Assembly: GCF_014279995.1 (NCBI RefSeq)
Contig: NZ_CP047935.1
Span: 1,213,243-1,277,242 of the forward strand
Length of the DNA: 64,000 nt
Direction: 5' to 3'
From: Synechococcus sp. BIOS-E4-1
GTDB lineage: Bacteria > Cyanobacteriota > Cyanobacteriia > PCC-6307 > Cyanobiaceae
The notes under the pieces were generated by a model. The model did not search any database. It was given only the letters and a program-made list of their open reading frames with translations, and had not been told where the DNA came from. Below, piece after piece: positions 1-64,000 of this stretch; the stretch's first letter is position 1; the number at the start of each line of letters is the position of its first letter. The position numbers and the translations under genes are program-made.

Positions 1-574
1 ATCTTTTTGAGGCTGAAGCAAGATGCATCAATGCCAGCAGTCAGCCAACTGCAACCCCTGGCTGCTGATGAGACGGTCAGAAAATTTTTTGTCCAAAGAC
101 CTTGATCTGGCTTGATGGTTGAGGTCAATTCCAGGCAAGCCAAGGCAAAGCGAGCAGGCGCAGAGTCAGGTTCTGCCAAAGCGCAGGACAACCACTGCGA
201 GGGTCTCTGGCAAGACCAGAAGGATCACCACCTGTTTCAGCGACAGTTCATCCCCTGTCCTGGAATTTCCCTTTCCATTGGCATCGCAGAGTCACAGCGT
301 TTTCACCACGCATGCCTCGACTGGGTTTCAACAGGAAAGCTTGACCAACGGGCGCTGGCTGATCGTGATCGACGTACTGCCTCTGATCACCCGCCGGTCC
401 CATTGGATCACGGTGGCATGTTGTGAACCTGAAGAACTGTGGTTCAGCAAGCCAACCTTCCCTCTCTTCACCCGCGGAGACGAGTCGATCTGTGCCGGTA
501 ACCGTGGAACTGCTTGAGGACCTGTTTGGACCGGGTGGGTTGGTTCCCGGAGTCAGACTCAGCCTCTCTCGGCC
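1..574. other. No convincing gene
   Basis: Open frames exist on both strands, but none has a recognisable domain, a plausible start and a ribosome-binding site together. The first ~100 bases stay open in two frames to the window edge, so they could be the 3' end of a gene outside the window; I cannot tell which frame. The stretch leads into a decayed precursor-peptide gene. Confidence 0.4.
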
Positions 575-803
575 ATGCAAAACCCAAACTTTTCCTCGCG
601 AAAGTCGTGATGACACTAACCAGCCGGAAAAGCTCAAAGCCGTTCAATCAGTTGATGCAGTGGTATGAATCGCCAAAAAAGATGGTCACGAAGTTTCTGC
701 TGGCAAACTTGTCCTATTCAGCGAAAAAGAACTAAAAGGCGTGGCTGGTGGTGGAGGTGATGCTTGTTCTGCTCAAACAGACGCGAATCTTATTTCTAGC
801 TGA
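575..803 (+). pseudogene. Decayed prochlorosin-type precursor gene (relic)
   Basis: Read with one frame change and one in-frame stop, the stretch matches the Nif11-like leader of the precursors at 49.5-56.6 kb. KLFLAKV (about 590-610) matches LKAFLEKV. A frame change follows, then DDTNQPEKLKAVQSVDAVV, a TGA at 666-668, then IAKKDGHEVSAGK and FSEKELKGVAGG. The tail after the double glycine is 16 residues, GGDACSAQTDANLISS, with one Cys and several Ser/Thr, ending at TGA 801-803. The closest living relatives by the AKKDGHE and SEKELKGVAGG stretches are the genes at 50580 and 52997. The frameshift plus the stop argue that it is dead. A copy of the array's short repeat follows at 921-955, so a whole cassette once sat here. 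The 5' boundary is approximate. Confidence 0.75.
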
Positions 804-1171
804 AATAAACAAAAGAATCCTTGTGATGCTGTTCGGTTGTATTGACTCACCCTGCGTAGCCGCGGCAATCGTAAGGGATTCTCAGCTGTTAAGTCACTCT
901 CTTCAAACGATCAATGATTCATCAATGCCTGGCACGAATGAGCTCAGTTGAGCAGTAGGAGCTCAACTTGAATGGCTGATGGTGCAGGCTGTTGGTTCTC
1001 AACCCAATCAACGCTCTGAAGCTGCTCATGCGTTGTTGTGACTCGAATCTTACTGAAACCTTAAACTCAGCTGAAAAAGAGCTGGTCCGGTCTTCATCGA
1101 AATCAGGTCTTCGTTAGGTTCTTTCCAGCCAATGGCGTTACGCCTGCCTCAGTCAGGAAGGGAGCCAACCC
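804..1171. repeat. Intergenic stretch with an orphan copy of the array repeat
   Basis: At 921-955 the sequence TCAATGCCTGGCACGAATGA followed by GCTCAGTTGAGCAGTAGG matches the repeat found after each precursor gene at 49.9-56.7 kb (consensus TCAATACCTGGCACGATTGA, then GCGCAGTTGAGCAGTA). No gene is visible in the rest of the interval. Confidence 0.7.
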
Positions 1172-1336
1172 ATGACCAACGAAGAGAGCACCAGTTCCAG
1201 GGATTTCATCGTTGTTGGTGGAAGACGTCGCTGGTTTTCTGTTCCAAGCAGAGATGACCGCTTCAATGAGCTTCAGCAACGAGTCGCCCAGGAACGAGAT
1301 CTAGCTATTCCTGAGCGACCATCAGACATGGGCTGA
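1172..1336 (+). CDS. Small hypothetical protein, 54 aa
   Basis: A short frame begins MTNEESTSSRDF and ends at TGA 1334-1336. A purine-rich AGGAAGGGAG sits about 8 nt before the ATG, a good ribosome-binding site for this organism, and is the main reason for calling it. The product is hydrophilic and Arg/Glu-rich (GGRRRWFSVPSRDDRF, then ELQQRVAQERDLAIPERP), with no signal peptide, cysteine or membrane segment. I do not recognise the family. It stands alone in a gene-poor stretch, so a chance frame remains possible. Confidence 0.4.
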   Translation: MTNEESTSSRDFIVVGGRRRWFSVPSRDDRFNELQQRVAQERDLAIPERPSDMG

Positions 1337-1827
1337 CAACGCTGCACCGCGTTGCTCCTCGTGTGTCGTCGAGTTCGTCACTGAAGGTGTGGAGGTGCCG
1401 GCAAGCTGGGTTCAAGCAATTGATGCCCAGCGAACGCTGAGAGTGCCGGATTAATTGCCTGGGATCAATCTTTTGATGATGCATTGATTGAGAAACTGAT
1501 CTGAACTCAAGGCACAATCTCAAGCTGAACAATTTGAAGGTGGTAGATCGATCGAGATTCGCTGTTCCCCAGCAAATCCCGTCGAAATGTACCCAGGGCA
1601 CAATTTTTGCTCGTTATGTTCAGTGTTGGAACCGTTTGAGCTCATGAGTCTCCAGGATCCATTGTGATATCGGCGATCCTTGCAGGTTTGGGGTCGATGC
1701 ACGGTCGCTAAGCACTGACGCAATGCAGCTGCCCGGTCTGAATCGAGAGATCTCGGGCCACACCATCGCTACGCTGCGGATCTGAAAACCTGATCAAATT
1801 CCGTCGTCAGCTTCTTTAAAAAAATCA
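1337..1827. other. No gene recognised
   Basis: Overlapping open frames occur on the minus strand (1305-1723), but they lack family resemblance and ribosome-binding sites and look like chance. No repeat, tRNA or terminator was recognised. Confidence 0.4.
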
Positions 1828-2166
1828 ATGTATCTCAAAACCTTCTCAAAGAGTGTTCTGCTGGTTCTTTTGACAGCTGGATTAATCGGATGTTTTGGTC
1901 GTAATCAAAAAAATATCAAAAAGATTCCGATGATGATGGATTCCAATAAAGTTCTTGCTTTGGTTGATTGTTCCAATAGCGAAGTGCAGATGGTGGACGA
2001 TTCAGAAATTTCGAAGCATGGCGCCAAGTGGATGTCTCAAATGGAGTTGGAGAAATCAGTGATGAAAGATGCTAAAAAGCATGGAATGCAAGAAGTTGTT
2101 CCCTTGGCGATGGACGTGTGGGAAAGTCAAATCGATATTGTTTGCAGTAAACAAAGATCGTCATAG
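1828..2166 (+). CDS. Small lipoprotein of unknown function
   Basis: A 112-residue product starting MYLKTFSKS, with a hydrophobic stretch LLVLLTAGL and a lipobox LIGC placing the lipidated cysteine near residue 22. It should be a type II signal-peptide lipoprotein attached on the periplasmic side of a membrane. The mature part is Lys/Met-rich (KKIPMMMDSNK, KDAKKHGMQE) with two further cysteines (LVDCSNS and IVCSKQ) that could form a disulphide. No family is recognised. There are no operon partners. The local base composition is richer in A/T than the genes downstream, which fits an accessory gene. Confidence 0.65.
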   Translation: MYLKTFSKSVLLVLLTAGLIGCFGRNQKNIKKIPMMMDSNKVLALVDCSNSEVQMVDDSEISKHGAKWMSQMELEKSVMKDAKKHGMQEVVPLAMDVWESQIDIVCSKQRSS

Positions 2167-2451
2167 TCCTAGCCAGGTATGCTTCCCTGGTAAGACAAAA
2201 ATTTAAAAGTTAAAAGTCGATCCAGTTGATGATTTCTGGATCAGTGCTGGATCAACAGTCTCCTGGAATTCCTCAGGCCGTGGCGCTCTCGTGTCAAAGT
2301 CACAGGCCTGGTTGCAACCAGACGCTGTCTATTCCCTTTGCTTCAATGACCTCGACAGCCATGTCGCGATGGTCAAGTCGGGCATGGCGCCGAGCTTTTC
2401 GATATGACCTCAGACAGTTCTTTCCAAATTCAAGGACTCAGCTCGTGATTT

Positions 2452-2814
2452 TCAGCGTCTGAATCCCATCTGCAGTTCAAAGAACTCCACTGGCAAGGTT
2501 GTCAGTGCTGGACGTAGTTTCTCAAGCTCATCTGGCAGACCATGCACTTCGAGCTTGGTGAGCTCACAGATTTGCAGGATTTGCTGCAACAGCTCATCAA
2601 CATTCTCCAGATGTGCCAAGGCACCTGCTGCACCTCGGTAGCCTTCGCGGCAGTGGAGGATCTCTCCTGCTTTGGTAAACCCGTAGTAGAGGCAGAGAGG
2701 TTCCTGGCTTGAACGATCGACGAACTGTTTGCACAGTTCCATCACCTCCTGCTTACGTTCAGCAGGAACGCGGAAGTAGGGGTAGATCGAGACGCATTGA
2801 TCGTCAAGGGTCAT
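2452..2814 (-). CDS. Antibiotic biosynthesis monooxygenase (ABM)-like protein
   Basis: A 120-residue soluble protein, about the length of single-domain dimeric alpha/beta-barrel proteins. The N-terminal strand VSIYPYFRVPAERKQE, followed by a helix and LCLYYGFTKAGEILHCREGY, resembles ABM/quinol-monooxygenase-like barrels in which short strands and two helices form a ferredoxin-like fold. The C-terminal half (LAHLENVDELLQQIL, then LTKLEVHGLPDELEKLR) is conserved in cyanobacterial members I recall. Such proteins often act on quinones or are orphan small-ligand binders; no substrate can be named. It is not in an obvious operon. Confidence 0.6.
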   Translation of the reverse strand: MTLDDQCVSIYPYFRVPAERKQEVMELCKQFVDRSSQEPLCLYYGFTKAGEILHCREGYRGAAGALAHLENVDELLQQILQICELTKLEVHGLPDELEKLRPALTTLPVEFFELQMGFRR

Positions 2815-2841
2815 GGCTGAGGGATCAGGTCAATCCCTTGA

Positions 2842-3105
2842 TTAGCCATGGAGAGCGCTGCTGGTCAGACTGCCTTGCGGATGGACATCGGCTTCTGCTC
2901 TTTCATGGCTGTTGTGGCCTTGTTCATGCGCCCTGACTGACACAAAGCGTCGACCAGCCCGGTTGGCATCCTCCACAGATCGGTAATTACCCACGTGGGT
3001 GTAATCCAGGCCATCGCTGGTTGCTGACACCGAGAACAGATTGTTGGTGACGCGCTGAACGCTCCAGTGCATGAAGCAGAAGGGAGCCGAATGATGCAGA
3101 GACAT
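2842..3105 (-). CDS. Small hypothetical protein, possibly frameshifted near its 3' end
   Basis: The frame from ATG at 3105 encodes MSLHHSAPFCFMHWSVQRV, then a region that reads like a real small domain (NLFSVSATSDGLDYTHVG, YRSVEDANRAGRRFV). After that it continues with a His-rich tail of poor protein character to 2842. In the neighbouring frame the same DNA from about 2955 to 2865 reads LVDALCQSGRMNKATTAMKE and QKPMSIRKAV, which looks much more protein-like. A single-base change near 2945-2955 would join them into one protein of about 80 residues. Whether this is a real mutation, a sequencing error or an unrelated overlap cannot be decided here. No family is recognised. Confidence 0.5.
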   Translation of the reverse strand: MSLHHSAPFCFMHWSVQRVTNNLFSVSATSDGLDYTHVGNYRSVEDANRAGRRFVSVRAHEQGHNSHERAEADVHPQGSLTSSALHG

Positions 3106-3373
3106 ACCACGCCATAAACCGAATGTGTTCAAACTATGACGATTGAGGGATCACGGAGTGGCAGCTTCTTAAAACTCAAATAGGTATTTATTTTTCCTAA
3201 AGAATTAGCTTGTGTATGTCTTGCGCTCGATCAATTCTTGCACCGTTTCTGTTTCCGATGATCCTGACCGTGTTGCAGAAGTTGTTCTGATCTGGTACTG
3301 CCAGTGTCTCGCAATGATCAGCCATTGCTCTGGTTTCTAGTTAATTTTTTGGTGTTCAGGCTCGTGGTCGCTG

Positions 3374-3571
3374 ATGGGTAGACGGCAAGAGGGGCGATCC
3401 CGCGGTGCTTCTGGGGTGCGCCCGTGCAATCGCCCCGCGAAAACCTGTCCAGTCTGCGGCAGGCCGTTTCAATGGCGCAGGAAATGGAAAGATGTCTGGG
3501 ATGAGGTGCGCTACTGCTCTGAGCGCTGCAGGCGTCAAAAAAATTCCCCGATCAATGATCGGGGAGGCTGA
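3374..3571 (+). CDS. DUF2256 zinc-finger-like protein
   Basis: A 65-residue basic protein with the full DUF2256 signature: [16 protein letters not shown] at residues ~23-38 and [15 protein letters not shown] at ~42-56. Four cysteines in two CxxC-like pairs (CPVC and CSERC) should bind one zinc ion. The first ~20 residues ([20 protein letters not shown]) are a flexible basic tail, so the true start might be slightly downstream. The function is unknown; DUF2256 genes are often seen near photolyase/cryptochrome genes, but none is visible here. The call by motif is firm. Confidence 0.85.
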
Positions 3572-3914
3572 AGCCGGTGATTGAAGTCCCCAACACCCGG
3601 CCCTGGAATGGGGGTCTCGCAGCCATGGCTGCCACCCATTCACCCTTCTATCAATAGGTCTGGTGTGTGCTTTCGCGCAAGCCCCAGATCTGGTGTCAGT
3701 GGGCTGGAGGCTTGGCTTTGAACTGCGTCGTCCTGTCCGTCGCCTGCATCACTTTGGGGTCATGCCGCTACATGTGGCGTGGATGATCGCGCCGTAGTTG
3801 TCCGATCCGCGAAGCCCATGCGGACTGCGGCTGGAGAGATTGATCTGAGCCATCATGTTGATTGAGGTCTTCATCCAGGCGGTTCATCTCCGCTGATATG
3901 CATTCCAAGCCACC
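3572..3914. other. Intergenic stretch, no confident gene
   Basis: A frame starting GTG at about 3670 could encode ~44 residues ending near 3800 (LVSVGWRLGFELRRPVRRLH), but it lacks a clear ribosome-binding site and family. No structured RNA was recognised. Confidence 0.35.
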
Positions 3915-4076
3915 ATGTTTGAGATCATCTGTGTTCTGATTTTGCCGGTGATGTTGATCGTGTACTACGCAATTCAACGCCTTGTAGTGCATCACAGCAA
4001 TATGGAAGTGAAGCTGATGATTCACGACCTGATCGTGGAAGCAATGAACAAGCACGATCACGACTTCGATGATTGA
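3915..4076 (+). CDS. Small single-span membrane protein, 53 aa
   Basis: ATG at 3915 opens a frame with one N-terminal hydrophobic segment, MFEIICVLILPVMLIVYYAI, followed by an amphipathic stretch (QRLVVHHSNMEVKLMIHDLI) and an acidic/His tail NKHDHDFDD. It should be a bitopic membrane microprotein with a cytoplasmic or lumenal helix. The continuity from a convincing transmembrane helix to a charged tail supports it being real. The family is not recognised. The SpoIIAA-like gene follows 73 nt downstream. Confidence 0.6.
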   Translation: MFEIICVLILPVMLIVYYAIQRLVVHHSNMEVKLMIHDLIVEAMNKHDHDFDD

Positions 4077-4149
4077 TTGCCTCCTGGTTGGGGCATCCTC
4101 ACCTCCTTTGCATGTCTTTGTCTGATCAAAGCCGCTATCACAAAATCAG

Positions 4150-4548
4150 ATGCAGTTGATGCCCATGTCAGTTTCCGCTCTGCATGGCTTCACGCTTGAG
4201 GCGGTCGAGCTTGCACCTGTTCCGGTGATTACCGTGTTGGCCCGTGGTCGGCTGACCCATGAGGACTATCTCTCGCTGATTCCACAGCTACAGGCCGCCA
4301 TTGACGAGCAGACCAGCGATCGTCTCCGTCTTGTGTTTGACGCCCGTGAACTCTGGGGCTGGGAGCTTCGAGCTGCTCTCGATGACCTGCGCCTGAGCAT
4401 TCGTCATGGTCTTGCTGTTGAGCGTGTGGCTCTGATCACTGATGCACGCTGGCTCAGCTTGTTGAGTCGGCTGGCAGGTTTGCTGATGCCTGGGCAAATT
4501 CGAAGTTTTCGCGAACGTGAGGCGGGTGATGCCTGGGTGAGGTCCTGA
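4150..4548 (+). CDS. SpoIIAA-like (STAS-fold) protein
   Basis: A 132-residue protein of the SpoIIAA-like family (PF11964). The pattern is a central strand VPVITVLARGRLTHEDYLSL, a helix around LIPQLQAAID, then RLRLVFDARELWGWELRAAL, and a helix DLRLSIRHGLAVERVALITD. Members are short cytoplasmic proteins related to anti-anti-sigma factors but usually lack the phosphorylated serine, and their partners are mostly unknown. Three in-frame ATGs (residues 1, 4 and 6) lie together, so the exact start is uncertain. The gene ends 3 nt before the mntC frame, so it may be co-transcribed with the manganese transporter. Confidence 0.7.
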   Translation: MQLMPMSVSALHGFTLEAVELAPVPVITVLARGRLTHEDYLSLIPQLQAAIDEQTSDRLRLVFDARELWGWELRAALDDLRLSIRHGLAVERVALITDARWLSLLSRLAGLLMPGQIRSFREREAGDAWVRS

Positions 4549-4551
4549 GAG

Positions 4552-5589
4552 TTGAAGTCATTCCGTAATCTGGAACTATCGATGTTGAGTCATGGTGATT
4601 GCGGCTTGTTGAAACGGGGCCTGCCTCTCGCCGCTGTCTGGATCGGTTTCCTCTTCATGACGGTTGCCTGCAGCAATCCGACACGGCTGGCCTCCTCCGG
4701 GTCGGACGATCTCACTCCGGACAGCCCTGTCGTCGATCGTTCGGCTCAAGACAGTCGCCCCAAGGTGCTGACCACCTTCACGATCCTTGCTGATATGGCT
4801 CGCAATGTCGCTGGCGACAGGCTGCAGGTGGAGTCCATCACCAAGCCCGGGGCGGAGATTCACGGTTATGAATTCACGCCCAGTGACATCGAGCGGGCTG
4901 CAGGTGCCGATCTGATCGTTGAAAACGGCCTGGGTCTTGAGCTCTGGGCCAGACGTTTCACGGAAGCCGCTGGTGATGTGCCCACCGTGACGCTGACTGA
5001 TGGCATTGAACCGCTGCTGATTGGTGAGGATGCCTATGCCGGTCGCCCCAATCCACATGCCTGGATGTCGCCCAAGGCTGCCCAGCAGTATGTGGATCGC
5101 CTGGTTGAAGCTTTTTCGTCGCTTGATCCTGAGGGAACGCAGCAGTACGAGGCCAATGCAGAGGTGTACAAGGGCCGGCTTCAGACCCTGGACGCGGAGC
5201 TGCGCAACGCCCTGCAGGTGCTGCCGGCCGGTCAGCGCCTGCTGGTGACCTGTGAAGGCGCCTTCAGTTATCTGGCGCACGACTACGACCTTGAAGAGGC
5301 TTATCTGTGGCCCGTCAACGCCGAAAGTCAGATCTCACCACGTCGCATGGGCCGATTGATTGAACGGGTGAAGCGCGATCAGGTTCCAGCAGTGTTCTGT
5401 GAAACCACTGTCAGCGACAAGGCCCAGCGCGAGGTGGCCAGAGCTGCCGGCAGTCGTTTCGGTGGTAGCTTTTATGTCGATTCCTTGTCAGATAGCAACG
5501 GCCCTGCCGCCACCCTGCTTGATCTGCAGCGCCACAATGTGAAACTAATTCGAGCCGGTCTGGGTGCCGCCGCCGATCCAAAGCCATGA
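4552..5589 (+). CDS. mntC: Manganese ABC transporter substrate-binding lipoprotein MntC
   Basis: A cluster A-I metal-binding lipoprotein of 345 residues from TTG 4552, or 335 from ATG 4582. The signal segment LAAVWIGFLFMTVAC puts the lipobox Cys at residue 40. Metal ligands are visible as His104 (EIHGYEF), His169 (NPHAWMSP), Glu235 (CEGAFSY) and Asp310 (YVDSLSD). Their spacings (65, 66, 75) equal those of H89, H154, E220 and D295 in Synechocystis MntC. The Glu in third place is typical of Mn binders, while zinc binders carry His. The ATPase gene overlaps its stop by 4 nt, giving a translationally coupled pair. It delivers Mn(II), needed for photosystem II, to the inner-membrane permease. Confidence 0.88.
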   Translation: MKSFRNLELSMLSHGDCGLLKRGLPLAAVWIGFLFMTVACSNPTRLASSGSDDLTPDSPVVDRSAQDSRPKVLTTFTILADMARNVAGDRLQVESITKPGAEIHGYEFTPSDIERAAGADLIVENGLGLELWARRFTEAAGDVPTVTLTDGIEPLLIGEDAYAGRPNPHAWMSPKAAQQYVDRLVEAFSSLDPEGTQQYEANAEVYKGRLQTLDAELRNALQVLPAGQRLLVTCEGAFSYLAHDYDLEEAYLWPVNAESQISPRRMGRLIERVKRDQVPAVFCETTVSDKAQREVARAAGSRFGGSFYVDSLSDSNGPAATLLDLQRHNVKLIRAGLGAAADPKP

Positions 5590-6338
5590 CGATTCGGATC
5601 GCAGCAGAACAGCTCTGCGTTGATTACAACGGCTCTGTCGCCCTTTACGACGCCTCGCTGACGCTTCCTGCGGGTTGCATCTGCGGAATGGTGGGAATGA
5701 ACGGAGCTGGCAAAACCACCTTGTTCAAGGCACTCACAGGCTTTGTGCGTCCGTCCAGGGGACGGATCCGCATCAACGGTCTCAATGTGGCTGAAGCCCA
5801 GCGTGAGCAGGCTGTGGCTTACGTGCCCCAGAGCGAGGGTATCGACTGTGATTTCCCTGTTTCTGTCTGGGACGTCGTGATGATGGGCCGCTATGGCTCG
5901 ATGAATCTGCTGCGCATCCCTCGTCAGTCAGATCGCCTTGCGGTGCGCAATGCACTCGAGCGTGTTGAACTGATGGATCTGAGGGACCGACCTCTTTCTG
6001 CCCTTTCCGGCGGTCAGCGCAAACGCGCGTTTCTGGCCCGGGCGATTGCTCAGAGAGCATCAGTGCTTCTGCTCGATGAACCCTTCAACGGCGTTGATGT
6101 GCGTACAGAGAAGCTCATGGCGGAATTGTTTCTGCAATTGCGCAACCAGGCTTGCTCAATTCTGATCTCAACCCATGACCTCAGTCATGTCCGTGATTTC
6201 TGTGATCTGGTGGTGCTGATCAACAAGACCGTGTTGGCCTATGGGGAAACATCTGAGGTCTTCACCCCAGAAAATCTGTCGCTGGCGTTTGGCGGTCTTC
6301 CGCCTGATGTGCTGCGGGGTTCGGAGGGACCGAAGTAA
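5586..6338 (+). CDS. mntA: Manganese ABC transporter ATPase MntA
   Basis: A 250-residue ABC ATPase with Walker A GMNGAGKTT (37-45), Q-loop around YVPQSEGIDCDF (79-90), signature LSGGQRKRAFLARAIAQ (from 140), Walker B VLLLDEPFNGVD (160-171) and switch His in STHDLSHV. The YVPQSEGIDCDFPVSV stretch is typical of the Mn/Zn/Fe chelate subfamily. It powers import through MntB (9003-9836), with MntC as receptor. Its start overlaps the mntC stop (ATGA). Its usual partner mntB does not follow directly but lies 2.66 kb downstream, past an insertion. Confidence 0.88.
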   Translation: MTIRIAAEQLCVDYNGSVALYDASLTLPAGCICGMVGMNGAGKTTLFKALTGFVRPSRGRIRINGLNVAEAQREQAVAYVPQSEGIDCDFPVSVWDVVMMGRYGSMNLLRIPRQSDRLAVRNALERVELMDLRDRPLSALSGGQRKRAFLARAIAQRASVLLLDEPFNGVDVRTEKLMAELFLQLRNQACSILISTHDLSHVRDFCDLVVLINKTVLAYGETSEVFTPENLSLAFGGLPPDVLRGSEGPK

Positions 6339-6887
6339 CCACACTTCTCTCCAATTCCAATGTCAAAAAAAACTGGTTCTGGCCGGCTTCCCGCTGCTCC
6401 CGAACCTGCCTGAGCCGCTACAAGCAGCTGCTTTCCACTCGAAAGGCAGCTTCTGGAATGCCCTTAGGCCATTGATTCTTGGCGCATTTTGATCATGAGA
6501 CAGCCCGCCTGGGTCTGTATGAAACCAGCTCAGCACTTGGAAATGTCTTGTTGAGATCTGCAATGCGGAGTCGTTTGTACTGGCCCCAGGCCTGTTTGGT
6601 CTCAGACGTTTTCCCCCATACGATTGTCAGGCAATGATCGATGCCACCTCTCGTCGCGACTGGTTCAATCCGCATCGCTGAATTCAGCTACTCAACGATG
6701 CGAGCCGCCTCAACGAAACGATCAGTGGCTTTGAAGCGATCTGCCAGTGTCTGGAGGCTGTTGCAATCAGTGCAAAACGCTTGTAGGTCGTGCTCAGGAT
6801 GTGTTTATAAATTATGGTTTAAGACCAACCGCTTAGGCCGGCACTTCAAGGAGTGGGGCTTTCAACTGACTTTGGAAAATGGATTAG
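6339..6887. other. Intergenic stretch within the split mnt locus
   Basis: No gene is convincing. A short frame at 6360 (MSKKTGSGRLPAAPEPA) ends after 17 codons and the other frames are broken. Base composition turns A/T-richer toward 6800, marking the edge of the inserted segment that separates mntA from mntB. Confidence 0.4.
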
Positions 6888-7172
6888 ATGCTTACTAAAC
6901 GCCAAGAGGAGCAGTTATTCAAGCTAGGTGCAGTGATTAGCTTTGTGCCTTTTTTTCCACTGGTGGTCCATGCGTATGAACTTGCTTTCGTCAGCAGGTC
7001 TCGCCCACACCTGGCGCTGGTCATGTTTTCTTCTTTGCTTGTAATGAATATTTCCCTAAGACTTCCCTATTTGCGAAGTACAAACAGGCTCGTCTTTGCA
7101 CAGGTTGCATCTGTATGGGCTATGAATATTTTAATTCTTTTCTTTTACTTGATAGCGTTGTTTATTGATTGA
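6888..7172 (+). CDS. Hypothetical membrane protein, 94 aa
   Basis: A short cytosolic head MLTKRQEEQLFKLG is followed by about three hydrophobic segments: VISFVPFFPLVVHAYELAFV, LALVMFSSLLVMNISL and ASVWAMNILILFFYLIALF. It is an integral inner-membrane or thylakoid protein of unknown family. The sequence is A/T-rich compared with the flanking mnt genes, which suggests it arrived with the insertion. It has no operon partner; the gene to its right is on the other strand. Confidence 0.6.
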   Translation: MLTKRQEEQLFKLGAVISFVPFFPLVVHAYELAFVSRSRPHLALVMFSSLLVMNISLRLPYLRSTNRLVFAQVASVWAMNILILFFYLIALFID

Positions 7173-7342
7173 ATGAAAAAGCGGTGATGGATATTCTGTC
7201 AATATCTCATGGGGATGCTATTGGGAAGAGTTCTCGCGCCTCTGGCGTCAACGTTTCTTTGCGCCGTATGTATCTATCGTGTTGTTTCTTGTGTCGGCTG
7301 TACGTTGACTGCTTTATTCAGTGTGGACTTCGATTGAACCCT

Positions 7343-8254
7343 CTAGAAGCCTTTCATAAAAGGTTCGCTGTGAGGCAATGTCTTGGTTCGCAGGGTGTAA
7401 ATGGAAGTATTTGCTGCAATGAAAAGTGTTCGCCAATCTGCGCCTCCCCAGTGAAAGTTGCCAACATTCTCAGGGGTCTCGATGATGCCCAAAAATTCTC
7501 CCTGGTCGTCGAAAATCCAGATCCCTCCCGGCCCCGTGACCCAAACGTTGCCTTGTTCGTCGCATTTCATTCCATCGGGTATTCCCTGTTCGAGTTGGCC
7601 GTTGCCGATATTCTTTGCGAAACATCTTCGTCCTGAGAGACTCCCGTCGGGGCTTACGTTGTAGACGTCGATGAGTGCCTGAGTTGAATCATTGATATAA
7701 AGCAATGACTCGTCTGGGGAGAAGCAAAGACCGTTAGGTGCTGTGTAGGCATCGGGCTCCACTGCAAGCTGAAGATCTTGGTTGGGGGTGAGTCGGAACA
7801 CTCCTTGAAAGCCCAGGTCCTGTTCGCGCTCTTTCCCAAATCCAGGCATGCGTCCATAAGGGGGATCTGTGAAGTAAATTGATCCGTCCTGCCTAACGCA
7901 TATGTCATTAGGGCTATTTAATTCTTTGCCTTCAAAGCTGGAGGCCATTATTTTGCGATTTCCATCCTGTTCGATCAGGACTACGCTGGAGCTGAGGTGC
8001 TCACAAGCTAAGAGGTTTAAATGCTTGTCATAGGTCAGGCCATTGGATTTTTGCGAGGGTTTTCTTGCTTCGCCGATCTGGCCGTCTGGTGTCAATTTGC
8101 GACAAATATTTGCCGGAATGTCTGAAAAGAGAAGGTGTTGTTCTTTTGGATTCCATATGGGTCCTTCGGTAAAGATGAATCCAGTGGCAATACGTTGAAC
8201 TTCTACCTCTTTCGATACAAGATCCCAGATTTTGTCGGATTGAGCTTTGATCAA
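7343..8254 (-). CDS. SMP-30/gluconolactonase family lactonase
   Basis: A 303-residue six-bladed beta-propeller hydrolase. Residues expected to bind the divalent metal are Glu30 (FTEGPIW), Asn174 (TAPNGLCFSPDES) and Asp227 (GIPDGMKCD). Asn116 in NSPNDICV is the usual substrate-contact residue. Blade repeats such as DQEGN/DDQGEFLG and GNVWVTGPGG are visible. Family members hydrolyse sugar lactones (gluconolactone to gluconate) or related esters. There is no signal peptide, so it is probably cytoplasmic. It lies on the opposite strand between mntA and mntB with a lower G+C look, consistent with recent acquisition. The substrate is not predictable. Confidence 0.85.
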   Translation of the reverse strand: MIKAQSDKIWDLVSKEVEVQRIATGFIFTEGPIWNPKEQHLLFSDIPANICRKLTPDGQIGEARKPSQKSNGLTYDKHLNLLACEHLSSSVVLIEQDGNRKIMASSFEGKELNSPNDICVRQDGSIYFTDPPYGRMPGFGKEREQDLGFQGVFRLTPNQDLQLAVEPDAYTAPNGLCFSPDESLLYINDSTQALIDVYNVSPDGSLSGRRCFAKNIGNGQLEQGIPDGMKCDEQGNVWVTGPGGIWIFDDQGEFLGIIETPENVGNFHWGGADWRTLFIAANTSIYTLRTKTLPHSEPFMKGF

Positions 8255-9002
8255 TTCGGACCTTCTTGAGCAGAGCTAATGATTTCGGGCTTTTCGTAGC
8301 AACGCTCAGGGTCATGTTGTCTCTGGCTTTTAATCTTCTTTATTTTTTTAATGAATTCCAAGGTTCGTCTCGGTCTGTTTAGTCTGAAGTCCTGGGTTGA
8401 ATCGTGCCGCTGAGTGGGCTCGCTATTGGTTGCTAACCCTCACTAAGGCTCGTTCGGCGGTAACGATCAATTCGCATTTCCTGGTATCTGCGAGCCAGGG
8501 TGTCACGGCAACGCGCTCGGCGTTGTTTGGTCCGTGGCTCCGGTCGAGTGGATCAGCAGCCTGGCTGGGTTTCTACCACCGCCGTTGCTTAGGTGGAGCG
8601 CGCCATCAAGGGCAGCCGGGTTGTGTTTGGTTCAGCCGGATGATGATGACTATGTCGATGCTGCCATTGCTGCCCTTGCTGGCAGTGGGTTCTGTTCGGG
8701 CCAGCCGTGTTGTGCCCCACTGCCAAGATTGATCAATCGCTTTGGATTGCAAGGTTTTGGTTGGCAGCAGCGTTATCAAGTCGCGAGTTGATGCGCGGCA
8801 GCCTGCACCTGCTCTTCGCAACAGATGCCTGCTTGTGCATCCAAAGCAACACGACCCGCCCGTCTTCCTCTTTGCCTCTGTTGTGTTTGGTATGAAAGGT
8901 ATCGACCGGCCATCTCGTGCTGAGGAGCAGACCGAATGAACGTCGGGGGCTGCTCGATCACTTTTGCGTTGAAACCGCACACGGATCAGAGGGAGAGCAA
9001 TT
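8255..9002. other. Intergenic stretch before mntB
   Basis: Several frames are open across 8397-8980, but none carries a recognisable domain, and they overlap each other in opposite strands. It may contain decayed coding sequence at the right edge of the insertion. A GAGGGAGAGC element at 8989-8998 serves as the ribosome-binding site of the next gene. Confidence 0.4.
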
Positions 9003-9836
9003 TTGCCTGACTTTTTGCTGGAACCCTTGCGTCATGACTTCATGGTGCGCGCGTTGATGATCAGTGCCCTGGTTGGTGGCGTCTGCGGGCTGCTCTCCTG
9101 TTACATGACTCTGAAAGGCTGGGCCTTGATGGGTGATGCCGTGTCCCATGCCGTTCTTCCCGGCGTGGTGCTGGCCTATGCCCTGGGTTTGCCTTTTTCC
9201 CTGGGAGCCTTCGTGTTCGGCGTGGGCTCGGTGGCGACCATCGGATTCGTGAAGCAGAAGTCGAGAATCAAGGAAGACACCGTGATTGGCCTTGTGTTCA
9301 CAGGCTTCTTCGCACTTGGTCTGGTTCTGGTCTCGAAGACTCGCAGCAATATCGATCTCACCCAGATCCTGTTCGGCAACGTGCTGGGGATCTCCGCGGC
9401 TGATATCCAGCAGACCTGGATGATCTGCCTTGTCGTCGTGGCGCTGCTTCTGTTGTTCCGACGGGATCTTCTGTTGTTCTGCTTCGATCCCACCCACGCC
9501 CGCTCGATCGGCATCAACACCGGTTTGCTCCACTACCTGCTGCTGTCGGTGCTGTCGCTCGCGGCGGTCGCAGGCTTGCAGACCGTCGGCATCATTCTTG
9601 TGGTGGCGATGTTGGTGACACCGGGCGCCACGGCTTACCTGCTCACCGACCGCTTTGATCGCATGACCTGGCTGGCCATCGGCAGCAGTGTGATCTCCAG
9701 TCTTCTAGGCGTCTATTTCAGTTACTGGACCGACAGTTCAACGGCAGGCTGCATCGTTCTTGTTCAGACCGGTCTTTTCCTGCTGGCATTTCTGCTGGCG
9801 CCGCGTCACGGAATCTTCTGCCGCCCTCCGTCATAA
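9003..9836 (+). CDS. mntB: Manganese ABC transporter permease MntB
   Basis: A 277-residue ABC-3 family permease with about eight hydrophobic segments. The family hallmarks are LKGWALMGDAVSHAVLPGVV (residues ~37-56), where GDAxSHAVLPG is the ATPase-coupling stretch, and LLSLAAVAGLQTVGIILVVA with AMLVTPGATAYLL in the second half. The start TTG at 9003 is chosen because GAGGGAG lies 7-13 nt upstream and no in-frame ATG precedes it. It completes the MntABC system with the genes at 4552-6338, though it is separated from them by 2.66 kb and an opposite-strand lactonase gene. Confidence 0.85.
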   Translation: MPDFLLEPLRHDFMVRALMISALVGGVCGLLSCYMTLKGWALMGDAVSHAVLPGVVLAYALGLPFSLGAFVFGVGSVATIGFVKQKSRIKEDTVIGLVFTGFFALGLVLVSKTRSNIDLTQILFGNVLGISAADIQQTWMICLVVVALLLLFRRDLLLFCFDPTHARSIGINTGLLHYLLLSVLSLAAVAGLQTVGIILVVAMLVTPGATAYLLTDRFDRMTWLAIGSSVISSLLGVYFSYWTDSSTAGCIVLVQTGLFLLAFLLAPRHGIFCRPPS

Positions 9837-9902
9837 GCCTCTGTCCGATCGTTTACGCATTCCAGTGCTTTGGCTAGGCAGAGCTCAGTAACAATCTTTT
9901 CC

Positions 9903-10496
9903 ATGTCTCTGATGCACCGTTCCTCAGCTGCTGCTGTCGCTTTGGCAGCTTCATCACTGATATGTGCACAGGCTCAGGCCAAGCCTGCCGTTCAGGTTTT
10001 CAGTACTGGCATCACTGAGGCTGAAGTCACTCAGATGCAAAAAGGTTGGTGCGATGCAGTGCTGGCCATCAGTGCCGCCTACCAGAACGGTGGTTACGAC
10101 GCGGCAAGAACCAAGGCGGCGGCTGTGATTGATTCTGCATACGCCTACGACTATGGGCCTGTGGCGTTCAAGCCCACTTACGCCATCGGTGATGAGACTT
10201 TCCGCACCACTCGTGATGGTGCACTCGCCTACTTCGTGGGTCCAGATCCCACAATCCCCCAGTTCAGGGACAAGAAACTGGGATTCGCCACCTATCGCCA
10301 CTGGGTCAAATGTGAGATCAAGGACTATGTCGTGCAGTTGTTGGGTAACACTGCGAACACCATGGGGATGGTGATCCTCACCGATTCGCAAGGCCAGACC
10401 GCTGAACCTGAGAAGACCTGGACCTTCCTTCGCCAAATAGATGGCTCTGTTCGCATCGTGCTGCATCACTCCTCAGCACCATTTGATGCGCGCTAG
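9903..10496 (+). CDS. Secreted protein of unknown function (SnoaL/NTF2-like candidate)
   Basis: From ATG 9903 the product has a clear Sec signal peptide (RSSAAAVALAASSLICAQAQA), cleaved near residue 26. The mature ~170-residue domain begins KPAVQVFSTGITEAEV and contains QKGWCDAVLAISAAYQNGGY, DEFTRTTRDGALAYFVG-like strands and WTFLRQIDGSVRIVLHHSSA at the end. The overall plan (helix hairpin, then curved sheet ending in RIVLHHSS) suggests a cystatin/NTF2-like fold, but this is inference. Two cysteines could form a disulphide in the periplasm. It stands alone downstream of mntB. Confidence 0.65.
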   Translation: MSLMHRSSAAAVALAASSLICAQAQAKPAVQVFSTGITEAEVTQMQKGWCDAVLAISAAYQNGGYDAARTKAAAVIDSAYAYDYGPVAFKPTYAIGDETFRTTRDGALAYFVGPDPTIPQFRDKKLGFATYRHWVKCEIKDYVVQLLGNTANTMGMVILTDSQGQTAEPEKTWTFLRQIDGSVRIVLHHSSAPFDAR

Positions 10497-10567
10497 TTCG
10501 TAAAGGGTTTCCATCGGCTGGGCTGATGTTGGAGAATGGGAGAAACACATCTGCGTAGTCCAGCCTG

Positions 10568-10849
10568 ATGCTCCTCTCCAACCGATCCGTCGTTCGGGGT
10601 TCCCTGGCCGCACTGGCCGCAATCACGCTCGTGGGAGCACAATCGGCCCGGGCCCACCATGTCCCTGGCGACGATCACACCGGCACCCTTCTTTCAGAGA
10701 AGTCCACCAGCACTGCCCAAGGCATGAAATCCATCTTCAGCACCCAGGCTGAAGCTGAGGCCGCTGCCCCGGACTTCAACTGCTCGGGAGCTCACAAGAT
10801 GGGCAATCAGTGGATGCCTTGTTCATCCCATGGACACCGCGCTCACTGA
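10568..10849 (+). CDS. DUF3721 periplasmic protein
   Basis: A 93-residue protein with an N-terminal signal peptide (SLAALAAITLVGAQSARA) and the DUF3721 core: FSTQAEAEAAAPDFNCSGAH followed by KMGNQWMPCSSHGHRAH. The C...H...M...C...H set of residues and the His-rich start (AHHVPGDDH) suggest metal binding in the periplasm. That fits the metal-transport neighbourhood, but no function has been established that I know of. A second DUF3721 gene sits at 32490-32729 beside an RND metal pump. It is a monocistronic gene convergent with the next one. Confidence 0.8.
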   Translation: MLLSNRSVVRGSLAALAAITLVGAQSARAHHVPGDDHTGTLLSEKSTSTAQGMKSIFSTQAEAEAAAPDFNCSGAHKMGNQWMPCSSHGHRAH

Positions 10850-10871
10850 TCGGCTTCTCTGCCTCAGGCCT

Positions 10872-11369
10872 TCACAGCAATGATGGTCTGAGGCGACTTG
10901 GTCGGTAACTGAGCAGAAATGTCTGATCCTCGGCCCTGACCGCAGTGATGCAATCATCTTCTGTGTTCCAGATCCAGATCTGCTGAGGGATCTGATCGGT
11001 GTGATTGATCGTCCTGCTGACGGGCGACCCGTAACGGGTTCTGAGCCCTGCCAGTACCTCCGTCATGGCATCGCCGGGAAGGCTGTAAACCAGCTGTTCC
11101 AACCCTTGTCGACCGAAGCGCAGATCCAGTTGTTCAACGGGGAGTTCACCGATGTGCTGGTTGCTGACGCGATAAACGGCAGAAGAATCCGCTCTCAGAA
11201 ATCGGGCTGTCTCCAGAGAAATCTCCAGACGCTGTTCAACCGTGGTGCTGTCCATGCCCCACTGGAGACCGGGGATGCAGGCCATGACCTGTGCGGGAGC
11301 CGAGAACACGGCGGCTGCAATCAGCAGATGCAGCAGCCATTGCAGCGAGTGTCGCACCATGAATTCCAA
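10872..11369 (-). CDS. Secreted hypothetical protein
   Basis: A 165-residue product with a signal peptide (LLHLLIAAAVFSAPAQVMA) ending near residue 30. The mature domain starts CIPGLQWGMDSTTVEQRL and continues through VSNQHIGELPVEQLDLRFGR, VYSLPGDAMTEVLAGLRTRY and IWIWNTEDDCITAVRAEDQT. The GLxWGMSxxxVE opening with a later beta-rich half resembles small periplasmic beta-proteins described only as hypothetical. The cysteines at the mature N-terminus and in EDDCIT may pair. It is divergently arranged with the YraQ-type permease gene (11528). Confidence 0.6.
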   Translation of the reverse strand: MEFMVRHSLQWLLHLLIAAAVFSAPAQVMACIPGLQWGMDSTTVEQRLEISLETARFLRADSSAVYRVSNQHIGELPVEQLDLRFGRQGLEQLVYSLPGDAMTEVLAGLRTRYGSPVSRTINHTDQIPQQIWIWNTEDDCITAVRAEDQTFLLSYRPSRLRPSLL

Positions 11370-11527
11370 GACGACATCGCCTCCCGGACGTTAGTGGTGA
11401 TGGTCGACGCTGTCAGTTGTGCTCCTGTTCTGCACTCGCCAGGCGGAGAGGTGTCGACATCCCTGCTGCTGATCCCTACGTTGATTGGCGGACTCATCAC
11501 GGATGGGCGTGAACTGCCCTGGGCTGA

Positions 11528-12490
11528 ATGACGCGTCTTGCCACAGCCTGGGCCATCTTCCAAGGTCTTCTGATCGAGGCACTTCCCTTTCTGATGCTGG
11601 GAGTCACCATTGCCGGCGTCGCCCGCTGGCTGGTTCCCCAGTCAGCCTGGGTGCGTCGTCTGCCACGCAATCCTCTGCTTGCACCGATCGTGGGGGCCTT
11701 ACTCGGGTTTGCACTTCCAGCCTGCGAATGCGGCAATGTGCCTGTGGCCCGTCGCCTCCTGGCCAGCGGAGCACCGCTCGGTACGGGATTTGGTTTTCTT
11801 TTTGCTGCGCCGGTGCTCAACCCCATTGTTTTGGCCAGCACCTGGGCGGCATTCCCCGATAAGACCTGGTTGCTCTGGGCCAGGCCTGCAGGGGCTTTTT
11901 TGATTGCTCTTGCTCTGAGCGCACTGCTGGGGTTGATTCCTGAATCCCGTCTGCTCCAGGCGGCACTGTTGGAGGAGCGCAGGCTCAGTCAGCCCCTGTC
12001 CAGCATCGGGCTGCTGGAACGTCGCACAGGAATGGTCGGAGCAGGCCCTGCCAAGAAGCCTGAAATGCAAGCTCGATCATCGGCGCCTCAGCCGCGCGAA
12101 CTTCTTTCCCACAGCACCCGGGAATTCCTCAGCCTGCTCACGTTGCTGGTGCTCGGCAGTGCTCTGGCTGCCGTGGTGCAGACCTGGTTGCCACGAAGCT
12201 GGCTTCTGGCGCTTGGCAGTGCGCCGACGCTCTCGATCCTTGCGCTGATGGTGCTGGCGCTGGTGGTCTCGGTGTGTTCCAGTGTGGATGCTTTTCTGGC
12301 ACTCGGATTTGCCGCCCAGGTCACTCCAGGAGCATTGCTGGCTTTTCTGTTGCTGGGGCCGGTGGTTGATCTCAAACTTGCCGGGTTGTTCACCGTTTTG
12401 CTGACTCCGCGAGCCATTGCAATCACAGCGCTTTCTGCGTCACTGATGGTTCTGTTGATTGGCCAGTGGGTGAACCTGATTCAGCTCTGA
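11528..12490 (+). CDS. YraQ/UPF0718 family permease
   Basis: A 320-residue polytopic permease with two halves, each opening with a conserved block. The first is LPFLMLGVTIAGVARWLVP, then FALPACECGNVPVARRLLAS, the CxCGxxPVxRRL motif characteristic of this family, and GFGFLFAAPVLNPIVLAST. The second is LLVLGSALAAVVQTWLPRSW and VCSSVDAFLALGFA. A charged cytoplasmic loop (ERRTGMVGAGPAKKPEMQ) joins them. YraQ/ArsP-like permeases are linked to metalloid or metal export, but most substrates are unknown. The gene after it encodes the usual TIGR03943 partner, as in the Bacillus YcgR-YcgQ pair. Confidence 0.82.
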   Translation: MTRLATAWAIFQGLLIEALPFLMLGVTIAGVARWLVPQSAWVRRLPRNPLLAPIVGALLGFALPACECGNVPVARRLLASGAPLGTGFGFLFAAPVLNPIVLASTWAAFPDKTWLLWARPAGAFLIALALSALLGLIPESRLLQAALLEERRLSQPLSSIGLLERRTGMVGAGPAKKPEMQARSSAPQPRELLSHSTREFLSLLTLLVLGSALAAVVQTWLPRSWLLALGSAPTLSILALMVLALVVSVCSSVDAFLALGFAAQVTPGALLAFLLLGPVVDLKLAGLFTVLLTPRAIAITALSASLMVLLIGQWVNLIQL

Positions 12491-12491
12491 T

Positions 12492-13202
12492 GTGGTGCCC
12501 GCTCCGATGAGATCTCTGCGTTCCCTGCGTCGGGCTGCTGTTCTCCCCCCTCTGGTGGTCACACTCTGGGGATGGGTGCTGGTGTGGAGCAGTCTTTCCT
12601 CTCGGTTGGATCTGCTTCTGAATGCGGCCTTTCACCCGGTGGTCGCCGTTGCCGGTGTGGTCCTGATGCTGGTTGGACTGATGCAGCTGCGGCTGCGGCT
12701 GGCTGGCCAGCGGCGCCTGCCAGTTGCGCCTCTCGGCTGGCTGTCGTCCGCTCTTGTGGCGTTGTTGATCCTGTTTCTGCCGCCCCAACCATCCTTCAGC
12801 GACCTTGCCGCAAACCGTCCGGACAGTCTTCCGGCGGCACCCACTCTGAGCTTTTTCCTGCCTCCGGAGCAGCGCACCCTGACCGAGTGGGTTCGGCTGC
12901 TTCGCAGTCAGCCTGACCCTGAGTTGCACGCTGGAGATCCTGTGCGGATCAGTGGTTTTGTGCTGGATCGACCAGGAGAACCATTGCAGCTGGCCCGGTT
13001 GACCGTGCGTTGTTGCCTCGCGGATGCCACGCCAGCCGGCCTACTTGTGGACTGGCCTGCCGACGCCGATCCGAAGCCGGATCAATGGTTTGAGATCGAG
13101 GGAACGATGACTGTGCAGGAGAGGAATGGGGTGCCGGTCAGTGTGGTGAAACCGACCAAAGTGACCCTGATCCCAAGGCCTGAGCGCCCGCTCGAACCGT
13201 GA
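12492..13202 (+). CDS. TIGR03943/DUF1980 family partner of the YraQ permease
   Basis: A 236-residue protein with two N-terminal membrane segments (VLPPLVVTLWGWVLVW and VVAVAGVVLMLVGLMQLRL), a third around WLSSALVALLILFLPP, then a soluble domain ending in the family's OB-like motif: DPVRISGFVLDRPGEPLQLA, then LTVRCCLADATPAGLLVDWP and WFEIEGTM. It probably forms a two-component system with the upstream permease; in Bacillus the equivalent pair is YcgQ/YcgR. The start is GTG 12492 or ATG 12507, one nucleotide after the upstream stop, so the genes are translationally coupled. The nearby zinc uptake genes make a zinc role plausible but unproven. Confidence 0.8.
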   Translation: MVPAPMRSLRSLRRAAVLPPLVVTLWGWVLVWSSLSSRLDLLLNAAFHPVVAVAGVVLMLVGLMQLRLRLAGQRRLPVAPLGWLSSALVALLILFLPPQPSFSDLAANRPDSLPAAPTLSFFLPPEQRTLTEWVRLLRSQPDPELHAGDPVRISGFVLDRPGEPLQLARLTVRCCLADATPAGLLVDWPADADPKPDQWFEIEGTMTVQERNGVPVSVVKPTKVTLIPRPERPLEP

Positions 13203-14584
13203 CCATGTCCGCTTCGTCGCCACGGCCACGCCTCTTGCTCGGCTGTCTTGCGGCTCTGGCTGGACTGGCTGTTGTGCAGCAGCAGATCCTGCTGCGACGA
13301 CCACCTCGGCTCCAGTCCGTTGCCATTCAGCCGCTGCGTTCCGGAGCCGCTGCGCTGGATGTCATCTTCAGCAGGCCGATGGATCGTGCCACTGTTGCGG
13401 CCAGTGCACTGGTTCCGGATCTTCCTCACAGCTGGTTCGGGCGACAGGACCGTCTCCGGCTTCTGGTGGAATCCGGCCGTCCCATTGCGGGACCCCTTCG
13501 CCTGCAACTGCTTGGTGAGGATCTGAGGCAGTTGCCCCTGAAAAGCCAGGTGGTCTGGTGGAACCCCAGGCCGCACCTGCTTGCGGTGGTGCCCGGTGAG
13601 GATGGAGAACGGTTGCAGCTGCGCTCGCGAGATGGACGATGGCAGTCGCTTGCGCCTGTGCAGCAACGCATCCTGCAGATTGAACCACTGGGGAATGGCA
13701 GCGGAGTCGCACTGGTCAGTGATGACAGTGAGGCGCGGCAGCGGGTGCTGCTGCGACAACTGGATCAGCATGCTCTGAGCATCCATGAGCAAGGTCTTGG
13801 TGATCCGGGGCTTGGCAGCCTTGAAACGCTGGAGTCCGGAGATTCGGGATCTCTGCTGTTTGCCCATCTGAGCAGCAATCAACTTGGTGAATTGCTGGTT
13901 CAGCTCGGAGGTTTTGAGCCAGACAGTGATCGTGTCTGGATTCAGTCCAGAGGCGAAGCGCGACGGCTTCTGGACTTGAAGCCCAGTGGTCCTCTGCGTC
14001 TGCTGCCCGATGGCAACGGACTGGTGTTGCCGTCTTACGACGGTCTGGAGTTGCTGCCTCTGAATCCTTCCCTGGATGGAGAGGCTCGACAGTCGCTTCC
14101 TGGCAGCCGGGAGGTGAAGGCCTTCTGCTCGGGCTCCGGTCGCGCTCTGCTGGTCCGTCACTGGCCTGACTACCGCCGCTCCCTCGAGCTGGTGATTCCG
14201 GCCCGGCCTCCACAGCAGGTCTGGCTGGGTGAAGCCGGGGTGATGGCGGCGGCCTGCGATAACGGTGGTGATCGCCTCTGGCTGGTGCTGCGGGAAGCCG
14301 GACTACGCACCGAAGATGTGCTTCTGCAGCTCGACAGCGAGGGGCAAGAGATCCGTCGACGCTCCCTGGGGCCATGGCGATTGAGCTCGGGATCGGAACT
14401 CGACTACGACCCGGTGAGTGATCAACTGCTCACGGTGGTGCAGAAGCCTGATGCGGATCATGGACGGATTGCTCTGATTTCCGGCAGCACCCTCAACCTT
14501 GAGGTACTTCAGCAACCGGCAGTGCTGGCGCGTTGGCTGCCGGCTGGAGGCGCATTGACTGACTTTTCTGATCCGTCTCGATAG
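13199..14584 (+). CDS. Membrane-anchored protein of unknown function
   Basis: A 461-residue product with one N-terminal signal anchor (LLLGCLAALAGLAVVQQQIL) and a large extracytoplasmic part. Residues ~40-110 (VAIQPLRSGAAALDVIFSRP, MDRATVAAS) look like an Ig-like SbsA/Big domain. The rest shows repeated short beta units (LLAVVPGEDGERLQLRSRDG; GSGVALVSDDSEARQRVLLR) suggestive of a beta-propeller. GTG 13199 overlaps the upstream stop; ATG 13205 is an alternative. It is the third gene of the YraQ-TIGR03943 operon and ends 6 nt before the Fur/Zur-type box of znuC. No family name is recognised. Confidence 0.6.
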   Translation: MTMSASSPRPRLLLGCLAALAGLAVVQQQILLRRPPRLQSVAIQPLRSGAAALDVIFSRPMDRATVAASALVPDLPHSWFGRQDRLRLLVESGRPIAGPLRLQLLGEDLRQLPLKSQVVWWNPRPHLLAVVPGEDGERLQLRSRDGRWQSLAPVQQRILQIEPLGNGSGVALVSDDSEARQRVLLRQLDQHALSIHEQGLGDPGLGSLETLESGDSGSLLFAHLSSNQLGELLVQLGGFEPDSDRVWIQSRGEARRLLDLKPSGPLRLLPDGNGLVLPSYDGLELLPLNPSLDGEARQSLPGSREVKAFCSGSGRALLVRHWPDYRRSLELVIPARPPQQVWLGEAGVMAAACDNGGDRLWLVLREAGLRTEDVLLQLDSEGQEIRRRSLGPWRLSSGSELDYDPVSDQLLTVVQKPDADHGRIALISGSTLNLEVLQQPAVLARWLPAGGALTDFSDPSR

Positions 14585-14590
14585 GTTGAC

Positions 14591-14605
14591 TGAGAATCGT
14601 TCTCA
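14591..14605. promoter_or_regulatory. Fur/Zur-type operator of znuC
   Basis: TGAGAATCGTTCTCA is a 15-bp inverted repeat (arms TGAGAA/TTCTCA) ending 6 nt before the znuC ATG. Its position between the YraQ operon and the zinc uptake genes, and its match to five other boxes in this window, point to Zur control. The very short distance to the start implies a short or absent 5' leader. Confidence 0.8.
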
Positions 14606-14611
14606 CTGTTC

Positions 14612-15313
14612 ATGAGGGTGGCTCCCCTCGTCGCTCATCGCCTGTCCGTCTCCTATGGCGACCGTGTCGTTGTTGATGATGTTTCGCTGACTCTGGAATC
14701 CGGAACGCTGACGGCATTGGTGGGCGCCAATGGCACAGGCAAATCAACCTTGCTGCATCTGCTGCAGGGCCGGTTGACCCCCTCCGCCGGCAAGGTCGCC
14801 TGCGATGGGATGCCGATTCAGAGTTCTCGTGACCGGGTGGTGTTGATGCCGCAGCGGGGCAGGATTGACTGGTCTTTTCCCATCACGGTGCGTGATTTCG
14901 TCGCGCTCGGGGAGATCGGTCATCAGTCTTTTGGTTGTTGCGACAGGGAGGCGGCTCTGCAGCGTGTCGGACTGGAAACGCTGGCCACACGCCGCCTGGA
15001 TGCCTTGTCGGGAGGTCAGCAGCAACGGGCATTGCTGGCCAGAACGCTGGTGCAGCCGTCTCGGGTTCTGTTGCTGGATGAACCCTGCGCCGCAATTGAT
15101 CCTCCGTCCCGGGAGAAGCTGCTTGCCCTGATGCGGCAACTGGCTGATTCAGGTCACACCCTGTTGGTGAGCAACCACGACTGGGGTACGGCTCTTGATC
15201 TCTATGACCGGGTGATTGTGCTCGATGGTCGTGTCCTGGCGGATGGACCACCGCAGCAGGTGCGCCGCATGCTCAGCAGCCAGCCTGATCGTCTGGAGCA
15301 CAGCCATGAGTGA
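14612..15313 (+). CDS. znuC: Zinc ABC transporter ATPase ZnuC
   Basis: A 233-residue ABC ATPase: Walker A GANGTGKST (38-46), Q-loop LMPQRGRIDWSFPITV (78-93), signature LSGGQQQRALLARTLVQ (132-148), Walker B VLLLDEPCAAID (152-163) and switch His in SNHDW. The RIDWSFPITV segment is the metal-chelate subfamily mark. It pairs with ZnuB, whose ATG overlaps its 3' end by 8 nt, and with ZnuA at 16150. The Fur/Zur-type box directly upstream predicts derepression at low zinc. Confidence 0.9.
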   Translation: MRVAPLVAHRLSVSYGDRVVVDDVSLTLESGTLTALVGANGTGKSTLLHLLQGRLTPSAGKVACDGMPIQSSRDRVVLMPQRGRIDWSFPITVRDFVALGEIGHQSFGCCDREAALQRVGLETLATRRLDALSGGQQQRALLARTLVQPSRVLLLDEPCAAIDPPSREKLLALMRQLADSGHTLLVSNHDWGTALDLYDRVIVLDGRVLADGPPQQVRRMLSSQPDRLEHSHE

Positions 15314-16097
15314 GCTCGATCTCTGGCTGGTGCCATTGCTGATGTCGCTGCTCGTTGGGGTGCTCTGCCCCGTCACCGGCACGTTGCTGGTGACGCAGCG
15401 ACGAGTGCTGCAGGCGAATCTGATTTCCCATGCCGTTCTTCCAGGCGTCGCCATCGCGGTTGGATTCGGCCTGGACCCAGCCATCGGCGGCGTGATCAGC
15501 GGTCTGCTGGGTTCACTGGCGGCTGAGCGCATGCAGCGTGGGCAACCTGCTGGTCAGGAAGCTGTGATCAATACGGTGCTCGCTGGTTTTCTCGGCCTCG
15601 GTGTGCTCTTGATTCCAGTGCTCAACATTCGCCTTGATCTGGAGGCGCTTCTGTTCGGCGATTTGCTGATTGTGGACTGGTCAGACCTCTACAAAGTGCT
15701 TGTGGCTGCCGCTGCGATGGCGTTGTTGCTGCTGACCCGCTACCGACAGCTCGTGTTTCTGGGTGTTGATCCGGATGGTGCTGAGGCTTCGGGTTTGCCG
15801 ATCAGGAGCCTGCAGCTGGTGCAGGCGCTGGTTACTTCCATGGTGATCGTCAGTTCCATGGCTGCTGTGGGAGTGATCCTGGTGATTGGCCTGCTCTGCG
15901 CACCGGTGCTTCCGGGTCTCTGGCGCGTCAGCAGTCTGCGTGCCGCGATGTTTCAGTCGTCGCTGGTGGGCCTGGCCCTCAGTGCCGTGGGTTTCCTGTT
16001 GGCTCTTGCTCTCAACTTGCCTCCCGGCCCCCTGATCGGTGTTGTCTGCATGGTTTTGCTCTGTATCCCGAGACTGCGATCTGCCAGCGCGACATGA
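15306..16097 (+). CDS. znuB: Zinc ABC transporter permease ZnuB
   Basis: A 263-residue ABC-3 permease from ATG 15306 (MSELDLWLVPLLMSLLVG). The coupling-helix motif QANLISHAVLPGVAIAVG and the later VSSMAAVGVILVIGLLCAP block identify the family. About eight membrane segments are present. The start is chosen because it overlaps the znuC stop in the usual coupled arrangement; the longer frame from 15216 would run deep inside znuC. It forms the inner-membrane channel for Zn(II) delivered by ZnuA. Confidence 0.88.
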   Translation: MSELDLWLVPLLMSLLVGVLCPVTGTLLVTQRRVLQANLISHAVLPGVAIAVGFGLDPAIGGVISGLLGSLAAERMQRGQPAGQEAVINTVLAGFLGLGVLLIPVLNIRLDLEALLFGDLLIVDWSDLYKVLVAAAAMALLLLTRYRQLVFLGVDPDGAEASGLPIRSLQLVQALVTSMVIVSSMAAVGVILVIGLLCAPVLPGLWRVSSLRAAMFQSSLVGLALSAVGFLLALALNLPPGPLIGVVCMVLLCIPRLRSASAT

Positions 16098-16110
16098 CTT
16101 GCGCTGCCGA

Positions 16111-16125
16111 TGAGAATGATTATCA
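16111..16125. promoter_or_regulatory. Fur/Zur-type operator of znuA
   Basis: TGAGAATGATTATCA, a 7-1-7 type imperfect palindrome (TGAxAAT-G-ATTxTCA), lies 24 nt before the znuA start. It gives znuA a promoter of its own even though znuCB is immediately upstream. Confidence 0.8.
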
Positions 16126-16149
16126 TTTCCGGAGATATTTTGTCGCATC

Positions 16150-17043
16150 TTGCCTTTCCCTCTCGTCACGGCAGCAGCAGGAACCCTGCTGGCCGCTGCA
16201 TCTTCAGCCCCAACGGTTGTTGCAGTTGACGGCGTTCTTTGCGACATCACCAAGAAGCTGGTGGCTGATCAAGGTCGCGTGATTTGCCTGATCCCGGCGG
16301 GTGCAGACCCGCACACCATGGCCCTCAGGCCTGCTGACCGCAGCTATCTCAGCAAAGCCAAGCTTGTGCTGCTGAACGGTTACAACCTCACCCCTGCTCT
16401 CAAGGGCGTCAAAGCCGGTGGCCCGGTGGTCTCCGTTGGTGAAATTGCTGTTCCCAGCAATCCCATGAATGATCCGCACCTCTGGCACGACCCTGCGATT
16501 GCGGCGTCCATGACCAATGCGGTTGCGGTGAAGCTCAAGCCCGTGTTCAACGGAACGCAGGACGCAGCGATTGATCAACGCAGGGCCGCCATGGATTCAG
16601 TGCTCAGTTCGCTCGGAACCTGGACGGGCCAGCAGATTCAGACAGTTCCTGCTGAACAGCGGGTTCTGATTACAGGACACCGTGCCTATTCCTTCCTGGC
16701 GCGTCGGTTCGGCATCCGTGAACTCCCTGTTGTTGACGAATACGCCACCGGAGGACGGATGCGCCCCTCCAGCCTGGGTGCCATCAGCAAGGCGATCAAG
16801 AAATCTGGAACCAAGGTGATTTTTCCAGAGGCGCTGCCTCCGTCCAAGACGATGCGCCGGATCAGCAAAGCCAGTGGCGTTCCCCTCGCCAGCAAGCCCT
16901 TGTTTGCAGACGGCCAGGCTCCAGGGAAAAGTCTTGTTCAGACAGCTACCAGCAACATCTGCACGTTCGTTGTTGCCCAGGGTGGACGTTGTGATGAGAA
17001 CGGTGCAGCTCAGCTTCAGCAGCGCTGGGCCTCAATCCGCTGA
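16150..17043 (+). CDS. znuA: Zinc ABC transporter substrate-binding protein ZnuA
   Basis: A 297-residue periplasmic metal-binding protein. The signal sequence is short (PLVTAAAGTLLAAASSAPTV). Ligands are seen as His55 (GADPHTMAL), His110 (NDPHLWHDP), His177 (ITGHRAYSFLA) and Asp254 (LFADGQ). The third His in place of Glu marks a zinc type and contrasts with MntC at 4552. The His-rich loop often seen in ZnuA is absent. The start appears to be TTG 16150, with a CCGGAGA 15-21 nt upstream and no in-frame ATG before it. An outer-membrane protein gene follows 33 nt downstream and is probably co-transcribed. Confidence 0.85.
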   Translation: MPFPLVTAAAGTLLAAASSAPTVVAVDGVLCDITKKLVADQGRVICLIPAGADPHTMALRPADRSYLSKAKLVLLNGYNLTPALKGVKAGGPVVSVGEIAVPSNPMNDPHLWHDPAIAASMTNAVAVKLKPVFNGTQDAAIDQRRAAMDSVLSSLGTWTGQQIQTVPAEQRVLITGHRAYSFLARRFGIRELPVVDEYATGGRMRPSSLGAISKAIKKSGTKVIFPEALPPSKTMRRISKASGVPLASKPLFADGQAPGKSLVQTATSNICTFVVAQGGRCDENGAAQLQQRWASIR

Positions 17044-17076
17044 TTGATCTGTACACATTTTTGAATTTTTGATCCA

Positions 17077-18234
17077 ATGATTTTTTCTCGTCTTTCGTTC
17101 CTGAATGCCGCTGCTGGGCTTGCCTTGTTGTGCGCCGGTGACGCTGCAATTCGAGGCGTGTATGCCCATGGCGGCCATGGTGGCGGTGAACAACTTCCAG
17201 ATGGTGAATTCCGCGCCACTCCCGTGATCACAATCGAGGGGCATGGTGGTTTTGAGACCAACCTCGATGGCAAGCCTGAGCATTACGCCATCGATGGACA
17301 GTTCGGTTACGTCTTCGAGTGGGGTCTTCCCAACAACGGTATTTTTGCCATTGAAGCAACCATCGGACCTTCTGTTGTTTACGGAGAGGCCGAACACTTC
17401 TATGGAGTCGTGCATGCTCACGGCGACGATCATGACGACCACGGTGATCATGACGATCATGGCCGCGAAGACCATGACGAGCATGAAGACCATGGCCACG
17501 AAGACCATGAAGAGCATGATGAGCATGATGAGCATGGCCACGAAGACCATGACGACCACGATGAGCATGGCCACGAAGACCACGATGACCATGGCCACGA
17601 TGACCATGGCCATGAAGACCATGACGACCACGACGAGCATGGTCATGATGATCACCATGGTCATGCGCATGAATCAGGAGCCCCTTTCAAGCGCACCGAT
17701 GTCAGGGGCTACTTAGCAGCCCGTTATCAACCCAATGAACAATTGGCTTTCCAGGTCTCCTGGATGCCTTACTACGTGACAGGCCCAGGTGAGGAGTTCG
17801 GGGAAGGTCTCAAGAATGAAGTGGGCGTCAATGTCACCTACGCCTTCGGTGATGGTGACGTGAACTTTGCGCTCGGCGACGGGCTGGAAGATGTGATTGA
17901 CGGTGTGTTCATTTCCGTTGAAAATCGCACTGGCTGGGAATCAGACAGCACCTACATCGGTAACTACACCGACGTCTGGCCAGGTTTTGGTTTCAATGTT
18001 GACCTGCTGAACATCACACTTTCCGGTGGTCCTCGTTTCTATGTGCCTGGAAGCTACTCAGGTCTTTCATCACGCACCGACTGGGGCGGTGAGCTTGAGC
18101 TTGAATATCCCATCACGGACAAAATTGCTCTCTTTGCTCATTGGGAGCCTGTTTACAGCACCGAAGACTGGGGTTCTGAGGGTGGCAAAGGGTGGAACCA
18201 CCATATCGGCACTGGTGTGACCTTCTCGTTCTGA
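17077..18234 (+). CDS. Outer-membrane beta-barrel protein with a large His/Asp-rich loop
   Basis: A 385-residue product with a signal peptide (LNAAAGLALLCAG...GVYA). The mature start HGGHGGG is already His-rich. Residues ~113-199 are almost only His, Asp, Glu and Gly (units like DDHDDHG, HEDHDEHGH). The remainder alternates polar and hydrophobic residues in beta strands (YLAARYQPNEQLAFQVSWMP; VGVNVTYAFGDGDVNFALG) and ends GTGVTFSF, a good outer-membrane C-terminal signature. The acidic His loop is well suited to gathering Zn(II) at the surface or in the periplasm. It follows znuA by 33 nt, so it should share the Fur/Zur-type control. A hairpin terminator follows. Whether it transports or only buffers zinc is unknown. 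Confidence 0.75.
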   Translation: MIFSRLSFLNAAAGLALLCAGDAAIRGVYAHGGHGGGEQLPDGEFRATPVITIEGHGGFETNLDGKPEHYAIDGQFGYVFEWGLPNNGIFAIEATIGPSVVYGEAEHFYGVVHAHGDDHDDHGDHDDHGREDHDEHEDHGHEDHEEHDEHDEHGHEDHDDHDEHGHEDHDDHGHDDHGHEDHDDHDEHGHDDHHGHAHESGAPFKRTDVRGYLAARYQPNEQLAFQVSWMPYYVTGPGEEFGEGLKNEVGVNVTYAFGDGDVNFALGDGLEDVIDGVFISVENRTGWESDSTYIGNYTDVWPGFGFNVDLLNITLSGGPRFYVPGSYSGLSSRTDWGGELELEYPITDKIALFAHWEPVYSTEDWGSEGGKGWNHHIGTGVTFSF

Positions 18235-18240
18235 GCGATA

Positions 18241-18281
18241 AAAGACTGTCTGCATATCCATGCTGTAGGCAGTCTTTTTAT
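18241..18281 (+). terminator. Rho-independent terminator after the znuA-OMP unit
   Basis: AAAGACTGTCTGC and GTAGGCAGTCTTTTT form a hairpin with a T run, 7 nt after the stop codon. Confidence 0.8.
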
Positions 18282-18546
18282 GTTTTTGCCTCTGTTACTG
18301 GAGTGTTGACTCTGTGATGCTTCAGCCTGATGACGCAACATGCTCGGCATGGTTTTGATCTGGACGATCGAACAGAGCAGATTGGTTCAGTTTTGCTGGT
18401 GTAATCAATCTCCATTGAGTTGATGTCTGAACATCAAGTATTGATAAGAGTGACTCGCTTGATTTTTTTATGAGTGATTAATCAGCTTAAATAACAATTT
18501 TTAAGGACTGTTGGTTTTGTTCTGTGGTTGTTCTTTTTCGTGCTCT

Positions 18547-18750
18547 TCAGCTGACTTTTCTGATCTGCATCCACATGATTGTGCTGACGTCGATCTTGAT
18601 CAAGGTCTCCAGGTGTTCCTGCGTTAGTGCTCGAGCATCATTTTCTCGACCCTGAAGTGTGAGCTTGGAGAGTTGACCCATGCACCAGTTCTGTAATGCA
18701 GCTGCCTGGGCTCTGCGGCATCCCTGATGGCATTGTTCCGGCAGATCCAT
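18547..18750 (-). CDS. Small hypothetical protein, 67 aa
   Basis: MDLPEQCHQGCRRAQAAALQ begins a short, mostly helical soluble protein that continues NWCMGQLSKLTLQGRENDAR, LTQEHLETLIKIDVSTIMW and ends MQIRKVS. It reads like a compact helical protein with three cysteines (positions 7, 11 and 23), and the helical continuity is better than chance frames nearby. The family is not recognised. It sits alone in a long gene-poor stretch between two Fur/Zur-controlled loci. Confidence 0.45.
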   Translation of the reverse strand: MDLPEQCHQGCRRAQAAALQNWCMGQLSKLTLQGRENDARALTQEHLETLIKIDVSTIMWMQIRKVS

Positions 18751-19068
18751 TGAGCTGGATTCGTTGCAAGTTGTCTACTTGTGCGAAGCAATGCGTTTGG
18801 ATTCAAGCTCAACATCTGCACGTAGCGAAATGCACCTCACTGTTGTTCCGGTATCAAATGGGTGGATTCGTGCTTTGTTGAATACACGTTCTTTGGTGTT
18901 GATGTTGCAAGTTCCTTGCAGTAATTCTGATTGCGGCCACAAGCAATTTGCGATCAAGACATCATTGCTTTGATTGCTTATTTCGGCCTGTTTCCCGGTG
19001 CGGGCTCCTCCTTGTCGATGTCCCGCAGGTGCTGCTGGCCGTGTGATGCCACAAATAGGTTCCTCTGC

Positions 19069-19136
19069 GAAGCTGCAACCGAACAGCTGCAATCGAAAAG
19101 CTGTAACTGAACAGCAGCAACCGAACAGCTGCGAGA
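19069..19136. repeat. 14-bp tandem repeat, about five units
   Basis: Units follow the consensus GAACAGCTGCAACC: GAAGCTGCAACC (short), GAACAGCTGCAATC, GAAAAGCTGTAACT, GAACAGCAGCAACC, GAACAGCTGCGAGA. It lies outside any gene and each unit contains a CAGCTG-like palindrome. Confidence 0.75.
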
Positions 19137-19483
19137 GCTGATGCCCTTGGGTCCTCTGGTGACAGCTTTTCTGTGAGCAAACGTCGGGTGTGCTCGCGTT
19201 GTGCGGATGGTCGTTTGCCGATGCCTGAGGCTCGTTTGTGAAGAGGTGCTACGGCTGATCGATAGCTTCTGGCAAAGACTTAGCCGGTGTTCCCCGTACC
19301 CTTCCGTCGGTCGCTTCAACAACGGTTTTTTCAGCTATCCAGTGGGATCTGGTCGGTTGTAATGGTTGCCTTCTGTACCTCGGGGATGACGTCTTGCGGG
19401 GTCTTCTGGTAGCAAATGGCTCAAAGGAACCCCCTACTGCTTCTGAGAATCGCTTGCATGAAGGTCAGTTTTGCTTCTAGAGT

Positions 19484-19498
19484 CGAGATCGATTCTCA
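19484..19498. promoter_or_regulatory. Probable Fur/Zur-type operator before a Crp-like gene
   Basis: CGAGATCGATTCTCA, whose complement reads TGAGAATCGATCTCG, keeps one perfect half site and a weaker second half. It ends 21 nt before the ATG at 19520. It is weaker than the other boxes. Confidence 0.55.
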
Positions 19499-19519
19499 AT
19501 AGCAGGACGTTTTCCGTCC

Positions 19520-20125
19520 ATGACTCTCTCGGCTTACCGGTTTCTTCCCGATGCTCCCGTGGCATTGATGACGATGCCTCGTCACCAGACCGTGTTGATC
19601 GACCCGGCTTCTGCTGGCCAAGGCAGCATTCTTGAAGTCCATGAAGGCTTCTGCCGTGTGTATTGCCCCTGCGAGGAGACAGAGGGCATGACTCTGGCCT
19701 TCCTGCAGGCTGGCGATCGCCTGAGGACTGATCGCCTTTGCAGCGAAGGCATTTGCGTCGAAGCTCTCACTGACCTTCGTCTTGCTCGCAGCGTTTCATC
19801 TGACGATGAAGTCGGCATGGACGCAGTGAATGAATGGACCTTGCAGCTGCTGCGCATTCGTCACCTCGGACAGGCAGAGCAGAGGCTTCATGCTCTCTTC
19901 GCGCTGTTGGTCAATCGTCTGGGTAAGCGCTGCAGCGATTGCTTCCAGTTGCCATTCCGCCTGACCCATGATCGTCTTGGTGAGCTGATCGGAGCCACGC
20001 GCGTCACCACCACACGTCAGGTCTCCAAGTGGAGAAATGTGGATCAGATGAACTGTTCGGGTGGTGAATTCACCATGAACTTCTCGATCGACATGATCAG
20101 CACCGCTCCCCTGACCCATCTCTGA
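19520..20125 (+). CDS. Crp/Fnr-family transcription regulator
   Basis: A 201-residue protein with an N-terminal cupin-like sensor part (GSILEVHEGFCRVYCPCEE, LAFLQAGDRLRTDRL) and a C-terminal winged helix: LTHDRLGELIGATRVTTTRQ, where the recognition helix is RVTTTRQVSKWR. Unlike Crp it lacks a recognisable cAMP-binding signature. Several cysteines (YCPCEE, RLCSEGIC, KRCSDCF) could sense metal or redox state. A probable Fur/Zur-type box sits 21 nt upstream, and the gene overlaps the next by one base. A related regulator is encoded at 21174-21815. The pair flanks ferritin and a Cys-rich peptide, so metal or stress control is a reasonable guess. Confidence 0.75.
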   Translation: MTLSAYRFLPDAPVALMTMPRHQTVLIDPASAGQGSILEVHEGFCRVYCPCEETEGMTLAFLQAGDRLRTDRLCSEGICVEALTDLRLARSVSSDDEVGMDAVNEWTLQLLRIRHLGQAEQRLHALFALLVNRLGKRCSDCFQLPFRLTHDRLGELIGATRVTTTRQVSKWRNVDQMNCSGGEFTMNFSIDMISTAPLTHL

Positions 20126-20415
20126 TGGCTTTGATCTACCGCCAGGGAAGCAATCTCATGGCAACGCTCTGTCGTGATGCAGAGCGTTGTTCCAGGCGGA
20201 GCCTTCAGATCAATCAACAGTGCAATCTGTGCCTGAATCAGACGTTGATCAAGCGATTACGTACTGAGCAGGCTCAGATTGCATTGCGCCTCAGAGAGCT
20301 TCAGAAGCTGATTGCAGGGATGGATCGCGAGCTGCTTGTCGATCCCCTGGCATTGAATTTCGCCGGTGAAGTTGCCCGGCGGGCGCTGGTGAAAATTCGC
20401 TCTTCGGTGAATTGA
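20125..20415 (+). CDS. Hypothetical protein, 96 aa
   Basis: A soluble helical protein starting MALIYRQGSNLMATLCRDAE, with a stretch likely to form a coiled coil (LIKRLRTEQAQIALRLRELQ, KLIAGMDREL). Four cysteines lie in the first half (LCRDAERC, QCNLC), which may bind a metal or pair. It overlaps the stop of the Crp-like gene by one base (TGATGG), so it is translationally coupled to it and likely works with that regulator. The family is not recognised. The gene converges with ferritin with no gap. Confidence 0.6.
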   Translation: MALIYRQGSNLMATLCRDAERCSRRSLQINQQCNLCLNQTLIKRLRTEQAQIALRLRELQKLIAGMDRELLVDPLALNFAGEVARRALVKIRSSVN

Positions 20416-20991
20416 TCACTGAAGCTGGGCAGGGTGTGCGACACCTTCTCTCAGTTCGTTGTCAATCACCAGTACAGCAGCAGCCTGTCCATCCGCAAAC
20501 CTGGTTCGACCGAGCAGATGAGCGGCTTCATGTTCGGCTTTGATCTGTTGCTCCACCATCGGTTCAAGAAACACGGTGCTACGGGAGTCACCGACACGTT
20601 CTGCTTCCACCAGCAGCTGTTGGAGTGATGTGGTCACATCCCGTTCAGTCAGAAATGCAGTGCTCATCACGTCGAGAACTGATTTCCAGGATTGATCAGG
20701 AGCCTCGAGAGCCTGCAGTTCGGGCGATTGTGCCCTTGCGATCAGGTAGTCCGCAACTTTGGCTGCATGCTCCTGTTCTCCCCTGGCTTCGTCATTGAAG
20801 TGTTTGGAGAACCCGCGCAATTCCCGTTCACCCATCCAGATGGCAGCGCCAAAGTAGGTCGCATGAGCCTGTCGCTCCATGTTGAAGTGTGCCTGAAAAC
20901 CCTCCAGCAAGGCCGGGTCCATCGATTCCGCCATGGCTCGACCCGAAGGCCCGACTTGCACCTCAAGGTGCTTTGAGGAATCTGAAAGCAT
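20416..20991 (-). CDS. Ferritin
   Basis: A ~191-residue four-helix ferritin. The N-terminal QVGPSGRAMAESMDPALLEG and FNMERQAHATYFGAAIWMGE correspond to the start and helix A of the Synechococcus SynFtn type. Ferroxidase ligands are visible as Glu in NMERQAH, and the ExxH pair in EARGEQEHAAK. A later helix contains FLEPMVEQQIKAEHEAAHLL, and the protein ends with VIDNELREG. It stores iron in a cytoplasmic cage. The start is put at ATG 20991 by comparison with that family; the frame extends to 21015. The gene lies divergent from the Cys-rich peptide, with a Fur/Zur-type box between them. Confidence 0.85.
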   Translation of the reverse strand: MLSDSSKHLEVQVGPSGRAMAESMDPALLEGFQAHFNMERQAHATYFGAAIWMGERELRGFSKHFNDEARGEQEHAAKVADYLIARAQSPELQALEAPDQSWKSVLDVMSTAFLTERDVTTSLQQLLVEAERVGDSRSTVFLEPMVEQQIKAEHEAAHLLGRTRFADGQAAAVLVIDNELREGVAHPAQLQ

Positions 20992-21073
20992 GAAACCGTG
21001 GCGCCTGTGTATCAAATGTACACGGGTTGTCGAGCCTTTCGATGGCTGTTGGCGTCGTGATTGATCTGGGCTG

Positions 21074-21093
21074 TATAATGAGATGCATTCTCA
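21074..21093 (+). promoter_or_regulatory. -10 element overlapped by a Fur/Zur-type box
   Basis: TATAAT (21074-21079) is directly followed, sharing its last T, by TGAGATGCATTCTCA (21079-21093), a palindrome with arms TGAGA/TCTCA. A repressor bound here would block polymerase. TTGGCG at 21049-21054 is a possible -35 with 19-bp spacing. The predicted start point is about 20 nt before the GTG of the Cys/Lys-rich peptide. It also lies ~90 nt upstream of ferritin on the other strand. Confidence 0.7.
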
Positions 21094-21105
21094 GCAGCTT
21101 GGGTC

Positions 21106-21198
21106 GTGCCGGTTCATCAGCCTCAGAAAAAGAAAGGTTGCAAGAAGTCCAAGTGCTCGAAGTGGAAGGGTGGTCAGTGCAAGTGCGGTCGCGGTTGA
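21106..21198 (+). CDS. Tiny Cys/Lys-rich peptide (metallothionein-like candidate), 30 aa
   Basis: A GTG-started frame encodes VPVHQPQKKKGCKKSKCSKW and then KGGQCKCGRG. It has four Cys and nine Lys in 30 residues, with spacings Cx4C, Cx7C and CxC. A stop codon (21079-21081) lies just before it in this frame, so it cannot start further upstream than ~21082, and no in-frame ATG exists; GTG 21106 is the best start. The promoter with an overlapping Fur/Zur-type box directly upstream is the strongest support. Its 3' end overlaps the tail of the convergent Crp-like gene by 25 nt. The composition suggests metal or nucleic-acid binding. It is too short for confident family assignment. Confidence 0.55.
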   Translation: MPVHQPQKKKGCKKSKCSKWKGGQCKCGRG

Positions 21199-21815
21199 GC
21201 GAAAAGCTCATCCTGTTTGGCCTGCAGCTGCAGAAGGTTCAGTCGCATCGTTTTTGTTGCGACATCCACGTCGATCAGATTCTGGCGTTGCATCCAGCCC
21301 AGGTGCCTGCTGATCGTGGGTCTGGTGCTGCTGATGATTTCGCCGATGCGGCGGTGGGACAGGCCTGAAATCAGGGATTGATCAGCTGCAGAATCCTGAT
21401 TGCCTCTTGTTCTGGCGAGCAGTAACAGCAGTTTGATTAATCGTTCCAGGCTGTCTGCGGGCTGCTTGATTTCGTAGAGGTCGAGAATCCAGTTTTCTAG
21501 AAAATTGTTGGTGTCGACCGGTTGACCTTTCGGGTTGAATTCAACTTTGGATGGTTCAAGCGCTTCAATCATCAGCCTCCGCTGATTGTTCCAATAAAAT
21601 GAACTGCTTGTTCCAGCATCAATCAATGCCAATGTGGACTCGGTCGTATTGCTTTGGCCTTCATTGACGCAGTAAAGACGAATAAAGCCTTCAATGATGT
21701 TCAATTGAAGGCTTCTGTTCTCGCTTTCGTTTGTGATAATTCTATGTTGACTTGATTTCCTCAGTGTGATGACCGATGTAACCAACGTCGCTTGATTTTT
21801 TTCGACCTGCGTCAT
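21174..21815 (-). CDS. Crp/Fnr-family regulator
   Basis: From ATG 21815 (MTQVEKNQATLVTSVITLRK) the product is ~213 residues. The sensor part includes RSLQLNIIEGFIRLYCVNEG and LALIDAGTSSSFYW. The C-terminal winged helix is LSHRRIGEIISSTRPTISRH, where RPTISRH is the recognition helix, a strong match to Crp/NtcA-type DNA readers. The longer frame from 21968 is unlikely because the extra N-terminus is not protein-like. No cyclic-nucleotide signature is seen. It converges on the Cys/Lys-rich peptide gene, overlapping its 3' end, and is the second Crp-like gene within 2.3 kb. Confidence 0.75.
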   Translation of the reverse strand: MTQVEKNQATLVTSVITLRKSSQHRIITNESENRSLQLNIIEGFIRLYCVNEGQSNTTESTLALIDAGTSSSFYWNNQRRLMIEALEPSKVEFNPKGQPVDTNNFLENWILDLYEIKQPADSLERLIKLLLLLARTRGNQDSAADQSLISGLSHRRIGEIISSTRPTISRHLGWMQRQNLIDVDVATKTMRLNLLQLQAKQDELFAQPRPHLH

Positions 21816-21964
21816 GACAGTGACTGGTACAGAGATTCTTTCTGCACCTTCATTTTTAGTTGTTATAACAGTGCAGGCGTGCCTGTGAAGCGTGTTGTTT
21901 GATACGACCTTCCCGTGGTTTTGGGTTGTGCAGGCTGGGCTTTGACCGCTCTGAATCAACTGGA

Positions 21965-22159
21965 TCAAATTCTGACCTTGCCTACTTCCGCGCGAAGAGG
22001 TGCGCCTCCTGTGCCGATCAGAATCGGCTGACGGGTGAAGATCTCGACACGGATTCCACTCCGGGCCACAACGATCAGCGTCCGGCTGATGGCTAACACT
22101 GAGATGACAAGGGCGCCTGGCCAGAGCAAGGCCATCAAAAGCGCGGTCAGATCAGCCAT
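21965..22159 (-). CDS. Small membrane protein
   Basis: MADLTALLMALLWPGALVIS, continuing VLAISRTLIVVARSGIRVEI, makes one long or two close hydrophobic helices. A polar tail IFTRQPILIGTGGAPLRAEV follows. An upstream ATG two codons earlier (22165) is also possible. The family is not recognised, but the gradual change from membrane to basic tail looks like a real protein. It lies between the Crp-like gene (same strand) and the amidase-like gene (opposite strand). Confidence 0.5.
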   Translation of the reverse strand: MADLTALLMALLWPGALVISVLAISRTLIVVARSGIRVEIFTRQPILIGTGGAPLRAEVGKVRI

Positions 22160-22289
22160 GGTCATCCGGTTGGTTCCTGCCCTTGAAATAGCAATTTTGG
22201 CCGTGATGCCTGTTTGCTTCGCTGGCTTCAGTCTCTGAATCTGCGCCGGGGGGTGACGGATTGAGCCAGGTCAGGCACCATGGTCGACC

Positions 22290-23129
22290 ATGTTGAATCC
22301 CATGCGTCGCATCGCCTGGCTCCTAGGGGGCTGTCTTCTGTTTGCTCTGCCTGTGTCAGGTGCAGGTTTGATGGAGCTGCTTGACAGCATGAAACCGGCT
22401 CGACCTGAACGGTCGACGTTGCAGCTTCCGTCGCTTCCGTTGACGCCAGGCCGTGGCAAGAACTGGGTCGGTGACCGGATGCCCAGGGAGGGAACGTCGA
22501 TTCTGGTTCTGGCAGGTCACGCCGATTCGCAGCGGATGTATGGATCTGGAACACCAGGCTGGGCGGTCGGTGTCGCTGGAGCCGCTCCGATGCAAGCGGG
22601 TATGACGGATGAGCTCTACTGGAACCTGCGTACTGCCAGGGCCGTGGTGGCGGAGGGTAAGAAGCAGGGTTTGAACATCAGCTTCTATGACCCTGGTGTG
22701 CGCACCATTCGCAACGTGCAGGATCCACGCACCAACTGGTCCGTCGGTCAGCAACATGCGTCAGAGGGGGGCTATGTCGTGGAAATTCATTACGACGCTT
22801 ACTCACCCCATGGCATCGGTGCAGGAATCATTCCCGCTGTCGCATTCGGTTTTTCCGTGATGGATGAAGCTCTGGCCAAGGAATTCGGCGCTTACCCCTA
22901 TGACTATCGCGGCATGTTGGGGGCACCTCGCAGGGGTGTTTCGATGCTTGAAATCGGCATGCTTGAGGGGGCTCTGGAGCGGGGACTGCGTGATCCACGA
23001 CAACGCAAGCTGACCCTGGACAGGATTGCCAAGCGTGTCGTTACCGCGCTGCGTGAGGGTCTGGAACAAGGAACGTCCCTGAGGGCTATTTGTGCACCAA
23101 CAACAGGAATCGCGGCGTACTGCCGTTAA
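22290..23129 (+). CDS. Amidase_3-like secreted hydrolase (N-acetylmuramoyl-L-alanine amidase fold)
   Basis: A 279-residue product with a signal peptide (RRIAWLLGGCLLFALPVSGA). Motifs in order: LVLAGHADSQRMYGSG (zinc His in GHxD), ARAVVAEGKKQGLNISFYDP, GGYVVEIHYDAYSPHG (EIHxDA, second zinc His) and GVSMLEIGMLEGALE (catalytic Glu in EIGxLE). These correspond to the zinc amidase_3 fold, which cuts the bond between muramic acid and the stem peptide. It is larger than the bare domain and slightly divergent, so the substrate may differ. The start is ATG 22290, or ATG 22302 four codons downstream. Confidence 0.7.
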   Translation: MLNPMRRIAWLLGGCLLFALPVSGAGLMELLDSMKPARPERSTLQLPSLPLTPGRGKNWVGDRMPREGTSILVLAGHADSQRMYGSGTPGWAVGVAGAAPMQAGMTDELYWNLRTARAVVAEGKKQGLNISFYDPGVRTIRNVQDPRTNWSVGQQHASEGGYVVEIHYDAYSPHGIGAGIIPAVAFGFSVMDEALAKEFGAYPYDYRGMLGAPRRGVSMLEIGMLEGALERGLRDPRQRKLTLDRIAKRVVTALREGLEQGTSLRAICAPTTGIAAYCR

Positions 23130-23146
23130 CGCGTTTACAGACTGAT

Positions 23147-23428
23147 TTATAGAGTGGTGTTCAGATAGTCCTCAAGCCGATCTGTGGGAATGCGTTGATC
23201 TGAGACCGCATCTCCCAACGGCAGAAACACAGGCATGGTGAGTTGTCCATCGATCACAAGTGGAATCAACGGTTGACGATCCACACGCATTTCGGGACCG
23301 ATTTTCTGAACGCAGAGCAGTTCGAGAACCCCATCGTCGTGCTCGCGTTGGTATAAACGTGCATTCTCGATCGTGGCCAGGTTGCAGGGGGCAAAGCCAT
23401 GATTGGCAACAACGTCACTCAGTTTCAT
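23147..23428 (-). CDS. Hypothetical protein, 93 aa
   Basis: A soluble protein, MKLSDVVANHGFAPCNLATI at the start and ending IPTDRLEDYLNTTL. The middle (LELLCVQKIGPEMRVDRQPL, then IPLVIDGQLTMPVFLPLGD) is beta-rich. Its ATG overlaps the stop of the upstream minus-strand gene (23425-23679) by 4 nt, so the two are coupled. The family is not recognised. It converges with the amidase-like gene. Confidence 0.6.
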   Translation of the reverse strand: MKLSDVVANHGFAPCNLATIENARLYQREHDDGVLELLCVQKIGPEMRVDRQPLIPLVIDGQLTMPVFLPLGDAVSDQRIPTDRLEDYLNTTL

Positions 23429-23679
23429 CGTTCAGAGCCTCCCTGTCTCAAGGGCACGAGCAGTCCCATGGCCTGTCGGATGCGGGGGGAGATGGATCGA
23501 ATGGATTGCTCCAGAGCGAGTGCCTGATGCCATTCACCGGCTGCTTGAGCCTCCTCCTGCTGATCCCAGAGCAGAAGGCGTTCACTGAGCAATTGCAGCA
23601 GTGATTCAGAGTCGTTGATCGTGTTTGTTCTGTTGTTGTTTTTCGTATTCTGCATAGTGTCACTGTCCGTCATTGACAC
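23425..23679 (-). CDS. Hypothetical protein, up to 84 aa
   Basis: The frame starts MSMTDSDTMQNTKNNNR, and ATG at 23655 (MQNTKNNN) is an alternative start. The body is helical: LLQLLSERLLLWDQQEEAQA, then AGEWHQALALEQSIRSISPR and IRQAMGLLVP. It should be a small helical-hairpin cytoplasmic protein. It is the first gene of a two-gene minus-strand operon with 23147-23428, linked by an ATGA overlap. The family is not recognised. Confidence 0.6.
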   Translation of the reverse strand: MSMTDSDTMQNTKNNNRTNTINDSESLLQLLSERLLLWDQQEEAQAAGEWHQALALEQSIRSISPRIRQAMGLLVPLRQGGSER

Positions 23680-23823
23680 CAGATCATCAACTCAATGAAG
23701 GGTGTGATTGCCGAGCTGAAATGTTCGGTTCACCGCTTTTGTTCTTGGCCGGAAACTGTCGGACGGCATGCATTCCATGGCTGAGTATGCGAAGGTCAAA
23801 ATCCTTAAGCAACGATCAGCAGC

Positions 23824-24555
23824 ATGAATCTGATCCTGCTTTATGCCGACGACGTCTGGACTGGAACACGCTGCTTTCTGGCCAATGATCGGCGCACCGA
23901 ACACATCCGCTCCGTTCTGCGCGCCGTGGTCGGCGACACGCTTCGGGTTGGGTTATATGGCGGTGCTCATGGAAAGGCTCGGGTTGATGTCATCGACGAA
24001 GCGGGTGTGACGCTGTCGGTGCAGTTGACGCAATCACCGCCGCCGAGGCATCGTTTCGACATCGTTTTGGCACTGCCCCGGCCAAAAATGCTGCGGCGGA
24101 TCCTGCGTACTGTCGCGGAATTCGGTGTCAGTAACCTTCATCTGATCAACAGTGCCAGGGTCGATAAGAGTTACTGGCAGTCACCTCTGCTGTCACAGGC
24201 CAAGCTCAGAGAAGCCTTGCTTACTGGGATGGAACGCTCACAGGACACGATCGCCCCGACGGTGCACTGTCATCAACGCTTTCGACCATTTGTCGAGGAC
24301 CAGCTTCCCCAACTTTGCAACGGTCGCTCCTGTTGGATCACCGACAAGGGAGCGCCGATCGCCCTTTCGCAGACCCCTGCGAGTCCTGCGCTGGTGATGA
24401 TTGGTCCGGAGGGAGGATTTGTGCCCTTCGAAATCGAGCTTGCGACCACGGTCGCGGCAGATCGAGTCCACTTGGGCGATCGCATCCTCAGTGTTGATAC
24501 TGCTCTGCCGGCGGTCTTGGCACTGGGTTCGGCGATCGGGGTGTCGCCCAGCTGA
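23824..24555 (+). CDS. rsmE: 16S rRNA (uracil-1498-N3)-methyltransferase RsmE
   Basis: A 243-residue SPOUT methyltransferase. The N-terminal PUA-like part reads RRTEHIRSVLRAVVGDTLRV. The C-terminal knot carries the S-adenosylmethionine motif VMIGPEGGFVPFEIEL (192-207) and HLGDRILSVDTALPAVLAL (LGxRILRxxTA equivalent). RLRR-like RRILRTVAEFGVSNLHLI lies between. It methylates U1498 in helix 44 of 16S rRNA. The length is usual. LSVDTA replaces the commoner LRTETA, a minor variation. Confidence 0.9.
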   Translation: MNLILLYADDVWTGTRCFLANDRRTEHIRSVLRAVVGDTLRVGLYGGAHGKARVDVIDEAGVTLSVQLTQSPPPRHRFDIVLALPRPKMLRRILRTVAEFGVSNLHLINSARVDKSYWQSPLLSQAKLREALLTGMERSQDTIAPTVHCHQRFRPFVEDQLPQLCNGRSCWITDKGAPIALSQTPASPALVMIGPEGGFVPFEIELATTVAADRVHLGDRILSVDTALPAVLALGSAIGVSPS

Positions 24556-24581
24556 TGCGGGTTCACGCTTGAACGTTGGGA

Positions 24582-24983
24582 TCAACTCCAGATCAACTCC
24601 AGTTGCATCAATGGATCGAGGCTTCGCTTCACAGGGCATTGCTCCGCGACGCGTTGAAGCAGTGAACGCTGTTCGTCGCTGAGGTGCTGAGGAAGTTTCA
24701 GATGCAGACGCAGCCTCTTCACTTTGCGGGGACCTGACTCGGTCATGTGTTAATTCACCTCGGCAGTGCTCCCTTCAATCGACCAGTACCTGCTCTTGGC
24801 AGTGATTCCCATGATGGTGAGCATGCAGGTCGCTACGGATGTGGCCAGAAGGTCAGTGGGGGAGAACGGTTGACCTTGTCCGGCGTTGTCGACAGGGGCA
24901 TCGGTGATCAACACGGCACCGGAGCCATGGTGTGTGGCCCTACAGCGCAGTTCACCGCTATACAGACAGGAAACAGTTGTCAT
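24582..24983 (-). pseudogene. osmC: OsmC-family peroxidase gene with an in-frame stop
   Basis: From ATG 24983 the frame reads MTTVSCLYSGELRCRATHHG, then FSPTDLLATSVATCMLTIMG, with the OsmC catalytic cysteine in VATCMLT, and breaks at TAA (24750-24752) after GSTAEVN. Directly after the stop, in the same frame, HMTESGPRKVKRLRLHLKLP and EQCPVKRSLDPLMQLELIWS continue the OsmC fold, with the second cysteine in QCPVKRSL, ending at TGA 24582-24584. The total of 134 codons matches the family's length, and a single AAA-to-TAA change (K in EVxKHM) explains the break. ATG at 24746 could restart the second half. Unless the stop is read through or is a base-call error, the gene is inactive. Confidence 0.8.
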
Positions 24984-25387
24984 GAGTTCCTTCCAGGTGG
25001 TTGGTTCAAGTTGGCAGCACAATTCGTGATTGGTTGTTTCTTGATGCTGTGTTCACAATGAGTTCATGTTTTGGTTGCTCATGGGGATGTTGTTGTCCTC
25101 TTCATTGAAGTGATTCATCCCCTGATGATGACTGCCGCTTTGATGTGCCTAGGGATTCAATTCATGATTTAATTGTTTCTGGTCTGGGCTTTCGGTGATC
25201 AAATTGTTGTTGGTTGATCGTTGTGATTGAAATGTCTTTGTCATCTGATTTGCATTGGGGCTATGGATATCATTTCAAGGCATGATGTAGTGCACGAATT
25301 CTTCTGGTTCCCAATGATGCTTGGCCAATGTTCCTGTTCTGGCTAGTTTGCAAGAGTCAATACTGCAGGGTTTAACGGGAAGGCGAT
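24984..25387. other. A/T-rich intergenic stretch, nothing recognised
   Basis: Short repeats of TTGTTG/TTGATT type occur, but no gene, hairpin terminator or structured RNA is apparent. A likely Met start for the PLD-like gene is preceded by GGGAAGGCG at its 3' edge, which can serve as a ribosome-binding site. Confidence 0.4.
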
Positions 25388-26395
25388 ATGGCTACTGGAG
25401 TCACAAGTCTCGGTCATCAACAACGTCTGCTGGTGATGCCTGATGATGGAGAGCAAGCGGTTCTTGATCTGCTGGCGTCGGCGAAAAAGAGCCTGCGTAT
25501 CAAGCAATTCAAGCTGCAGGCTCCTGCGGTGATCAAGGCCATCCAGGATGCCCATGAACGTGGGGTCAAAGTTCAGATCATGTTGAACCCTCATACATCC
25601 GGGGGTGATCGGTGGAACGACGAGGCTTTTGAGCTGTTTAAGAAATCAGGTCTCGATGTGCGCTGGACGAGTGAATCCTTCCCCGTAACGCATGAAAAAT
25701 CAATTTGTATTGATGATGAATGTGCGTTGGTTGCCACATTTAATCTGGCTGAAAAATATTTCACTCTGACCAGAGATCATGGGCTTGTGACTTATAATCA
25801 AGATGCGGTCAAGCAAGTGATTGCTGGTTTTGAGGCTGATTGGAATAACCTTGAATTTAAGCCTGATCTCACGGTCGGTCTCGTCTGGAGCAATCTGCAC
25901 AGTCGCGGGCAACTGGCGAAACTGATTGACTCTTCAACAACTCATTTATGGATTCAGCACCCGAAGTTTGTGGATGCTGTCATCCTCGATCGGATTGTTG
26001 AAGCCTGTGTCAGGGGTGTCAAGGTTCGCCTGTTGTGTGGTGGTAAGCACGGCATTTCCGACTGGGATATCTACGACACGTTCGGAAATCTTCGCGTGAT
26101 GTCGCGGTTTGGGGTCAAAATTCGTCGTCAGAAACATCTAAAGCTGCACACCAAGATGATCATTGTTGATAAGAAAGCGGCGGTGATTGGTTCCATGAAT
26201 ATTGATAGAAGCGCTTTCGATATTCGTCGCGAGTTGGGGATGGAGACCGATGCACCAGAGGTGATTGCACGGTGTTGTGAAAAGTTTGAGTCTGATTGGC
26301 ATGAAGCCAAGGACTATTTAGCTCCGGATCCTCTTGATCCTTCCTTGCATGATCATGGAGAGTTGTCACCGGATCCGAATTTTATTCATGAGTGA
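25388..26395 (+). CDS. Phospholipase D-like (two HKD motifs) protein
   Basis: A 335-residue PLD-superfamily enzyme. The first HKD motif is His102-Lys104-Asp109 (HEKSICIDDECALVATFN) and the second His254-Lys256-Asp261 (HTKMIIVDKKAAVIGSMN), each followed by the usual S/T-x-N. The second spacing and GSMNIDRSAF are typical of cardiolipin-synthase-like PLDs. There is no signal peptide or membrane segment, so a cytoplasmic phosphodiester transferase or hydrolase is likely; DNA or lipid could be the substrate. It overlaps the chromate transporter gene by 8 nt, which is an unusual pairing. Confidence 0.82.
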   Translation: MATGVTSLGHQQRLLVMPDDGEQAVLDLLASAKKSLRIKQFKLQAPAVIKAIQDAHERGVKVQIMLNPHTSGGDRWNDEAFELFKKSGLDVRWTSESFPVTHEKSICIDDECALVATFNLAEKYFTLTRDHGLVTYNQDAVKQVIAGFEADWNNLEFKPDLTVGLVWSNLHSRGQLAKLIDSSTTHLWIQHPKFVDAVILDRIVEACVRGVKVRLLCGGKHGISDWDIYDTFGNLRVMSRFGVKIRRQKHLKLHTKMIIVDKKAAVIGSMNIDRSAFDIRRELGMETDAPEVIARCCEKFESDWHEAKDYLAPDPLDPSLHDHGELSPDPNFIHE

Positions 26396-26969
26396 GAATA
26401 CTGGTACCGGGTTGCAGTCAGATCCAGCTGCCAACCCGGGTCTGCATGAGCTTTTTGTGTGCATGATGCAAGTTGCTTTCTCTGCTTTTGGTGGAGGAAT
26501 GTCTCTTTGGAGTCACAGGATCATCGTTGAGCGACGTCATTGGATGACGTCTGAAGCGTTTGTCACGGGATTGACGGTTGCTCGTCTCTTCCCAGGCCCG
26601 AATCAGATCAATATGTCGGTGTATATCGGCTCAATTTTCAAAGGTGTTCCTGGATCGCTGGCGGCTACAGCTGGAATCATTCTTCTACCTTTTACGTTGT
26701 TGATGCTGTTGGGTCTGATCTACTTCCAGGTCAGTGCAATTTCTGAAGTCAATCGTCTTCTTGCTGGTCTTGCCGCTGCAGCTGCAGGCATGGCACTGTC
26801 CATGGGATTCAAGATATTGGATGTCTATAAAAAAGATCATCTCGCCCTAGCCATTGCGGTCATTGTTTTTGTCTGTCTTCAGGGGTTCAGGTTCCCCCTG
26901 ATTCCAGTGGTTCTGGTGGCAGGTGCGATTTCGATGAGTTTGTACTGGCCTCGAGGGCAAAAGCGATGA
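26388..26969 (+). CDS. chrA: Chromate transporter, N-terminal type half (short ChrA)
   Basis: A 193-residue membrane protein from ATG 26388. It shows the ChrA half-domain: LHELFVCMMQVAFSAFGGGM (F-x-x-FGGG), ERRHWMTSEAFVTGLTVARL and FPGPNQINMSVYIG (PGP motif), then hydrophobic segments. This is a single-domain (short-chain) ChrA that works with the second gene 26966-27520 as a heterodimer. It exports chromate, or perhaps another oxyanion. The start overlaps the PLD-like gene and its end overlaps the second half (ATGA). Confidence 0.85.
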   Translation: MSENTGTGLQSDPAANPGLHELFVCMMQVAFSAFGGGMSLWSHRIIVERRHWMTSEAFVTGLTVARLFPGPNQINMSVYIGSIFKGVPGSLAATAGIILLPFTLLMLLGLIYFQVSAISEVNRLLAGLAAAAAGMALSMGFKILDVYKKDHLALAIAVIVFVCLQGFRFPLIPVVLVAGAISMSLYWPRGQKR

Positions 26970-27520
26970 CTGCGGTTCAAACCTGGTTGCAGGTGGTGCT
27001 CACCTTTCTGAAGCTCTCGTTGTTTTCCATTGGTGGTGGCAACACTCTTCTGCAGGCTTACCACCATGAAGCGGTTGAGACCTTCGGCTGGCTGACAAAC
27101 CGTCAATTTTCTGATCTTTATGGTCTGGCGGAGGCATCGCCAGGGCCGAGTTCCATGTTTGTGGGTCTTCTCGGTCTTGGTGCGGGCTGGAAGCACGGAC
27201 CGCTCTGGGCCCTGATCACGGGATACTCCGCAGAGATCGCCATTTTGCTGCCCTCCACAGTGGTCATGCTGATTGCTTCCGTCTACTGGAACCGCTGGCG
27301 CGACTCCCCGTGGCGGATGGCTTTTGAACGCGGTCTTGGGCCGGTAACGCTTGGCATTCTGTTCTCAGTGAGCGTCACCATCCTCAAAACAGCCAACCAC
27401 AGCTTGATCGCCTATGGACTGTCTTTCATGGTCTGCTTCTTCGTTTTGAAGACAAAGATTTCACCGCTTGTGTTTATTGGGATCTGTGGCCTTGCTGGTG
27501 TGCTGGGGTTTGTGCGTTGA
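26966..27520 (+). CDS. chrA: Chromate transporter, C-terminal type half (short ChrA)
   Basis: A 184-residue membrane protein carrying the companion half: LTFLKLSLFSIGGGNTLLQA, WLTNRQFSDLYGLAEASPGP (PGP motif) and about five hydrophobic helices. ATGA overlap with the first half couples translation. Short-chain ChrA pairs of this kind need both subunits with opposite membrane orientations. Chromate resistance is the established activity for the family; the actual substrate here is unproven. Confidence 0.85.
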   Translation: MTAVQTWLQVVLTFLKLSLFSIGGGNTLLQAYHHEAVETFGWLTNRQFSDLYGLAEASPGPSSMFVGLLGLGAGWKHGPLWALITGYSAEIAILLPSTVVMLIASVYWNRWRDSPWRMAFERGLGPVTLGILFSVSVTILKTANHSLIAYGLSFMVCFFVLKTKISPLVFIGICGLAGVLGFVR

Positions 27521-27664
27521 ACTGGTCGAACGGATCTCTCCGTTCCCGTGTCTGATCAATCGTTTCTGCTGCCGTGCACATTGCAGGAGGCTCGTCTTTG
27601 GCTGATATTCAACTCATCTGATGGCTATAACCCTGTTGCACTTCATTGTTAATGCCTGTCCTCC

Positions 27665-27994
27665 GTGGACAATGACGACATGACAGACAACAGCGAACTT
27701 GCCGGACTGCAGGCTCTCGTCGCCGACGTCGGCGGCGGCAATGTGATTGATGCCGAACTGCTTGAAGGATGCACTGTGCAGGCGCATGAGCTTGATGAGA
27801 TGGATGAGGATCAGGCCGCCCGTGTGGCGGCTCACTGTTTCTCCGTTCTCTTTGATCACAAGGTTGAGCAGCTTGAGGGCACGGCCGCCGATGCTGCGAT
27901 AGGGGTCTGGAGCGGCAAGGTTGATGGCTTTGCCTTCACGATCAGCCGTGAAGATCTCGGTGACCTGGTGCTTGATTTCAGTGTTCCTGATTGA
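27665..27994 (+). CDS. Acidic hypothetical protein
   Basis: A 109-residue acidic cytoplasmic protein (start GTG 27665 or ATG 27680), reading LQALVADVGGGNVIDAELLE, AHELDEMDEDQAARVAAHCF and ending VDGFAFTISREDLGDLVLDF. It overlaps the next gene's ATG by one base (TGATG). The two probably form an operon. No family is recognised. Confidence 0.6.
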   Translation: MDNDDMTDNSELAGLQALVADVGGGNVIDAELLEGCTVQAHELDEMDEDQAARVAAHCFSVLFDHKVEQLEGTAADAAIGVWSGKVDGFAFTISREDLGDLVLDFSVPD

Positions 27995-28224
27995 TGACCG
28001 TTGACGAGCTGCGTCAGGACCTGTCTCAACGAATCGGTCGGCCTGTTGAACTGCTGCTTACCAGGGATGGTGAAGCTGTTATGGAGCTCGCTGATCTCTA
28101 CCAACCTTCTCCCGCCGGTTTTGGCGGTCGGTTGCGTCTCCGTGATGGAACGGCGATGACCTGGGAGCTTTGGCTGGAGGATGGTGACAGCTGGAATTTC
28201 CACACGGCGTCGTTCACGGAGTAA
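27994..28224 (+). CDS. Hypothetical protein, 76 aa
   Basis: MTVDELRQDLSQRIGRPVEL begins a small alpha/beta protein that continues LLTRDGEAVMELADLYQPSP and ends WELWLEDGDSWNFHTASFTE. The beta-rich second half with many aromatic residues suggests a compact fold. It is coupled to the upstream acidic gene. Its family is unknown to me. Confidence 0.6.
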   Translation: MTVDELRQDLSQRIGRPVELLLTRDGEAVMELADLYQPSPAGFGGRLRLRDGTAMTWELWLEDGDSWNFHTASFTE

Positions 28225-28279
28225 CCGCGGCTCGCCGGTCGACTCCTTATCCAGTTGCGGATCACACACTGGCCGGCAA

Positions 28280-28294
28280 TGAGAATCATTCTTA
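28280..28294. promoter_or_regulatory. Fur/Zur-type operator of the ZIP permease
   Basis: TGAGAATCATTCTTA, one mismatch from a perfect TGAGAAT-C-ATTCTCA palindrome, lies 36 nt before ATG 28331. Confidence 0.8.
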
Positions 28295-28330
28295 GCTTTC
28301 GGGTTGATTAGCCGCGTTCGTGCTGCGGGG

Positions 28331-29086
28331 ATGTCGGATCAAGTTCTGAAGTTGGTGATGGTTGCTGTTGTGGTGGTCATCTCTCTTGCCACAGGTCGGC
28401 CGGCTTTGATGGCCATGCGTTCTGATCGATCTCTGCCTGCTCTTGGGTTTGGTGAAGCCTTTGCAGCTGGAATCTTTTTGGGTGCCGGTTTGATTCACAT
28501 GCTCGGTGATTCACAGTCGGCGTTCGACACGGCTCACATCAACTATCCGTTTGCGATGGTGATCTGTGGATCCGTGATGCTCCTGCTTCTGTGGGTTGAA
28601 CATCTGGCGAATCACGGGATGGGCTCCCCGTCAGGCAACAGCAGGCTTCTGCCGCTCACGGCTGTTGCGATGTTGTCGATTCACTCCCTGCTGATGGGTG
28701 CCGCCTTTGGGGTGTCGTCCTCAGTGGCGTTAACGGTGGTGATCTTCATCGCTGTGCTGGCCCATAAAGGCTCTGCCAGTTTTGCGCTCGGCCTGGAACT
28801 AGGTCGCTCCGAGTTTTCAAAGCGTTCCGCCTGGAGGCTATTCCTGGTGTTCGTCGTGATGTTCCCTTTCGGCGCGCTTGTTGGCCAGGCGCTGAGTACG
28901 GCTTCTGATGCCCATCCTTTGGTTGAGGCATCGATCAGCGCTGCAGCAGCAGGAACATTTCTGTTTTTCGGCACTTTGCATGGGCTGGCTTCCTCGCCCA
29001 TGATCAACCGCTGCTGCAACCAGCGTGAGTTCATCGCTGCAGTTGGAGGCTTCGCAGTGATGGCAGTTGTGGCGATCTGGACCTGA
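28331..29086 (+). CDS. ZIP-family zinc/metal permease
   Basis: A 251-residue ZIP transporter from ATG 28331 (TTG 28304 is the longer option). The key membrane motifs are GIFLGAGLIHML in helix 2, AMLSIHSLLMGAAFGVSS in helix 4 (the HSxxxG metal-binding helix) and VLAHKGSASFALGLEL in helix 5 (the HKG/H-E variation). It imports Zn(II), or possibly another divalent ion, across the inner membrane without ATP. The Fur/Zur-type box upstream predicts induction by zinc shortage, which would back up ZnuABC. Confidence 0.85.
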   Translation: MSDQVLKLVMVAVVVVISLATGRPALMAMRSDRSLPALGFGEAFAAGIFLGAGLIHMLGDSQSAFDTAHINYPFAMVICGSVMLLLLWVEHLANHGMGSPSGNSRLLPLTAVAMLSIHSLLMGAAFGVSSSVALTVVIFIAVLAHKGSASFALGLELGRSEFSKRSAWRLFLVFVVMFPFGALVGQALSTASDAHPLVEASISAAAAGTFLFFGTLHGLASSPMINRCCNQREFIAAVGGFAVMAVVAIWT

Positions 29087-29285
29087 ACATCGCCATCTAC
29101 AGTTGCTTGATGTTGCACAGCGCGCCAGCTCGAGCCAGCAGGATGGATATTTGTTGCGATAATTGTTGAGTATTGTGTTCCAATCGTTTGGCCTTGATGA
29201 GATTTGTTGTGAGAGTTTTTGTTTGCTGAATTTATTGTTGTGCGCCTGTTCATCTACCTCATATTGGCAACTTCATTTCTGAGGT

Positions 29286-29807
29286 GTGCAGGTGGGTGAT
29301 AGTGCTGGCAACAGTGGTGACTTGCCATTCAAGGAGCCTGTTGATGCATCTGAACTGAATCTCGCCCCTGACCCCACTGGGGGTGATGAGGTTCAAACCG
29401 CTGAAATTGCCAAGTCCCCGGCGAGTGTTGTTGAAGCACCATCGTCGATGCAGTCAGAAGATCATGGTGATGAACTGTCGGTGTCTCACCTCATCCAGCA
29501 GCTCTCGCTCGGCTTGGATTCACTGAAACAGTTGAATCTCCAGGGTTTCAAGCAGATTTATCCGATCTTTCTTGTTGTCTTCGGTTCCGTCATTCTTGGC
29601 TTGTTGTTGTCTTTTGTTGCCACATTCCTGAGTTCAATGAACCATCTACCGATTTTTGGTGGTTTGTTTCAGGGGGTATCTGAACTGGTCGGTCTGGTCG
29701 TGGTTGTGCGGTTTATTACATCGAATTTGTTGCTGCAACATCGACGAGCGGAAGTGTTTGCTCGGATCGCATTACTGAAGAAAGACCTGCTGGGTGGTCA
29801 GGAATGA
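29286..29807 (+). CDS. CAAD-domain membrane protein
   Basis: A 173-residue protein (GTG start). It has an acidic, disordered N-terminal half (LNLAPDPTGGDEVQTAEIAK), an amphipathic helix LIQQLSLGLDSLKQLNLQGF, then two membrane segments: IYPIFLVVFGSVILGLLLSF and LVGLVVVVRFITSNLL. The segment between ends LPIFGGLFQGVSELVGL and the tail RRAEVFARIALLKKDLLGG matches the cyanobacterial CAAD domain, found appended to some aminoacyl-tRNA synthetases and related to thylakoid-curvature proteins. It probably sits in the thylakoid membrane. Confidence 0.75.
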   Translation: MQVGDSAGNSGDLPFKEPVDASELNLAPDPTGGDEVQTAEIAKSPASVVEAPSSMQSEDHGDELSVSHLIQQLSLGLDSLKQLNLQGFKQIYPIFLVVFGSVILGLLLSFVATFLSSMNHLPIFGGLFQGVSELVGLVVVVRFITSNLLLQHRRAEVFARIALLKKDLLGGQE

Positions 29808-29840
29808 TTTGATTTGATCTCTAAGTTTGAGAACTGACGA

Positions 29841-30047
29841 TCACTCCTCGATCACAAATCCGAAGCTTTTAAAAATCTCGTCGTTTGTATGGATGATTTT
29901 CCTGGCGCCTGCTTGCTGCTTGACAGCGAAACCTGTCTGAGCAAGACGCCTCATCAGTGCAGCTGTGTCTTCGAATCGTTCAGCCATGTCCTCGAGGGTT
30001 CCGCAATCTGCGGAAAGGGTGGATTCGTTCCAGGTGAAGGAGGCCAT
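29841..30047 (-). CDS. Hypothetical protein, 68 aa
   Basis: MASFTWNESTLSADCGTLED begins a helical cytoplasmic protein continuing MAERFEDTAALMRRLAQTGF and AVKQQAGARKIIHTNDEIFK. It ends in SFGFVIEE, an acidic terminus. It resembles short conserved cyanobacterial proteins with no assigned function, and nothing more specific can be said. It is divergent from the hydrolase region only by 110 nt. Confidence 0.6.
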   Translation of the reverse strand: MASFTWNESTLSADCGTLEDMAERFEDTAALMRRLAQTGFAVKQQAGARKIIHTNDEIFKSFGFVIEE

Positions 30048-30160
30048 GGGGTTTTCTGAAGAGGGTGGACCAGTGCTGCGTCAGTGCAGATTTGACATGA
30101 CTTTAAGGCTTTTGTCTCAGTAGTGCTGACGCCATTGGCATCGCGGCCATTGTCTGCTTC

Positions 30161-31051
30161 TCAGCTGGCACTGATGGTCTGTGCCAGCAGGCGACCGAAT
30201 TCCTCATGCAATCCCAGGCGTCCATCGATATCAGAGACACGATCTGCCTTGTCTGCCAGCGTCAACATCTCCTGCTTTGAGCGAGGAGGTGCTTCGTTGG
30301 CCAGCACCACGTGCAGAGGGCACTGCAATTTCTGAGTCTGTGCCAGCCACCAGCGCGAGTCTGAGGCTGCGTCCAGGCCCCCGCTCACGAAAGCGACGCT
30401 CGCAAAGCGAGCTCCAGGCTGGCGGCTGATGTTTTGTTGTTCACGCAGACGTTCAGGCGTCAAAAGGTTGCGATTGACCCAGACGTGCCGACGCAGCATC
30501 AGTTTCAGGATTGGTCGACTGGTGTTGAGTCGATAGAGAAGCGGTCCCACCAGTGGCAGCTCAACCAGCTGTCTGACCCAGTTGAAGCTCTTCCCTGATC
30601 GGCCTGTCATGGTTGGAAGCGGACCACGGAACGTGGGTGCAACCACCACGATCTGTGCCCAGTGCCGTGAGCATTGTTCGGCCAATCCGAGAGCGATAGG
30701 AGCACTGTGGCCAGCGGCTACAACATTGATCTTGGCCTGGTCAGCTCGATCAAGGTGTCGAAGAATGGCGGGCAAAACCTGGCGAAGTGCGTTCGCGTCG
30801 TAAGCAATCGCCGGACGCTCGCTGTCGCCGAATCCTGGCCAATCAAAGCTCACCAATTGGCAATGTTCATCCATGGCATCGGCAAATTCATGCCACTCGC
30901 CTCGGCTCGAAACGGTGCTCAGGGCTGGCAGCAGCAGCCAGAGGTCGCCGTTCTCCGGACCACGACGTTCCAGCGTGATGCGAACGTCGCGGCCGTTCAG
31001 GTTGATCTGGAGATTTTCGGGGACACCGCCGATCCGGGAATGAAGGCTCAT
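30161..31051 (-). CDS. Alpha/beta hydrolase
   Basis: A ~296-residue alpha/beta-hydrolase from ATG 31051 (MSLHSRIGGVPENLQINLNG); the frame extends to 31216 without improving the fold. The order is GDLWLLLPALSTVSSRGEW (oxyanion region), LVSFDWPGFGDSERP (strand 4 and DWPGFGxS), NVVAAGHSAPIALGLA (nucleophile elbow G-H-S-A-P) and a late acidic/His pair near DIDGRLGLHEEFG (His in LHEEFG). Substrate unknown; the DWPGFGDS motif is common in epoxide-hydrolase/haloperoxidase-like members. Confidence 0.75.
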   Translation of the reverse strand: MSLHSRIGGVPENLQINLNGRDVRITLERRGPENGDLWLLLPALSTVSSRGEWHEFADAMDEHCQLVSFDWPGFGDSERPAIAYDANALRQVLPAILRHLDRADQAKINVVAAGHSAPIALGLAEQCSRHWAQIVVVAPTFRGPLPTMTGRSGKSFNWVRQLVELPLVGPLLYRLNTSRPILKLMLRRHVWVNRNLLTPERLREQQNISRQPGARFASVAFVSGGLDAASDSRWWLAQTQKLQCPLHVVLANEAPPRSKQEMLTLADKADRVSDIDGRLGLHEEFGRLLAQTISAS

Positions 31052-31218
31052 GGTGACGTCAATGTCATCTGCTGATTGGATGGTTCCAGCTTTGCTCTGC
31101 AGCCGGTTACTCCCGATGGATGTTGCAAAGATTTGCCGAACCTCTCTATCCGCGTCTCTGGATCGGAAGGCCCCCCAAGGCTGGAGAGGCCGGATCGGTT
31201 CCAATGTCGCGCCCAACC

Positions 31219-32067
31219 TCAGGGTTGAAAGGCTCTTCTCTCCAGGTCGCAGTTTCCGTTAGGAGAAAGCCCCTGACGGCGCATGGCCTGGACTTCCGCT
31301 CTTGCGGCTCTCAGATCAGCGCGGAAGACCGGATCGTTGTGCAATTGAGCCACGGTGCCTGAGGCGATCAGCTGGCTTGCCTGCACATCGCTTAACCAGT
31401 GCACATTGCAGATATAACGGCTCTTTCCATACTCGATGCCCCTCGTCAGGATTGCATCGCGACGTTCCGGTGCGATCTCGCTGAGAACCAGTGCCCAAGC
31501 CCATCCGGCAGCGGTGTGACCGGAGGGGTATGAGCCATCACCTCTGAGCAGTGTTTCCTGATCCGGGGTGCAGATCGGCTTGCCGTTGACCATGAATGGT
31601 CTGGGGCGTTGATAGTTGATTTTGGCCTTGTAGGTCGCCAGACCGGCATCGCTCAGGGTTCGCCGCAACAGGGTGTACAGCCTTGGTGTTCCTTCCTTGG
31701 TGATCGGAACCCCAAGGGTGCAGGAGTAAATCGCTGCAGCTTCAGGGAAATTCAGATCGGCATCAATGGCCGCCACCTCCCAGCGTGGACCTCCCTGGAG
31801 CGGAAAGGTCGACTCGGCAGTGGCCACATCGAGGTCGTAGGCCAGGGAACCCTGTTTGGGGTGTGGGGGCAGCAGTTTCAGGGAGTCAGGTACGGAATCG
31901 GATGCCAGATAGCCCTCGAGAAGCCCATGCTTGATTGTCTTTAGATTCGCTGGTGAGCCAATATCCGGTTCGCAGTAAGTCGGTGTCTGTGCTCCCGCCG
32001 GCAGGCCTGCAAAGCTGATGCCAGCAATCAATCCCACAGCAGCGCAGCTGGACGCGAATCGACTCAT
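31219..32067 (-). CDS. Class A acid phosphatase (PAP2 superfamily), secreted
   Basis: A 282-residue protein with a signal peptide (VGLIAGISFAGLPAGAQT). The PAP2 signature is complete: KINYQRPRPF (K-x6-RP), GSYPSGHTAAGWAW (PSGH) and SRYICNVHWLSDVQ (SR-x5-H-x3-D). Class A bacterial phosphatases release inorganic phosphate from many monoesters in the periplasm. Length and motif spacing are typical. It is monocistronic, 3 nt from the neighbouring hydrolase frame. No pho box was looked for. Confidence 0.85.
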   Translation of the reverse strand: MSRFASSCAAVGLIAGISFAGLPAGAQTPTYCEPDIGSPANLKTIKHGLLEGYLASDSVPDSLKLLPPHPKQGSLAYDLDVATAESTFPLQGGPRWEVAAIDADLNFPEAAAIYSCTLGVPITKEGTPRLYTLLRRTLSDAGLATYKAKINYQRPRPFMVNGKPICTPDQETLLRGDGSYPSGHTAAGWAWALVLSEIAPERRDAILTRGIEYGKSRYICNVHWLSDVQASQLIASGTVAQLHNDPVFRADLRAARAEVQAMRRQGLSPNGNCDLERRAFQP

Positions 32068-32220
32068 TGATGGTTGTTGTTCGTTCGTTAACGGGTTAGC
32101 AGTTCTTCAGGATCAGCAACAACAATCCGATCCTGAGGTCTGCACTCAATGGATCAGACGCCTTGAATCTGACCCGAGGAGATGAGACGGGAATGGGGCA
32201 GATTTGTCGACAATGGATTG

Positions 32221-32493
32221 TCAGCCACGTGGCTTGATCAGCAGTGTGACTCCTGAGGCTGTGATCACAACAGTGAGAACTCCCAGCAGCGCTGGATAGA
32301 ACGACTGCAGGTTCAGCATGCCGAACCTGCCGGTATGGATCTTGAGTAACCAGAACGCATCAATTCCTTGTTCCAGCAGAACGCTGTACAGAGAGCCGCT
32401 GATCGCTGTGATGAGTAATGGCGCTGCAGCGATCGGAACGAGCCAGCGGTGAATGCGTCGAGCCTGACGCTGTGGACCAGGGCCGCGCTTCAT
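32221..32493 (-). CDS. Small PepSY-TM-like membrane protein
   Basis: A 90-residue basic protein with three hydrophobic segments: RRIHRWLVPIAAAPLLITAI, SGSLYSVLLEQGIDAFWLL and LLGVLTVVITASGVTLLI. The RRxHRWL...GxLY...HTGRFG pattern is that of PepSY-associated transmembrane proteins. Its ATG overlaps the stop of the DUF3721 gene by 4 nt, so the two are an operon. It is much shorter than full PepSY transporters and probably a single-unit relative. A role with metals is suggested only by the neighbours. Confidence 0.65.
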   Translation of the reverse strand: MKRGPGPQRQARRIHRWLVPIAAAPLLITAISGSLYSVLLEQGIDAFWLLKIHTGRFGMLNLQSFYPALLGVLTVVITASGVTLLIKPRG

Positions 32494-32729
32494 TGCTTTC
32501 GCAGCTGTTGATGCAGTTCACGCTCATCCGCGCAAGGCATCCAACGACCGTTGTTTTTATGCACTGTGTTGCAACCGATCTCTTCAGCGCGTTGGCGTGC
32601 TTCGGCTTCTGTTGCGTAGAGGCCCTTGCTGTGGGCCAGTGCAGGGTTCGACATCACCACCCCGGATATCGCGACACCAGAAATTCCCACAACTGTTGTG
32701 CATGCAATCGCAAGAGCTGAAAAAACCAT
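32490..32729 (-). CDS. DUF3721 protein with signal peptide
   Basis: A 79-residue product with an N-terminal signal segment (FSALAIACTTVVGISGVAIS) and the DUF3721 block LYATEAEARQRAEEIGCNTV, then HKNNGRWMPCADERELHQQL. The C...H...RWMPC arrangement is shared with 10568-10849. It starts a two-gene operon with the PepSY-like gene, divergent from the RND pump genes. The Fur/Zur-type box at 32914 lies ~185 nt upstream of it, on the pump side. Confidence 0.8.
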   Translation of the reverse strand: MVFSALAIACTTVVGISGVAISGVVMSNPALAHSKGLYATEAEARQRAEEIGCNTVHKNNGRWMPCADERELHQQLRKQ

Positions 32730-32913
32730 GATTCGAGTGGAGGCTCAGACCCTCACGCAGAGTGGATTTGACTGGGAGTGAACCAATCTTGCCTTTGCTG
32801 AGTGCGCGCTGGTTGTGGTTGAAGTCGCTTTGAGGTCTTTTGTCGCAGCTCGAGCATCAGTCCTTCAGCGCCGAAGCATTCAGGTGTCTAATTGGTGTCA
32901 CAACGGTGGCAGC

Positions 32914-32928
32914 TGATAACCATTCTCA
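32914..32928. promoter_or_regulatory. Fur/Zur-type operator of the RND pump unit
   Basis: TGATAACCATTCTCA, an imperfect palindrome of the same type as the znu boxes, lies 28 nt before ATG 32957. Confidence 0.7.
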
Positions 32929-32956
32929 CCACAATGGGAGCAATCACAATTTGTGC

Positions 32957-33364
32957 ATGCGCGCTTTTGCTTTCACGTGTATCGCTGCGATGGCCGGTAT
33001 CAGTGCCTTCTACGCGGCTCCAGTGATGGCTCACGCTGGTCATGGCGATGAGTTTGTTCAGACTGGTTCTGTGGGCCAGGTGAAGGCCAACCCCAAGCGC
33101 GATCAGATGCTCGGGATCGTTTCTGAAAAGCCCAAGGTCGAGGCCAATGGACAGTTGAGTGTGCCGAACGTTGCCATTGTCAAGGCGAATGGACAGCCCT
33201 ATGTCTTCGTGTTCAGCGGAACCACTTATGACCCGGTCGTGATCAAGCCAGGTACCGTTTCCGTTGACCGCACGGTGGTTCTCGACGGTGTGACTTCAGA
33301 CGAGCAGATTGTCCTCTCCGGTGCATTGTCGATCTTCGCTGAATCGCAGAAAAACAAGCGCTGA
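32957..33364 (+). CDS. Minimal RND adaptor (membrane-fusion-type) protein
   Basis: 135 residues from ATG 32957. A signal peptide (FTCIAAMAGISAFYAAPVMA) is followed by HAGHGDEFVQTGSVGQVKAN and then the C-terminal domain of heavy-metal RND adaptors (CusB/CzcB type): LSVPNVAIVKANGQPYVFVF, DPVVIKPGTVSVDRTVVLDG and VTSDEQIVLSGALSIFAESQ. The coiled-coil hairpin, lipoyl and barrel domains that full adaptors (350-500 aa) need are absent. It therefore looks like an adaptor reduced to the membrane-proximal domain. It is followed 46 nt later by the RND pump. It might instead be a truncated relic, but the intact signal peptide and promoter box argue for expression. Confidence 0.65.
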   Translation: MRAFAFTCIAAMAGISAFYAAPVMAHAGHGDEFVQTGSVGQVKANPKRDQMLGIVSEKPKVEANGQLSVPNVAIVKANGQPYVFVFSGTTYDPVVIKPGTVSVDRTVVLDGVTSDEQIVLSGALSIFAESQKNKR

Positions 33365-33410
33365 ATCGGCTCATTCTCAGTCTGACCTTCAGCGATTCCA
33401 CGGTTCATTG

Positions 33411-36400
33411 ATGTTCAATAATCTGCTGAACAACATTCTGCGTTGGTCGATCACCCGCAGATGGCTCGTGCTGATCAGCTCTTTGCTGATCAGTCTCCTC
33501 GGCGTGATCAATGTTTTGCAGATGCCGCTGGATGTGTTCCCGCCTTTTGCACCACCTCAGGTTGAGATTCAGACCATCGCGCCCGGTCTGGCGCCCGAGC
33601 AGGTCGAGCATCAGATCAGTGAGCCGATCGAGGCGGCTGTCAATGGACTGGGAGGGGTTGATCTAGTTCGATCCGCATCCAAGCCAGGCCTGTCGATGGT
33701 GCAGGTGGTGTTCCGTGATTCGGCCAGCTTGGAGCGTGCCCGCACGGCCGTGTCGGAACGGTTGCAGCAAGTGCGGATGAAGCTGCCTGAATCGGCGGAA
33801 GCTCCGGAAATTTCGCCGTTGCTGTCTCCTCTGGGAACGATTCTTCAATACGCATTCACGCTTCCGGAGAACGCCTCCCGCGAGCAGGCCTTGCAACTTC
33901 GCACTCTCGTGCAGCGCACTTTTGAACATCCGCTGCTGGCTATTCCCGGTGTGGCACAGGTCACGATCTATGGGGGTGACAGTCCACAGACCCAGCTGCA
34001 GCTTGATCTCAGGGCTCTGAAGGATCAGGATGTCTCCTTGAATGAAGTTGTAGAAGCCGCAGGCAACGCTCAGTTCAATGGTCGCGGTGGTGTGCAGATT
34101 TCCGGTGGTCAGGAGCGTCTGATCCTCAGCGACCATGCCATCAGCAACGACGACGACATCACGCGTTCCGTGGTCCGTGCTGGTGATGGTCGTGCCATTC
34201 CCCTCGGCTCAATCGCAGAGGTGAGATCCGGAGCAGCGATGCGCCGCGGAGCCGCCAGTCTGAACGGACAACCGGCTGTGGTGTTGATGATCAACAAACA
34301 GCCTGATGTGGATACGCCTCAGCTGACGCGCACTGTTGAAGACAGCATGCGTCGGCTTCAGATGTCGCTTCCTGCGGATGTTTCGGTCACTCAGACGTTC
34401 CGTCAGGCGAAGTTCATCGAGATCGCCATCCGCAACGTCAGTGAATCGCTCCTGCTCGGAGTGGTGATTGTTGCGGTGGTGCTTCTGCTGTTTTTGATGA
34501 ACTGGCGAACGGCCTTGATTGCCCTCAGTGCCATTCCTCTTTCCTTGCTGGTTGGGCTGTTGCTGATGCGCGGGCTCGGCCTCCAGCTCAACACGATGAC
34601 CCTTGGCGGTCTGGTGGTGGCAATTGGTTCCGTTGTCGACGATGCCATCGTCGATATGGAGAACTGCTATCGGGGTTTGCGCAGCAACCGGCTTCAGGAC
34701 AAGCCCTTGAATCCTCTTGATGTGGTGTTCAGAACCTCCGTTGAAGTGCGACAGCCCGTGCTGTTCTCCACCTTGATCATCGTTGTGGTGTTTGCACCGA
34801 TCTTCACGCTCAGTGGCGTGGAGGGGCGTATTTTCATGCCGATGGGGATCGCCTATGTCCTGTCGATCGTTGCCTCGACAGCAGTTGCGCTCACCTTGTC
34901 ACCGGCACTCTGCGCCTTGCTTCTGAGTCGTGCTCCCTTGCCGGCTGCCGCGTCATGGGTGGAATCTCATGTACAGGCTGTTTACCAACCCCTGCTCGAG
35001 TTTGTCCTGAGGTCACCTCGTCGAGTGCTTGTGCTGGCTGTGTCTGTGGTGATTGCAACCCTGTTGATTCTTCCCAGTCTGGGCAGGGTTTTCCTGCCTG
35101 AGTTCCGGGAGCAGTCACTGGTGAACTCCATGGTGCTCTACCCCGGTGTCTCTCTGGAGATGACCAGCCGAGCGGGTCGACTGCTCTCCCAACAGCTTCA
35201 GTCCAGCGACGATGTGGAGTGGGTGCAGGTCAGAGCCGGCCGTGCACCGGGCGATGCCGATGGCGCCGGGGTGAACATCGGCCATGTGGATCTGGAATTG
35301 AGTGATCAGGCGATGCGAGACCGTCCCGCTGCGATCGCCCGTATCCGCGCAGTTTTTGTTGATCTGCCTGGAGTGGCACCCAACGTGGGTGGATTCATCT
35401 CACACCGAATGGATGAGGTTTTGTCAGGTGTGCGCAGTGCCATCGCGATCAAGATCGCCGGCCCCGATCTGCTGGAACTGCGTGATCTTGGCGAGCAGGT
35501 CCGCGATGCGGTTGGTGAGGTTTCCGGAGTGGTTGATCTGCAGCTGGAGCCGCAGTTGCCGGTGCCTCAGGTCCAACTGCGGATCGATCGCGAGGCGGCA
35601 CTGCGCGACGGAGTCAGCGTCGCCGCACTGGCGCGGGCCGCTGAGGTGGCTCTGCATGGAACGACCGTTGGCCAAGCGCCATCCTCCGGCGTTTCTTCGG
35701 CCCCTCTTGTTGTGACGCTTCCTGCAGAGCAGCAGGGCGACCTGCAGTCGCTGAGCGAGCTGCCAATCCGAACCGCATCTGGGGCGTTGAAGCCGCTCGG
35801 CGATTTCATGACCTTTGAACAGACGACGGGTCCCAACGAGGTCAATCGCGAGGATGTCTCCCGAAGAATCGTCGTATCCGCCAACGTCGCCGGTCGCCCC
35901 CTGGGGCCTGTGGTCAATGACATTCGTCGGCGCGTAGAGCAGTCGGTGAAACTGCCTCCCGGCTACACCCTGCGCTATGGGGGGCAGTTTGAGTCTGAAC
36001 AGCGTGCCACCCGTTCCTTGGTGCTTTACAGCCTGCTTGCTGCTGGAGTGATCGCGGCTGTGATGGTGGTGGCTGTTCGCTCGCTGCCTGCCACGGTTGC
36101 CATTCTGCTTAATCTCCCGCTTGCGCTGGTTGGGGGTCTTGTCGCGGTTCTGCTCAGTGGCAGTGTGCTTTCCGTGGCATCACTGATCGGATTCATCACC
36201 CTGTTCGGCGTGGCAGTCCGCAATGGCCTTCTGCTGGTTGACAACTACAACCGACGTCATCAGAGAGGTGAGAGCCTGAAGGCGTTGATCCGGGCCGGCA
36301 CCCTTGACCGTCTCAACGCGATTCTGATGACCGCCCTCACCTCATCGCTGGGGATGTTGCCTTTAGCGCTGGCCTTTGGCGCCGGCAACGAGATTCTGCA

Positions 36401-36518
36401 GCCGCTGGCGATTGTGGTGCTGGGTGGTTTGATCACGTCGACCCTGCTCACGCTGGTTGTGATTCCGGCCCTGTACGCGCGATTTGGATCCAGGCTTCTT
36501 GCTGATGCAACCCTCTGA
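33411..36518 (+). CDS. Heavy-metal efflux RND pump (CzcA/CusA family)
   Basis: A ~1035-residue inner-membrane RND transporter from ATG 33411 (MFNNLLNNILRWSITRRWLV). It has 12 predicted membrane helices in two sets and two large periplasmic parts. Helix 4 contains VGSVVDDAIVDMENCYRGLR, the HME-type acid motif for proton relay. The start of the periplasmic part is QMPLDVFPPFAPPQVEIQTI, typical of HME pumps. The C-terminal repeat includes LIGFITLFGVAVRNGLLLVD. It exports a cation such as Zn, Co or Cu. The Fur/Zur-type box ahead of the operon is unexpected for an exporter and raises the question of an import-linked or stress role. No TolC-type partner is in the window. Confidence 0.85.
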   Translation: MFNNLLNNILRWSITRRWLVLISSLLISLLGVINVLQMPLDVFPPFAPPQVEIQTIAPGLAPEQVEHQISEPIEAAVNGLGGVDLVRSASKPGLSMVQVVFRDSASLERARTAVSERLQQVRMKLPESAEAPEISPLLSPLGTILQYAFTLPENASREQALQLRTLVQRTFEHPLLAIPGVAQVTIYGGDSPQTQLQLDLRALKDQDVSLNEVVEAAGNAQFNGRGGVQISGGQERLILSDHAISNDDDITRSVVRAGDGRAIPLGSIAEVRSGAAMRRGAASLNGQPAVVLMINKQPDVDTPQLTRTVEDSMRRLQMSLPADVSVTQTFRQAKFIEIAIRNVSESLLLGVVIVAVVLLLFLMNWRTALIALSAIPLSLLVGLLLMRGLGLQLNTMTLGGLVVAIGSVVDDAIVDMENCYRGLRSNRLQDKPLNPLDVVFRTSVEVRQPVLFSTLIIVVVFAPIFTLSGVEGRIFMPMGIAYVLSIVASTAVALTLSPALCALLLSRAPLPAAASWVESHVQAVYQPLLEFVLRSPRRVLVLAVSVVIATLLILPSLGRVFLPEFREQSLVNSMVLYPGVSLEMTSRAGRLLSQQLQSSDDVEWVQVRAGRAPGDADGAGVNIGHVDLELSDQAMRDRPAAIARIRAVFVDLPGVAPNVGGFISHRMDEVLSGVRSAIAIKIAGPDLLELRDLGEQVRDAVGEVSGVVDLQLEPQLPVPQVQLRIDREAALRDGVSVAALARAAEVALHGTTVGQAPSSGVSSAPLVVTLPAEQQGDLQSLSELPIRTASGALKPLGDFMTFEQTTGPNEVNREDVSRRIVVSANVAGRPLGPVVNDIRRRVEQSVKLPPGYTLRYGGQFESEQRATRSLVLYSLLAAGVIAAVMVVAVRSLPATVAILLNLPLALVGGLVAVLLSGSVLSVASLIGFITLFGVAVRNGLLLVDNYNRRHQRGESLKALIRAGTLDRLNAILMTALTSSLGMLPLALAFGAGNEILQPLAIVVLGGLITSTLLTLVVIPALYARFGSRLLADATL

Positions 36519-36614
36519 ACATTCAGGAGTCATCCTGATCAACCGTGGCTAGCAAAGGATGCAGCTCATTCATCAGCGACGTCCCACCGCTGATCAATTC
36601 TTGCGTCGATAGAT

Positions 36615-37967
36615 ATGTCACCACGCCCTCCCGGAGGCAGACCAGCACATGATGCGGCCCAACGCCATCTCAAGGCCTGCCATCTGCGCGCCAAGCGTGC
36701 CCGGCAGGGTTGGCGGCCCTGGATATTGTTCGGTATCGCATCGCTCTTCTACTTCTACGAGTTCTTTGCACGGGTCGCTCCCGGCGTGCTGCACTCTGAG
36801 CTGATCAAGGTTTCCGGCGCCAGCGAAGGTGTGTTCGGTTTCTCCATGAGTCTGTATTTTCTGGCCTATGCGCCTGCGCAGCTGCTTGTTGGCCGTCTGC
36901 TGGATCGCCATGGTGTTCGTGCCGTTGCAGCTCCGGCAGCGGTGCTTGTTGCGCTCGGATGCCTCCTTTTCGCCACAGCAGACAACATTGTCCTGATGGG
37001 TCTGGGACGGTTCTTCCAGGGGCTTGGCAGTTCCGTGGCCTATCTGGGAGTGATCTATCTCTCACTGATCTGGCTGCCGCCTCAGCGTCACGGCATGGTT
37101 CCTGGGATGGTCACCGGCATCGGCACGCTGGGGGCTGCGACAGCGCAGTTTCCCCTGCTGCTGATTTCAGATCACTTCGGATGGAGGATGCCGCTGTTGA
37201 TCTGCACCGTGGCTGGCATGATCATCGCCTGCTTGATCTGGCTCTATTTACCGAGACGACCGAGCTGGTTCATCGAGTTGATGCGAGAGGACGGCTTCGA
37301 TCCGAACAGCCCTGAACCGATGGGATTTCAGCTCAACAGAATTCTGCACATCCGCAATCTGTGGATTCTTTCGCTCGCCGCCGCGGGTGTTTATCTGCCG
37401 GTTTCTGTGATCGGTGATCTCTGGGGTGTGTCCTTCTTCAGTATCGAGGCCGGTCTTCCTGATGATCAAGCCAGTCTGATCACCACCCTGGTGTTCATCG
37501 GCTTCGCTATCGGCGGTGTGGTCTCCGGCCACTGGTCCGATCGCATTGGTCGCCGCAAGGTTCTGTTCACATCAGGTGCCGTCAGTGCAGCCTGCTTTGC
37601 TCTGCTGCTCTGTTTCACAAGTCGTCTTCCTGTCAGCCTTGTGGCTGTGCTGGTGGCCGCTCTGGGGCTCACCTCGGGAAGTCAGGCTCTGGCCTTTGTG
37701 ATGGTGGCCGATACCGCCAAGCGGCATACGCGAGCGATCACGCTTGCCTTCCTCAATTTCATCGTGATGTTTTTCCCGGTGATTGTGCAGCCGACCGTGG
37801 GTCTGTTTTCCCAATGGGGGCTGCCGGCGGGAACACGACCCTCATCCATCCAGGAGCTGCAGGGATATGCCGTTGTGGTGGTGGGGATGCTGGCCGCGGC
37901 TGGCCTGAGTCTTCTTGTGCAGGACACCAAGCCGCGAGATGAGGAAGGCATTCTGTTGAGTCATTGA
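36615..37967 (+). CDS. Major facilitator superfamily transporter
   Basis: A 450-residue MFS permease with 12 hydrophobic segments. The loop 2-3 motif is VGRLLDRHGVRAVAAPAAVL (GxLxDRxGxR), and the second-half equivalent SGHWSDRIGRRKVLFTSGAV. The N-terminal cytoplasmic tail (RQGWRPWILFGIASLFYFYE) leads into helix 1, ARVAPGVLHSELIKVSG. Such ACS/phthalate-permease-like members import or export organic anions. Substrate unknown. A short gap separates it from the next same-strand gene, possibly in one operon. Confidence 0.8.
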   Translation: MSPRPPGGRPAHDAAQRHLKACHLRAKRARQGWRPWILFGIASLFYFYEFFARVAPGVLHSELIKVSGASEGVFGFSMSLYFLAYAPAQLLVGRLLDRHGVRAVAAPAAVLVALGCLLFATADNIVLMGLGRFFQGLGSSVAYLGVIYLSLIWLPPQRHGMVPGMVTGIGTLGAATAQFPLLLISDHFGWRMPLLICTVAGMIIACLIWLYLPRRPSWFIELMREDGFDPNSPEPMGFQLNRILHIRNLWILSLAAAGVYLPVSVIGDLWGVSFFSIEAGLPDDQASLITTLVFIGFAIGGVVSGHWSDRIGRRKVLFTSGAVSAACFALLLCFTSRLPVSLVAVLVAALGLTSGSQALAFVMVADTAKRHTRAITLAFLNFIVMFFPVIVQPTVGLFSQWGLPAGTRPSSIQELQGYAVVVVGMLAAAGLSLLVQDTKPRDEEGILLSH

Positions 37968-37986
37968 GAACAGGCAGGTACCAGCA

Positions 37987-39171
37987 GTGAAGGAGACGCC
38001 ATCGACCGTTGATGTGCTCGTTGTCGGTGGTAACGGGCGCGTCGGAGCCTCAACAGTGCGCTGGCTCAACCGGCTCTCCCGCCGTGACGCAGAGTGCACG
38101 CCTCTCAGGCTTGCCATCGGCGGTCGCAGCCGGGCCAATTTTGAGGCTGTTAGCAAGCGACTCGATCTCCCGGAGCTCGTCTTCAGGCCGGTGGATCTCG
38201 AGGCTGGTCTTGAGTCGCTCGTCGCCGTTGTTCGTGGGGTCAAGTTGGTTGTGCATACGGCGGGACCGTTCCAGGGGCGAACGCAACCTGATCTGCTGCG
38301 AGCCTGCATCAATGCAGGGGTGCCGTATTGCGATGTCTGTGATGAGTTCAGCCTCAGTCGACATGCCAAGGACCTCTCGGGAGATGCTGTGGCGGCAGGG
38401 ATTCCTGCCGTGGTGTCCTGCGGAATCTGGCCTGGAGTCAGTGCACTGATGGCGGCTGAAGCGGTGCAAAAGCTTGGCGGCCCGGAGGTCTGTGAACGCG
38501 TGGAGTTCAGCTTTTTCACGGCTGGAACCGGTGGTGCTGGGCCCACCATCGTGAGTGCCACCTTTCTGCTTCTGGCCAGCAGGGTGTTGAACTATGTGAA
38601 TGGCTGGCTCACGTTCAAAGAGCCATGGACCGAGCGTCGCGTGGTTGACTTCGGTGCAGGCGTGGGTAGCCATGCCTGCTTTCTGCTCGACAATCCGGAT
38701 GTGCCATCCACCGTTGAAGCGTTGGCCGTTGCCAACTGCGCTTCGCGTTTTGGCACTGCACCGGGAATCTGGAACAGTCTTTTCGCTGCCATGAAACTGC
38801 TGCCGAGCGATCTGCTCGTCAATCGCGCTGCGATGCAGGGTCTGGCCCTGTTTTCGATGCCGATCATCCGGGTGGTCGACAAGCTTGTCGGCGCCACCAA
38901 TGCCATGCGTGTTGATGCGGTCAGCAAGGGTGATTGCGATTCAGGTCTGCCCGCCAAGGTCACGTTGCGTTGCGTGCATGCGGATCTCGAAGATTGCGTC
39001 GGTCAGGCCACAGCAGCATTCGCGATCGAGATGCTGCGCGGACGCCCAGGCCTCTCTCCCGCTGAGCAGACCATTCCTGCAGGCGTCTGGTATCCGGCCG
39101 AGCTGCAGGCGAAGGCACGGAACAACATCCTCCAAGTGGTCAGTGAGAAGGCTTTGCTCTGGGAGATCTGA
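37987..39171 (+). CDS. Saccharopine dehydrogenase-like NAD(P)-binding protein
   Basis: A 394-residue protein from GTG 37987. The N-terminal Rossmann motif is VDVLVVGGNGRVGASTVRWL (GGxGxxG), followed by LAIGGRSRANFEAVSKRLD and VKLVVHTAGPFQGRTQPDLL, with RACINAGVPYCDVCDEF, the saccharopine-dehydrogenase/YMD-like signature. The C-terminal part (hydrophobic LVNRAAMQGLALFSMPIIRV) fits the lipid- or ketone-reducing relatives rather than true lysine enzymes. Substrate unknown. Confidence 0.75.
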   Translation: MKETPSTVDVLVVGGNGRVGASTVRWLNRLSRRDAECTPLRLAIGGRSRANFEAVSKRLDLPELVFRPVDLEAGLESLVAVVRGVKLVVHTAGPFQGRTQPDLLRACINAGVPYCDVCDEFSLSRHAKDLSGDAVAAGIPAVVSCGIWPGVSALMAAEAVQKLGGPEVCERVEFSFFTAGTGGAGPTIVSATFLLLASRVLNYVNGWLTFKEPWTERRVVDFGAGVGSHACFLLDNPDVPSTVEALAVANCASRFGTAPGIWNSLFAAMKLLPSDLLVNRAAMQGLALFSMPIIRVVDKLVGATNAMRVDAVSKGDCDSGLPAKVTLRCVHADLEDCVGQATAAFAIEMLRGRPGLSPAEQTIPAGVWYPAELQAKARNNILQVVSEKALLWEI

Positions 39172-39193
39172 GCGACCAGAAACACCCTTGCGT

Positions 39194-39463
39194 TCAGCAG
39201 TTGCGCGAGATGCAGCGGAAGCCGAGGTGACTTGTGCTTTCGCTGGCTTCCTGAGGAGAGCGGGCAGCAGGGCGGAAGCGGAGGCAGTACTGAGGCGAGC
39301 AGAGGTGCGAACCACCCTTGATGATTTTCAGGTCGCCTCCGGCTTCGGATCCTGAGCAGCAGCAGTGCACTCCCGGATGGTCCTGCCAGGAACTTTCCGT
39401 CCACTCCCAGACGTTTCCCTCCATATCGAAGAGGCCGTAGCCATTGGCAGGAAAGGTTCCCAA
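39194..39463 (-). pseudogene. C-terminal fragment of a formylglycine-generating-type (FGE-sulfatase) protein
   Basis: Reading on the minus strand: APLGTFPANGYGLFDMEGNV, WEWTESSWQDHPGVHCCCSG, LKIIKGGSHLCSPQYCLRFR and GFRCISRNC. These are the last ~90 residues of the FGE-sulfatase/SUMF1 domain (VGxFPxNGxGLyDMxGNVWEWT, then GGSxxCxxxYCRxxxR, then GFRCxx). An in-frame TGA lies just before the APLGTF segment, and the N-terminal ~200 residues of the family are missing. It is therefore a truncated relic. The cysteines in HLCSPQYC are those of the active centre. It may read from TTG 39463, but activity is unlikely. Confidence 0.75.
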
Positions 39464-39641
39464 CGGTGCCTGTCATGTTCAGAGCGAGAGGCGTTTGTTG
39501 TTCTGATAGCTCGTTTCTTTGTTTCGCTTCTCGCCGCGAAGCTCATCTCGCACAATTGGGATTCAAGCTCCTGAATCCAATCAACGCAAAGCAGTTGGCG
39601 TCGTCTGGCGCCTAGCTTTAGCTGCCATTGATCTCAGACCG

Positions 39642-40358
39642 ATGATTCCGGGTCAGGCCCCGATGCTGCGTGATCGCAGGCCTGAGGTGATGGATCAGCC
39701 TGGTCTGGATCCCGCCGAACATGACCGGGCGCTTCGTGGTCTGCGCAGAATCAATGCAGTCAGTCGTTGTGTTCCAGGACTGTTTCGCCATCTGGAAGCG
39801 CTGTCGCTTGAGTCTCCTGCAGAGCCTCTGACTGTGCTGGAACTGGCCTGTGGAGGGGCCGACACAGCCATCGAGCTGGCCGCAATGGCACAACGACGAC
39901 AGCTGAACTGGTCGATCCAGGCCTGCGATCTGAACCCAGAAGCGATTCGCATCGCCCGTCGCAATGTCGCCAGGCACAACAGCAGTGTTGGTCTGTTCGT
40001 TGCCGACGCTCTGACTCCCCCCGAGTCAGAACCATTCGATGTTGTCTACTGCACCCTTTTCGCTCACCACCTGGATCCTGTCGATGTGGTGCGACTGCTG
40101 GCCGTGATGGCTGCCCGGGCAAGTCGTCTTGTGCTGGTGGATGATCTGATCCGCAGCCGCCTGGGGTACGCGCTGGCCTGGGCCGGAACCCGCTTGCTGA
40201 GCCGATCCTGGGTGGTGCATTACGACGGTCCGCTGTCGGTTCAGGCGGCATACACGCCCTTGGAGATTCTCGAGCTCGCGGCCCAGGCCGGGTTGCACAA
40301 TCCCGTGTTGGAACGCACCTGGCCTGAGCGATACCGGCTTTGCTGGAGACCCCACTGA
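39642..40358 (+). CDS. SAM-dependent methyltransferase (UbiE-like) of the type III PKS operon
   Basis: A 238-residue class I methyltransferase from ATG 39642. SAM motifs: I LTVLELACGGADTAIELA (VLELxCGxG), II ACDLNPEAIRIARRNV, III/post FDVVYCTLFAHHLDPVDVVR and VLVDDLIRSRLGYALAW. It resembles methyltransferases that act on phenolic polyketides or quinones. One intervening nucleotide separates it from the FAD oxidoreductase gene (40360), and the PKS follows, so all three are co-translated. ATG 39663 is an alternative start. Confidence 0.75.
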   Translation: MIPGQAPMLRDRRPEVMDQPGLDPAEHDRALRGLRRINAVSRCVPGLFRHLEALSLESPAEPLTVLELACGGADTAIELAAMAQRRQLNWSIQACDLNPEAIRIARRNVARHNSSVGLFVADALTPPESEPFDVVYCTLFAHHLDPVDVVRLLAVMAARASRLVLVDDLIRSRLGYALAWAGTRLLSRSWVVHYDGPLSVQAAYTPLEILELAAQAGLHNPVLERTWPERYRLCWRPH

Positions 40359-40359
40359 A

Positions 40360-41517
40360 ATGCAGAGGAGCTGGGACGTTGTTGTGATCGGAGCAGGAGT
40401 CGCTGGTGGCCTGGCCGCCTACGACTGTGCACGTCGCGGTCTGACTGTTCTGCTCGTTGAGAAGCGTTCTTTCCCGCGTTGGAAGGTTTGCGGTTGTTGC
40501 TTCAATGCCAATGCCCTGGCCGCCTTGACTGCGGTTGGGCTGCCGGACCTCATCGGTGATCAGGGAGGTGTGGCTCTCGATCAAGTGCGTCTTGGCTGGA
40601 ACGGCAGTTCGCTGAATCTGGGGTTGCCCGGTGGCTGGGCCCTTTCCCGGGAGCGTTTCGACCAGGCCTTGGTCCATGCAGCTGAAGCGGCAGGAGCCAC
40701 GCTGAGATTTCAGACCAGTGCCGTTCTTGAGCAGACTTCCGCCGGTGAGCGAGTGGTGCGACTGCGTCCTTCCGGCGGTGCGCCAGCCGAGCGGGTTCGG
40801 GCCCGTGTTGTTCTGGTCGCAGCTGGTTTGCAGCATCAGGTTCTGGCGTCGAGCGATGATTCGAGGCCCCGGATCGCCGAGAGATCAAGGGTCGGAGCCG
40901 GTTGTCTCATCAACGACGACGATGATGTTTACGCATCCGGTGCGATCCACATGGCTATCTGCCGACATGGATACGTTGGCCTGGTGCGACGTGAGGATGG
41001 AGCGCTTAACCTGGCAGCTGCTTTCGACCCCGCTGCACTCAGGTCTGCAGGTGGAGCGTCCTGTGCGGCGGATCTGGTTCTGCGTCGGGCCGGTTTCGCC
41101 GTTCCGCGAGCTCTGGAGACATCACGCTGGCAGCTGACTCCGGAGCTGACACGCCGATCCGGTGTGTTTGCCGGTGAACGCTTTTTGCTGCTGGGCGATT
41201 CCTCCGGTTATGTGGAGCCTTTCACTGGTGAAGGCATGGCCTGGGCTCTCGCTGCCGGAGCGGCGGTGGCTCCTTTCGTGGAGGAGGCCCAGGGAGCATG
41301 GAGCGGTGCTCTTGAGCGGCGTTGGCAACAGAAACTGGAGGAACTGACGGTGAGCCGTCAGCGTCTTTGCCGACTGTTGTCGACATTGTTGCGTCAACCG
41401 CTCGCCACCGCCGCCGTATTCAGGTTGGCATGCCACTGGCCAGAAATACCTGAGCGTGTCATCAGCGCTCTCAATCGGGATGTTTCTCATACGGCTAGCC
41501 CTGATCCATGCCTCTGA
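40360..41517 (+). CDS. FAD-dependent oxidoreductase of the type III PKS operon
   Basis: A 385-residue flavoprotein with the Rossmann FAD motif WDVVVIGAGVAGGLAAYDCA (GAGVAGG), the signature SFPRWKVCGCCFNANALAAL (FPRxKxCGe, typical of geranylgeranyl-reductase/halogenase-like members) and the second FAD motif LLLGDSSGYVEPFTGEGMAW (GDSxGxxEPxxGxG). Family members oxidise or reduce aromatic or isoprenoid rings. It is located between the methyltransferase and the PKS, overlapping the PKS start by 10 nt. The operon suggests that the polyketide product is oxidised and methylated. Confidence 0.8.
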   Translation: MQRSWDVVVIGAGVAGGLAAYDCARRGLTVLLVEKRSFPRWKVCGCCFNANALAALTAVGLPDLIGDQGGVALDQVRLGWNGSSLNLGLPGGWALSRERFDQALVHAAEAAGATLRFQTSAVLEQTSAGERVVRLRPSGGAPAERVRARVVLVAAGLQHQVLASSDDSRPRIAERSRVGAGCLINDDDDVYASGAIHMAICRHGYVGLVRREDGALNLAAAFDPAALRSAGGASCAADLVLRRAGFAVPRALETSRWQLTPELTRRSGVFAGERFLLLGDSSGYVEPFTGEGMAWALAAGAAVAPFVEEAQGAWSGALERRWQQKLEELTVSRQRLCRLLSTLLRQPLATAAVFRLACHWPEIPERVISALNRDVSHTASPDPCL

Positions 41518-42605
41518 CACTCCATGGCATTGGTACTGCAGTGCCCACTCAGAGGCTGAGTCAAGCGGAAGCTGTGGAAGTGGCGCATCGGATCAATGCC
41601 GAAAGTCCAGATAAGGCAAGGCTGATGGCTCGGATCTATCAGAAGACCAAGGTGCTCAACCGTGGAAGTGTGCTGCTCGGGAATGATGCAGACCATGCCA
41701 CCAGCCAGGAGCGTCTCAGCTTTTACGGACCCGACAGTCCTGGCACTGCGGAACGGATGCAAGCCTTCGATGATCATGCCGGCTGGCTTGCCCTGGAGGC
41801 TGTCCGTCAGGCGTTAGATGATTCCGGTTTGCCGCCGTCAACGATCACCCATCTGGTGACCGTGAGCTGCACTGGTTTTCAATCCCCTGGCGTCGATCTT
41901 TTCCTGATGGACAAGCTTGGACTGTCCGCTGCAGTGCAGAGAACCCATGTTGGATTCATGGGCTGTCATGGAGCGCTTAACGGTTTACGTGTTGCCCATG
42001 CTTATGCCGAGATGGATCCCAACGCCGTGGTTCTGCTCTGCGCCGTGGAGCTTTGCAGCCTGCATATGTCGTATGGCTGGCATCCTGAACAAGTGGTGGC
42101 CAATGCGTTGTTCGCCGATGGAGCTGCAGCTGTTGTCGGCTCATCTGGCCCACCATCCTCCGATCGGGACCTTGTGCTGCAGAGCAGTGGTTCGATGGTG
42201 ATTCCCGAAAGTGCTGATCTCATGCACTGGGAGATTGGTGATCACGGCTTTTCCATGGGATTGTCGCCTCTTGTGCCCGAAACAGTGGGGTCAGCACTGC
42301 AGCCCTGGTTGCAGGAATGGCTGCAGAATCGTGCCGTCAATCTTTCGGATATATGCAGCTGGGCCGTGCACCCAGGTGGTCCGAGGATTCTTTCGACCTG
42401 CGCTGAAGCGTTGGCACTGGACCCCAGGCTTCTGGAGGAGTCCAGAGTCGTCCTCCAGAACCACGGCAACATGTCGTCGGCAACGATCCTTTTTATCCTC
42501 GAACGCCTGCGTCAGCGATCGGTTGCTGGCCCTTGTCTTGCGCTGGCTTTTGGCCCGGGGCTGAGTGCAGAGGTTGCACTTCTCGATCTTCAGCTTGCAG
42601 AGTAA
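41508..42605 (+). CDS. Type III polyketide synthase (chalcone/stilbene synthase family)
   Basis: A 365-residue enzyme with the full catalytic triad: Cys153 (HVGFMGCHGALNGLR), His288 (AWAVHPGGPRIL-like SWAVHPGGPRIL) and Asn321 (NHGNMSSATILF). The GFGPG loop is seen as LAFGPGLSAE. It condenses malonyl-CoA units onto a starter acyl-CoA, commonly giving alkylpyrones or alkylresorcinols in bacteria. It overlaps the FAD oxidoreductase gene by 10 nt, forming a three-gene MT-FAD-PKS cluster that is not seen with other PKS partners in this window. Confidence 0.88.
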   Translation: MPLTLHGIGTAVPTQRLSQAEAVEVAHRINAESPDKARLMARIYQKTKVLNRGSVLLGNDADHATSQERLSFYGPDSPGTAERMQAFDDHAGWLALEAVRQALDDSGLPPSTITHLVTVSCTGFQSPGVDLFLMDKLGLSAAVQRTHVGFMGCHGALNGLRVAHAYAEMDPNAVVLLCAVELCSLHMSYGWHPEQVVANALFADGAAAVVGSSGPPSSDRDLVLQSSGSMVIPESADLMHWEIGDHGFSMGLSPLVPETVGSALQPWLQEWLQNRAVNLSDICSWAVHPGGPRILSTCAEALALDPRLLEESRVVLQNHGNMSSATILFILERLRQRSVAGPCLALAFGPGLSAEVALLDLQLAE

Positions 42606-42634
42606 ATGTCTTCAGCGCGTCAACAGTGCGAGCG

Positions 42635-43297
42635 TTATGGCCCGGTTGTGTTCCACGGAAAGCCTGGAACAGCGGAGAACAGCATCAGCAGAAGCCCCTG
42701 TGCAACAACAATGGTGCTGCAGCCGACCAGAGTCCAGCGCCGAGACGCTGTGGACAACCAGTTGGAGTAGAGGCGGCTCAGCCATGGCACCAGCAAGTAG
42801 CCAGTGAGCAACACCGTGATCAGGTTGCTGATCAACATATTGAGCGGCAAAGATAACTTGCCAAGGGTTGATCCCCCGAGCCACATCAGCAACATCACAG
42901 AGGGATATAACGCCAGCCAGACAAGCAGATTCACCTTCCAGATCGGTGTTCGCGATGTCCCCTTTGCCTGAATCCACTGGTCAAAGGAGTTTGAATCCAG
43001 GCGGAAGCGATACTGATAGCCGATCAGTTTTTCTGCTTGATTGAGCAACTCTCTTCTCTGTGAGCTGTCCAGCCAGAGAAGGCACTGCTCCAGTTCCTCA
43101 AAGCGAACATGTGTGGTGACCTTCAGTTCTGAACCAGTGCCTGAATTCTCGTAAACAACATCCTGTCCGAGGTAGCCGTTGAAAGCCTGAGCAGCACAAT
43201 TCATACGCTCCTGAATGTTCTGATAGTCCTCACGCTGTGAGGCATCGATGGAGCTGTGAATCGTGTAGACAAATCGACTTTCGGTTTTCTCAGACAT
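42635..43297 (-). CDS. Antibiotic-biosynthesis-monooxygenase-type protein with C-terminal membrane helices
   Basis: A 220-residue protein. The N-terminal soluble part (SRFVYTIHSSIDASQREDYQ, then CAAQAFNGYLGQDVVYENSG, LKVTTHVRFEELEQCLLWLD) is an ABM-like dimeric barrel, with FNGYLGQDV like the FPGFLGxDV motif of the family. Three membrane segments follow: VNLLVWLALYPSVMLLMWLG, LNMLISNLITVLLTGYLLVP and LVGCSTIVVAQGLLLMLF. This matches the COG3224 type of membrane-linked ABM protein. It converges with the PKS gene. Confidence 0.7.
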   Translation of the reverse strand: MSEKTESRFVYTIHSSIDASQREDYQNIQERMNCAAQAFNGYLGQDVVYENSGTGSELKVTTHVRFEELEQCLLWLDSSQRRELLNQAEKLIGYQYRFRLDSNSFDQWIQAKGTSRTPIWKVNLLVWLALYPSVMLLMWLGGSTLGKLSLPLNMLISNLITVLLTGYLLVPWLSRLYSNWLSTASRRWTLVGCSTIVVAQGLLLMLFSAVPGFPWNTTGP

Positions 43298-43318
43298 GGC
43301 GGATCTGGCTTTTGAGGC

Positions 43319-43798
43319 TCAATAGCGTGCCCCGTCTGGCAGCTCACGAAACTCATCCCACACGTTGCAAGCCTCGCATTTGAGGATCTGTGTGAGTTTG
43401 ATCTCACGTTGATCCTTTGGTCTCTGCATGTCGTGATTGATGGCTTCATCGGAAAACAGGTCGTTGTAATCCGACCAGGAGGCCGCGTAGAACACGTTGC
43501 GTATGCCAGCCCAGTAGGCCGTGGCGTAACACATCGGACAACATTCACAGCTGGTGTACATCACGCAGCCAGACAAATCCCATGTGCCCAGTTTCTTGCA
43601 GGCCGCTCGGATCGCGTTCACTTCAGCATGAGCGCTTGGGTCAAGATCCTTGATGACGCTGTTGCCTGCTGAGGCCACGATTTCGCCGTTCTTGGCAACC
43701 ACAGCTCCAAAGGGGCCCCCTGATTTATTGACGATCCCTGCCTCACGCATCTGGTGGATCGCTTCACGCATCAAGGCTTCATCGTGTTTTGCTGCCAT
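43319..43798 (-). CDS. Guanine-deaminase-like cytidine-deaminase-fold enzyme
   Basis: A 159-residue deaminase from ATG 43798 (MAAKHDEALMREAIHQMREA). Zinc ligands: His57-Ala58-Glu59 (SAHAEVNAIRAA) and the Cys pair Cys87/Cys90 in YTSCECCPMCYATAYWAG. The usual CxPCxxC is seen as CECCPMC, so the Pro is replaced by Cys. The sequence matches the GuaD/nucleoside deaminase family and includes a tail CEACNVWDEFRELPDGA. It removes the amino group of guanine, or a related base. The 5' flank (43799-43880) is a copy of a sequence repeated at 46885-46985. A second, more diverged deaminase-fold gene lies at 44658. Confidence 0.85.
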   Translation of the reverse strand: MAAKHDEALMREAIHQMREAGIVNKSGGPFGAVVAKNGEIVASAGNSVIKDLDPSAHAEVNAIRAACKKLGTWDLSGCVMYTSCECCPMCYATAYWAGIRNVFYAASWSDYNDLFSDEAINHDMQRPKDQREIKLTQILKCEACNVWDEFRELPDGARY

Positions 43799-43880
43799 GG
43801 CCGGGAGGAGCACTCTGCTGAATCGTGACGATGACCGTCGCCAACGACAACGAAAGGAACCAAAACGACAAGTTTTCGGT
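43799..43880. repeat. 5' flank repeat, copy A (in front of the deaminase gene)
   Basis: The blocks GGAGCACTCTGCTGAATCG, GATGACCG, GCCAACGACAACGAAAGGAA and ACGACAAG match copy B at 46885-46985 in the same order. Together with the GCTGCCAT of the start codon this is the promoter and leader region of the deaminase. Confidence 0.75.
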
Positions 43881-44120
43881 AGCCAATCATCAAACACCAG
43901 CTTCGATCGCAGCAGCTTCAAGGCGAAGCTGATCAGGGGACGGGTGATACCCATCCTGAGTGGTGTCATTCGCCTGGCTGGCCTTACTGCAATCACAGTC
44001 ATGAACCACTGAAGGGCAAGCAGGGGGCGAAGTGAAGCTGGGGCTAAGGTCTTTGGCGCAAGCAACGGCAATACTTCGTCGGTCTTTCCCCCACCTGTCA
44101 CCCGGACTTGGATAACGCTC

Positions 44121-44660
44121 TCAAAACAGCATGGTGAGTTGCAGAAGACCACTGACCGAATCATCTTCTGCGTCACGGTCACCCACGAGAGGCAGCACGG
44201 TGATCGTGGGCTGGAAATACAGCGAATCGGCGAGGGCGATTTGCGCGTATCCCTGCAACATCAGCTCATTGGGATTGAATTCAGCTTCCAAAAATGGTTC
44301 GCTTCTATTGATTTTTGCCCATGAGAGACCGACACCGATGCTGTCGTTCGGACGGCTTTCCAGAGGCCCCATTGCCGTCACCCCTGCCGTGACGGACGCA
44401 CCCATCTGATTGCTGATGGACGGCGACCAGCCGGCACTGAGAAAACCATTGATCCCACTGCTGTCTTGCTCAGGCCGAAAACTGGAAAATCGTTGATTCA
44501 GCAGGGCATACACCCCCCATGCACCCAATTCGCTGAAGCAATTCGTGGTGCTGTCGTTTTGGCAGACCACAGATTCGCCCCCTTGCGACCAGGCACCCAA
44601 TCCAAAGGATCCTGGTTTGAGAGCTTTACCCAGGACCCATCCACTCCCGGCGCAGCGATG
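44121..44660 (-). pseudogene. C-terminal fragment of a cyanobacterial carbohydrate/OprB-like porin
   Basis: The minus-strand frame gives KPGSFGLGAWSQGGESVVCQ, LGAWGVYALLNQRFSSFRPE, GLSWAKINRSEPFLEAEFNP and ends LMLQGYAQIALADSLYFQPT, then VLPLVGDRDAEDDSVSGLLQ with LTMLF at the end. The G-AWGxYA, ELMLQGYxQIAL...YFQPxI block is typical of the last strands of OprB-type porins. No start codon with a signal peptide precedes it, and a stop lies upstream at about 44680. The N-terminal two thirds are missing. It abuts the deaminase-like gene at 44658 on the other strand. Confidence 0.65.
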
Positions 44661-45215
44661 CTGAATAAAAAAGACCTCTCAACCATCATTGCAGGCACCA
44701 ATCAAGAAACGCTTAATCCCTTGTTTTACGCAGAAGTTCAAACAATCAACAGCTACTACAACTTAAAAAGCGAGCAGCATGTCGACCCCAAGGAGGTTCT
44801 TTTCTTGGCCACACATGAACCCTGCACACTCTGTTCATCTGCGATTACATGGGCAGGATTTGACAATTTCTACTACTTTTTTAGTCACGAAGATTCCCGT
44901 GATTCATTCCAGATCGGGCATGACCTCAACATCCTCAAAGAGGTCTTTAAGCATGATCCGGGAGAATATGCACGCACAAACAACTACTGGACGAGCTACT
45001 GCATCTGCGATCTGATCGAAAATTGCGATAGCAGTGATCGATATTCGTTCAATCAACGCGCCACATCGCTGCGTGGAACCTATCAGAAACTCTCCAGCCA
45101 GTATCAACAAAGCAAAGGGCAATTAAGTGACCCCGCTTATATCCCTCTGAACTATTCAAGAACGCCATCACATCAAACCATCGTGAACACCGGCTTAGGG
45201 TCGTTTAATCAATGA
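44658..45215 (+). CDS. Deaminase-fold protein with altered zinc site
   Basis: 185 residues from ATG 44658. The fold is shown by LSTIIAGTNQETLNPLFYAE (deaminase strand and E of H/C-x-E), VLFLATHEPCTLCSSAITWA (PCxxC zinc Cys56/Cys59) and FDNFYYFFSHEDSRDSFQIG. The expected zinc-binding His of the H-x-E motif is Tyr24 (YAE) instead, so hydrolytic activity may be lost. A further frame extension to 44466 overlaps the porin relic, so the N-terminus of the original gene may have been cut off; the usual N-terminal strand is poorly represented. The tail (CDLIENCDSSDRYSFNQRAT) is not in simple deaminases. Related eukaryotic-type deaminase proteins come to mind, but this is memory only. Confidence 0.65.
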   Translation: MLNKKDLSTIIAGTNQETLNPLFYAEVQTINSYYNLKSEQHVDPKEVLFLATHEPCTLCSSAITWAGFDNFYYFFSHEDSRDSFQIGHDLNILKEVFKHDPGEYARTNNYWTSYCICDLIENCDSSDRYSFNQRATSLRGTYQKLSSQYQQSKGQLSDPAYIPLNYSRTPSHQTIVNTGLGSFNQ

Positions 45216-45302
45216 TTGAACAGGCGGATTGGACTACCCAGGGAGAACAATCGGCATGCATTCGTGATGGCAGGAATCACAGCTCTGAGGGCTCCTCTGC
45301 GA

Positions 45303-46640
45303 TCACTCGCCAGCCTGTGATGGTACGTCGAGTGTCGGCAAGATCTGATCTGGATCCCACCGGCGCTTGATCTCGCGCAAAAGCGCAAGATCCTCCGCAT
45401 AGGCCAGCTGCAATTGACGTCCGTAGCGAATCGTTCCGGGATGGCGTTCCACCAAATAGACGTGGCAACAGATTGGGGCTAGAGCATCGAAAAGGGCATC
45501 AGACCATTGCCTCACCAACGGCCCAGCCAGGTTGTCGTCAGGATGCCAGAGACCCGAAATCACAATTGACCATTCGGCATCTCGCCCTTTGTAAGTGGAG
45601 CTCTGCATCGCTTGATCACGCACCGCTCCACCGATGTGTTGCAAATCAATCCGACAGAGAGGATTCGGAGCTCGTTGAATCGCTTTGGTCAGAATGCTGG
45701 TCAGAGTTTCCGTCTGGCCAGGTTTCACGCTGATGGCATGAATCCAGGATCGAAGTCGCCGTCGCCGATTGGTATCTGCTGCCGGCTCCACCGGAAAGGA
45801 TCCGTCATGTAGAGGCATGTTGAAGTCCGGTAAGTCCTCCAAGCCCATCACGCGATCCCGCCAGACATCCACGGAATCTGCTTCGCATGGAGACACATCG
45901 CTATCCCCTGCGACGTTGACGACGTAGCTCAGTACAGAGGGCTCTTTGCTGTCGGGAGGGACTCCCAGCACAAATGAGCACGACCTGGATCGAGGCATGA
46001 CCTCCGCCTCCTGGAGATGGTTTTGCAACTCCTCAAGAGCATGCAGGGAACGCATCACATCCAACGATCGTCGTGCGTGGGTCCGAAGCGTGGCCTCCGT
46101 GATCACGGCGAGAAAGGGTGCAGCTCCCCTCAGCAACCTCCAGCCCGTGGGATCCTGCGCCTCCCCCTGCAAGACAAATGGCGTGCCGTCGGCGCGAACA
46201 CCCCGCAACGCCACGATGCTGTCGAGGGTGAGGCCCAAGCTGCGGCTGAGATGGCCGATGCCGCCCATCAAGAGCAGACCAAAGCCGGGCGTTGCATGCG
46301 TGCCCACAGGAAGCATGCATCGATGGGGTGACAAGGCTCGAAGCAGTGCTCCCATACCCACGCCTGCCTGCACCCGCACCTGATCCTCCTCAAGCTCAAT
46401 GGCTGTGAAGTGCGCAGAAAGATCAAGCACCAGTGCTCCATCGGCCGCACAGAAGCGGCTATGGCCTCCGCTGCGCACCATCAGAGGCACGCCGGTTTGG
46501 CGTGCCTGCAGAACAGCATCAACCACATCCTGTTCGCTGCGAGGCTGAAGGATCATCAGCGGATCGCAAGCTGCAGCGTCACCGTTAAACAGTTCAGCGA
46601 GTGCTCGCTCGTAGTCAGCATGCCCTGGATGCAAAGCCAT
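45303..46640 (-). CDS. BBE-like FAD-linked oxidase
   Basis: A 445-residue FAD-binding (PCMH-type) oxidase. The FAD motif is ARQTGVPLMVRSGGHSRFCA, where R-S-G-G-H-S-x is the usual bicovalent His-containing loop, and VQAGVGMGALLRALSPHRCM with LPVGTHATPGFGLLLMGGIG continues it. The C-terminal BBE block ends YAEDLALLREIKRRWDPDQI. Berberine-bridge-type enzymes oxidise alcohols or sugars (for example hexose oxidase). The Cys that normally makes the second covalent bond is not evident. Not in an operon. Confidence 0.82.
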   Translation of the reverse strand: MALHPGHADYERALAELFNGDAAACDPLMILQPRSEQDVVDAVLQARQTGVPLMVRSGGHSRFCAADGALVLDLSAHFTAIELEEDQVRVQAGVGMGALLRALSPHRCMLPVGTHATPGFGLLLMGGIGHLSRSLGLTLDSIVALRGVRADGTPFVLQGEAQDPTGWRLLRGAAPFLAVITEATLRTHARRSLDVMRSLHALEELQNHLQEAEVMPRSRSCSFVLGVPPDSKEPSVLSYVVNVAGDSDVSPCEADSVDVWRDRVMGLEDLPDFNMPLHDGSFPVEPAADTNRRRRLRSWIHAISVKPGQTETLTSILTKAIQRAPNPLCRIDLQHIGGAVRDQAMQSSTYKGRDAEWSIVISGLWHPDDNLAGPLVRQWSDALFDALAPICCHVYLVERHPGTIRYGRQLQLAYAEDLALLREIKRRWDPDQILPTLDVPSQAGE

Positions 46641-47258
46641 TGACGTCTTTTAAAACAGAGGCGTGTTCCGAAGCCGTTCACTCATGCTGGGTGGCGTCTG
46701 AACCGTTCGCACCAACAAGCGATAAAGCGCAACAGCGGTTTGCATTAACAGAAACCAGTTCAGCAGCAGGGCGCGGAAGTAAGACTGATGCCAATCGACT
46801 CATGGCTCGAGGGGATCGTTGTACACGACTCATTCCCCTGGGCTGATCTCGCGATCTGGCGTGCGAATCAACAGAATCAATGCGGCTGCCATAGCCAGAA
46901 GGAGCGCTCTGCTGAATCCTGTTGATGACCATCACCATCACCATCACCATCACCAACGCCAACGAAAGGAATGAAAGCGACAAGCTCGCGTTAGCCGTTC
47001 ATTGATTAGAGGTTCAAGCATCGGTCGACAGAATTCGCAAATGCTGCTCAGCCTCGCCGGACTGGACAAGGTCGGATGATGCTTGGAGACAGGGTGATGC
47101 TGCGTCAACTTCAGTTGTTGCAGTGCTTTTCAGGCTTCACCAGAAATTCTTCAAATCTTCTTCCTGTTTCCACCGGGAAATCTATCAGTCATCACCAAGT
47201 GCCCTGTGATCTTCAAGTCATCGGGGTTCATTCCCGTCGCTCCTCGCTCTTCCGAACA
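46641..47258. repeat. Intergenic stretch with 5' flank repeat copy B and a CATCAC run
   Basis: 46885-46985 repeats the deaminase 5' flank (blocks GGAGCGCTCTGCTGAATCC, GATGACC, CGCCAACGAAAGGAA, AGCGACAAG). Between GATGACC and the CAACG block is a CATCAC run of four perfect copies (46930-46953) that is absent in copy A. On the minus strand a short frame MAAALILLIRTPDREISPGE starts at the position where the deaminase starts in copy A, then stops. So the promoter was duplicated without the gene. No other gene is seen. Confidence 0.65.
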
Positions 47259-47441
47259 ATGACTGCTCAAACATCATCAGCAAGTATGTCGACATTTCGA
47301 GTCGATTATTTTGATTCCAGGTATGAGGCAATCGATCAGTATTTTACCTGCATGATTGTGTGTGATAGAGATGATCAAAAATGCCTGAATAATTGTCTTG
47401 ACAGGCATATGAATTTTGCTGATAATGAAGATTTTTCTTGA
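47259..47441 (+). CDS. Small twin-CX3C protein
   Basis: From ATG 47259 the product is MTAQTSSASMSTFRVDYFDS followed by RYEAIDQYFTCMIVCDRDDQ, KCLNNCLDRHMNFADNEDFS. The cysteines sit as CMIVC and CLNNC (Cx3C-x6-Cx3C), as on the faces of two short helices, a helical-hairpin arrangement able to form two disulphides or bind a metal. ATG 47286 is an alternative start. A/T-rich, with few neighbours, and no family recognised. The frame from 47076 is longer, but its first half does not look like protein. Confidence 0.5.
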   Translation: MTAQTSSASMSTFRVDYFDSRYEAIDQYFTCMIVCDRDDQKCLNNCLDRHMNFADNEDFS

Positions 47442-47601
47442 CTGGTTTTTTAATGTCGTCAATAATACTGCTTCTATTGTTTAGGGCCGAGTCAACTTGT
47501 GCTCATCATCAGCTCTTGGTTCTGTCTCCCTGGCGATGCCACCATTGGAGCTCCGCCTGGCAAGACCGGGAAGGATGGTGTCTGCAGAGCCGCTGATACC
47601 C

Positions 47602-47776
47602 ATGTCTCTGGCACGCGCAACAACTCGAAGCTCTAGAAACGTTAAAGGGCGTCACCAACCTTCAGGAGAAACTGAAAGCTGCTCAGTCAGCTGCCGAAGT
47701 TGCATCTGTCACTGCAGGACATGCTCATGAATTCAGTGCTGATCATCCAATTTATCTTGGTGAAGAGGAGTTGTAA
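47602..47776 (+). pseudogene. Truncated, frameshifted prochlorosin-type leader (relic)
   Basis: CTGATACCCATGTCTCTGG, the usual start of the precursor genes in the array, begins it. After a shift of one base (around 47610-47620) the frame continues QQLEALETLKGVTNLQEKLK, AAQSAAEVASVTAGHAHEFS, ADHPIYLGEEEL and stops at TAA 47774-47776, exactly where the double glycine should follow. So it has the Nif11-like leader but no GG motif and no core. It has lost the TGCTATRAC promoter element. It lies 1.8 kb before the array and is inactive. Confidence 0.75.
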
Positions 47777-47978
47777 GATGTTTCTGCGGTGTGAATGAAA
47801 GCTTTAAATCTAGTGGATGTTAGAAATCTGCGCATGCTGAGAACCGGGAAACCGATAAACGGAATAAGGGGCGTCAGCCTAGTCGTAGTATGAAGCAAAA
47901 TATATGAGTCTCCAAACACAGTTTTGTCAGGGTTCTTGACCTTCACTTGATGTCTTCATTCCATGATTCACATAATAA

Positions 47979-48719
47979 TCAGCCTTGGAATCCGCCGACC
48001 TGTCTTGAAGACTTGGTTCTCTCATTAACACTGAGGAATTCGACGTGATCGCTGGCAGGGTCATAGAGGGTGTAATTGGCCCCAGATCCAATGCCGATCA
48101 CGCTGCGTCTCGGCACCGGCTGTTCATGACACTGTTCACGAACGTGATCTTTCACTCTTGATCGAATCCGCCCTCCTGTGAGCTTCAATCGGAACTGACG
48201 TCCACCGCGCGCAGTGAAAAGTCGGTTGACATCCAGTCGAGTGAGGCGGTCGAGGAGGATCAAAGGTGAGGTGGTTTCCTTCAGTTCATCGCTCACATCC
48301 GCTGAGCTGCCGTGGATCAGGCCACAGTCCAGTTCAATCAAGCCAAATTGGAGTGATGCCAGCCAGTTGAGGTGCTCTGGGTTCTCTGCCTGTCGTAACC
48401 ACTGAACTCGGGAGTCTTCGGACTGTCGTTGTAATTTCTCGGCTTTGGCTTCTCCTCGGTAGCCATGCAGGGACAGCAGTTGCTCCTCCAGCCAGCCGTA
48501 GATGCAGTGGGGATGGAGATCACTGCGTTGTGGTCGGCGTAAACGCTTCAACAGCGCATCACACTTGGGATTGGGGCCGATCATGTCGCCGAGAACGAAC
48601 AGATGCGCTGTTCCTCTCCGCATCTGCAGATCGGACTGGATCTGCTCATACAGATCAAGGTCTCCACGAAGACCACTCACCAGTGCCCAGCGTTCCATCA
48701 GCGCTAACACATGAAACAA
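47979..48719 (-). CDS. Calcineurin-like metallophosphoesterase
   Basis: A 246-residue protein of the metallophosphoesterase fold: WALVSGLRGDLDLYEQIQSD (D in GDLD for GDxH), HLFVLGDMIGPNPKCDALLK (GDxxGP; the D/N pair) and IELDCGLIHGSSADVSDEL (GxxHGS). The first GDxH is RGDLD with a Leu-Asp replacement, so the metal site is atypical. It resembles the protein-phosphatase-like members of cyanobacteria, with an undefined substrate. A strong Fur/Zur-type box (48733-48747) lies 14 nt before its start, and it is the only gene so placed without an obvious metal-transport role. Confidence 0.7.
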   Translation of the reverse strand: MFHVLALMERWALVSGLRGDLDLYEQIQSDLQMRRGTAHLFVLGDMIGPNPKCDALLKRLRRPQRSDLHPHCIYGWLEEQLLSLHGYRGEAKAEKLQRQSEDSRVQWLRQAENPEHLNWLASLQFGLIELDCGLIHGSSADVSDELKETTSPLILLDRLTRLDVNRLFTARGGRQFRLKLTGGRIRSRVKDHVREQCHEQPVPRRSVIGIGSGANYTLYDPASDHVEFLSVNERTKSSRQVGGFQG

Positions 48720-48732
48720 ATTATACTTTATG

Positions 48733-48747
48733 TGAGAATGATTCTCA
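48733..48747. promoter_or_regulatory. Fur/Zur-type operator before the metallophosphoesterase
   Basis: TGAGAATGATTCTCA, a perfect 7-1-7 palindrome and the best box of this type in the window, lies 14 nt upstream of the minus-strand start at 48719. Confidence 0.85.
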
Positions 48748-48907
48748 CGGCAACGCTTGGAGTTGGCGGCTGTGTTCGGCAGTTGTGTGCCTTTTCGAGC
48801 GACGAATATTGACGGCTGTTGTGGCTTGCGTTGTTACTTCATTCGCTTGCCCATGGTCGCTTGTTCGCCTTGCTCGCTAGCGCTGAAGTACTACTGCATA
48901 AGGAAAG

Positions 48908-49051
48908 ATGCAGGAGGGGCGGCTGATCGACAGCAATGACCACTGGAGCTTGCTCTCGCAAAGAGGCCAGAAGAGTTGGGTGCTAGAGCCGTACGTCTTC
49001 TTGGATATGGGCAGAGGTATTCCCAACGATGAGCATGCTCTGCTCGCCTGA
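48908..49051 (+). CDS. DUF1651 family protein, short
   Basis: Reads MQEGRLIDSNDHWSLLSQRG, then KSWVLEPYVFLDMGRGIPND, with EHALLA before TGA 49049-49051. AAGGAAAG just before the ATG is a good ribosome-binding site. The EGWLIDSNxHW...SW...EPYVFxDxGRGIPxxEPALL pattern is the DUF1651 family of marine Synechococcus/Prochlorococcus. The family usually has a C-terminal extension of about 20-30 residues, which is missing here, so it may be truncated. It overlaps the next gene in another frame by 23 nt. Confidence 0.6.
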   Translation: MQEGRLIDSNDHWSLLSQRGQKSWVLEPYVFLDMGRGIPNDEHALLA

Positions 49052-49385
49052 GCGAAAGCGTGCTGAGCTGCTGATCTTTGAGCAACGTGGTCTGCGTGAA
49101 GGCTTCACCGAAGCACTGCAAGACGGTGACCACAGCTTCAACGATGACGCGGTTTGCGAATTCGTTTTGAAGATCTCTCGTCGTGGCACTGGTCTCGACA
49201 CCAGCTATTCAGTTCTGCCCAAGCCAAGCAAGGTCACCAAGGCGGAGACAGAAGCAATGGCAGAGGTTCGTGAGATGAACGTGGCTTCTCTGACTGAAGG
49301 CTCACATCCATTCATTAAGCCTGCTGCTGAGTTCACCAAAGATCCCACCGCCAGCGCTGCTGAGCTAGATCGTCTGGAATTCTGA
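49029..49385 (+). CDS. Hypothetical protein, phage-like
   Basis: A 118-residue protein, starting MSMLCSPERKRAELLIFEQR and containing CEFVLKISRRGTGLDTSYSV, LPKPSKVTKAETEAMAEVRE, ending TASAAELDRLEF. The segment ISRRGTGLDTSYSVLPKPSK resembles parts of phage single-stranded-DNA-binding proteins, an impression only. It is followed by a terminator (49465-49491) and then the precursor array. It may be a remnant of a phage gene, since the N-terminus reads as if cut from the DUF1651 gene. Confidence 0.5.
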   Translation: MSMLCSPERKRAELLIFEQRGLREGFTEALQDGDHSFNDDAVCEFVLKISRRGTGLDTSYSVLPKPSKVTKAETEAMAEVREMNVASLTEGSHPFIKPAAEFTKDPTASAAELDRLEF

Positions 49386-49464
49386 TCACTGGGCATTCAT
49401 CGGCATAGCATCAACACTTCTGCCGTCACTGATGTAAGTCCCCTCGACTGATATTAATTCACTA

Positions 49465-49491
49465 CCCGCCCTCAGACACGGCGGGTTTTTT
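49465..49491 (+). terminator. Terminator before the precursor array
   Basis: CCCGCC-CTCAGACAC-GGCGGG, then TTTTTTA, a compact hairpin with a T run. Confidence 0.8.
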
Positions 49492-49504
49492 ATTGTCTTG
49501 AAGT

Positions 49505-49518
49505 TTGGGGTACACCTA
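49505..49518. repeat. TTGGGGTACACCTA element, copy 1 (start of array)
   Basis: TTGGGGTACACCTA is present at 49505-49518, 56228-56241 and 56772-56785. In all three it is preceded by a T-rich terminator tail and CTTGAA/G. Copies 1 and 3 bracket the precursor array. Confidence 0.7.
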
Positions 49519-49528
49519 GGTCGACAGC

Positions 49529-49537
49529 TGCTATGAC
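49529..49537 (+). promoter_or_regulatory. Extended -10 promoter of the array genes (first copy)
   Basis: TGCTATGAC starts exactly 30 nt before the ATG at 49559. The same element (TGCTATGAC or TGCTATAAC, once TGCTACAAC) starts 30 nt before the start codons at 50580, 52504, 52997, 53462, 54354, 54789 and 55821, 31 nt before 52089, and at other distances (23 to ATG 51028; 37 to 56289). It reads as an extended -10 (TGnTATAAT-like), which would give a 5' leader of about 15 nt and leaves no room for a Shine-Dalgarno sequence. Confidence 0.75.
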
Positions 49538-49558
49538 TGCTGAACAGACCTGTAGCCA

Positions 49559-49822
49559 ATGTCAGAAGAGCAACTCAAAGCTTTCCTAGAAAAAGTCAAA
49601 ACTGACACTACCCTTCAGGAGCAGCTCAAGGCAGCTTCGGATGCTGATGCAGTAGTTGCGATTGCAAAAGAAGCAGGGTTTAGTATTTCTGCTGACGACC
49701 TAACTAATCCAAAGCTCTCTGACGAGGAGCTGGAAGGTGTGGCAGGTGGACACTGCATTTTACATCCATCCATCACTGACACCCCCTCTTTAATACTGCC
49801 CATCATCATTTGCCCACCATAA
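49559..49822 (+). CDS. procA: Prochlorosin-type lanthipeptide precursor 1
   Basis: A 64-residue Nif11-like leader starting MSEEQLKAFLEKVKTDTTLQ and ending LSDEELEGVAGG, then a 23-residue core HCILHPSITDTPSLI... with Cys2 and Cys21, Ser7, Thr9, Thr11, Ser13. Two thioether rings are possible if a LanM-type enzyme dehydrates Ser/Thr; the enzyme must be supplied from elsewhere. The core's C-terminal half is hydrophobic (LPIIICPP). The promoter element at 49529 is of the standard 30-nt spacing. Confidence 0.85.
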   Translation: MSEEQLKAFLEKVKTDTTLQEQLKAASDADAVVAIAKEAGFSISADDLTNPKLSDEELEGVAGGHCILHPSITDTPSLILPIIICPP

Positions 49823-49870
49823 CTGCCACTAACAACTCAGTGACTCACCAACAGCTTACACGCTCGAATA

Positions 49871-49896
49871 ACCTCTGAAATTGACAGGGCTTTTTA
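49871..49896 (+). terminator. Terminator after precursor 1
   Basis: ACCTCTGAAATTGACAGGGC followed by TTTTTATT, a degenerate version of the CCCCTGCATTGACAGGGG hairpins used by the other genes. Confidence 0.55.
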
Positions 49897-49940
49897 TTGC
49901 TTCAATCACCCCAAAAAAGCCCATTAATCAGCCTCCAATA

Positions 49941-50147
49941 CCTGGCACGATTGAGCGCAGTTGAGCAGTAATCAGGCGGGTGAAAACATTTTTCAAAAGG
50001 TGGTGACTGAGTTCTGAGCTATTCACCAGAAGCTCACCAGAACTTCGAGGGTTCTACACCAGAGCTATGTAGTGGAGTTCACCAGTAGAGCTGTGATCTT
50101 GAAGGAGTCCAGGGGGCAACGCCTCCAAACATTCACTCCTTAGAACC
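49941..50147 (+). repeat. Long upstream repeat, copy 1 (with four phased CACCAG boxes)
   Basis: ~207 bp that begins with the short repeat CCTGGCACGATTGAGCGCAG and continues through GAAAACATTTTTCAAAAGG, CACCAG boxes at 50024, 50035, 50057 and 50080, and GGGGGCAACGCCTCC before the ATG of precursor 2. Copies 2 and 3 are at 53834-54052 and 55166-55372, in front of precursors 10 and 13. The boxes are 11, 22 and 23 bp apart, that is on the same side of the helix. Confidence 0.8.
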
Positions 50148-50393
50148 ATGACTCAAGAACAACTCACAGCTTTCATCGCTAACGCCAAAGGCAACACCAG
50201 CCTTCAGGAGCAGCTCAAAGCAGCGGCTGATGTTGATACGGTTATAGCGATTACCACAGAAGCTGGGTTTAGTATTTCTGCTGACGACTTGAAGAAAGCT
50301 CAATCAGAGATTTCTGATGAGGAGTTGGAAAACGCGGCTGGAGGTTGGTGGGAAAGCTATGAGTGCACTTGCCACAATACTTCTATAGACTGA
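50148..50393 (+). CDS. procA: Prochlorosin-type precursor 2
   Basis: The leader starts MTQEQLTAFIANAKGNTSLQ and ends ISDEELENAAGG (66 residues); the core is WWESYECTCHNTSID, 15 residues with two Cys (positions 7, 9) and Ser4, Thr8, Thr12, Ser13. The CTC triad would favour small rings. Its leader and that of 55373 form a separate MTQEQLTAF subtype, and both are expressed from the long repeat with phased CACCAG boxes instead of the TGCTATRAC promoter. Tyr and Trp are unusually frequent in the core. Confidence 0.85.
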   Translation: MTQEQLTAFIANAKGNTSLQEQLKAAADVDTVIAITTEAGFSISADDLKKAQSEISDEELENAAGGWWESYECTCHNTSID

Positions 50394-50425
50394 TCTTAAT
50401 AAAAGGCTTGACTCTACGTACTAAA

Positions 50426-50452
50426 AACCCCCTGCATTGACAGGGACTTTTT
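50426..50452 (+). terminator. Terminator after precursor 2
   Basis: CCCCCTGCATTGACAGGGAC and TTTTTATT. Confidence 0.75.
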
Positions 50453-50579
50453 ATTGCTACAACGACTTCAATATTCGCTTAAAACGGCATCCAATACCTG
50501 GCACGATTGAGCGCAGTAAGTATTAGCCAATGACGCTGCAGCAGACCGTTGCTATGACTGCTGAAAAGACCTGCTATCC

Positions 50580-50834
50580 ATGTCCCTAGAACAACTCAAA
50601 GCCTTTCTAGAAAAGGTCAAAGGTGATTCCAATCTTCAGGATAAACTAAAAGCAGCTAAGTCACCTGAAGATGTTGTAGAAATTGCTAAAGAACATGGTC
50701 ATGAATTTACTGTAGATAAGTTCAGCCTTCTCAGTGAAGAGGAGCTAGAAGTTGTGGCTGGTGGATTTGTTCCTCCTCCTCCACCTCCTGGTCCTGGGGT
50801 CCTCAACAATAGCCCAGTTAATTTCGCCGATTAA
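50580..50834 (+). CDS. procA: Prochlorosin-type precursor 3 with a Cys-free, Pro-rich core
   Basis: A leader of 62 residues (MSLEQLKAFLEKVKGDSNLQ, ... LSEEELEVVAGG) of the AKEHGHEFTVDKF subtype, shared with 52997 and the dead copy at 54354. The 22-residue core FVPPPPPPGPGVLNNSPVNF has six consecutive prolines, one Ser and no Cys or Thr, so no thioether ring can form. It keeps promoter (TGCTATGAC at 50550) and terminator. It could be a non-lanthionine peptide, or a core in a late stage of drift. Confidence 0.8.
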   Translation: MSLEQLKAFLEKVKGDSNLQDKLKAAKSPEDVVEIAKEHGHEFTVDKFSLLSEEELEVVAGGFVPPPPPPGPGVLNNSPVNFAD

Positions 50835-50880
50835 TGTCTAATTGCAAGCGTTAATTTGATAACAAATCGCAGAAACGTTA

Positions 50881-50910
50881 AAGTCCCTGCAACGGCAGGG
50901 GCTTTTTATT
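50881..50910 (+). terminator. Terminator after precursor 3
   Basis: AAGTCCCTGCAACGGCAGGG followed by GCTTTTTATT. Confidence 0.8.
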
Positions 50911-51042
50911 TCTTCAATCACATCCAATAGCCCATCAATCAGCCTTCAATACCTGGCACGATTGAGCACAGTAATTGTTAGCCAAAGACACTGCAGCAGA
51001 CCGCTGCTATGACTGCTGAAAAGACCCATGTCCTCTCGTAAA

Positions 51043-51342
51043 ATGGCTGCGATTGACGACCTGATGGCTGCTCTAAGTAGCAATCCTGAATTACGGCAGG
51101 CTATGACTAGCGCCATAACTCCAGAAGATGCAGTAAAAGCTGCCGCTGATGCGGGATACAAAGTAACCTCACAGGAGTTAGTAGAGGCCTATAAATCTCA
51201 AATGAGTGCGTTGTCCGATGATGAATTAGCGTCGATTTCTGGGGGAAAGGGCTACGTACCATACATATCTAAGGTGACCCCCCACATAACAGATATCAAC
51301 CACAACCAAATGCCGAACATAAATCTAATGACGCAACTCTAA
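51043..51342 (+). CDS. Nif11-like leader peptide, second subfamily, Cys-free core
   Basis: From ATG 51043 (MAAIDDLMAALSSNPELRQA) the leader has 68 residues and ends LSDDELASISGG; an upstream ATG at 51028 is also possible and sits at the usual place after the TGCTATGAC promoter element. The core has 31 residues starting KGYVPYISKVTPHITDINHN, with no cysteine. The leader has AAADAGYKVTSQELVEAYKS instead of the AKEAGFSISADD stretch, so it belongs to a sister subfamily together with 56289-56618 and the minus-strand gene 51606-51872. The role is unknown; lanthionine formation is excluded by the missing Cys. Confidence 0.75.
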   Translation: MAAIDDLMAALSSNPELRQAMTSAITPEDAVKAAADAGYKVTSQELVEAYKSQMSALSDDELASISGGKGYVPYISKVTPHITDINHNQMPNINLMTQL

Positions 51343-51420
51343 ACCAAACAATATTACGAATTCTAATACATAAAATCTCCCTATTGAATAGTCGAACGAG
51401 ATTAAAAGCCTAATTCACCA

Positions 51421-51450
51421 AAGCCCTTGCAATAGCACGGGCTTTTTATT
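51421..51450 (+). terminator. Terminator after the 51043 gene
   Basis: AAGCCCTTGCAATAGCACGG and GCTTTTTATT, about 80 nt after the stop. Confidence 0.75.
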
Positions 51451-51605
51451 TCTTCAGTTACACCCAAAGGACTAAAGCAAAGAGTCCGACATTTTTCAAG
51501 TATTTCTTCTACTATCACTAGGTCTTCATGCCCGCTCTCAAAGCATTGTCAAGCAGTAAAGTTTCCTAATTACAATGCTGAATCTATTGTTTGCGTCTTG
51601 CCTGG

Positions 51606-51872
51606 TCATCCACAATCAATTACGCATGCTGTATGTCTGTGTGTCCTTTCCCATGGCTCTTTCCCTCCTGACACAGCTTCCAATTCTTCCTGTGAGAGCT
51701 CTGACATCTTTGCTTTGAAGGCCGTTCGCAGATCCTCAGCACTGATTTGAATACCATAATCTGCGGCAAGCTTCACAGCCTCTTCAGCCGTTGTGGCGGC
51801 GGTAATGGACTGCCTAAATTCGGAGTTCGTCGAAACCAAATTTAAAAGATCTTCTTGAGCTGACATGTTCAA
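51606..51872 (-). CDS. Nif11-like precursor on the opposite strand
   Basis: An 88-residue precursor, MNMSAQEDLLNLVSTNSEFR, with leader end LSQEELEAVSGG (70 residues) and an 18-residue core KEPWERTHRHTACVIDCG containing two Cys and two Thr, so up to two thioether rings. It belongs to the MAAIDD-type subfamily (AFKAKMSELSQEELEAVSGG) but has Cys, unlike its two relatives. It is the only member on the minus strand, lacks the TGCTATRAC element and the short repeat, and its flanks are A/T-rich. It may have been inserted from elsewhere. Confidence 0.75.
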   Translation of the reverse strand: MNMSAQEDLLNLVSTNSEFRQSITAATTAEEAVKLAADYGIQISAEDLRTAFKAKMSELSQEELEAVSGGKEPWERTHRHTACVIDCG

Positions 51873-52057
51873 AACATATGGCCTATTAACGCTAGCAGGG
51901 AGGACACAATGAGACGCCCAATAAACATTATTTTACAATTGATAAGATGAGTTTTTGATGAGCATCTTTTGCTATCCAAAAAGCCCATCAATCAGCCTTC
52001 AATACCTGGCACGATTGAGTGCGTTAAGTATTAGCCAAAGACACTACAGCAGATCGT

Positions 52058-52066
52058 TGCTATGAC
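52058..52066 (+). promoter_or_regulatory. Extended -10 element before precursor 6
   Basis: TGCTATGAC, starting 31 nt before ATG 52089 (a one-base variation of the usual 30). Confidence 0.65.
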
Positions 52067-52088
52067 TGCTGAAATAGCCACAAGTCAG

Positions 52089-52325
52089 ATGTCAAAAGAA
52101 CAACTCAAAGCTTTTATCGAAAAGGTTCAATCCGATACCGAATTGCAAGAAAAATGCAAGGCGGCAGCCTCCTCTGAGGAAGCAATGGTCATCGCAAAAG
52201 CAGCGGGATTCTCAATCACTGAAGATGACATTCAATCGCAATCTGTATCTGACGATGAGCTGGAAGGAGCCTCTGGCGGAGGGTATTCAGTGCTATGGGC
52301 ACTGCTGGGGAGGCGGTGTAATTAA
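52089..52325 (+). CDS. procA: Prochlorosin-type precursor 6
   Basis: From ATG 52089: MSKEQLKAFIEKVQSDTELQ, leader of 64 residues ending VSDDELEGASGG. The core has 14 residues, GYSVLWALLGRRCN, with one Cys and one Ser, enough for one large ring. The frame from 52062 (MTAEIATSQ) is only the promoter element read through. The leader has an unusual cysteine (EKCKAAASS). The basic RRCN tail is unlike the other cores. Confidence 0.8.
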   Translation: MSKEQLKAFIEKVQSDTELQEKCKAAASSEEAMVIAKAAGFSITEDDIQSQSVSDDELEGASGGGYSVLWALLGRRCN

Positions 52326-52351
52326 GAATATTGAGCCTACTAACCATCAAA

Positions 52352-52380
52352 GACCCCTGCATTGACAGGGGCTTTTTATT
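52352..52380 (+). terminator. Terminator after precursor 6
   Basis: GACCCCTGCATTGACAGGGG and CTTTTTATT. Confidence 0.8.
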
Positions 52381-52503
52381 GCTTCAATCAACCAAATAAG
52401 CCCGCCATTAGCCTTCAATACCTGGCACGATTGAGCGCAGTAAGTATTAGCTAAAGACGCTGCAGTAGACCATTGCTATAACCATTAAAGACTCCTGATA
52501 CCT

Positions 52504-52764
52504 ATGTCAGAAGAACAATTCAAAGCTTTCCTGGAGAAGGTCAAAGCAGACACCAGTCTTCAGGAAAAGCTCAAAGCAGCTTCCGATGCTGATGGTGTTG
52601 TGGCGATTGCAAAGGAGGCAGGCTTTAAGATTTCTGCTGATGTCGTTCGGACCGAGATTTCAGACAGAGAACTGGAAGGTGCAGCTGGGGGCTGGCTGGG
52701 GACTTTGGGAGGATGGACTTGCGATCCAGCGGAGATGTGCCAATTCACTGCACTGAGATGTTGA
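52504..52764 (+). CDS. procA: Prochlorosin-type precursor 7
   Basis: A leader of 63 residues (MSEEQFKAFLEKVKADTSLQ, ISDRELEGAAGG) and a 23-residue core WLGTLGGWTCDPAEMCQFTA..., with Cys10, Cys16 and Cys23 and Thr4, Thr9, Thr19. Three rings are possible, a fairly complete lanthipeptide. The promoter TGCTATAAC at 52474 has the standard spacing of 30 nt. Confidence 0.85.
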   Translation: MSEEQFKAFLEKVKADTSLQEKLKAASDADGVVAIAKEAGFKISADVVRTEISDRELEGAAGGWLGTLGGWTCDPAEMCQFTALRC

Positions 52765-52840
52765 TGCAGACGACACTGCGACCCGACAGATCCGACTGGC
52801 CCTCACAAGCATACGACTGGCTAGCAGCACCTACACACTC

Positions 52841-52870
52841 AAAGCCCCTGCATTAGCAGGGGCTTTTTAT
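52841..52870 (+). terminator. Terminator after precursor 7
   Basis: AAAGCCCCTGCATTAGCAGG, then GGCTTTTTAT. Confidence 0.8.
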
Positions 52871-52996
52871 TTCTATAACCACTTCAATATTCGCTTAAAA
52901 CGGCATCCGATACCTGGCACTAATTAATACTTAGTTGAACTACCAGCGGCTTAACTATTGAACCAGTGCTACAACAGCTCTATTGGCACCTATCCC

Positions 52997-53263
52997 ATGT
53001 CAGAAGAGCAACTCAAAGCGTTCCTAGAAAAAGTCAAAGGCGACACCACGCTTCAGGAAAAACTAAAGGCAGCAAAGTCACCTGAAGACGTTGTGGGCAT
53101 CGCTAAAGAATACGGCTACGAATTCACTGCTGAGACACTGCTGAAAAAAGATAGTACTGAACTGAGTAAAGAGGAACTAGAAGGCGTGACTGGAGGCTAC
53201 CAATTCCTATCCATGAACTATGGAAACGGATGGTGTGGTAAACAAACACAAGTCAGGTGCTGA
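52997..53263 (+). CDS. procA: Prochlorosin-type precursor 8
   Basis: Begins MSEEQLKAFLEKVKGDTTLQ at ATG 52997; the longer frame from 52958 is only upstream DNA. The leader of 67 residues ends LSKEELEGVTGG. The core has 21 residues, starting YQFLSMNYGNGWCGKQTQVR and ending with Cys, so Cys13 and Cys21 with Ser5 and Thr17: two rings. The leader stretch AKEYGYEFTAETL is of the HGHEF type shared with 50580. The promoter element is TGCTACAAC at 52967 (one mismatch). Confidence 0.85.
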   Translation: MSEEQLKAFLEKVKGDTTLQEKLKAAKSPEDVVGIAKEYGYEFTAETLLKKDSTELSKEELEGVTGGYQFLSMNYGNGWCGKQTQVRC

Positions 53264-53308
53264 ATCTGAAGTTCCCTTTTTCCCCTCGCCTTCAAAACTT
53301 ACACACTC

Positions 53309-53337
53309 AAGCCCCTGCATTGACAGGGGTTTTTTAT
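53309..53337 (+). terminator. Terminator after precursor 8
   Basis: AAGCCCCTGCATTGACAGGG, then GTTTTTTATT. Confidence 0.8.
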
Positions 53338-53461
53338 TGCTTTAATTACCCCATACAGCCCGCAATCAGCCTTCAATACCTGGCACTATTGACCGAGGTT
53401 ATTGTTAGCCAAAGACACTTCATGACATTATTGCTATAACCGTTAAAGACTCCTGAAACCC

Positions 53462-53737
53462 ATGTCAGAAGAGCAACTCAAGTCCTTCCTGGAGAAGGTG
53501 AAGGCAGACACCACCCTTCAGGAGAAACTTAAAGCAGCTGCCGATGCCGATGCTGCTCTTGCCATTGCCAAAGAAGCTGGGTTTGCAATTACTGCAGAAG
53601 ACATTCAATCGATGCAATCTGCTACGGACTTATCAGATGCTGAGCTGGAACGTGTGGCTGGAGGTGGAGGTTGGTATCCATACTATACAGATGCTGATAG
53701 CTGCACGAGGTGCACATGTCATAGAAATTGTGGCTAA
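53462..53737 (+). CDS. procA: Prochlorosin-type precursor 9, Cys-rich core
   Basis: A leader of 68 residues (MSEEQLKSFLEKVKADTTLQ, LSDAELERVAGG). The 23-residue core GGWYPYYTDADSCTRCTCHR... has four Cys (13, 16, 18, 22), Ser12, Thr8, Thr14 and Thr17, among the most ring-rich in the array. The RCTCHRNC cluster would enable several small rings. The promoter is TGCTATAAC at 53432, spacing 30. Confidence 0.85.
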   Translation: MSEEQLKSFLEKVKADTTLQEKLKAAADADAALAIAKEAGFAITAEDIQSMQSATDLSDAELERVAGGGGWYPYYTDADSCTRCTCHRNCG

Positions 53738-53762
53738 AGACTTAGACACAGGCTACACACTC

Positions 53763-53791
53763 AAAGCCTCTGCATTGACAGGGGCTTTTTA
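53763..53791 (+). terminator. Terminator after precursor 9
   Basis: AAAGCCTCTGCATTGACAGG and GGCTTTTTATT. Confidence 0.8.
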
Positions 53792-53833
53792 TTGCTTCAA
53801 TCAACCAAATAAGCCTGCCATTAGCTTTCAATA

Positions 53834-54052
53834 CCTGGCACGATTGAACGCAGTTGAGCAGTAATCAGGCGGGTGAAAACATTTTTCAAAAGGTGGTGAC
53901 TGAGTTCTGAGCGGTTCACCAGAAGCTCACTAGAACTTCGAGGGTTCTACACCAGAGCTATGTAGTGGGGTTCACCAGAAAGGCTGTGATCTTGAAGGAG
54001 TCGAGGGGGCAACGCCTCCAACACAACTCACACACTTATCAGCTTTAAAACA
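53834..54052 (+). repeat. Long upstream repeat, copy 2
   Basis: Homologous to 49941-50147, with CACCAG (or CACTAG) boxes at 53917, 53928, 53950 and 53973, again 11, 22 and 23 bp apart. The last ~35 nt (ACAACTCACACACTTATCAG) differ from copies 1 and 3. Confidence 0.8.
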
Positions 54053-54241
54053 ATGACTACTTCAATCTTCAATGCTCCCTTGCAAATCAAGGAAGCTATT
54101 CCAACCTCCACCCAGCCAGAGCTTGAACCGCTCTTCGATCAAGAGTTGGAAGCTGCTGCTGGGGGAATGTACCTCGGCAATCTGGATCGCGTCCTGGCAC
54201 CACTCGATCGCTGTCTCACACCTCTGGGAAGATACTTGTAA
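54053..54241 (+). CDS. Short-leader GG precursor (precursor 10)
   Basis: A 62-residue product, MTTSIFNAPLQIKEAIPTST, with leader end LFDQELEAAAGG after only 38 residues and a 24-residue core MYLGNLDRVLAPLDRCLTPL... with one Cys and one Thr. The N-terminal Nif11-like helices (LKAFLEKV, AKEAGFSI) are missing, so only the DQELEAAAGG end is left. It has the long repeat with CACCAG boxes as its 5' region. It may be a fusion product of the repeat with a precursor tail, or a separate minimal class. The core reads VLAPLDRCLTPLG with internal repetition (APLDRCLTPLGR). Confidence 0.65.
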   Translation: MTTSIFNAPLQIKEAIPTSTQPELEPLFDQELEAAAGGMYLGNLDRVLAPLDRCLTPLGRYL

Positions 54242-54280
54242 GAACTGAACGCAGGCCTCTCACCAAGTGAGATCAATTAC

Positions 54281-54304
54281 GCCCCGCCAAGTGCGGGGTT
54301 TTTA
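54281..54304 (+). terminator. Terminator after precursor 10
   Basis: GCCCCGCCAAGTGCGGGGTT and TTTAATT; a short and very stable stem, with different sequence from the others. Confidence 0.8.
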
Positions 54305-54353
54305 ATTGCCAACTGCCGACCGTTGCTATGACAGCTGAACAGACCTGATACCC

Positions 54354-54593
54354 ATGTCCCTAGAACAACTCAAAGCCTTCCTAGAAAAGGTCAAAGCAGA
54401 CACCAGCCTTCAGGAGAGGATCAAGTTAGCTAAGTCACCTGAAGACGTCGTGACTATTGCCGAAGAACATGGTCATAAATTTACTGCTGACAAAATTACT
54501 GAATTTTGCTAACTTAGCAACGAAGAGCTAGAAGAAGTGGCCGCAGGGGCTACTTGCTATCTTTCAACACATGACTACAGTTCGAATTGCTAA
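54354..54593 (+). pseudogene. procA: Prochlorosin-type precursor with in-frame stop (11)
   Basis: Reads MSLEQLKAFLEKVKADTSLQ, ERIKLAKSPEDVVTIAEEHG, HKFTADKITEFC, then TAA (54510-54512), then in the same frame LSNEELEEVAAGATCYLSTH, DYSSNC and TAA 54591-54593. At the stop the paralogue at 50580 has FSLLSEEELE, so one TTA-to-TAA change may explain the break. The GG motif is AG here. The core (ATCYLSTHDYSSNC, with two Cys) would still be lanthipeptide-like. The TGCTATGAC promoter (54324) is intact with the standard 30-nt spacing, but no terminator is obvious before the next repeat. Confidence 0.85.
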
Positions 54594-54788
54594 CTAACTA
54601 CCAGCTTTGATAGTAATTGACTTGTAGCCAGAAAAGCTACTACATTATTGGCAGAGACTATTTATTTATTCGATCACCCTAAAAAGCCTCGACATTAGCC
54701 TTCAATACCGTACGATTGAGTGCGTTAAGTATTAGCTAAAGACACTGCAGCAGACCGTTGCTATAACTTGTGAATAGACCTGATACCC

Positions 54789-55052
54789 ATGTCAGAAGAG
54801 CAGCTCAAAGCGTTCATCGAAGAGGTCAAAGCAGACATCAGCCTGCAAGATAAGCTTAAAGCAGCTGCTGATGTTGACGCAGCTCTTGCAATTGCAAAAG
54901 AGGCTGGGTTTAGTATTTCTGCTGATGACGTTCGGACGTCAATTTCAGATGAGGAACTTGAAGGCGCGGCTGGGGGTTATATTTCACTCGAAGCAGGATG
55001 TTTGCCGCCGTGTTGTACTAGAGGAGCATGCTCTACCAGCAGACCGCTCTGA
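54789..55052 (+). CDS. procA: Prochlorosin-type precursor 12, Cys-rich core
   Basis: A leader of 63 residues (MSEEQLKAFIEEVKADISLQ, ISDEELEGAAGG). The 24-residue core YISLEAGCLPPCCTRGACST... contains Cys8, Cys12, Cys13, Cys18 and five Ser/Thr. The CLPPCC arrangement is unusual, since adjacent cysteines limit ring geometry. The promoter is TGCTATAAC at 54759 with the standard spacing. Confidence 0.85.
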   Translation: MSEEQLKAFIEEVKADISLQDKLKAAADVDAALAIAKEAGFSISADDVRTSISDEELEGAAGGYISLEAGCLPPCCTRGACSTSRPL

Positions 55053-55095
55053 TTTTTTAGAAAAAGATTATTAAAGAGATTTAGTCTACTCATCA

Positions 55096-55120
55096 AAGCC
55101 CCTGCCTCCGCAGGGGTTTT
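55096..55120 (+). terminator. Terminator after precursor 12
   Basis: AAGCCCCTGCCTCCGCAGGG and GTTTTGATTTC, with a different loop (CTCC) from the CATTGA loops elsewhere. Confidence 0.8.
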
Positions 55121-55165
55121 GATTTCTTAAATCACCCCAAAAAGACCATCAATCAGCCTTCAATG

Positions 55166-55372
55166 CCTGGCACGATTGAGCGCAGTTGAGCAGTTATCAG
55201 GCAGATGAAAACATTTTTCAAAAGGTGGTGACTGAGTTCTGAGCGATTCACCAGTTGCTCACCAGAACTTCGCGGGGTCTACACCAGAGCTGTGTAGTGG
55301 GGTTCACCAGAAGGGCTGTGATCTTGAAGGAGTCGAGGGGGCAACACCCCCAAACATTCATTCTTTAGAACC
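55166..55372 (+). repeat. Long upstream repeat, copy 3
   Basis: Homologous to 49941-50147 with CACCAG-type boxes in the same phase and with ATCTTGAAGGAGT and GGGGGCAACACCCCCA before the ATG of precursor 13. Confidence 0.8.
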
Positions 55373-55636
55373 ATGACACAAGAACAACTCACAGCTTTCA
55401 TCGCTAACGCCAAAGGCAACACCAGCCTTCAGGAGAAGTTCAAAGTAGCTGCTGATGCCAATGCTGTTGCGGAGATAGCCAAGGAAGCAGGTTTTAGTAT
55501 CTCTGCTCAAGACCTAACTCAAGCTCAATCCGAAATTTCAGACGATGAGCTGGAAGACGTGATGGGTGGCGGCTGGGGTGGCTGGGGAGCGTGGGGGTGC
55601 AGAGTAGTGGGAAAGAAGAGAACTCTAGCTGGTTAG
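55373..55636 (+). CDS. procA: Prochlorosin-type precursor 13, Gly/Trp-rich core
   Basis: The leader is of the MTQEQLTAFIANAKGNTSLQ subtype (66 residues, ISDDELEDVMGG). The 21-residue core GWGGWGAWGCRVVGKKRTLA... has one Cys and one Thr and a repeated GWGGWGAWG motif; it is strongly basic at the end. One ring at most is possible if the Thr reacts with the Cys. It uses the long repeat as its 5' region, like precursor 2. Confidence 0.85.
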   Translation: MTQEQLTAFIANAKGNTSLQEKFKVAADANAVAEIAKEAGFSISAQDLTQAQSEISDDELEDVMGGGWGGWGAWGCRVVGKKRTLAG

Positions 55637-55665
55637 AGTTGTCAGACTGCTGAACTTACTCACAC

Positions 55666-55694
55666 AAAGCCCCTGCAACCGCAGGGGTTTTTTA
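55666..55694 (+). terminator. Terminator after precursor 13
   Basis: AAAGCCCCTGCAACCGCAGG and GGTTTTTTATT. Confidence 0.8.
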
Positions 55695-55820
55695 TTTCTT
55701 CAATAGCCTGACTAATCTCACAAATCAGCCTCCAATACTTGATATCATTTAGCACAATAGTTATCAACTAAAGACTCTTCAGCAGATCGTTGCTATGACT
55801 GCTGAACAGACCTGATACCC

Positions 55821-56075
55821 ATGTCACTAGAACAACTCAAGGCATTCCTAGAGAAGGTCAAAGGCGACCCCAGCCTTCAGGAGAAGCTAAAAGCAGCTGC
55901 CGATTCAGACGCAGTTCTTGCGATTGCGAAAGATGCTGGCTTTAGTATTTCTGCTGATGACGTTCAGAACGAGATTTCTGAGGAGGAGTTAGAAGGCGTG
56001 GCTGGTGGTGGTGGGCTGTTTACTGGTGTTGGTCTCTCGGCTTATTCTGTAATTTTCTGTTGTGGCTGTCTGTAA
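55821..56075 (+). CDS. procA: Prochlorosin-type precursor 14
   Basis: A leader of 63 residues (MSLEQLKAFLEKVKGDPSLQ, ISEEELEGVAGG) with a 21-residue core GGLFTGVGLSAYSVIFCCGC.... Cys17, Cys18 and Cys20 cluster near the end, with Thr5, Ser10 and Ser13 before them. Rings would link the clustered cysteines back to the Ser/Thr. The core is otherwise hydrophobic. The promoter TGCTATGAC at 55791 has the standard spacing. Confidence 0.85.
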   Translation: MSLEQLKAFLEKVKGDPSLQEKLKAAADSDAVLAIAKDAGFSISADDVQNEISEEELEGVAGGGGLFTGVGLSAYSVIFCCGCL

Positions 56076-56108
56076 CTTTTCCCCCTCGGCTTCAAAACTT
56101 ACACACTC

Positions 56109-56137
56109 AAACCCCCTGCTGCCGTAGGGGGTTTTTA
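56109..56137 (+). terminator. Terminator after precursor 14
   Basis: AACCCCCTGCTGCCGTAGGG and GGTTTTTATT. Confidence 0.8.
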
Positions 56138-56227
56138 TTACTTCAACAGTCTGACTAACACCGTAAATCAGCCTTCAATACCTGGCACGATTGAGCGCAA
56201 TTAGCAGGCTTTTTATTGCCTTGAGGT

Positions 56228-56241
56228 TTGGGGTACACCTA
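56228..56241. repeat. TTGGGGTACACCTA element, copy 2
   Basis: Identical to 49505-49518; it precedes precursor 15. Confidence 0.7.
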
Positions 56242-56288
56242 GAACGACCGGTGCTATGACTGCTGAGAGACCCATACCCTCTTGTGCA

Positions 56289-56618
56289 ATGGCTGCGATT
56301 GACGACTTGATGGCTGCTCTTACTAGCAATGCTGAATTACAGCAGGCTATGACGACCGCCACAACTCCAGAAGAGGCAGCAAAAGCTGCCGCTGATGCGG
56401 GATACAAAGTAACCACACAGGAGTTGCTGGAAGCCTACAAATCAAAAATGAGTGCGTTGTCCGATGATGAATTGGCGTCGATTTCTGGGGGTAAAGGCGG
56501 CGGCCACCCTGCCCCCGTCAGTGGAATTAACACTGATCCGTATAATAACAATCCAGATCCCGTAACTAATAAGCATGGGCCAACCTCCCCTGGTACGATT
56601 AGTTCAGCCCCCATATGA
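56289..56618 (+). CDS. Nif11-like leader peptide, second subfamily, Cys-free core (precursor 15)
   Basis: From ATG 56289 (MAAIDDLMAALTSNAELQQA) the leader has 68 residues ending LSDDELASISGG, near-identical to 51043-51342. The 41-residue core starts KGGGHPAPVSGINTDPYNNN and is Gly/Pro/Asn/Thr-rich with no Cys. In the 51028 relative an upstream ATG is present, but here the corresponding triplet is ATA, so the inner ATG must be used. The core is the longest of the array. With precursor 4 it defines a conserved, Cys-free pair. Confidence 0.75.
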   Translation: MAAIDDLMAALTSNAELQQAMTTATTPEEAAKAAADAGYKVTTQELLEAYKSKMSALSDDELASISGGKGGGHPAPVSGINTDPYNNNPDPVTNKHGPTSPGTISSAPI

Positions 56619-56651
56619 TGACCCTATGGAAATATTGATCTCGTAATTCAC

Positions 56652-56681
56652 CAAAGCCCTAGTAATAGCAAGGGCTTTTTA
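56652..56681 (+). terminator. Terminator after precursor 15
   Basis: AAAGCCCTAGTAATAGCAAG and GGCTTTTTATT. Confidence 0.75.
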
Positions 56682-56771
56682 TTGCTTTAATAGCCTGACT
56701 AATCCCACAAATCAGCCTCCAATGCCTGGCACGATTGAGCGCAATTAGCAGGCTTTTTATTGCCTTGAGCT

Positions 56772-56785
56772 TTGGGGTACACCTA
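56772..56785. repeat. TTGGGGTACACCTA element, copy 3 (end of array)
   Basis: Identical to copies at 49505 and 56228; it precedes the phage-type exonuclease gene. Confidence 0.7.
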
Positions 56786-56861
56786 ATTAATTATTACTTT
56801 TTCTAATCATTTAGTATGTGACTAGGTATATCCAACGGACTCTAATCGTCCGAATTATGAA

Positions 56862-57566
56862 GTGACTAGCGCCACCCTGTTCTCCGGCAAGTTTGCTGTT
56901 GACGGGCTTCCTTATACATCTGTCTCATCAATTATTAAAACTGATACCAAGAGCGTTCAAGGTAAGAAGTCCAGAGCAGCAGCAGGTAAAGCCGCCAACA
57001 GTAGTAAGCATCTATCAGCAACCGCAAGAGGGACTGCTGTTCATAGCGCAGTTCGCAACTTCATTCGTACTGGTGAATGTGACCTTGAGCCTTGCTACTT
57101 CGATTACTTCTCGGGCATTCAAGACTGGCTCTCACGCTTAGATCTTGAGCCTTATTGGGCAGAGGGTCCAATGCTTGATAAGTATCAGCATCTTCAGCAT
57201 GGACCATCGGCTGCTGTGTGGTGTGACAAGTACCGCTACATAGGCATCCCAGACCTTGTAGCAAAGATCGGAGGTGTACCTTGTGTTGTGGAGTTCAAAA
57301 CCTCTGACTATTTATACAGAGATAACTATGACTTCAGGCAGTTCAAGCAGTACTCAGAGTGGGTGCGTCATCACAACGCTGGAATGCAAGTGGCTGCCTA
57401 TGCCAATGCTTGGAACCAAACAACCGGAGATGATATTCATACAGGAGTAGTCATCAACAGCACGCCAGATACCTGTCAACTATTTATTATTGAAAGAGAC
57501 ACAATTAAGAAAAAGCTAACCGCTTTTCACAAGCTTTGTAAGGAGTACAGAAAGATCCATGGCTAA
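56862..57566 (+). CDS. PD-(D/E)XK superfamily exonuclease, phage-type
   Basis: A 234-residue nuclease from GTG 56862. An early ATARGTAVHSAVRNF motif (RGTxxH) is typical of the phage/MGME1-type exonuclease group; Asp131 in YIGIPDLVAK and Glu144-Phe-Lys146 in VVEFKTSD are the metal-binding residues of the PD-(D/E)XK core; Gln in MQVAAYANAWNQTTG is the motif IV Gln. Such proteins degrade DNA ends for recombination. The next gene overlaps by 8 nt. It suggests that a phage or mobile element formed the right border of the precursor array. Confidence 0.78.
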   Translation: MTSATLFSGKFAVDGLPYTSVSSIIKTDTKSVQGKKSRAAAGKAANSSKHLSATARGTAVHSAVRNFIRTGECDLEPCYFDYFSGIQDWLSRLDLEPYWAEGPMLDKYQHLQHGPSAAVWCDKYRYIGIPDLVAKIGGVPCVVEFKTSDYLYRDNYDFRQFKQYSEWVRHHNAGMQVAAYANAWNQTTGDDIHTGVVINSTPDTCQLFIIERDTIKKKLTAFHKLCKEYRKIHG

Positions 57567-58194
57567 CATCCAACGCACAGACCCGAGTTCTATTTCACTC
57601 GGAAGAGCAGTACGCCAAGCCCAGGCCGATGCTGCCATTGCCAAAGCAGAAGTCGAACAACTTAAGAAGGCTCAGCCTTCTAAGCAATCAACACAAGATG
57701 CAGAGCTGGCGGGTAGGACCATTCGTGCTCAGCGCAGGCGTGCGAATCAGCTGCTCGCTGACCACAACACCACGCTCGATGAGTTGAATGCCATTGATCC
57801 AGCCATCCTTTCAGTGGCGCAAGCCGAGCAACTGCGGCTCAACAAGAACGATTTGCTGATGGCTCAGGAGATGTCACAGCCACAGATGCTTCAGATCAAT
57901 TCACCTGCAGCGCTTCAGCGTTTCGAGAACTGGCGTAACCACGTTGCCCAGAACCCGCTGCCAATACAGGATTTCGCCAAGAACAATTACGCACCGACGC
58001 AGCCCACGCCTTATGACAAGTGGCTTGAGCGGCGGAACTCCTTTGAGGGGCGCAAGCACACGACACAGCGGCTAGCTGCAGAGCAGAAGCGCAGCGAGAT
58101 GATGCTTCGTTTCCAGCTCAATGCCAACAAGGCACAGCCATCTGGGCAGCAGCTTGGGGTACTCAAAGACCTGAACAACAATCAGTCTGATTGA
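57559..58194 (+). CDS. Hypothetical protein with coiled-coil N-terminal part
   Basis: A 211-residue hydrophilic protein starting MANIQRTDPSSISLGRAVRQ. Residues ~15-50 (AQADAAIAKAEVEQLKKAQP) and the later LAGRTIRAQRRRANQLLADH are likely coiled coil, and the C-terminus is Gln/Asn-rich. It overlaps the exonuclease gene by 8 nt, so the two are an operon. A phage scaffold or accessory role is guessed from context only. Confidence 0.6.
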   Translation: MANIQRTDPSSISLGRAVRQAQADAAIAKAEVEQLKKAQPSKQSTQDAELAGRTIRAQRRRANQLLADHNTTLDELNAIDPAILSVAQAEQLRLNKNDLLMAQEMSQPQMLQINSPAALQRFENWRNHVAQNPLPIQDFAKNNYAPTQPTPYDKWLERRNSFEGRKHTTQRLAAEQKRSEMMLRFQLNANKAQPSGQQLGVLKDLNNNQSD

Positions 58195-58240
58195 GTCTGC
58201 TGCTCTGGGGTTTCTTCCCTCAGCAGTCCCACCAAAGTGG

Positions 58241-58456
58241 CTAGCTGTGTCTCAAGCCCCCCACATGTTGCCGTAAGTAAGTGCGCTCGTCATTGACTTG
58301 GATGAGGGCATCTTCAAGGGCACAGCAGTATTGATTCAAAAGCGCTGGTCCATCAATGCCAAAGTTTTCGAGCACATCCATCGATAGTTCATCAAAGAAC
58401 TGATCCAATCCTTCTGGCAGTGGTGTGGATGATTTTGGCGGCCTAGCTGAGGTCAT
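58241..58456 (-). CDS. Small hypothetical protein, 71 aa
   Basis: MTSARPPKSSTPLPEGLDQF is followed by FDELSMDVLENFGIDGPALL and NQYCCALEDALIQVNDERTY, then LRQHVGGLRHS. Helical, with a Cys pair in the middle. It lies in the phage-type segment. The family is not recognised. Confidence 0.5.
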   Translation of the reverse strand: MTSARPPKSSTPLPEGLDQFFDELSMDVLENFGIDGPALLNQYCCALEDALIQVNDERTYLRQHVGGLRHS

Positions 58457-58573
58457 TATTCTTTATTCGTCTTTACTTATTCTACAAGCAATTAGATACA
58501 ATTGCGAGGTTGATGGTTATAGTCCTGGCGATTATTCAAATCGTTTAAAGTACATAAAGTTATCAATAAATCT

Positions 58574-58834
58574 ATGTCCGGAGATAAAATCTTTAGCGAT
58601 GAGCAGCTGGATGCACTCAAGAGCTTTTACGTCAACTCCATTACTGGCTCTTTGTCAGTGAATCAGCTGCTGCAATTGGCAGGGCAGACACTACTTGCTA
58701 ACTACTCAGACCTTGGTGGATATGACTTGAAGGACAGAATTATCTCCGAAACGAATTTGAAGACTTGGGAGTCTTTAGTAGAACAACTGAAAGCTATTGA
58801 GCTTAAGAGCGAAGCTGAATCGGCTGCAAGCTGA
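58574..58834 (+). CDS. Hypothetical protein, 86 aa
   Basis: MSGDKIFSDEQLDALKSFYV is followed by LSVNQLLQLAGQTLLANYSD, then LGGYDLKDRIISETNLKTWE and SLVEQLKAIELKSEAESAA. It is a helical, mostly acidic soluble protein. Its A/T-rich upstream region has a possible TATAAT-like stretch. The family is not recognised; it may be a phage or toxin-antitoxin-type protein, but this is not supported by motifs. Confidence 0.55.
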   Translation: MSGDKIFSDEQLDALKSFYVNSITGSLSVNQLLQLAGQTLLANYSDLGGYDLKDRIISETNLKTWESLVEQLKAIELKSEAESAAS

Positions 58835-58925
58835 GCGCTTACTTGTCTTCCATGCTGTTGATAAGAGAAGTTCTCAAACCGAGTGAGGTATTAACTCTTG
58901 CCCTCCTCTTTCTTTATGCCTTCAT

Positions 58926-59102
58926 TTATTTACTTGCCAATAAATCTCCGGAAGGGGCAGTGTGTTCCGGATTTCTTATCGATGGGGGAAAGGGCAGTGG
59001 ATTCACCCCAATTGGAGCGCCTCCATCAACACCCTTCAATTTGGCTTCAGTCAACTCTTCCTTGAGTTCAGGTGACTGCTTCTCTTGCTTGGGGTCTTCC
59101 AT
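58926..59102 (-). CDS. MEDPK-type double-glycine peptide A, 58 aa
   Basis: A short minus-strand gene: MEDPKQEKQSPELKEELTEA, then KLKGVDGG and a tail of 30 residues APIGVNPLPFPPSIRNPEHT.... The EELTEAKLKGVDGG end is of the same type as the precursor leaders' ELEGVAGG end, but the Nif11-like helices are missing. The tail has no Cys. It is one of four paralogues (A-D) in tandem between 58926 and 59861. The sequence after it (58893-58920, CTCTTGCCCTCCTCTTTCTT) is repeated after peptide C. Confidence 0.65.
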   Translation of the reverse strand: MEDPKQEKQSPELKEELTEAKLKGVDGGAPIGVNPLPFPPSIRNPEHTAPSGDLLASK

Positions 59103-59157
59103 GGCATTGCTTCAAGGTTCACCAACAGCGTTGAGGTAAAAGGAGATGTGATTGGAC

Positions 59158-59343
59158 TCACCTCTCTATTCCTATGCCCTCGTGAACCGTAATTCCGGAC
59201 ATTGGGGGAACTTGTTCTAACTCGTAACCAACGACCATAGCTCCTCCATCAACACCTTTTAACTCCTCTTCACTCAACTGTTCTTTGAGTTCAGGTGACT
59301 TTTTCTGTTTCTTGTCGTCCTTGATGTTCTTTGAGTCTTCCAT
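59158..59343 (-). CDS. MEDSK-type double-glycine peptide B, 61 aa
   Basis: MEDSKNIKDDKKQKKSPELK, EQLSEEELKGVDGG, and a tail of 27 residues AMVVGYELEQVPPMSGITVH.... It is a closer match to leader ends than peptide A (LSEEELKGVDGG). The tail is acidic and has no cysteine. It is followed by peptide A with 55 nt in between, no promoter element like that of the array is seen. Confidence 0.65.
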   Translation of the reverse strand: MEDSKNIKDDKKQKKSPELKEQLSEEELKGVDGGAMVVGYELEQVPPMSGITVHEGIGIER

Positions 59344-59403
59344 GGTGTTGCTTCAGGTTTTACTCAAACCATAGCAACGAACTCATAAACACAACAAATA
59401 GGA

Positions 59404-59436
59404 GGGTCTTACTCTTGCCCTCCTCTTTCTTTATGT
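59404..59436 (-). terminator. Hairpin after peptide C
   Basis: GGAGGG-TCTTACTCTTG-CCCTCC makes a stem usable on either strand; the minus-strand side runs into TATTTGTTG, the plus-strand side into TCTTTCTTTATG. A shortened copy follows peptide A at 58893-58920. Confidence 0.5.
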
Positions 59437-59460
59437 CACCATGTAGGCCAATTACCTTCG

Positions 59461-59694
59461 TCAGGTATTTTGAAGTCTGGGATCCGCAGTAATATCTGTG
59501 TTATTACCTCCAGACAGACCCTTCAGCTCGTCGTCAGTCAACTCTTCAAGACTGCCCAGCGTGTTTCCAGGAACATCGGTAACTACTCCATCGCCACCAC
59601 GGACATTTTTCAATTCGTCGTCAGTCACTTCTTCTTCGAGTTCTGATGTTTCCTTCTCTTTCTTGTCGTCCTTGGTGTTCTTGGGGTCTTCCAT
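59461..59694 (-). CDS. MEDPK-type peptide C with two GG motifs, 77 aa
   Basis: From ATG 59694: MEDPKNTKDDKKEKETSELE, EEVTDDELKNVRGG, then DGVVTDVPGNTLGS, and again LEELTDDELKGLSGG with a tail of 14 residues NNTDITADPRLQNT. The frame also allows an upstream start at 59724. The leader end is present twice, so the intervening 14-20 residues may be a first mature peptide, or the outcome of an internal duplication. There is no Cys. Confidence 0.65.
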   Translation of the reverse strand: MEDPKNTKDDKKEKETSELEEEVTDDELKNVRGGDGVVTDVPGNTLGSLEELTDDELKGLSGGNNTDITADPRLQNT

Positions 59695-59720
59695 GGTGAT
59701 AGATGAATAACTATTAGTTA

Positions 59721-59861
59721 TCAAGTTGGCTCCGAAGGTTGATCTCTCCCATTGATTCTCTCATCTCTGTGGCGTACTCCTCCAGTTGCAGCCATCAAGT
59801 CGTCATCAGTCACTCCTTCCTTGAGTTCAGCTGACTGCTTCTCTTGCTTGGGGTCTTCCAT
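59721..59861 (-). CDS. MEDPK-type peptide D, 46 aa
   Basis: MEDPKQEKQSAELKEGVTDD, DLMAATGG, then a tail of 18 residues VRHRDERINGRDQPSEPT. Shares its first 14 residues with peptide A apart from one change. It has the GG, but the preceding segment is less leader-like (DDLMAATGG). It is the first of the four on the minus strand, and its own promoter lies in 59862-59900, not recognised. Confidence 0.55.
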   Translation of the reverse strand: MEDPKQEKQSAELKEGVTDDDLMAATGGVRHRDERINGRDQPSEPT

Positions 59862-59894
59862 GGTGTTGCTTCAAGGCTTACCCAGTATTAGCAG

Positions 59895-60167
59895 TCACCT
59901 CGGGTCAGTAGGCACAAGTTTCCATGGAGCTCCTTCTGGTATCTCAGGACCAACCTTCATGTCTGCAGGTTCTGAGAAGACCACTCGCCATTCAGCCACA
60001 CGACAGGGCACGTAGTCACCTCTCTCGATACGGATTCCTCCGAGTGTCGAAGGTGCTCCATACCCACCGCTTGCCCAGTAGGAATCCTCGTTTAGCCCAC
60101 CTCGGAACCAGACCCAGCAACGACAGTTGGGTTGCGTGGCGGATTGCTTAGCTGCCGCAAGGGCTGC
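59895..60167 (-). pseudogene. Gene remnant, phage-like hypothetical
   Basis: A minus-strand frame without ATG, closed by stops at both ends, reads AALAAAKQSATQPNCRCWVW, FRGGLNEDSYWASGGYGAPS, LGGIRIERGDYVPCRVAEWR and ends EIPEGAPWKLVPTDPR. The regular protein-like composition indicates a true coding ancestor. It is probably the end of a gene whose N-terminus was lost. The family is not recognised. Confidence 0.45.
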
Positions 60168-60197
60168 CTATGAGCACTTAGGGTAGAGGTGATTCCA

Positions 60198-60419
60198 TCA
60201 ACCTTCAGGAACGATGTGAGTCACGAGGTCGGCATTAACCCATTGGATGACTCCCGTGTCTATTTCAGCAATCTGGAAGAGTTTGTGCGCCGAAGGATCA
60301 CGAGCAGCTCCCCCGCAGTGGAGTACTTGTCCCACATACCAGTCCTGCGTTGGTGTCTCGCCGGTCAGGTATTCACACCTCACACAGACGGTCATCCCTG
60401 GTTTGACGTCCAGGAACAA
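60198..60419 (-). CDS. DUF3104 protein
   Basis: From TTG 60419 the product is MFLDVKPGMTVCVRCEYLTG, then DWYVGQVLHCGGAARDPSAH, KLFQIAEIDTGVIQWVNADL, VTHIVPEG, 73 residues. The F-L-x-V-K-P-G-M start, the GxVLHxxGGARxPxxxxLFQxAxxDTGxIxxVNADxV pattern, is that of DUF3104 of marine Synechococcus. AGGA at 8 nt before TTG supports this start; the longer frame to 60578 would overlap the small gene 60517-60648. Confidence 0.8.
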   Translation of the reverse strand: MFLDVKPGMTVCVRCEYLTGETPTQDWYVGQVLHCGGAARDPSAHKLFQIAEIDTGVIQWVNADLVTHIVPEG

Positions 60420-60516
60420 GGAGCTGTTCCTGAGCTGTTCGCAGATGCCTAGCGAAAAGTTGGATTCTTGAAATTTTGATTTGATTTTCTTAGATTTAGC
60501 TTGACTAAGATTCTTG

Positions 60517-60648
60517 ATGATGGCCAAAAACGTGTTAATTTTGGTTCTTGCCATACTGGCAGTGACGGGTGGTGGCATTGCCCTAATGCTTGGCGAAGTA
60601 CATCAAGGTGATTTACCTGCGGATGGGGATGTGCCTGTCACAGACTGA
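60517..60648 (+). CDS. Small membrane protein, 43 aa
   Basis: MMAKNVLILVLAILAVTGGG continues IALMLGEVHQGDLPADGDVP and ends VTD. One N-terminal hydrophobic helix is followed by an acidic tail. ATG 60520 is an alternative start. The gene begins 97 nt before the DUF3104 gene start on the opposite strand, so the two are divergent. A microprotein of unknown role. Confidence 0.55.
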   Translation: MMAKNVLILVLAILAVTGGGIALMLGEVHQGDLPADGDVPVTD

Positions 60649-61524
60649 GCGTGTTTTCGTTAGTCTTGATGGCTAAGTTACTGTTTTTTGAATAGCAATA
60701 GCATTTAATCAGGCTTATCTTTTTTGCATAGGCGTTCTTTTCGCTAAAGAGTGAAGCATTATTTGCGATGTTCTTGGGAAAGTTGATTTACAGCGGTCAG
60801 CATTTGCAAAGATCCCATCTATGCGGCACTCACACCGGTATACTCAAAATTTTTTCAGTGAAAGCCTGTTCTTGTCAACGTCTGCAGTGTTCAGGATGTC
60901 AAGTGCCGTTGTTCGTACGGATCTGAGTATGATCAACGACTGCATAAGCTAGATACATATATTATTTAAATGATCAAGTTTGAAAACTTGCTCTCAATCA
61001 CACAAGTCGTCCTCTGTCGAAACGATTAATAGCTTTCATTCTTCATCTGGGCGCTGGTGGTTAGGATTTTTCGCGGTTGAGTAGATTCAACCGCCCTTTT
61101 TGTATGCCAGGCACAGAACATACTGAAGATGATGGTATTGAGTTTTTATTCGTTTTTGGATTTGTTTCTGCGTTTGGGTTTGGGGTCATACATGAATTCG
61201 CCTAATGTAATTTCGTCTGCTGTATCAACATAGGATTTGGTGTTTGGAGTCAATATTGCATGTAACAACAAGTCCTGGGTCGGTGGTGGAAATATCCAGG
61301 TTCAGTATTTTCATTGTTTTCGTGATGTTGATAGATCACTCCGATCGGTCATGTTTCTGTGCGTTTTCAGGATAGCCTTGCTAACATGGGTGGCTCTGTC
61401 CGGTGTACTTGGATCGAATGTCCTGGTCAGAGATACTCACTGACTGTAGGGGACTTTTTATATCCCTTGAGAATGACCGTTGATGTGTAAATGCCCCCAT
61501 AAGAGGGAGCGAAGGTCAGAGGCT
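60649..61524. other. A/T-rich intergenic stretch with a hairpin terminator
   Basis: No protein gene is convincing (a frame at 61237-61443 lacks protein character). At 61073-61101 GCGGTTGA-GTAGAT-TCAACCGC is followed by CCTTTTTG, a strong terminator without an obvious gene before it, so an unidentified small RNA may end there. Confidence 0.5.
61073..61101 (+). terminator. Orphan terminator hairpin
   Basis: Perfect 8-bp stem GCGGTTGA/TCAACCGC with six-base loop and a T run; no coding gene ends within 400 nt upstream on the same strand. Confidence 0.75.
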
Positions 61525-62238
61525 TTAGGCATAGGATGTTGCCAAATACTCCTGGAACGGAGACGTCTTCAGTAGCTCGGTGATGCCCAGTTCGTTTTGC
61601 CAATCGATGATTGATCTTTCCCATCCCTCTTCCCATCGAGGCGAGAAAAGCTCAGGCACTCTCTGACCAACTGCAATACCGAAACTGATGCCATCCCAGA
61701 TCAATCTGCGCTCACTCGGTTCGTAGGAACCGCGCAGCATCCATGAAGCCAAAACGCTGATGTCAAAAGGCATCGACCCAGTACTGGCATAAAATGCCGA
61801 CGCAGCAGCTTCACCTGCAACTGTGATCGGCAGACCAAGAACCGTATGGTGAATTTCATGCAAACGCACTGATCTGCTTATAAAGAAAGCCTCATCAGAT
61901 TCAGGTTCGGGAAGTTCTGGTTCAGGTAAAAAGCAAAGACCAAGCATCTCCATGCGTTGTTGCAAGCAACATCCAAGGCTTCCTTTTGGCATTGCACCCA
62001 TCTGCTCAAGCTCTGGCCATGTTTGTGAGGGTCGATTGGACAGTACATCCTGAACCTTTGCAGAAGTCAGGACCCTCTCAAAACACTCTTTTTGCAGTGT
62101 GATGCCACCTGGTATTGCAAAGTACCGACCATGTTGGAATATTTTGTCAGGTTCCTTTGCCGTCTGCAGGATCGACACTGCTAACTTTGTAGCACCATCA
62201 GAAAATGATGACCGAACGTAGTTCTGTGTTTCTGACAT
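61525..62238 (-). CDS. Coq4-like protein
   Basis: A 237-residue protein with the Coq4-family metal motif HExxH-x11-E: His127-Glu-Ile-His130-His131, then Glu143 (RLHEIHHTVLGLPITVAGEA). In yeast Coq4 the motif is HDxxH-x11-E; here D is E. Upstream FERVLTSAKVQDVLSNRPSQ and downstream RGSYEPSERRLIWDGISFGI support the fold. Coq4 organises ubiquinone biosynthesis and helps in ring decarboxylation. Cyanobacteria make plastoquinone, so its role here is unclear. It stands alone. Confidence 0.75.
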   Translation of the reverse strand: MSETQNYVRSSFSDGATKLAVSILQTAKEPDKIFQHGRYFAIPGGITLQKECFERVLTSAKVQDVLSNRPSQTWPELEQMGAMPKGSLGCCLQQRMEMLGLCFLPEPELPEPESDEAFFISRSVRLHEIHHTVLGLPITVAGEAAASAFYASTGSMPFDISVLASWMLRGSYEPSERRLIWDGISFGIAVGQRVPELFSPRWEEGWERSIIDWQNELGITELLKTSPFQEYLATSYA

Positions 62239-62604
62239 AATTTCATGAAAACGTCTTGCTTAAGTGTAGATCTATCATATTGGATCTATCTCCCCCCAAT
62301 GGGGGATAAAGTAACTGTCTCTATGACCCTTTTAGGGGATGTTTTTACTGCTGTCTACTTTTTTAATGACACGAGTAACGAGACTAACTCGCTTACCCTG
62401 ATGGCTATTTCTGACTAATCCATCAGTATCTAACAAATCACAGTTGCTCGGGCTCATGACAGGAGAAATATCAGCTGGGTAACTGTTTACCCGTTGGTCT
62501 CACCACCATTGTTGCTTTGAACAGAGTCCCAATTCGATCGCAATTGATTGTTCATTATCTTTTATACGATGAGTTGTCAACTTTTCCTGGTAATTGCTGT
62601 TTTC
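62239..62604. other. A/T-rich intergenic stretch, no gene seen
   Basis: Contains CCCCCAATGGGGG (62291-62303, a 5-bp stem) near the promoter side of the Coq4-like gene. No frame or RNA can be supported. Confidence 0.35.
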
Positions 62605-62958
62605 TTATTTATTTTTAGGCATTGGTTTGCTTGTATTATTTAATTGAAGATCTTCCGATAATCTTGCTGAGGTTGATTTTGTAGAACTATATCCGTATAT
62701 AAGCTCTGACGTAAAGTGAGTACAATTTGCACCAACAAAGGTGCAGGAATTGTTGTCGAGTTGGTTATGCGCAATAGGAAATGAAAAGACGTGACGGTCG
62801 TCATCTTCTTTCAGCATGATTAGGACTGGTTCAAGTGGTTTACGGGTCAGTCGTAAATTGCTGACAACTGCTTTTGCAAGGTACGGCAATCCCACCCACG
62901 ATTGTCTGTTCTGATTCATAGATTGATTGAACCACTTTATCTCGTGAAGGTGACTCAA
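62605..62958 (-). CDS. Hypothetical protein, 117 aa
   Basis: A soluble protein with MSHLHEIKWFNQSMNQNRQS, LRLTRKPLEPVLIMLKEDDD, HVFSFPIAHNQLDNNSCTFV and a polar tail. The beta-rich centre could be a small OB-like fold, but that is not testable here. The family is not recognised. It is A/T-rich. Confidence 0.45.
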   Translation of the reverse strand: MSHLHEIKWFNQSMNQNRQSWVGLPYLAKAVVSNLRLTRKPLEPVLIMLKEDDDRHVFSFPIAHNQLDNNSCTFVGANCTHFTSELIYGYSSTKSTSARLSEDLQLNNTSKPMPKNK

Positions 62959-63006
62959 GGGAGACAGTCATCACTTCTCCACTTTTAGCCTCCACGCAAA
63001 GAGACC

Positions 63007-63075
63007 ATGCTTTATTCATTAATTGCTTTTGTATGGATTGCAGTATTCTTGGCTATCGCAAGGAATAATGATTAA
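63007..63075 (+). CDS. Very small membrane peptide, 22 aa
   Basis: MLYSLIAFVWIAVFLAIARN ends ND-stop. It is one hydrophobic helix with a short polar end, as seen in photosynthetic small subunits, but it does not match one I know. AAAGAGA precedes the ATG by about 4 nt. Could be chance because the region is A/T-rich. Confidence 0.3.
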   Translation: MLYSLIAFVWIAVFLAIARNND

Positions 63076-63179
63076 GCCGTCCTCTGAGAGCCTAAGTTTG
63101 TCATAAAGTTTTTGATATCCTAAATATTTAATTCGTCCCAGCCAGTAGTTAAACAAACATTAAACCAGAGACCTCAATT

Positions 63180-63632
63180 TTGTCTGTTTCTGGTGTCAGC
63201 GTTTGTTGTTGTATTCGATCGTCTCTGAAGAGCACTGCTGATCCGTTCATTCGTGCTGCTTGTTCGAGCATCAACCGGACTTACCGTGAAGGAGTCTTCC
63301 GTTCTGGTGCTTGTCATGTACCTGCCGGTCAGTTTCCAGAGCAATACATGGGCCCTGTGTTTGTCAGCCTCTTGAACGAGCAAGCCATCGATCACATGAC
63401 CCTAGCCGTTCAAGCGAAGCAAGCTGCTCGTCAAGCAGAACTTTCACAGCTTTCAGCCCGGGACCGTCATATGGAAGTACCCCTTGGCATTCAGCAAAGG
63501 GTCGCAGCTCAGCCGATGCTTGTGGATGCCGTGTGTAAGGAGTGGGTGGCTGAATCCCATACCCCATCAAAACCATTCAGTATCGAATTTCTAACAGCTC
63601 ATAGAGGCGATTTTATTTCATATAATACCTAG
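63180..63632 (+). CDS. Hypothetical protein, 150 aa
   Basis: Starts TTG 63180. Includes SSLKSTADPFIRAACSSINR, TYREGVFRSGACHVPAGQFP, LAVQAKQAARQAELSQLSAR and ends IEFLTAHRGDFISYNT. The N-terminal SVCCCIR is Cys-rich. The segment SSINRTYREGVFRSG has a shape reminiscent of phycobilisome linker proteins, but the resemblance is too weak to claim. Otherwise unassigned. Confidence 0.5.
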   Translation: MSVSGVSVCCCIRSSLKSTADPFIRAACSSINRTYREGVFRSGACHVPAGQFPEQYMGPVFVSLLNEQAIDHMTLAVQAKQAARQAELSQLSARDRHMEVPLGIQQRVAAQPMLVDAVCKEWVAESHTPSKPFSIEFLTAHRGDFISYNT

Positions 63633-63783
63633 TTTATGCATGTATATTCTCTCTTTAAGGACTTCAATCGTTTGATCATTATGACGATTTCAGTTGATCA
63701 ACCTGACAAACTTGGATCAATAAAACACCTCAGAACATTATTTATTTTCTGTCGAGTCTCAGGAGCCGTTACAGTGGCCAATA

Positions 63784-63915
63784 ATGACCTCCCTATTGAT
63801 TGTATATCGCTGCTCCGAGAGTTATAGCCATGCGGCATACATGTTGCTCGACGATGTCTCTAAACTCGGTATTCCTCTTAATCTTGTTGTTGATTGGTTG
63901 AACTCAAGAACGTGA
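63784..63915 (+). CDS. Possible small protein, 43 aa
   Basis: ATG 63784 gives MTSLLIVYRCSESYSHAAYM, LLDDVSKLGIPLNLVVDWLN, SRT. The second half reads as a helix with LxxLGIPLxLVVDWL. A neighbouring frame (63636-63827) overlaps; only one can be real. Low support. Confidence 0.3.
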   Translation: MTSLLIVYRCSESYSHAAYMLLDDVSKLGIPLNLVVDWLNSRT

Positions 63916-64000
63916 ACCAATCCATGAGTCTTTTGATCTTGTTGATAAGTTGCTTGTTTCGACCATTTCTGCTGATGGTATGTTGAATGTGTATCAGATA

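Follow-up and report, generated by a model that had tools for sequence, protein, structure and literature searches.

Prochlorococcus MIT9313 possesses 29 prochlorosin precursors and one ProcM, according to PMC10783134. The synechococsins (SyncA/SyncM) form larger sets in marine Synechococcus, with 83 precursors in MITS9509 and 79 in UW179A; 83 is also the biggest published precursor count that we found. The synechococsin paper had already put forward horizontal transfer and proteins related to recombination as the origin of diversity, and its main text makes no mention of a promoter, mosaic, core swap or duplication.

Here we analyzed a window of 64,000 nt from Synechococcus sp. BIOS-E4-1 (genome G000), which carries a run of precursor genes at positions 49559-56618. 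As in the prochlorosins (ProcA/ProcM) of MIT9313, the precursors combine a Nif11 leader and a double glycine with hypervariable cores containing Cys and Ser/Thr, and many precursors are present per CCG-type LanM; as with the synechococsins of MITS9509 and UW179A, the host is a marine Synechococcus in which dozens of precursors are scattered over the genome. Judged by their sequences, the precursors are of the prochlorosin type, a known kind, and exceptionally numerous. We consider it probable (about 0.78) that the array belongs to a very large prochlorosin-type library on which LanM acts in trans and whose cores have spread by recombination.

Structure of the array

The computed features of the array are as follows (positions in the window).

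49559..49822, plus strand: Nif11-leader precursor, core HCILHPSITDTPSLILPIIICPP (ORF, Pfam)
49937..49954, plus strand: upstream box AATACCTGGCACNATTGA, an 18-mer; at least 11 copies, of which this is the first, lie within the array or immediately behind it
50148..50393, plus strand: Nif11-leader precursor of the MTQEQL type, core WWESYECTCHNTSID (ORF, Pfam, HMM)
50580..50834, plus strand: Nif11-leader precursor, proline-rich Cys-free core FVPPPPPPGPGVLNNSPVNFAD (Pfam, HMM)
50880..50905, plus strand: terminator-like stem with U-tract, an example of those recurring after cassettes
51028..51342, plus strand: divergent Nif11-leader precursor of the MAAIDDLMAAL type, Cys-free core (ORF, Pfam, HMM)
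51606..51872, minus strand: divergent Nif11-leader precursor, start TTG 51872 or ATG 51866, core KEPWERTHRHTACVIDCG
52062..52325, plus strand: Nif11-leader precursor, start likely 52089, core GYSVLWALLGRRCN (Pfam, HMM)
52504..52764, plus strand: Nif11-leader precursor, core WLGTLGGWTCDPAEMCQFTALRC (ORF, HMM)
52997..53263, plus strand: Nif11-leader precursor, core YQFLSMNYGNGWCGKQTQVRC (HMM)
53462..53737, plus strand: Nif11-leader precursor, core GGWYPYYTDADSCTRCTCHRNCG (HMM)
54053..54241, plus strand: double-glycine precursor whose short leader is not of the Nif11 type, without Pfam or NCBIfam match
54354..54512, plus strand: broken cassette with a stop codon in its Nif11 leader (ORF, HMM)
54789..55052, plus strand: Nif11-leader precursor, core YISLEAGCLPPCCTRGACSTSRPL (HMM)
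55373..55636, plus strand: Nif11-leader precursor of the MTQEQL type, core GWGGWGAWGCRVVGKKRTLAG (HMM)
55821..56075, plus strand: Nif11-leader precursor, core GGLFTGVGLSAYSVIFCCGCL (HMM)
56256..56618, plus strand: divergent Nif11-leader precursor, Cys-free core (HMM)
56862..57566, plus strand: PD-(D/E)XK-like nuclease gene, used as anchor (sub-threshold Pfam match)

The initial annotation had described this run as 14 intact genes, 13 on the plus strand and one on the minus strand, nearly all with a Nif11-like leader, and the ORFs agree with it: there are 15 cassettes, of which only that at 54354 is broken. The leader HMM detected 14 sites, 13 of them intact, and the addition of 54053, the one exception to the Nif11 rule, gives the 14 intact genes. 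Among the 13 HMM-positive genes, the leader (PF07862/TIGR03798) was also recognized by Pfam in six and by the NCBIfam leader_Nif11 model in three; the six were all of the Nif11-type genes submitted to Pfam (49559, 50148, 50580, 51028, 51606 and 52089). The double glycine claimed for the leader end is present in 13/13 intact Nif11-type genes, and inspection by eye likewise found Cys with Ser/Thr in the cores of ten of the 13, the Cys-free ones being 50580, 51028 and 56256. Four of the 14 array genes are therefore doubtful as lanthipeptide precursors, namely these three and 54053 with its non-Nif11 leader; the Cys-free cores are unlikely to be lanthipeptides.

Direct repeats of 27-300 nt occur in 2 to 13 copies, and, given these and Nif11 E-values down to 5.8e-21 (Pfam), a chance origin of the array is excluded. 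The 300 nt upstream of 54053 resemble the regions upstream of 50148 and 55373 (repeat D5), and 56268-56498 shares 89% DNA identity with 51022-51252 (repeat D9). Precursors also lie directly upstream of the anchor gene in the relatives G024, G016 and G011. A typical cassette has an upstream region to itself, followed by a Nif11 leader with a double glycine at its end, then a variable core and finally a terminator.

Candidate regulatory elements

Further copies of the box start at 50493, 50948, 52001, 52417, 52909, 53375, 53830, 55162, 56177 and 56721, so that at least 11 lie within 49937-56738; with up to three mismatches and within 250 nt, 8 of the 14 HMM sites in the array have one. Throughout the genome the box is found upstream of 88 of the 173 intact precursors, mostly at -87 and in 63 of the 88 exactly there, and it is absent from 71 of the 173 even when five mismatches are allowed. 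Because its distance from the ATG is mostly fixed, the box fits a promoter element better than a recombination site. A TTGCTATAAC-like motif is a candidate promoter motif of the cassettes. In the stretches carrying the genes for LanM1, LanM2, the C39 proteins and the first YcaO, no box was found with up to four mismatches, and one four-mismatch site lies near the second YcaO. If functional, the common box offers a handle on when and why the peptides would be made.

Terminator-like stems (further examples at 52841, 53309, 53763, 55666 and 56109) stand on the plus strand behind 11 of the 15 cassettes, and on both strands together 22 such sites were observed versus 6.9 expected. A plain sigma-70 promoter scan gave no excess (5 observed versus 8.7 expected). 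The layout of one gene with one promoter that had been proposed for the array is hence supported in part: the terminators and the boxes agree with it, but the box accompanies only 8/14 sites and sigma-70 promoters are not enriched.

Candidate enzymes acting in trans

All matches to LanC domains, C39 and YcaO fall in other parts of the genome; the window is free of LanM and C39 proteins, as had been noted. The description of the array as lacking any modification enzyme holds for the window only, since the genome encodes LanM and YcaO proteins outside it. Two LanM proteins exceed the TIGR03897 cut-off and contain WCHG and CCG; in the sequence comparison, LanM2 has LCCG where LicM2 has LCHG. Of the three C39 matches in the genome, one belongs to a gene set beside LanM2 that consists of a C39-domain ABC protein, a second ABC protein, and HlyD-like and TolC-like genes, whereas LanM1 stands apart from this export set. 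The initial annotation had postulated an unlinked ProcM-like synthetase and named two results that would overturn it, the absence of any synthetase from the genome and a lack of transcripts from the array; given that two CCG-type LanM are present, the first of these can be set aside, and a C39 ABC transporter was found as well. LanM2 would most likely be the enzyme for these precursors. By analogy with known families, the precursors, as class II lanthipeptide precursors, would be modified in trans by a ProcM-like LanM encoded elsewhere: LanM would bind the leader and dehydrate Ser/Thr, Cys would then close thioether rings, and the C39 protease would cleave after the double glycine while the peptide is exported.

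The peptides might also, or instead, undergo YcaO/SagB-type modification to azolines, or, in the case of the Cys-free cores (3/14 in the array), meet no enzyme at all. The genome has two YcaO proteins, one of which adjoins a SagB-like ORF (labeled by eye) close to a precursor locus at 1312-1316 kb, and clusters of YcaO with SyncA have been reported from Synechococcus KORDI-100 and EAC657 (PMC10783134). However, neither YcaO gene is near the array, two LanM are present, and Cys accompanies Ser/Thr in 161 of the 173 intact cores, which makes this alternative rather improbable.

Repertoire of the whole genome

In all, 37 precursor loci were found in the genome, the array being one of them. The earlier reading, correct as to the prochlorosin type and the unlinked synthetase, was incomplete in this respect. 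What stands out most, namely how many precursors the whole genome has and the signs that cores are exchanged, lies beyond the window. Across 37 genome stretches and the window we counted 218 leader sites, 173 (79%) of them intact under a rule that accepts ATG, GTG or TTG starts, with the leader end defined by the HMM; an earlier rule, since replaced, demanded an ATG close to where the aligned leader begins and gave 151/216. The 173 intact precursors have 173 distinct cores, and 156 have exactly GG at the end of the HMM model. In a genus scan of 31 genomes, this genome had at least 150 leader candidates, the next 116 and the median genome 12. A family-wide scan of 251 genomes, in a sample that did not include G024, G011, G016 or G018, gave 275 here and 78 in the next genome; these are first-look counts, the only usable ones because at most 26 candidates were scored per genome.

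Leaders within the genome have a median identity of 0.55; the median for cores, 0.136 (2500 random pairs), equals that of shuffled cores. Such cores, together with the 45/218 sites that are broken, partial or fail the intact rule, would be expected of a functionless family in decay, in which repeats grow by unequal recombination and cores drift. We regard this as very improbable: 79% of the sites are intact, Cys makes up 11.2% of core residues versus 0.2% in leaders, and the box keeps its exact position in most box-bearing genes. Diverged cores shared across species also speak against decay, with pS 0.36 versus pN 0.12 and a core pN/pS of 0.33 that is biased low because the pairs were picked by protein identity; pN/pS exceeds 1 in 2 of 16 diverged pairs.

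Core sequences in related species

Comparison with five relatives, whose genomes were covered in part, yielded 25 cross-species pairs of 20 core types with a core identity of at least 0.8, counted after removal of broken sites, cores shorter than 8 residues and pairs whose core lengths were over a quarter apart; the pairs are not independent because some cores recur in several of them. The core is better conserved than the leader in 21 pairs, and DNA identity over the core and leader 3' end reaches at least 98% in 15. In 13 pairs, divergence of the leader 5' part significantly exceeds that of the core with the leader 3' end; in the other 12 the test gives no significance (one-sided Fisher test, p < 0.05, uncorrected). 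Both partners' leader 5' parts are closer to another cassette in 16 pairs, nine of which belong to the 15 highly identical ones, one partner's in four and neither's in five, although choosing the best of many comparisons biases these parts towards a better match elsewhere. The background, taken from one enzyme gene and one anchor gene, is 88.9-90.6% DNA identity for LanM2 between G000 and G011, G016 and G024, and 87.6-91.7% for the anchor gene region. Given that the core segments of those 15 pairs are 98-100% identical and LanM2 only 89-91%, these segments appear to postdate the separation of the species.

The cores had been thought to be new. This does not apply to at least three of the 14, which have counterparts in congeneric species: for 49559, 161 bases from the leader 3' end to the downstream region match G024 at 100% and G016 at 98% identity; the counterpart of 50580 in G011 has a core identity of 0.85 and an identical leader protein; and the core protein of 52062 is identical in G024 (C4).

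From these mosaics we infer recombination as the process, and cores are probably exchanged as modules. Diversity would be maintained by homologous recombination, acting in the terminator and in the conserved 3' end of the leader, that joins a core, or an entire cassette, to different leaders and promoters and carries it to different loci, across species boundaries as well. Alternatively, the cores may stay put while gene conversion (concerted evolution) homogenizes leader 5' halves and promoters within each genome, making swaps only apparent. Leader 5' parts do often best match cassettes of their own genome; that of 1262798, for instance, scores 0.90 against 1771102, and that of its G024 partner 0.92 against G024 C4:17741. 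Nevertheless, gene conversion of this kind would hardly account for cores and leader 3' ends that are more alike between species than LanM2 in 15/25 pairs. Furthermore, the anchor-side array of G000 and that of G024, the richest relative, have no core in common at 0.8, and G024 cores from its anchor-side array are found at other G000 loci. We therefore consider this alternative unlikely.

None of the 11 flanking ORFs that were compared with Pfam is a recombinase. Phage transfer of cassettes was considered and rejected, as an IMG/VR scan revealed no relative of the 49559 precursor. The box 18-mer occurs in five viral contigs, none with a Nif11-leader ORF by HMM in the sequence examined; phage-like genes were seen in the two contigs whose ORFs were read, and these matches were treated as chance.

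Discussion

Extending the preferred reading, recombination of core modules, beyond one genome, we give even odds to the view that marine Synechococcus species draw on one circulating pool of peptide core modules swapped in by short homologous recombination. Leader-plus-promoter units, about half with the common box, would then be acceptors for core-plus-terminator modules within and between species. If so, a genome would acquire new macrocyclic peptides complete and ready-made, each genome would be a private sample of the pool, and module exchange would suggest a way for cores to make large jumps although leaders remain similar. Such exchange would mirror the grafting of cores onto leaders by engineers.

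Relative to the described systems, the 173 intact precursors and two LanM compare with 29 and one ProcM in MIT9313, and the precursors number about twice those of MITS9509 or UW179A. If the main reading is true, the repertoire would be about twice the largest published prochlorosin precursor set that we found, with two candidate synthetases in addition. In the MITS9509 cluster (Fig. 5C of the synechococsin paper), syncA genes are accompanied by PKS domains and Coq4; our window has a Coq4-like gene at 61525. Compared with the YcaO/SyncA clusters of KORDI-100 and EAC657, BIOS-E4-1 has its YcaO and SagB-like ORF near Nif11 precursors elsewhere in the genome rather than at the array.

A dense array of prochlorosin-type precursor genes

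Fifteen precursor cassettes lie within about 7 kb (window 49559-56618). In the cassette at 54354, a stop interrupts the leader; the other 14 are intact and, except for a minus-strand gene at 51606-51872, all lie on the plus strand. Our own profile of the Nif11-type leader (leader HMM) detected a Nif11-family leader in 13 intact genes, and the HMM-positive array genes given to Pfam (six) and to NCBIfam (three) all matched Nif11 and a leader model, respectively. The gene at 54053 has a short leader without a match in Pfam or NCBIfam. The leader ends with GG in all intact genes, and the core contains Cys together with Ser/Thr in 10 of the 13 Nif11-leader genes, Cys being absent from the cores of 50580, 51028, and 56256. 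Judged by these leaders and cores, the array is composed of prochlorosin-type precursors, a kind that is already known.

Direct repeats of 27-300 nt, with 2 to 13 copies each, occur in the array. Terminator-like sites numbered 22 compared with 6.9 in shuffled sequences (both strands), and such a site follows 11 of the 15 cassettes; simple sigma-70 sites showed no excess (5 observed vs 8.7). Outside the array, remnants of Nif11 leaders were found at window 669-803 and 47597-47773, both on the plus strand.

Modification and export enzymes

The genome of Synechococcus sp. BIOS-E4-1 is a single contig of 3,314,220 bases, in which the window occupies 1213243-1277242. It encodes two LanC-domain proteins, LanM1 (496.5 kb) and LanM2 (2203 kb), which scored 723.2 and 707.6 bits, respectively, against the LanM model, both far above the cut-off of 304. 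WCHG and CCG are present in both, and CCG is given as a mark of ProcM-like enzymes in a passage of PMC10783134; in an alignment of LanM2 with LicM2, the second motif was LCCG in the former and LCHG in the latter. LanM2 is accompanied by a 714-aa ABC-like protein, a 730-aa C39-domain protein, and HlyD-like and TolC-like ORFs (labels assigned by eye, except C39), and LanM1 by photosystem-like ORFs and an unassigned 308-aa ORF (by eye). Two YcaO proteins are also encoded. The initial annotation of an array without any modification enzyme therefore holds for the window but not for the cell. Of 24 further genomes examined in the genus, 7 had LanC matches.

One YcaO protein (758 aa; L106, about 1316-1320 kb) is encoded with a SagB-like ORF (by eye) near a precursor locus at 1312-1316 kb, and the other at 1547.6 kb. 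Two more C39-domain proteins, with ABC-, HlyD-, and TolC-like ORFs alongside (by eye), are located in L033 (955-968 kb) and L020 (183-194 kb), stretches in which no LanM was found. In Roseovarius lutimaris, a Nif11-leader-like ORF (L048, 12334-12621) adjoins a relative of LanM2 (48%).

Size of the precursor set

A PF07862 search of BIOS-E4-1 gave at least 150 matches (150 of 281 candidates were scored, and all of these were above the cut-off). We analyzed stretches, 35 at first and later 37, that surround PF07862 matches, genes for the enzymes, or sites of the box or the anchor gene (see below). Counting every leader HMM match with E up to 0.01, fragments included, the 37 stretches and the window contain 218 leader sites, which is a lower bound for the genome because only these regions were counted. 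By our own rule 173 sites are intact, although a few may be misjudged, as the residues at the model end were other than exact GG in 17 of the 173; the remaining 45 are broken, partial, or outside the rule. All 173 intact precursors have distinct cores, and 161 of these contain Cys with Ser/Thr. The leader sites form 37 groups (gaps <3 kb), 34 of which include at least one intact gene. The Pfam Nif11 count had a median of 12 across 31 genomes of the genus and was 116 in G024, a relative, and at least 150 in BIOS-E4-1; the same leader HMM found 115 sites, 91 of them intact, in G024 stretches.

Two precursors 0.5 Mb apart in BIOS-E4-1 (L009, 1958107; L014, 2490185) have cores that are 97% identical and probably arose by recent duplication.

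A shared upstream box

An 18-nt box, AATACCTGGCACNATTGA, occurs at 148 sites in BIOS-E4-1 when up to 3 mismatches are allowed, compared with 4 for the reversed pattern. At this tolerance it lies within 250 nt upstream of 88 of the 173 intact precursors, exactly at -87 in 63 and mostly near -87 or near -211 in the rest. With up to 5 mismatches, 102 precursors have the box and 71 do not, and the reversed pattern was found upstream of none. In the array, the box with up to 3 mismatches precedes 8 of the 14 HMM sites within 250 nt. The 72 upstream regions with a box near -87 also have in common a TTGCTATAAC-like motif, which we read as a putative extended -10. Across the 31 genomes, box and Nif11 counts are correlated (Spearman 0.81, with BIOS-E4-1 entered as at least 150 Nif11), and a few boxes also occur in some genomes without a LanC match, e.g., G006 and G007. 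These observations suggest a putative regulator common to the box-bearing precursors.

Turnover at a conserved locus and probable exchange of cores

A PD-(D/E)XK-like gene at window 56862 (the anchor gene) has counterparts with 91% protein identity in the relatives G024 and G016, a partial one in G011, a more distant one in G013, and weak matches in G008 and G024. Precursors lie directly upstream of it in G024, G016, and G011. The outer flanks are rearranged between BIOS-E4-1 and G024, so that the anchor gene is the sole basis of synteny. Beside it, G024 has 10 leader sites, nine of them intact, and no core in common with the window array at 0.8; two of these cores have partners elsewhere in BIOS-E4-1, one at 1346 kb that is identical and one at 1571 kb with an identity of 0.88. 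Gene content thus indicates that the place beside the anchor gene is kept and that its precursors turn over. A second anchor-gene copy (L063, 745924-746604, 53% identity) has no leader sites nearby in the 738-755 kb stretch.

Within BIOS-E4-1, the median core identity in 2500 random pairs was 0.136, equal to that of shuffled cores (0.136), and that of leaders was 0.55. Against G024 only, 16 of the 173 cores had a partner at ≥0.5 and none did when shuffled. We then compared 330 intact precursors of six genomes (BIOS-E4-1, 173; G024, 91; G011, 24; G016, 17; G004, 15; G018, 10), all from selected stretches, the last four genomes being covered in part. At core identity ≥0.8 there were 25 cross-species pairs of 20 core types; the core was more similar than the leader in 21, and 15 had ≥98% DNA identity over the core plus the last 60 nt of the leader. 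Background DNA identities, available for BIOS-E4-1 vs G024, G016, and G011 only, were 90.6, 90.3, and 88.9% for LanM2 (~2660 bases) and 90.8, 87.6, and 91.7% for the anchor gene region.

The first 90 nt of the leader were closer to another cassette than to the partner for both members in 16 pairs, one member in 4, and neither in 5, a best-of-many comparison that favors a better match elsewhere. A Fisher test of the leader 5' part against the leader 3' end plus core gave p < 0.05 in 13 of the 25 pairs. For example, 49559 of the window matches G024 C4:85501 at 132/132 nt but, within the 5' portion of the leader, at 75/90 nt (p 6e-7); the 100 nt upstream of 49559 are 0.42 identical to this partner and 0.93 to another cassette of the same genome. 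Similarly, G024 C25:248818 and its G018 partner share 136/138 nt and 69/90 nt of the leader (p 8e-8). In three pairs (1346242 and 1571584 with G024, and G016 C73:6550 with G011) the upstream region is also alike at ≥0.98, which looks like a whole-cassette move or shared descent; none was flagged by the leader 5' test, for which they thus serve as an internal control. Taken together, these comparisons indicate that cores probably move as modules.

Cross-species core pairs at ≥0.6 had a pN/pS of 0.33 (33 pairs, pS 0.19), a ratio biased downward because pairs were picked by protein identity, and some pairs have members in common. In 16 diverged pairs, pS was 0.36 and pN 0.12, with two pairs above 1. 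Such low values fit, without proving, that cores are kept for function once made.

Neighboring genes and comparison with known systems

Downstream of the array, the following genes were found:
58926-59102, minus strand, small double-glycine ORF with a non-Nif11 leader
59158-59343, minus strand, small double-glycine ORF with a non-Nif11 leader
59461-59724, minus strand, small double-glycine ORF with a non-Nif11 leader
61525-62238, minus strand, Coq4-like gene

Two of the three small ORFs have a MEDxKN..KDDKK-like leader, one has two GG motifs within one protein, and G024 contains a similar ORF (C12:147457-147786). In NCBIfam, the longest was above the cut-off of a short bacteriocin signal model, and matches were otherwise sub-threshold or none. 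These ORFs possibly represent a second precursor family.

For MITS9509, Fig. 5 of PMC10783134 describes a syncA cluster that includes Coq4 and PKS domains, perhaps the same locus as that of the Coq4-like gene downstream of the array. The largest published precursor counts that we found are 83 for MITS9509 and 79 for UW179A, as stated in PMC10783134; 79 SyncA are also given in portions of PMC9872173 and PMC12328550, and titles and abstract openings in literature searches gave no count above 83. Compared with these systems, what is unusual here, as far as sequence can indicate, is the size of the set, the presence of two LanM, the shared upstream box, and the signs that cores move as modules.
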